From Treponema sp. UBA4326 (GTDB taxonomy: Bacteria > Spirochaetota > Spirochaetia > Treponematales > Treponemataceae): 11,966 nt of DNA. Shown here piece after piece: positions 1 through 11,966 of the stretch. Position 1 is the first letter of the stretch. Each line of letters begins with the position of its first letter. The notes under the pieces are model-generated. The model did not search any database and had not been told where the DNA came from. It saw nothing but the letters and a program-made list of their open reading frames with translations. Location: the NCBI GenBank assembly GCA_002393835.1, contig DGTW01000328.1, positions 1 to 11,966 on the forward strand, in the 5' to 3' direction. Both the position numbers and the translations under genes were made by a program.

Positions 1-44
1 AGATGTAAATCTTTTCTGATGATAAATAATCTTCGCATTCCCAT
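1..44 (-). CDS. Partial gene, N-terminus only; possibly PTH2-like peptidyl-tRNA hydrolase
   Basis: The first 15 codons of a minus-strand gene lie here and the rest is beyond the left edge. The reading starts M-G-M-R-R-L-F-I-I-R-K-D-L-H; either the first Met (42-44) or the second (36-38) could be the start. A GGA-containing stretch lies about ten bases upstream. The RRLFIIRKDL pattern recalls the first beta-strand of bacterial PTH2-type peptidyl-tRNA hydrolases, which release tRNA from stalled peptidyl-tRNA. This is recall from about 14 residues and is tentative. The gene starts about 42 bases after the broken regulator gene, on the same strand, so the two were probably co-transcribed. Confidence 0.35.
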   Translation of the reverse strand, partial: MGMRRLFIIRKDLH

Positions 45-86
45 AAAACTGTTTTCCTTTTCAACTGGTAACAAATTGTGACCGAC

Positions 87-532
87 TCATATTTCAAGTT
101 CATTTCTGATTTCTTTCATTGCTTCATTAAAATCCTGAACGTGACCTTCTTCAATATCTGCCAGCCCTTCAAGCAATTGATTAACTAGAGTTCTGTAAGT
201 TCCATATTCGGGAGTATTTTCGCGCACCTGCAAATCAGAAAAATCAATCTGCTTCAGAACATACAAATCTTCAACATGGCATTTATAAAGTTTCGACAAA
301 ATATCAAAGTTTTCGATACACGGAATATTCTTACACTTTTCATTTTCCCAGGCATAGATTGCTACTGGTGTATACAAGTTTGCCAGCTTCCGCTGTCATC
401 AAAACCAAATATTTCCTGCAGATGCTTTACGCTATATCCATTTTTATTGCGCAGCTCTTTTAGGAGTCTCGAGGTTGCCGGTATATCAACAGCAGTCCAT
501 TTTGCTGGTTGAATTGAATATGAATATTCCAT
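87..532 (-). pseudogene. Frameshifted XRE-type helix-turn-helix regulator
   Basis: Two minus-strand frames together spell one helix-turn-helix protein. The first (362-532) begins M-E-Y-S-Y-S and contains the start of an XRE domain (LLKELRNKNGYSVKHLQEIFGF), then drifts into SGSWQTCIHQ and a stop. The second frame (87-377) supplies the rest of the domain (AIYAWENEK, then ENFDILSKLYKCHVEDLYV) and a further acidic helical tail. In intact relatives the GF-x-x-P-x-AIY-x-WE junction is continuous, so about 26 extra bases (369-394) seem to have been inserted, shifting the frame. A single-base error combined with a longer loop is the alternative. A TATAAT lies seven bases before the ATG with no clear ribosome-binding site, so the original mRNA may have been leaderless. 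Intact proteins of this kind are small transcription regulators or antitoxins; the target is unknown. Confidence 0.7.
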
Positions 533-595
533 ACGCACATTATAAAAGGAATCAGCAGAAATAATAGGGCGAGTCCTGCCCCCGCTATAACAGAC

Positions 596-619
596 CACTC
601 AAGCCTTGAGTGTTTTTTT
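596..619 (+). terminator. Intrinsic terminator, plus strand, with no matching gene
   Basis: CACTCAA (596-602) and TTGAGTG (606-612) form a perfect 7-bp stem with a GCC loop, followed directly by seven T residues on the plus strand. That is a textbook rho-independent terminator. No convincing plus-strand gene precedes it inside the window, so it either ends an unseen or antisense transcript across the broken regulator or is a chance structure. Confidence 0.55.
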
Positions 620-733
620 GTTTTTAACTGAAGCAAACTGGACCTCGATAAAAAAACAAGACCAAAAATAGCGGCATTCTGCCCTTGTTACCTAAAATTT
701 TACACTAGATTTTTAAAATTGTCCCCCCACACA

Positions 734-758
734 CAAAACCGCCCCAAAAAGGAGCGGC
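734..758 (-). terminator. Intrinsic terminator of the purine permease gene
   Basis: On the minus strand GCCGCTCC, a TTTTT loop and GGGGCGGT form an eight-pair stem (two G-T wobbles), followed by TTTTGTGTG. It begins about a dozen bases after the permease stop codon. Confidence 0.8.
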
Positions 759-769
759 CTTAACAAAAC

Positions 770-2074
770 TTACTTTACTGCCTCAAATACAAAATCGAAG
801 AGGAATACTGCGCCTAAAATCCATGTGACAAGGGGAATTTCATTTGTTTTTTTTGCAACACTTTTGCACAAGATGAATGAAATCATGCCCATCATAATTC
901 CTTTTGAAATCGAATAAGAAAATGGCATTACGGCAATCGTGATAAAAGCCGGAATTCCTTCAGAGAAGTCGCGGAAATCAATTCCGATTATAGAACGCAT
1001 CATCATAAAGCCGACAAATATCAATGCCGGAGCAGTAGCAGCAGGCGGAACCAATGCGAAAACCGGGCTTAAGAAGAGTGCCGAAAAGAAAAGAAGACCT
1101 GTCACCGCTGAAGCCAGGCCTGTTCTTGCACCGGCGGCGATTCCTGTGGCACTTTCGACGAAACTTGTGACGGTTGAAGTTCCAAGACATGCTCCGGCAA
1201 TCGTTCCTGTAGCGTCAGCAAGAAGTGCACGCTTTGCACTGACAATCGTGCCGTTCTCGTCTTTTAAGTTGGCCTGCTCTGCTACACCAACAAAAGTTCC
1301 GATTGTATCAAACAGGTCAGTAAAGAGGAATGTGAAGAACACAATGAAGAATTTGAGCGAAATAACATTTGTCCACTCAAACTTACAAAAATACGGAGCT
1401 GAAGGTTTTGAGAAAGGATAGAATCCTTCTGGAATCGTTGTGATACCAAATGGAATTCCGACTATTGTTGTAATGACAAGTCCCAAAAGAATAGCACCCG
1501 GTATATTTTTCATTGCTAAAATAATTGTGACGATGAGACCAATTATTGCGACAATTGCTGAAGAATGTTCCAAATCAAAATTGACGAATGCGACCGGTGT
1601 TCCTGCCTGATTTGTCAAAATTCCGGCATTTGCAAATCCAATAAGTGCAATAAAAAGGCCGAGTGCGACAGCAATTGCTTTTCGAAGGGTGAGAGGAATA
1701 GAATTGACCAGTGCCTCACGGATTCCAAATATAGAAAGAACTACGAAAAGGACACCTTCAAGCAAGACTGCAGTAAGGGCGAATGCTGGTGTACAACCCA
1801 TGCCATGAACAACGGTGTAAGTGAAGAAAGCGTTGATTCCAAGCCCAGGGGCCAGCGCCACAGGAAGATTTGCGCAAAAAGCCATGACAAGTGTGGCGAT
1901 TGTAGAAGAAAGTGCCGTAGCCGTAAAGGCCGCACCCCATGAAATTCCAGAATCTGAAATGATCTGCGGATTAACCGCAAGAATATAGGACATTGCGAGG
2001 AATGTTGTGATACCGCCGACGATTTCCCGGGTCACAGTAGTTTTGCGCTCAGAAAGCCTGAAGAATTTATCCAT
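770..2074 (-). CDS. NCS2-family purine permease, AzgA/PbuG type
   Basis: A 434-residue polytopic inner-membrane protein with about a dozen hydrophobic segments, the usual length for this family. The N-terminal pattern (REIVGGITTFLAMSYILAVNP), the GLGINAFFTY stretch and the later GTSTVTSFVESATGIAAGARTG stretch are hallmarks of the AzgA/PbuG branch of nucleobase-cation symporters. These take up adenine, guanine or hypoxanthine driven by an ion gradient; which purine this one carries cannot be read from sequence. The start is supported by an AGGAG ribosome-binding site seven bases upstream. It is transcribed alone, divergently from glnA, and has its own terminator. No purine riboswitch is apparent in its short leader. 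Confidence 0.92.
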   Translation of the reverse strand: MDKFFRLSERKTTVTREIVGGITTFLAMSYILAVNPQIISDSGISWGAAFTATALSSTIATLVMAFCANLPVALAPGLGINAFFTYTVVHGMGCTPAFALTAVLLEGVLFVVLSIFGIREALVNSIPLTLRKAIAVALGLFIALIGFANAGILTNQAGTPVAFVNFDLEHSSAIVAIIGLIVTIILAMKNIPGAILLGLVITTIVGIPFGITTIPEGFYPFSKPSAPYFCKFEWTNVISLKFFIVFFTFLFTDLFDTIGTFVGVAEQANLKDENGTIVSAKRALLADATGTIAGACLGTSTVTSFVESATGIAAGARTGLASAVTGLLFFSALFLSPVFALVPPAATAPALIFVGFMMMRSIIGIDFRDFSEGIPAFITIAVMPFSYSISKGIMMGMISFILCKSVAKKTNEIPLVTWILGAVFLFDFVFEAVK

Positions 2075-2099
2075 AGAAAAACTCCTGATTTTTTACTGC

Positions 2100-2133
2100 A
2101 TTATAAAATATACTCTTTTTGACAGACTTTCAA
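2100..2133 (-). promoter_or_regulatory. Candidate promoter for the purine permease
   Basis: On the minus strand TTGAAA (2128-2133) is followed 17 bases later by TATTTT, and a perfect TATAAT sits slightly further on (2100-2105). The A/T-rich tract has several overlapping -10 candidates, so the exact start is unclear. Confidence 0.35.
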
Positions 2134-2147
2134 GAATCATAGAGAAT
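2119..2147 (+). promoter_or_regulatory. Candidate upstream promoter of glnA
   Basis: A perfect TTGACA (2119-2124) is followed after 17 bases by GAGAAT (2142-2147). Transcription from here would give a leader of roughly 150 bases that includes a weak extra hexaloop hairpin before the terminator region. Confidence 0.4.
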
Positions 2148-2183
2148 CATGAAGAATCCGCACGCACATTTTATACCTGCTTG

Positions 2184-2212
2184 TTGCACAATCACCAAAA
2201 AACCGATAAGAT
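2184..2212 (+). promoter_or_regulatory. Likely main promoter of glnA
   Basis: TTGCAC (2184-2189) and TAAGAT (2207-2212) are separated by exactly 17 bases. The predicted start near 2219 lies just before the antiterminator/terminator region and about 83 bases before the glnA start codon. Confidence 0.55.
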
Positions 2213-2222
2213 ATTGTCATTA

Positions 2223-2287
2223 ACGGCAAAGAGGTCGTAGGTTTTTCGCTGTAATTGTCATCCGGCGCAAAGTCTACGGCCTTTTTT
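2223..2287 (+). promoter_or_regulatory. glnA leader attenuator: hexaloop hairpin overlapping an intrinsic terminator
   Basis: Bases 2233-2251 pair with 2263-2281 in an almost continuous 18-bp stem (one mismatch, a few G-T pairs; outer arms GGTCGTAG and CTACGGCC). Six T residues (2282-2287) follow. This is a strong terminator placed before the glnA start codon. Immediately upstream, ACGGC (2223-2227) and GTCGT (2234-2238) form a 5-bp hairpin with the six-base loop AAAGAG, whose A1 and G4 fit the loop rule known for ANTAR proteins. Its 3' arm is part of the terminator's 5' arm, so the two folds exclude each other. An ANTAR protein holding the hexaloop hairpin would prevent termination. The ANTAR gene lies downstream in the same operon. 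The structure is seen in the sequence; its function is inferred. Confidence 0.7.
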
Positions 2288-2301
2288 GTTATGGAGAAAT
2301 T

Positions 2302-3471
2302 ATGCTTTATACTCAAGAAGAAGTTTTGGACTATGTAAAAGAAGAGGATGTAAAATTCGTCCGTCTTGCCTATTTCGACCTCTCTGGCAAGCAGAAAAAT
2401 GCTACCATTATGGCAAGCGAGCTTCCCCGTGCCTTTGAAAAAGGAATTTCTTTCGACGCTTCAGCAATTCCTGATTTTGAAGAGGCCAATAAATCAGACT
2501 TGTTTTTATACCCGGATCCTTCCACTCTTTCTGTTCTTCCATGGCGGCCAAGTGCTGGAAAAGTAATCCGCATGTTCTGCGACATTAAATATCCCGACGG
2601 CAGCCCCTACAAAAAAGACTGCCGCTATCTTCTTAAAACAGCGGCTGCAAAAATCAAGGCTGAATGTGGCGTTGACCTCCAATTCGGCACGGAATTTGAA
2701 TTCTATCTTTTTAAGCTGGACGAAAATGGCGAGCCAACTAAAATTCCTTTTGACAAGGCTGGCTACATGGACATTGCTCCTGAAGACAAGGGCGAGAATA
2801 TCCGCAGAAACATCTGCTTCACACTGGAACAGATGGGAATCACGCCGGAGTCCAGCCACCATGAGGAGGGGCCAGGTCAGAATGAAGTGGATTTCCATTA
2901 CTCTGATTCCCTTACTTCGGCTGACAATGCCTCTACTTTTAAATGGATTGTCCGCACAAAGGCCGCAGAAAGCGGTCTCTATGCCGATTTTTCGCCAAAA
3001 CCAATTCAAGAAAAGCCGGGCAGCGGAATGCACATCAACATTTCTTGCTCAGACCCTTCAAAAAACGAAAACATCCTTGCCGGAATTCTCAAACACATCG
3101 AAGAAATCACATATTATCTCAATCCAACCGAGAATTCCTACAATCGTCTTGGCGAGGCAAAGGCACCCCACTTTATTTGCTGGGGACGGGAAAATCGCTC
3201 TGCCATAGTCCGCCTTCCAGCCGGTGAAAAAACACGGATTGAAATCAGAACGCCGGATTCAACCTGTAATCCCTACATCGCCTTCACCCTTTTGATTCAT
3301 GCCGCCATCGACGGAATAAAAAGCAATTTAAGGGCAGCCGAGGCGGCCACGGAAAATCTTTTTGATAAGGAAGTCGCAAAAAAAGTAAGCTACAAGACTA
3401 TTCCTGATACTCTGGAAGAGGCTAGGGAAATAGCAGAAAAAAGTGATTTTGTGAAATCGATTTTGGGATAA
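2302..3471 (+). CDS. glnA: Glutamine synthetase, type I, short form
   Basis: Makes glutamine from glutamate, ammonia and ATP in the cytoplasm. It is 389 residues long, against about 440-470 for classical type I enzymes. Visible landmarks are FDASAI (51-56, latch Asp52), the metal-binding TEFEF (130-134) and HHEEGPGQNE (186-195), GSGMHIN (240-246, His244), NRSAIVR (298-304) and RIEIR (312-316), then NPY (323-325). The C-terminus stops right after SDFVKSILG, so the last roughly 50 residues of classical enzymes are missing and no adenylylation tyrosine region is present. The loop that usually reads E-A-P reads GEAKAP (284-289), placing Lys287 where the flap glutamate normally lies; this may be a subfamily trait. 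GGAG precedes the start by a good distance. The leader carries an attenuator, and an ANTAR regulator follows 17 bases downstream. Confidence 0.93.
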   Translation: MLYTQEEVLDYVKEEDVKFVRLAYFDLSGKQKNATIMASELPRAFEKGISFDASAIPDFEEANKSDLFLYPDPSTLSVLPWRPSAGKVIRMFCDIKYPDGSPYKKDCRYLLKTAAAKIKAECGVDLQFGTEFEFYLFKLDENGEPTKIPFDKAGYMDIAPEDKGENIRRNICFTLEQMGITPESSHHEEGPGQNEVDFHYSDSLTSADNASTFKWIVRTKAAESGLYADFSPKPIQEKPGSGMHINISCSDPSKNENILAGILKHIEEITYYLNPTENSYNRLGEAKAPHFICWGRENRSAIVRLPAGEKTRIEIRTPDSTCNPYIAFTLLIHAAIDGIKSNLRAAEAATENLFDKEVAKKVSYKTIPDTLEEAREIAEKSDFVKSILG

Positions 3472-3488
3472 GCTGAGGGAGAAATAAA

Positions 3489-4055
3489 GTGACAAGTGAC
3501 ACTTATTCTGTCCTTCTTGTGACAAAAGACACGAAAATTTCTTCTCTTGTGAATATTATGCTCATTCCCCCCATGTTTGAGCTTTCTGTCTGCCAGGATT
3601 TCAATGAGGCACGCCGTAAATGCGACGAGCGAAGCTTCAATATTGTCCTCGTAGATTTTGCTGATGGCGAGGGCACGGATTTTGCCGTTGACATTTCAGA
3701 TTCGTCGAGCACGATTTTGCTTCTGACTCCCCAGGAACATTTTGACCAGATAAGCTACAAGGTCGAAGGCTACGGAGTCCTCACTCTGACGAGGGAATTC
3801 GACCAGTTCTATTTTTACAACATGATAAAAGTGGCCATCGCCGTTCAGTACAAGGTTCAGGTTCTTTCCAGTAAGGCAATTCAGCTTAAAGAAAAAATGG
3901 AAGAAATCAGAATCGTAAACCGTGCGAAAATGCTCTTAATGCAGGTAAAAGACATGACCGAGGCCGAAGCCCACCACTACATCGAAAAAGAAGCAATGGA
4001 TACCGGCGCAAAGAAGGTCAAAGTCTCGGAATTGATTATAAAGACATTAAGTTAA
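3489..4055 (+). CDS. ANTAR-domain antiterminator with degenerate receiver domain
   Basis: 188 residues. Residues 6-119 look like a response-regulator receiver: Asp56 sits in the LVD position, but the acidic pair near residue 12 is reduced to T-K-D and the conserved Lys near residue 100 appears to be lost. Phosphorylation control is therefore doubtful. A coiled-coil-like linker (120-140) leads to an ANTAR domain (about 132-188) with the family features R-x-x-N-R-AK-x-LLM (141-151), M-T-E-A-E-A (156-161) and a final A-M-D-T helix and tail. ANTAR proteins bind paired RNA hairpins and prevent transcription termination. GTG is the chosen start, with GGGAG seven bases upstream. It lies 17 bases after glnA, hence one operon. 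Such a pair resembles glnA-nitR of Clostridium saccharobutylicum. The likely target is the hexaloop hairpin in the glnA leader. Confidence 0.9.
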   Translation: MTSDTYSVLLVTKDTKISSLVNIMLIPPMFELSVCQDFNEARRKCDERSFNIVLVDFADGEGTDFAVDISDSSSTILLLTPQEHFDQISYKVEGYGVLTLTREFDQFYFYNMIKVAIAVQYKVQVLSSKAIQLKEKMEEIRIVNRAKMLLMQVKDMTEAEAHHYIEKEAMDTGAKKVKVSELIIKTLS

Positions 4056-4130
4056 GGAGGGGAAAGCCTTCCCCTACGCGCCCACTTCGTTGGTCGCTAC
4101 CCCTTCTGCGGGGACACCCCGCAACGCCCC
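4056..4130. repeat. GC-rich intergenic hairpin element between convergent genes
   Basis: These 75 bases are far richer in G and C than the surroundings. They carry two perfect hairpins: AGGGGAA / TTCCCCT (4058-4075, loop AGCC) and TGCGGGG / CCCCGCA (4107-4123, loop ACA). Neither is followed by a T-run. The element fills the whole gap between two converging genes, the typical place for a REP-like extragenic palindrome, and may serve as an end signal for both. Only one copy is in the window, so its repeat nature is inferred. Confidence 0.5.
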
Positions 4131-4979
4131 TTAAAATCTTAAAGCGATTGAAACTCCGTCTGCACGCAGAGCCAAATTCAAATCATTTTTTGTATTGAAA
4201 GTATGGAGCCAGGGAACAAGAAAACCTACAGCGCTTCCTATTGCAGCACCTGTCAGGACATCCGTCATAAAGTGGTTTCCGCTTGCAATTCTTAAAGCGG
4301 CAGTTCCAGCCGCCATAGCAAAGGAACTTCCAATCACAGGAAAACGCCAGGGCGAATCCGGGAAATATTTACAGAAAGTGTAGCTGGTGAAAGTTGCTCC
4401 TGCAAAGGCCATAGCGCAGTGCCCGGACGGAAAAGAATTCGCCCAGTCACCGTCATCAACATCACTTTCCGGGAAAGTTTCAGAATCGTAATACATATAA
4501 GGCCTGGCTCGATTTACGCAAAGTTTCGTGATTTCCTTGATTCCGTTTGCGATTAAGAGAGTCTCTGCATACATCACGCCGCAAGTCAGCCATTCTTCCT
4601 TTTCTGTCGTCGCAAGAACGGCAGGAGTGGCCATTGTAGCCACAAGCAGCAAATCCCCGGCCAAATCAAGTTTCTTTGAATATGACTGCATGAAAAAACG
4701 GTCGAAAGAATTCACATCATCCTTGTCGTAAAACTCTCCCTTGTATTCCTGCCTGTTCAGCTTGAGCGCATTATCGAGAATCAAATCTCCGCCTGAAAGA
4801 AGAAGGCCTGTTCCAAGCAAAGCCGAATCCGTAAGAGGATTCAAAGCAAAGGTTTTCCCGCTTCCCCAAAAATTAAAGGAGGAAGCTCCTGAACTGCCCC
4901 TGTCTTCCTGGGAAAACGAAGGCAAGCTTAAAAGGAGAAGCAGAAAAAGCGAAAAAATCTTTGGGAAAAAAATTTTCAT
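4131..4979 (-). CDS. Secreted PAP2-family phosphatase
   Basis: 282 residues with an N-terminal signal peptide (basic start, a Leu-rich core at 9-20, likely cleavage near SFS-QED, residue 23). The three PAP2 phosphatase motifs are visible: K-x6-RP (152-160), PSGH (184-187) and R-x5-H-x3-D (230-240); the Ser usually before the Arg of the last motif is Leu. The family removes phosphate from lipid phosphates such as phosphatidate or undecaprenyl pyrophosphate. The alternating hydrophobic C-terminus ending in Phe resembles an outer-membrane strand, but one or two strands are not enough to claim a barrel. The start lies 6 bases after the SPOR gene stop and has only a weak ribosome-binding site, which suggests translational coupling in one operon. 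Confidence 0.85.
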   Translation of the reverse strand: MKIFFPKIFSLFLLLLLSLPSFSQEDRGSSGASSFNFWGSGKTFALNPLTDSALLGTGLLLSGGDLILDNALKLNRQEYKGEFYDKDDVNSFDRFFMQSYSKKLDLAGDLLLVATMATPAVLATTEKEEWLTCGVMYAETLLIANGIKEITKLCVNRARPYMYYDSETFPESDVDDGDWANSFPSGHCAMAFAGATFTSYTFCKYFPDSPWRFPVIGSSFAMAAGTAALRIASGNHFMTDVLTGAAIGSAVGFLVPWLHTFNTKNDLNLALRADGVSIALRF

Positions 4980-4985
4980 TCAGCT

Positions 4986-6866
4986 TTACTTTGCGTCAAT
5001 TACAGGGGCCTTCTTCCAGATTCGAAGGTCATTTCCGACTTCAATCAAATCGTCTTTTGTGACTTGGCTTGAAGCCAGCGTATCAATCGCAATGATGTAA
5101 GATTTTGTTGAAAGAGAAAGCTCCTTCAGATTTTTGTCAATGAAGTACCAGCCGTCAATGCCATTCAGAGTCAAAGGCTGGTTGTTTTCAGAAACTTCGC
5201 TCTTATTTTTGTTATCCTTGAAATACTGATGGATTCTTTTTGAGTTAAAGTCATATTCCAAATCGTAGAATCCAAGGCAGACGAGGGCATTTTTTTGAAC
5301 ATAAGCCGTCTCTGCAAGATAGTGGCCAACGATTGGAAGCGACCAGTCAATGTAGTTTCGCTCAGCGGCATATTTGTCATCAACTTTTTTGAAAGAGAAG
5401 CTTACGAAATCTCTCTGTACGCTGTCATTGGCATTTGGAAGAACCAGAAGTGTTCTTCGTATCTGCGGATAAATGCTCAGTGATGAAGATGTGAAAGACT
5501 CAGTAATGAATGTGAGGAATTCTTCTTTAGAAAAATCCTTTGACTTCATCGTCAAGAAAAGTCCTTCCTGTGGATTAGTTCCATTAAGGATGAATTCTCC
5601 GTCAACATCAAAAATTGAACACTCGAACCTTTCTTTACCTTCGCCAAAACTCATTTCTTCAACTGGGGTCAAAGAACTTGTTTTGTAATCGAAATTCGTT
5701 GCATTAACAAGGAAAATCTCAACTTCTTTTTTGTAGAGTTCGTCCTTATAAGTTGCAAGAAGGGCAGAGTGAATGCTTTCTTCAGAAGAAATTGCGTCCA
5801 TGATTGCTTTTTCAGTATCAGGTTTGTCTTCGCAGAGACGGTAGAGATCGTAATCAAGAATTGAAATTTCTTTGATAGGGAAATTTTTGTTTGCCGGGAA
5901 ATGCTGAATGAGTTTTTTCACAGAATCTGGCAGGCTGCTTGGAATTGAAGAAAGACCGTCATCAAATGTGACCTTTTCCTGGCTGAGAACTTCGTCATAT
6001 CGCTTGATTTTGCTCTCAATTTCCATGTAATCAGAAATTTGAGTGTCAGTTATGCCCATGTCATCGAACTGAGAGCGCAATTCCTCGGCTTCCTCTTTTG
6101 TGGCGAAAGCTCCCACATGAATATTGAAGGCAAAGAAAGACTGCTCATCAAATGTGTTGAGAAGGTAAGGCTCAAATCCCAGCTCATCCAGGCGGGCTTT
6201 GTCATTTTCAGCAAACTGAGAATATTTATATGAGCGCACAAGCACAGAGTAGGGCGTTTTTTCTGAAAGAACGGCTTTTTCATTCATTTCAAGCTCTTTT
6301 GGCTCTGGTGCGACTTCGTTCATTACATCAACTTCAGGAAGGGGAGCTGGCTCAGGAAGTGGCTCCGGCTCTGGCTCTGGTTCAGGAAGCGGAAGAGGCT
6401 CCGGTTCTGGCAGGGGGGCAGGCTCCGGCTCTGGAAGTGGAGCTGGTTTTGGCTCGGGTTTTACTTCAGGCTTAGGCTCAACTTTCGGCACTGGAGCTGG
6501 TACTGTCACGATTTTGACAACGGCTTTTTTTGAGAGAATTTTATCGCTCTTACAAACCCAAAAATCTTTCAGGCCAAGTTCCTTTACGAAAGAATATTTT
6601 TTGACTTCATCACGATATTTTCGCGCATCGTCGATTTTCTTGAACTCTTTTTCCAGCAGAACCCGGTAATAGCTTTGATTATTAACTTTGCTCTCGCTTA
6701 TTACAGCTGACACGCTCTGTTTTTCAAGCTTTTGAACCATATTCTCTGCATTTTTCAGCTGCTTGTAAGAAGCCACGCAGACATGATAGCCCTGTGCAAA
6801 GACGCTTCCCAAAAGAAGGAGGTTAAGCGCAAAAATTGAAAAGAAGAATTTGAATGATTTTTTCAT
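4986..6866 (-). CDS. SPOR-domain envelope protein with Pro-Glu linker
   Basis: 626 residues. A signal peptide (1-24, ending VFA-Q) is followed by a SPOR-like domain (about 25-105, beginning [19 protein letters not shown]). Next come a Pro/Glu-rich segment with repeating P-E-P and P-L-P-E-P units (122-190) and a second SPOR-like domain (about 204-280, SVLVRSY to [13 protein letters not shown]). SPOR domains bind peptidoglycan stripped of stem peptides, usually at division sites. The Pro-Glu stretch should be stiff and extended, as in TonB, and could span the periplasm. The remaining 330 residues are not recognised; they have no transmembrane segment and look like mixed alpha/beta. GAGGA lies a few bases before the ATG. 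The PAP2 gene follows 6 bases after the stop, so the two products probably act together in the envelope. Confidence 0.8.
6297..6503 (-). repeat. Coding repeat for the Pro-Glu linker
   Basis: This stretch is built from imperfect short repeats such as ggctccggctctgg and caggaagcgg, which encode P-E-P units. It is likely to vary in length between strains by slippage. Confidence 0.7.
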
Positions 6867-6884
6867 TGTGTCCTCACTTTTAAC

Positions 6885-6914
6885 AAAAAAGCACCCGCAA
6901 AGAGTGCGAGTGCT
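6885..6914 (-). terminator. Intrinsic terminator of the polygalacturonase gene
   Basis: On the minus strand AGCACTCGCA and TGCGGGTGCT form a 10-bp stem (one G-T pair) with a CTCTT loop, then six T residues. It ends GH28 transcription before the SPOR gene, whose start is at 6866, so the SPOR gene needs its own promoter or read-through. Confidence 0.88.
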
Positions 6915-6943
6915 ATTATTATCGGCAGATTTTGTATAAAAAT

Positions 6944-8299
6944 CTACTCGTAAATGAATGTTTCTTTTGGACCGTCAATCCTTACATTCTCGAATTTAGC
7001 TCCAGGAGCGTTTCGCACTCGGAAAGATTTTACGCTTACTTCAGGCAGACCGTAGAACATGTCGCTTTCCATTGGTGAGCGGTCAGAAGATTCGTCTGTG
7101 GTGAAGTGGCAGTCCCGGATTTCCAGGTTGTCGATTGGCATTTCTGGAAGACCGACGATGAAGCCGGCACTGGCCTTGCAGTTTTTGCCAGTGCAGCCGA
7201 TGATTTTTACATCGTGGATGCGTGGTGTTTCGCTGGTGACAGGCTGTTTTTCGAGAGAGAAGAGAGGTGACTTTTGGTCTGTGACGCCGCACTTGTAATA
7301 CATGTTCATTGCAATCGGGCAGAGAGTGTCGTCCATTACCAGGTCTTTAAGCTCGATGTCGTAGAGGTCTCCGCCTCGTCCTCGTCGGCTCTTGATTCGA
7401 ATGCCCCGGTCAGTTCCGCTCAAATCGCAGTTCTCTGCGTGAACATGCTGAATTCCGGCTGCAGTCTCAGAGCCGAGAACGATTCCGCCATGGGCAAAGC
7501 GAACTGTGCAGTCTTTAATCGTTACATTTACGGTCGGTTTGTTTACGCGGATTCCGTCCGGGCCTGAGCCAGATTTGAGACAGATTCCGTCGTCACCAAC
7601 GGCGACATAGCAGTTGAGGATTTTGACATTGGTGCATGAGTCAACATCGATTCCGTCAGTGTTCGGTGCTGAGTACGGATTTTCGATTTTGAGGTTCTGC
7701 AAAGTGAGGTCGTCCACATAAAGTGGATGAACGGTCCAGAAAGGAGAATTCTTGATTGAAACTCCTTCAAGGACAACTCCCTGACAGTTGATGAATTCAA
7801 TAAGACTGGGGCGGAGAAACTGTGTTTCACGGCCGCCGCCGCCGCCAGCCTGATTTTCATAGCCAGGGTTCATTTTTGCGAGGGCAAGCTCATAGGGTTC
7901 TACAGGGCGGGTCTGGCCAGCTTCTTTTTTGGCTTTTTTTAGCTCCCACCAGGCATTTCCGTTTCCGTTAATTGTGCCCCGGCCCGTGATTTTTACATTT
8001 TTTGCGTCTGCCGAGCGGATGAGGGCGTGCATTGCATAGCACTCAACACCTTCCCAGCGAGTGAATGCCGGAGGATAGGCGTTTGGATCCGTAACGAAAG
8101 AAAGCTCTGCTCCTTCCTTAAGTTCCAAAGTTGAATCGCTGATTAAATCGATTGGGCCTGTGAGCCAGGTTCCTTCTTCAACGATTAATTTTCCGCCGCC
8201 ATTTTTTGCGAGCTCTTCAAAAGCGGCCTTAAATGAATTGGTATTGTCAAAAACACCGTCGTTCTTGCCACCAAAGTCCTTGATATTAATCTCTGTCAT
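6944..8299 (-). CDS. GH28 polygalacturonase, predicted cytoplasmic
   Basis: 451 residues forming a right-handed beta-helix family enzyme that hydrolyses alpha-1,4 galacturonan. Active-site landmarks are NTDGID (213-218, Asp215), GDD (235-237, Asp236 and Asp237), AHGG (269-272, His270) and RIK (301-303). All match the catalytic set of the family. There is no signal peptide: the protein starts [15 protein letters not shown], directly at the beta-helix cap. Together with its length this resembles intracellular exo-acting galacturonases such as the Thermotoga enzyme rather than secreted endo-enzymes. A run of five glycines (152-156) lies in a loop. GAGGA precedes the start. The gene follows a pectin methylesterase on the same strand by 97 bases and has its own candidate promoter and a strong terminator. 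Confidence 0.92.
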
Positions 8300-8334
8300 A
8301 GCAAATCCTCATATTCACTTTTTTAGATTCTACT

Positions 8335-8362
8335 ATTATATACACTATTTCCGCCTTGAAAA
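8335..8362 (-). promoter_or_regulatory. Candidate promoter of the polygalacturonase gene
   Basis: On the minus strand TTTTCA (8357-8362) and a perfect TATAAT (8335-8340) are 16 bases apart, ending about 35 bases before the GH28 start codon. Confidence 0.5.
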
Positions 8363-8396
8363 GACAAGATTTTGATATGATTTTGCATTTTTGCGA

Positions 8397-9356
8397 TTAA
8401 AAGGAGGCGAGCAGTTTTTCGGCTTCTTCTTTCGTCATGGTGTAGCCGTGCTTTTCCTGCAATTTTGAGTCATATTCAGAAAGGCTTCCGTCTTCGTGAA
8501 GAATTTTCGTGCCATATTCCCGCCAGCCGGTCATAGCGCTTCCCTTTTCTGGATAAACAGCCCTCGTTCCGTCCTCGTCAGTCCAAAGGGCGGTGTCGTA
8601 CAAATCAGAAATTCGGCAGTTTATCAGGGCAATGGAATCCCAGCGGTCAAGGCTGTCTGGCTTTCCAGTTCCTTGTGAGCGTCCAATGAAGATTTGGGCA
8701 TTTTTTCCCCTGTTTTCGGCCGTAAAGTCGCAGTCGATGAAAACAAAGCCTGGTTTTGAGTTCCATGCCCGGCTCTGCAAAACATAGGCAGGCCTGTCTG
8801 AGCCACGGTTGTCGCTTCTGGTGTGGAGGGTGCATTTTTCAAAAACTGAATAATTGCAGTAGCCCCATATATAATCCACATCACCAGTGACATAGCATTT
8901 TTTGAAGTGAGAGATTCCTTTTACATGAATTGTGTCCTGACGGCTTATGAAAGACATTCCCTCGCAAAAAAGTTTTCCCGTCTGGCAGTGAAAGCAGATT
9001 GCCTCCGCCTGATTTCCAAGTGATGCGTCATCACAAGTTTTTACATGTGTGTTTTCGATTGTAAAATTTTTGAGGGTTACGGAAGTGCATTTTTCGCCAA
9101 AAGTGAGCACGGCACGGTTTTCAGTATCTTTGTGGAAGGCCTCACAATTTTCGCCGCGCAAGGCACATTTAGAGGCTTCCCCGGAAACGCTTTCGATTAC
9201 AAGTGGATTTGGCAGATTGTAAAAAATCCGCTCATGTTCCAGCCCCTTATGCTCACCGTCTTCAAGAAAAATATGAATCGGCTCACTAGATGGAGAAATT
9301 TTTGAAAAAATGTCTGCCAAAGACTGGCTGGCTTTGATTGTGTAATTCATAGCCAT
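8397..9356 (-). CDS. CE8 pectin methylesterase, predicted cytoplasmic
   Basis: 319 residues. Removes methyl esters from galacturonan, giving methanol and free carboxylates. The family motifs are present: QAEA (116-119), RQDT (139-142, Asp141), GDVDYIWG (158-165, Asp161) and IGR (224-226, Arg226); the usual Trp of LGRPW is replaced, the stretch reading IGRSQGTG. The catalytic pair Asp141/Asp161 and Arg226 are intact. No signal peptide is seen, unlike secreted family members. Two in-frame ATGs lie at 9354-9356 and 9348-9350; only a weak AGTGG precedes them, so the start could be either. It lies just upstream of the polygalacturonase on the same strand, which fits a pathway where esters are removed before hydrolysis. 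Confidence 0.9.
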   Translation of the reverse strand: MAMNYTIKASQSLADIFSKISPSSEPIHIFLEDGEHKGLEHERIFYNLPNPLVIESVSGEASKCALRGENCEAFHKDTENRAVLTFGEKCTSVTLKNFTIENTHVKTCDDASLGNQAEAICFHCQTGKLFCEGMSFISRQDTIHVKGISHFKKCYVTGDVDYIWGYCNYSVFEKCTLHTRSDNRGSDRPAYVLQSRAWNSKPGFVFIDCDFTAENRGKNAQIFIGRSQGTGKPDSLDRWDSIALINCRISDLYDTALWTDEDGTRAVYPEKGSAMTGWREYGTKILHEDGSLSEYDSKLQEKHGYTMTKEEAEKLLASF

Positions 9357-9436
9357 ATTAAGCCACTTTGGAGTTTTTTTTTCAAGGGTGCTTATCTTTT
9401 GCGGAGAGACTTGTCATAAAAATCTTTTTGCAAAAA

Positions 9437-10504
9437 CTACTTGCCCATTAAAAGTTTGCTTTCTTCAAAAAGACTCTTTGCGTTTCGCTCGGCACGCTCA
9501 CGATTCTTCATTGAAATCATAAAGAAATCTGCCATAAGTTCCTCGCTGTAGTGCTTTTGAATAAGCTCGGCCCGGCACAAAAACCTTAACGCAACAGTAG
9601 AAGAAAGAATATCCAGGTCTGCCACCGCAAGGCGTTTTGAAATCATCTGCAGGGCAAGGGAATAATTGTCGCTCAGCATTTTCTGCAAGTCGCCGATTGT
9701 AGTCTTTTTGAGCCATTCAAGCTGTTCAAGATAATTTTCCGGGCTTTCCTGTGTAATGTCGGCCTCACAGATATTGGAAATTGCCGCCAGAAATGACTGC
9801 ATGTTCTTGCTGTTGAACATGTATTCTTCGAGCGAGACAGAATCAATCGGAACATCGTTTGCCATATCTTTGATTATTTTTTGGTGAACGTCCTTTGTGT
9901 ATTCAAAAACCCTGTTCCTGATATTCACAAAATGCTCGTCTGCAATTTCAAGAAGACCCGCAAGCCGGTAAAATTCCCGACGGACGGCATTTGGAACGCC
10001 ATATTTGGTTTTGTAGCCCAGGTCATGCTCCATTACAGCCCAGATATGCTGAATGAGAGAGCACATCTGAACCTCAAAGCGTTTGTTTTTTAGCTCCGCC
10101 GGATAATCGCCGTCCTGTTTGAGAGAGCAGATATAGTGAAGGGAAAGATAGCCGAAAGCGTTTACATTGAGGTACTTGCGCTTGTCGATTGAAGATTCCC
10201 AGTCCACGGTGAAGTTTTCCTCGATTTTAGCGGCCAGCTTATCGACATCATCAGAGAAGAAACATACAACCCTGGCTCCCAGAATATCCGTGATGTCGGA
10301 AAGTGAGGAGTATTTGTCGCTTTTTCGCTCTAGCTTACCGGCAAGGCTTTTTTCTTCTTTAATTCGATGATTTATCGCATAAATCCGGATGTTGCACTTG
10401 TCGGCGATGCTTTGCAGAATGGAAACAACCTCGCTTTCAAGCCGCTCAAAGTCTGGCTTTTGCTCGCGGTATTCCTCCATTATTATCTTGTTTTTTTCGT
10501 TCAT
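9437..10504 (-). CDS. RelA/SpoT-domain (p)ppGpp synthetase-like protein
   Basis: 355 residues from the chosen ATG at 10502-10504; a longer frame starting at 10567 only overlaps the upstream gene and its extra residues look meaningless. Residues 40-165 form a nucleotidyltransferase domain of the RelA/SpoT synthetase type. Visible are the basic R-I-K...K stretch (47-57), D-I-L-G-A-R (73-78), F-G-Y-L-S-L-H-Y (117-124) and F-E-V-Q (143-146) with H160 and Y164-K165. Asp73, Glu144 and the G-loop Tyr119 are kept, so activity is plausible. The usual P-K-x-N-G-Y-R-S motif is replaced by an N-x-N-A-F-G-Y-L-S form. No HD hydrolase, TGS or ACT domain is present; the C-terminal 190 residues are helical and not recognised. 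The gene starts 13 bases after the kinase-like gene. Confidence 0.82.
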   Translation of the reverse strand: MNEKNKIIMEEYREQKPDFERLESEVVSILQSIADKCNIRIYAINHRIKEEKSLAGKLERKSDKYSSLSDITDILGARVVCFFSDDVDKLAAKIEENFTVDWESSIDKRKYLNVNAFGYLSLHYICSLKQDGDYPAELKNKRFEVQMCSLIQHIWAVMEHDLGYKTKYGVPNAVRREFYRLAGLLEIADEHFVNIRNRVFEYTKDVHQKIIKDMANDVPIDSVSLEEYMFNSKNMQSFLAAISNICEADITQESPENYLEQLEWLKKTTIGDLQKMLSDNYSLALQMISKRLAVADLDILSSTVALRFLCRAELIQKHYSEELMADFFMISMKNRERAERNAKSLFEESKLLMGK

Positions 10505-10517
10505 GCCTTGGTTTGAC

Positions 10518-11162
10518 CTATTGATTAAGTTTGGCCAGTTCGACAATCCACTTTGCCGTTGCTTCAAGTCCGGCCGAAGAGCTGTTTATCATCATGTCGT
10601 AGTTCTTGCGGTCGCCCCAGATATTCTCCGTGAAGGTGTTGTAGTGGTTTGCACGTCGTTTGTCGATTTGAATAATCGTTTTTTTGGCACAGGATTCTGT
10701 TTCTTTGTAGATTTCCTCGATTCGCTTGACCTTTGCCTCGATATCAGCATAGATGAAGACATTGAGAAGGTCCTTGTTGTCTATCTGGTTAGAAGTTGAA
10801 AGAATGTAGTCAGCGCAGCGGCCTACGATGACGCAAGGCTCTTTTGTGAGATCCAGGATGATTTTGCGTTCAGCATTGAAAATCTGGTCTGCCAGGGGAA
10901 GATTAGTCTGCCCAAGTGGCTGGCCGACAGCGCTGGCACTTGTTCCGGCATAGCTTGTTCCAAGAAGAAGGTTGTAAAGCCAGCCTGAAGAAAGGTTCTG
11001 CTCGGTTTTTTTGATGAATTCCGCAGAAAGCCCGCTTTCTTTTGCCGCCATGTCGATTATTTCACGGTCATAGAAAGCGTAGCCCAGCTGCTCTGCGACC
11101 ATTTTGCCAATTAAACGGCCGCCTGATCCATATTCACGACTGATTGTTATATATTTTTTCAT
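10518..11162 (-). CDS. Cytidylate-kinase-like P-loop protein
   Basis: 214 residues from the ATG at 11160-11162, chosen because AGGAG lies eight bases upstream and the sequence begins at the expected first strand (MKKYITISREYGSGG). The P-loop is GSGGRLIGK (12-20), followed by YDREII (31-36), GRCADYI (114-120) and a basic lid (DKRRANHYNTFT, 167-178). This matches the cytidylate-kinase-like family, related to CMP kinase but with unclear substrate. True CMP kinase would be longer in the NMP-binding region, so the substrate is left open. It is first in an apparent two-gene unit with the RelA/SpoT-domain protein, and divergent from the FliG-like gene. Confidence 0.82.
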   Translation of the reverse strand: MKKYITISREYGSGGRLIGKMVAEQLGYAFYDREIIDMAAKESGLSAEFIKKTEQNLSSGWLYNLLLGTSYAGTSASAVGQPLGQTNLPLADQIFNAERKIILDLTKEPCVIVGRCADYILSTSNQIDNKDLLNVFIYADIEAKVKRIEEIYKETESCAKKTIIQIDKRRANHYNTFTENIWGDRKNYDMMINSSSAGLEATAKWIVELAKLNQ

Positions 11163-11203
11163 TTTTTGCTCCTTTTCGACTCTGTAGAATTTTCTCCACA
11201 AGT

Positions 11204-11212
11204 ATTATATCA
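11204..11212 (-). promoter_or_regulatory. Extended -10 promoter of the kinase/alarmone operon
   Basis: The minus strand reads TGATATAAT, a perfect extended -10 element with no good -35. It lies about 42 bases upstream of the kinase start codon, within the 75-base divergent region shared with the FliG-like gene. Confidence 0.5.
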
Positions 11213-11237
11213 TAGATTTTAAAGAACGGGGGAAAAA

Positions 11238-11585
11238 ATGACAGGTTACGAAAAAATAGCAATCCTTTTGACGGAACTTGGCTCAGAAGCAAGTGAAAAA
11301 ATTCTTTCAATTCTCAATCTTTCTCCCGCCCAAATGAACAAAATCAGCAGGAATATTCTTTCCCTCGGTGGCTACAACCCAAAGAATCTCCTCCATGTTC
11401 AGCGCGAAACGGCTGTCCTCGAAGAAGTCAAAAAATTCGGCGAGTTGCGAGGAATTTACCGTGAAGTCGCTCCTCAAGAGGGCGGTTTTCTTATGGTAGA
11501 TAACAATCTCGAATCCCTCAAAAAAGAAATTCCCAAAAGCCCGGAAGATGTGGCCAATGTGCTCCGGGGCTGGCTCGACAGCTGA
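11238..11585 (+). CDS. Stand-alone FliG N-terminal-domain-like protein
   Basis: 115 residues. Residues 1-45 (MTGYEKIAILLTELG, then SEKILSILNLS and MNKISRNILSLG) closely follow the first helices of FliG, the flagellar rotor protein whose N-domain binds the MS-ring protein FliF. The FliG middle domain with its EHPQ motif and the charged C-terminal domain that meets the stator are absent, and the frame closes normally after an acidic tail ending in WLDS, so this is not an obvious truncation. It may be a partner or modulator of the rotor, or a FliG-N fold reused elsewhere. A GGGGG-A ribosome-binding site lies six bases before the ATG. Transcribed divergently from the kinase-like gene. Confidence 0.7.
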   Translation: MTGYEKIAILLTELGSEASEKILSILNLSPAQMNKISRNILSLGGYNPKNLLHVQRETAVLEEVKKFGELRGIYREVAPQEGGFLMVDNNLESLKKEIPKSPEDVANVLRGWLDS

Positions 11586-11590
11586 ACCAA

Positions 11591-11702
11591 GACAAAATGA
11601 GCCGATAAAATGGCAAAATATGCTCTTTTATCGGCTCATTTTGTCTAATTTTGAGCCGATATTTTCCTATTTTCCCTTGACATTCGCAAAAATGAGCCGA
11701 TA
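11591..11702. repeat. Four copies of the box TGAGCCGATA (operator-like)
   Basis: Copies are seen at 11598-11607 (plus), 11629-11638 (minus), 11652-11661 (plus) and 11693-11702 (plus). The first two are part of a perfect 20-base inverted repeat: 11591-11610 matches the reverse complement of 11626-11645, with a 15-base spacer. The last copy overlaps the -10 element of a strong promoter. This arrangement suggests binding sites of a repressor of the downstream gene. Confidence 0.7.
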
Positions 11703-11704
11703 AT
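11677..11704 (+). promoter_or_regulatory. Promoter of the right-edge gene
   Basis: A perfect TTGACA (11677-11682) is followed after 16 bases by GATAAT (11699-11704). One operator-like box covers the end of the spacer and part of the -10. The predicted start near 11711 gives a leader of about 100 bases. Confidence 0.65.
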
Positions 11705-11707
11705 TTG

Positions 11708-11739
11708 AATAACAAAATCCATCCATGGATTTTGTTATT
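11708..11739. repeat. Perfect 15-bp hairpin in leader
   Basis: AATAACAAAATCCAT (11708-11722) and ATGGATTTTGTTATT (11725-11739) are exact inverted copies with two bases between. It lies at the predicted transcription start and would form a very stable 5' RNA hairpin or a cruciform. Confidence 0.75.
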
Positions 11740-11743
11740 CTGA

Positions 11744-11770
11744 CGAGAATTTTCTTTCAGAAAATTCTCG
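11744..11770. repeat. Perfect 12-bp hairpin in leader
   Basis: CGAGAATTTTCT (11744-11755) and AGAAAATTCTCG (11759-11770) pair exactly around a TTC loop. No T-run follows on the plus strand, so it is not a standard terminator. Confidence 0.75.
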
Positions 11771-11781
11771 CCCTGCTTAAA

Positions 11782-11800
11782 ACCTTGCCTCCTGCAAGGT
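11782..11800 (+). promoter_or_regulatory. Hairpin that may hide the ribosome-binding site
   Basis: ACCTTGC (11782-11788) and GCAAGGT (11794-11800) form a 7-bp stem with a CTCCT loop. The 3' arm contains AAGG, the only Shine-Dalgarno-like sequence before the next gene, so the fold could limit translation. Confidence 0.45.
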
Positions 11801-11812
11801 CATTTGACAGAT

Positions 11813-11966
11813 ATGGAAAGATTCTATCTCCTATACAAGAAAAACATTCCGATTCTTCTCTTTGAACAGGACAAGGATGAATACATCGTTGCCATAAAAA
11901 AGATTTTCAATCTGCTCCATCTTCCGCCCCATCTTTTTACCAATGGAATCGCATCCGAAGAAAACG
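11813..11966 (+). CDS. Partial gene, N-terminal 51 residues; possibly HipA-like
   Basis: The frame begins M-E-R-F-Y-L-L-Y-K-K-N-I-P-I-L-L-F and stays open to the right edge. Features such as LLYKKNIPILLFEQD and LHLPPHLF weakly recall the N-terminus of HipA-like kinase proteins in Gram-positive and spirochaete genomes. This is a recollection from 51 residues, not a secure assignment. A TTG at 11804-11806 in the same frame is an alternative start with AAGG four bases upstream; from the ATG the AAGG is 13 bases away. The heavy control region upstream suggests a tightly repressed gene, as toxins often are. Confidence 0.55.
   Translation, partial: MERFYLLYKKNIPILLFEQDKDEYIVAIKKIFNLLHLPPHLFTNGIASEEN

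Follow-up and report, generated by a model that had tools for sequence, protein, structure and literature searches.

The glnA locus and its leader

The window (the whole 11,966-nt stretch analysed, contig DGTW01000328.1 of Treponema sp. UBA4326) carries glnA and, directly after it, the gene of an ANTAR-domain protein (Table 1). Ahead of glnA lies a leader with a predicted promoter, a short hairpin and a terminator, and a permease gene adjoins this leader on its other side. The window's glutamine synthetase is short, and its best NCBIfam match is TIGR00653 (GlnA) at 344.8 bits, under the cut-off of 429.15.

Table 1. Features of the window, with positions counted from its first base.
Feature	Position	Strand	Remarks
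Permease gene	770-2074	-	direction opposite to glnA
Second promoter-like site	2119-2147		5' of the predicted promoter
Predicted -35 box, TTGCAC	2184-2189	+	17-nt spacer to the -10 box
Predicted -10 box, TAAGAT	2207-2212	+	start site expected near 2219
GAT-ATTGTC-ATT, earlier P1 candidate	2210-2221	+	rejected: lies on the -10 box, 3 bp, unconserved
Putative ANTAR-type antiterminator hairpin	2223-2238	+	ACGGC-AAAGAG-GTCGT; 5-bp stem; covariation in 21 leaders
Hexaloop AAAGAG	2228-2233	+	A1 = 2228, G4 = 2231
Terminator stem-loop	2233-2281	+	18 bp; exclusive with the hairpin
ANTGTC word	2254-2259
T6 tract of the terminator	2282-2287	+
glnA, type I-like glutamine synthetase	2302-3471	+	389 aa; PF00120 and PF03951
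ANTAR protein gene, proposed antiterminator	3489-4055	+	PF03861; degenerate receiver, long helix, ANTAR domain
Polygalacturonase-family (GH28) and pectinesterase genes, adjacent	6944-9356	-	pectin breakdown
RelA_SpoT-domain protein gene beside a cytidylate kinase-like gene	9437-11201	-	overlap at 10518-10567 with the listed ORF starts
Gene of a protein with FliG N-terminal domain	11238-11585	+	115 aa

Both structures that the first-pass annotation described in the leader are present. The terminator stem before the T6 tract is formed by pairing of 2233-2245 with 2269-2281 (13 bp) and of 2247-2251 with 2263-2267 (5 bp), with one mismatch between; the segment 2219-2288 folds at an MFE of -26.3 kcal/mol (z = -5.07), and none of 200 shuffled sequences was equally stable. 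The 5-bp hairpin carries A and G at positions 1 and 4 of its hexaloop (A1/G4), and its 3' arm (2234-2238) and loop base 6 (2233) are included in the 5' arm of the terminator, so that hairpin and terminator are mutually exclusive. The terminator is located between the predicted promoter and glnA, and because the permease gene is oppositely oriented it is not the end of a neighbouring upstream gene on the same strand. Taken alone, the -35 box is weak, with an equal or better score in 53 of 200 shuffles. An Rfam scan of the whole window returned no family at its gathering score; at E up to 10 the segment 2100-2320 gave four matches, each far under its gathering score.

The protein encoded after glnA matches PF03861 over residues 132-184 (52.5 bits, cut-off 27.3), the sole such match in the window's genome (74% complete), which confirms the earlier call of an ANTAR gene as second gene of the glnA operon. 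The Pfam receiver domain was not matched in this protein; its predicted structure (pLDDT 88.2, pTM 0.65) has a receiver-like domain, a long helix and the ANTAR helices. Among the 50 chains listed in a fold comparison, the closest by E-value are Rv1626, EutV and AmiR, and the highest TM-score, 0.76, belongs to RNA-bound EutV (6ww6_B). The phosphorylation residues are partly lost: with places assigned by eye across 60 homologues, D56 is present in 60/60, T12/K13 stand at the place of the acidic pair, and T80 and the Lys place are variable, and the full set (acidic pair, Asp, Thr/Ser, Lys) was not found in the protein. Of the RNA contacts given in the EutV structure paper (PMC8934654), K149, E160 and M172 are kept in 60/60 proteins, K143 and K147 are R or K in 60/60, and R177 is K or R in 60/60. 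Y164 is H in 60/60, R142 is I in 59/60, R168 is E in 60/60, N173 is D in 48/60, and R175 occurs in 0/60, its place being taken by G, C or S.

Conservation of the leader among relatives

A search of 59 genomes gave relatives of the ANTAR protein in 32, and one of 200 genomes of the genus gave them in 173, each figure including the window's own genome; of 49 named contigs that also carry a relative, 47 bear the title Treponema or that of another spirochaete. PF03861 itself is rare in the phylum (12/198 genomes, 9 of these in this genus). At all 30 loci drawn from the 59-genome search, glnA lies directly upstream of the ANTAR gene. The hairpin-terminator arrangement is present in 21 distinct glnA leaders from 77 loci (L001-L077, some genomes repeated); 19 were collected by script, less the repeats L031, L038 and L044, and L010, L026, L053, L057 and L063 were added by eye, L067 being excluded as a repeat of L010. 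The L026 leader comes from a genome with a distant ANTAR type. At many other loci glnA stands behind a pyrG-, carB- or glmS-like coding sequence (names assigned by eye), without such a leader of its own.

A1, G4 and the closing C-G pair are invariant in 21/21 glnA leaders. The stem occurs as CGGC/GTCG, CGAC/GTCG, TGAC/GTCG, GAAC/GTTC, GAGC/GTTC, GGGC/GCTC and AGGC/GCCT, and its core is paired in 84 of 84 cells of the 21 leaders, compared with a mean of 81.6% after shuffling and no more than 49% in slid versions; the covariation score is 0.707 vs 0.342, with 0 of 500 shuffles as high. Because the 5' arm lies outside the terminator, its match to the 3' arm is evidence for the hairpin in its own right. 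Conservation of hexaloop and stem in relatives, the lack of which had been set beforehand as one of two refuting outcomes, is what the 21 leaders display, and the stem covaries among them. As a dual-hairpin outgroup control we considered Longibaculum muris (L079), where an ANTAR gene follows glnA; its glnA leader (near 2670-2755) has a terminator after a promoter-like site, and since no A1/G4 hairpin was seen in it by eye, it was unusable for this purpose.

One hairpin or two

Known ANTAR targets have two hairpins (P1 and P2). The first-pass annotation had offered GAT-ATTGTC-ATT as the upstream partner, and had reasoned that a main start near 2219 would leave a single hairpin. A -35/-10 pair with 17-18 nt spacing is present in 20 of the 21 glnA leaders, with the -10 box ending 8-13 nt before the four-pair stem core (shuffled leaders have a -10 at 6-13 nt in 17%), which leaves no room for P1 in these 20 and is consistent with the predicted start near 2219. 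The exception is L026, where the -10 box ends 27 nt before the core. Among the 158 elements described below, a -10 lies at 6-15 nt in 101 (shuffled 21%) and, by a looser rule, at 6-16 nt in 137 (shuffled 23%). The stricter rule required a final T and found only 3/22 carA and 0/7 glnN sites; the looser one found 21/22 and 6/7, but 1/4 gltD and 2/4 purF sites, where 4 of each had been found before. If transcription is assumed to start about 7 nt past the -10 box, the RNA of the 101 elements whose -10 lies at 6-15 nt would have a median of 3 nt ahead of the core, and never more than 8.

P1-like hairpins upstream are near the level of shuffled sequence, and we reject a P1 in this position. A1/G4 hexaloop hairpins of at least 3 bp within 60 nt upstream number 2 in the 21 leaders, vs 2.5 in shuffled ones, and one of the two is GAT-ATTGTC-ATT. 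Within 50 nt upstream of the 158 elements there are 19, vs 16.1 +- 3.6 shuffled; the first set of 60 elements, scanned over 60 nt, was slightly up (11 vs 7.7 +- 2.7). Demanding C-G closure leaves 2/158 (0.8 in shuffled sequence), and each of the two is the leading member of a tandem pair. The scan detected the first members of the tandem pairs L157 and L162 and is therefore able to see such hairpins, its sensitivity being gauged from these two. For GAT-ATTGTC-ATT, the claim of a weak hairpin stands and that of a P1 role does not: it overlaps the -10 box, is without the C-G closing pair, and recurs elsewhere only in the near-identical G212/L031 leader. With no conserved partner hairpin in relatives, and with the -10 spacing repeated in 20/21 leaders, the single-hairpin reading is supported.

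A genus-wide set of elements

Covariance models built from two glnA leader types gave matches at E <= 1 in 133/196 and 113/196 genomes of the genus, with up to 12 in one genome (antisense matches included). We read 162 sites, 158 of them distinct, from 77 genomes. This set is a selection: 60 loci from the two model searches and two weak matches in the window's genome (G000), 22 of the 34 sites of a further list (antisense, already-taken and locus-less sites left out), and 78 of 79 further sense matches picked from the upper part of the lists, the one dropped being a 191-base contig-end stretch. Antisense matches to the same palindromic terminators were excluded. The elements stand before asnB (32), gltB (27), pyrG (23), carA (22), glnA (21), glnN (7), dapF (7), gltD (4), purF (4), gdhA (2), metY (1) and a LuxR-type gene (1), with 7 unassigned; gene families were checked on one or two representatives each, and the rest were assigned by tblastn. 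Among the unassigned are nadE (L246) and a gene with a CxxCxxCC domain (L190).

A1, G4 and the C-G closing pair are found in 158/158 elements, a constancy that is partly the result of selection because the hexaloop is part of the covariance models; all four core pairs are present in 147 and three in 11. As a model-independent test we used 21 extra terminators near gltB and glnN elements, 10 without and 11 with an overlapping hexaloop hairpin. Ten of these 11 hairpins (at least 4 bp) are A1/G4, where the chance for two fixed bases is about 1 in 16.

The window's genome has a further element before glnN at a contig edge and another before a small LuxR-type gene, both scoring weakly (E 0.003 and 0.002, respectively). 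The latter (L142, G000:C314) precedes a 108-aa LuxR-type HTH gene, a possible secondary regulator. Outside the genus, matches at E <= 0.01 occur in 2/81 genomes of the order. A scan of the 158 elements, with A1/G4 required, found 16 tandem hairpin-terminators 41-93 nt apart (11 before gltB, 4 before glnN, 1 unassigned). The pairs before glnN, a type III glutamine synthetase, are at L143 (G000:C323), L162, L171 and L242; those before gltB are at L163 and others, each hairpin being A1/G4 with its own terminator. Since their spacing is far over the 5-12 nt reported for the P1-P2 linker of eut targets (PMC3369931), they look like serial single switches, not P1-P2 pairs.

Association with the ANTAR protein

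A strong element (E <= 1e-8) is present in 89/104 genomes with a close ANTAR homologue (E <= 1e-40) and in 13/96 others, where 196 searched genomes were set against 200 and up to 4 unsearched ones counted as lacking the element (Fisher p = 3.7e-26, genomes counted as independent of descent). The 15/104 genomes with a close homologue and no strong element include up to 4 of those unsearched. Among the 13 others with the element, 8 have a distant ANTAR protein only, some of them in nearly complete genomes; the remaining 5 have no match to this ANTAR protein and are 65-82% complete. This second, distant ANTAR type (L023-L030, 31-37% identical) also lies right after glnA, and some of its loci follow a glmS-like coding sequence (by eye); genomes with the second type only have a strong element in 8/69.

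Interpretation and alternatives

We consider it likely that the glnA leader is an ANTAR-controlled transcription attenuator using one hexaloop hairpin, and that the same element serves glutamine and glutamate metabolism genus-wide. This reading draws on the hairpin, the terminator, their overlap, the covariation, the promoter-like spacing, the lack of P1, the regulon and the co-occurrence, all of which can be read from the sequences themselves. The steps that we infer, from start site through ANTAR protein binding and antitermination to the signal, would run as follows. Transcription would start a few bases 5' of the hairpin, and by default the leader would fold into the terminator and RNA polymerase would stop before glnA. 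An active ANTAR protein would hold the A1/G4 hairpin; with the opening bases of the terminator 5' arm tied up in this hairpin, the polymerase would continue into glnA and also into the ANTAR gene. The element likewise precedes asnB, gltB, gltD, pyrG, carA, purF, glnN and gdhA, which supply or consume glutamine and glutamate, as well as dapF, so that a single ANTAR protein probably controls the regulon according to nitrogen state.

Against this explanation stand the replacement of the EutV contacts R142, R168 and R175, the 15/104 genomes that have a close homologue and no strong element, the 13/96 others that do have one, and the slightly raised number of P1-like hairpins in the first set of 60 elements. 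Published systems also lean on the second hairpin: in the reports cited, deletion of P1 abolished induction of Enterococcus faecalis eutP (PMC3369931), NasR bound P2 alone only at about 12 uM (PMC7496416), and the EutV dimer must contact each of two hexaloops individually, though binding one at a time (Walshe 2022, PMC8934654). Given the eutP and NasR results, a hairpin standing alone may depend on a partner or on a stronger protein. EutV residues K143 and K147 are described as contacting the hexaloop from the other chain (PMC8934654), and by analogy both chains gripping one hexaloop would be a possible way for a lone hairpin to suffice. An extension of the single-hexaloop regulon that we regard as rather improbable is that the co-transcribed glutamine synthetase would be the sensor, holding or freeing the ANTAR protein via its degenerate receiver as in AmiC-AmiR.

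The attenuator could be real and yet answer to some other factor, be it another RNA-binding protein, a leader peptide or an RNA that binds a metabolite, with the ANTAR gene a mere neighbour. Elements do occur in the 13/96 genomes without this ANTAR type; however, the invariant bases are those common to ANTAR targets (A1, G4 and the closing pair, as described in PMC3369931 and PMC7496416), element and ANTAR homologue co-occur strongly, no good Rfam match was found in the window, and conservation beyond the terminator is limited to a short stem-loop. We therefore hold this to be unlikely. Still less probable is an ordinary dual-hairpin target whose P1 would come from transcripts starting further upstream, in the window GAT-ATTGTC-ATT. 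The second promoter-like site and the two hairpins of the published target motif (PMC3369931) would suit it, but the candidate P1 overlaps the near -10 box and recurs only in near-identical leaders, and P1-like hairpins stay at the shuffled level in both the 21 leaders and the 158 elements.

A target in reversed order, with its second hexaloop at the terminator apex, seems to us very improbable. An ANTGTC word lies at mid-element, the terminator apex, in 55/158 elements (shuffled 3.5), mostly those of pyrG, carA and glnA, and in L092 the AUUGUC could be closed by 5 bp (by eye). Yet A1/G4 hexaloop hairpins in the apex region are at the shuffled level (25 vs 22.7 +- 5.4), none of the 27 gltB, 7 dapF, 7 glnN, 4 purF and 4 gltD elements contains the word, and the window's own apex cannot close a hexaloop (by eye). 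With shuffled-level hairpins and the word missing from several element classes, we reject an apex hexaloop as a general feature.

Comparison with known systems

The published rule for ANTAR antitermination is two hexaloops; genus-wide single-hairpin targets would show that the recruitment hairpin is dispensable, and would be material for testing why P1 is needed elsewhere. We predict a target class that lies outside the definition used in dual-hairpin searches, and propose a nitrogen-control system of gut and rumen treponemes. In the open-licence literature on ANTAR (single hairpin, Treponema, hexaloop, glutamine genes, nitrogen) we found no such regulon reported. The glnA-ANTAR neighbourhood presumably has a counterpart in Clostridium acetobutylicum, where we take nitR to adjoin glnA. 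The nitR product is described as a putative antiterminator likewise tied to glutamine synthetase, in another phylum (PMC4676874).

The closest likeness is to EutV and eutP of Enterococcus faecalis as presented in Ramesh 2012 (PMC3369931) and Walshe 2022 (PMC8934654), with an A1/G4 hexaloop on a short stem with a conserved closing pair, a hairpin 3' arm within an intrinsic terminator, a receiver-ANTAR protein and several targets per genome; the predicted fold of the Treponema protein, moreover, matches RNA-bound EutV. Unlike eutP, the Treponema element is without P1, its start being predicted just before the only hairpin, and unlike EutV, the Treponema protein has a degenerate receiver, several changed RNA contacts and a regulon of glutamine and glutamate genes. 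NasR/nasF (PMC7496416) and AmiR/amiE (PMC3369931), according to the sections cited, share the loop rule and the terminator overlap, and AmiR also has a degenerate receiver (PMC8934654); in contrast, the nasF and amiE targets are dual hairpins, and NasR has a NIT domain. Ramesh 2012 lists dual-hairpin matches before synthase genes for glutamate, glutamine and arginine (PMC3369931), the same gene theme as that of the Treponema elements; with its target defined as two hairpins, that search was not aimed at single-hairpin sites. Judged from sequence, the Treponema element would work like an ANTAR antiterminator, yet a definition that calls for two hairpins does not admit it as a standard member of that class.
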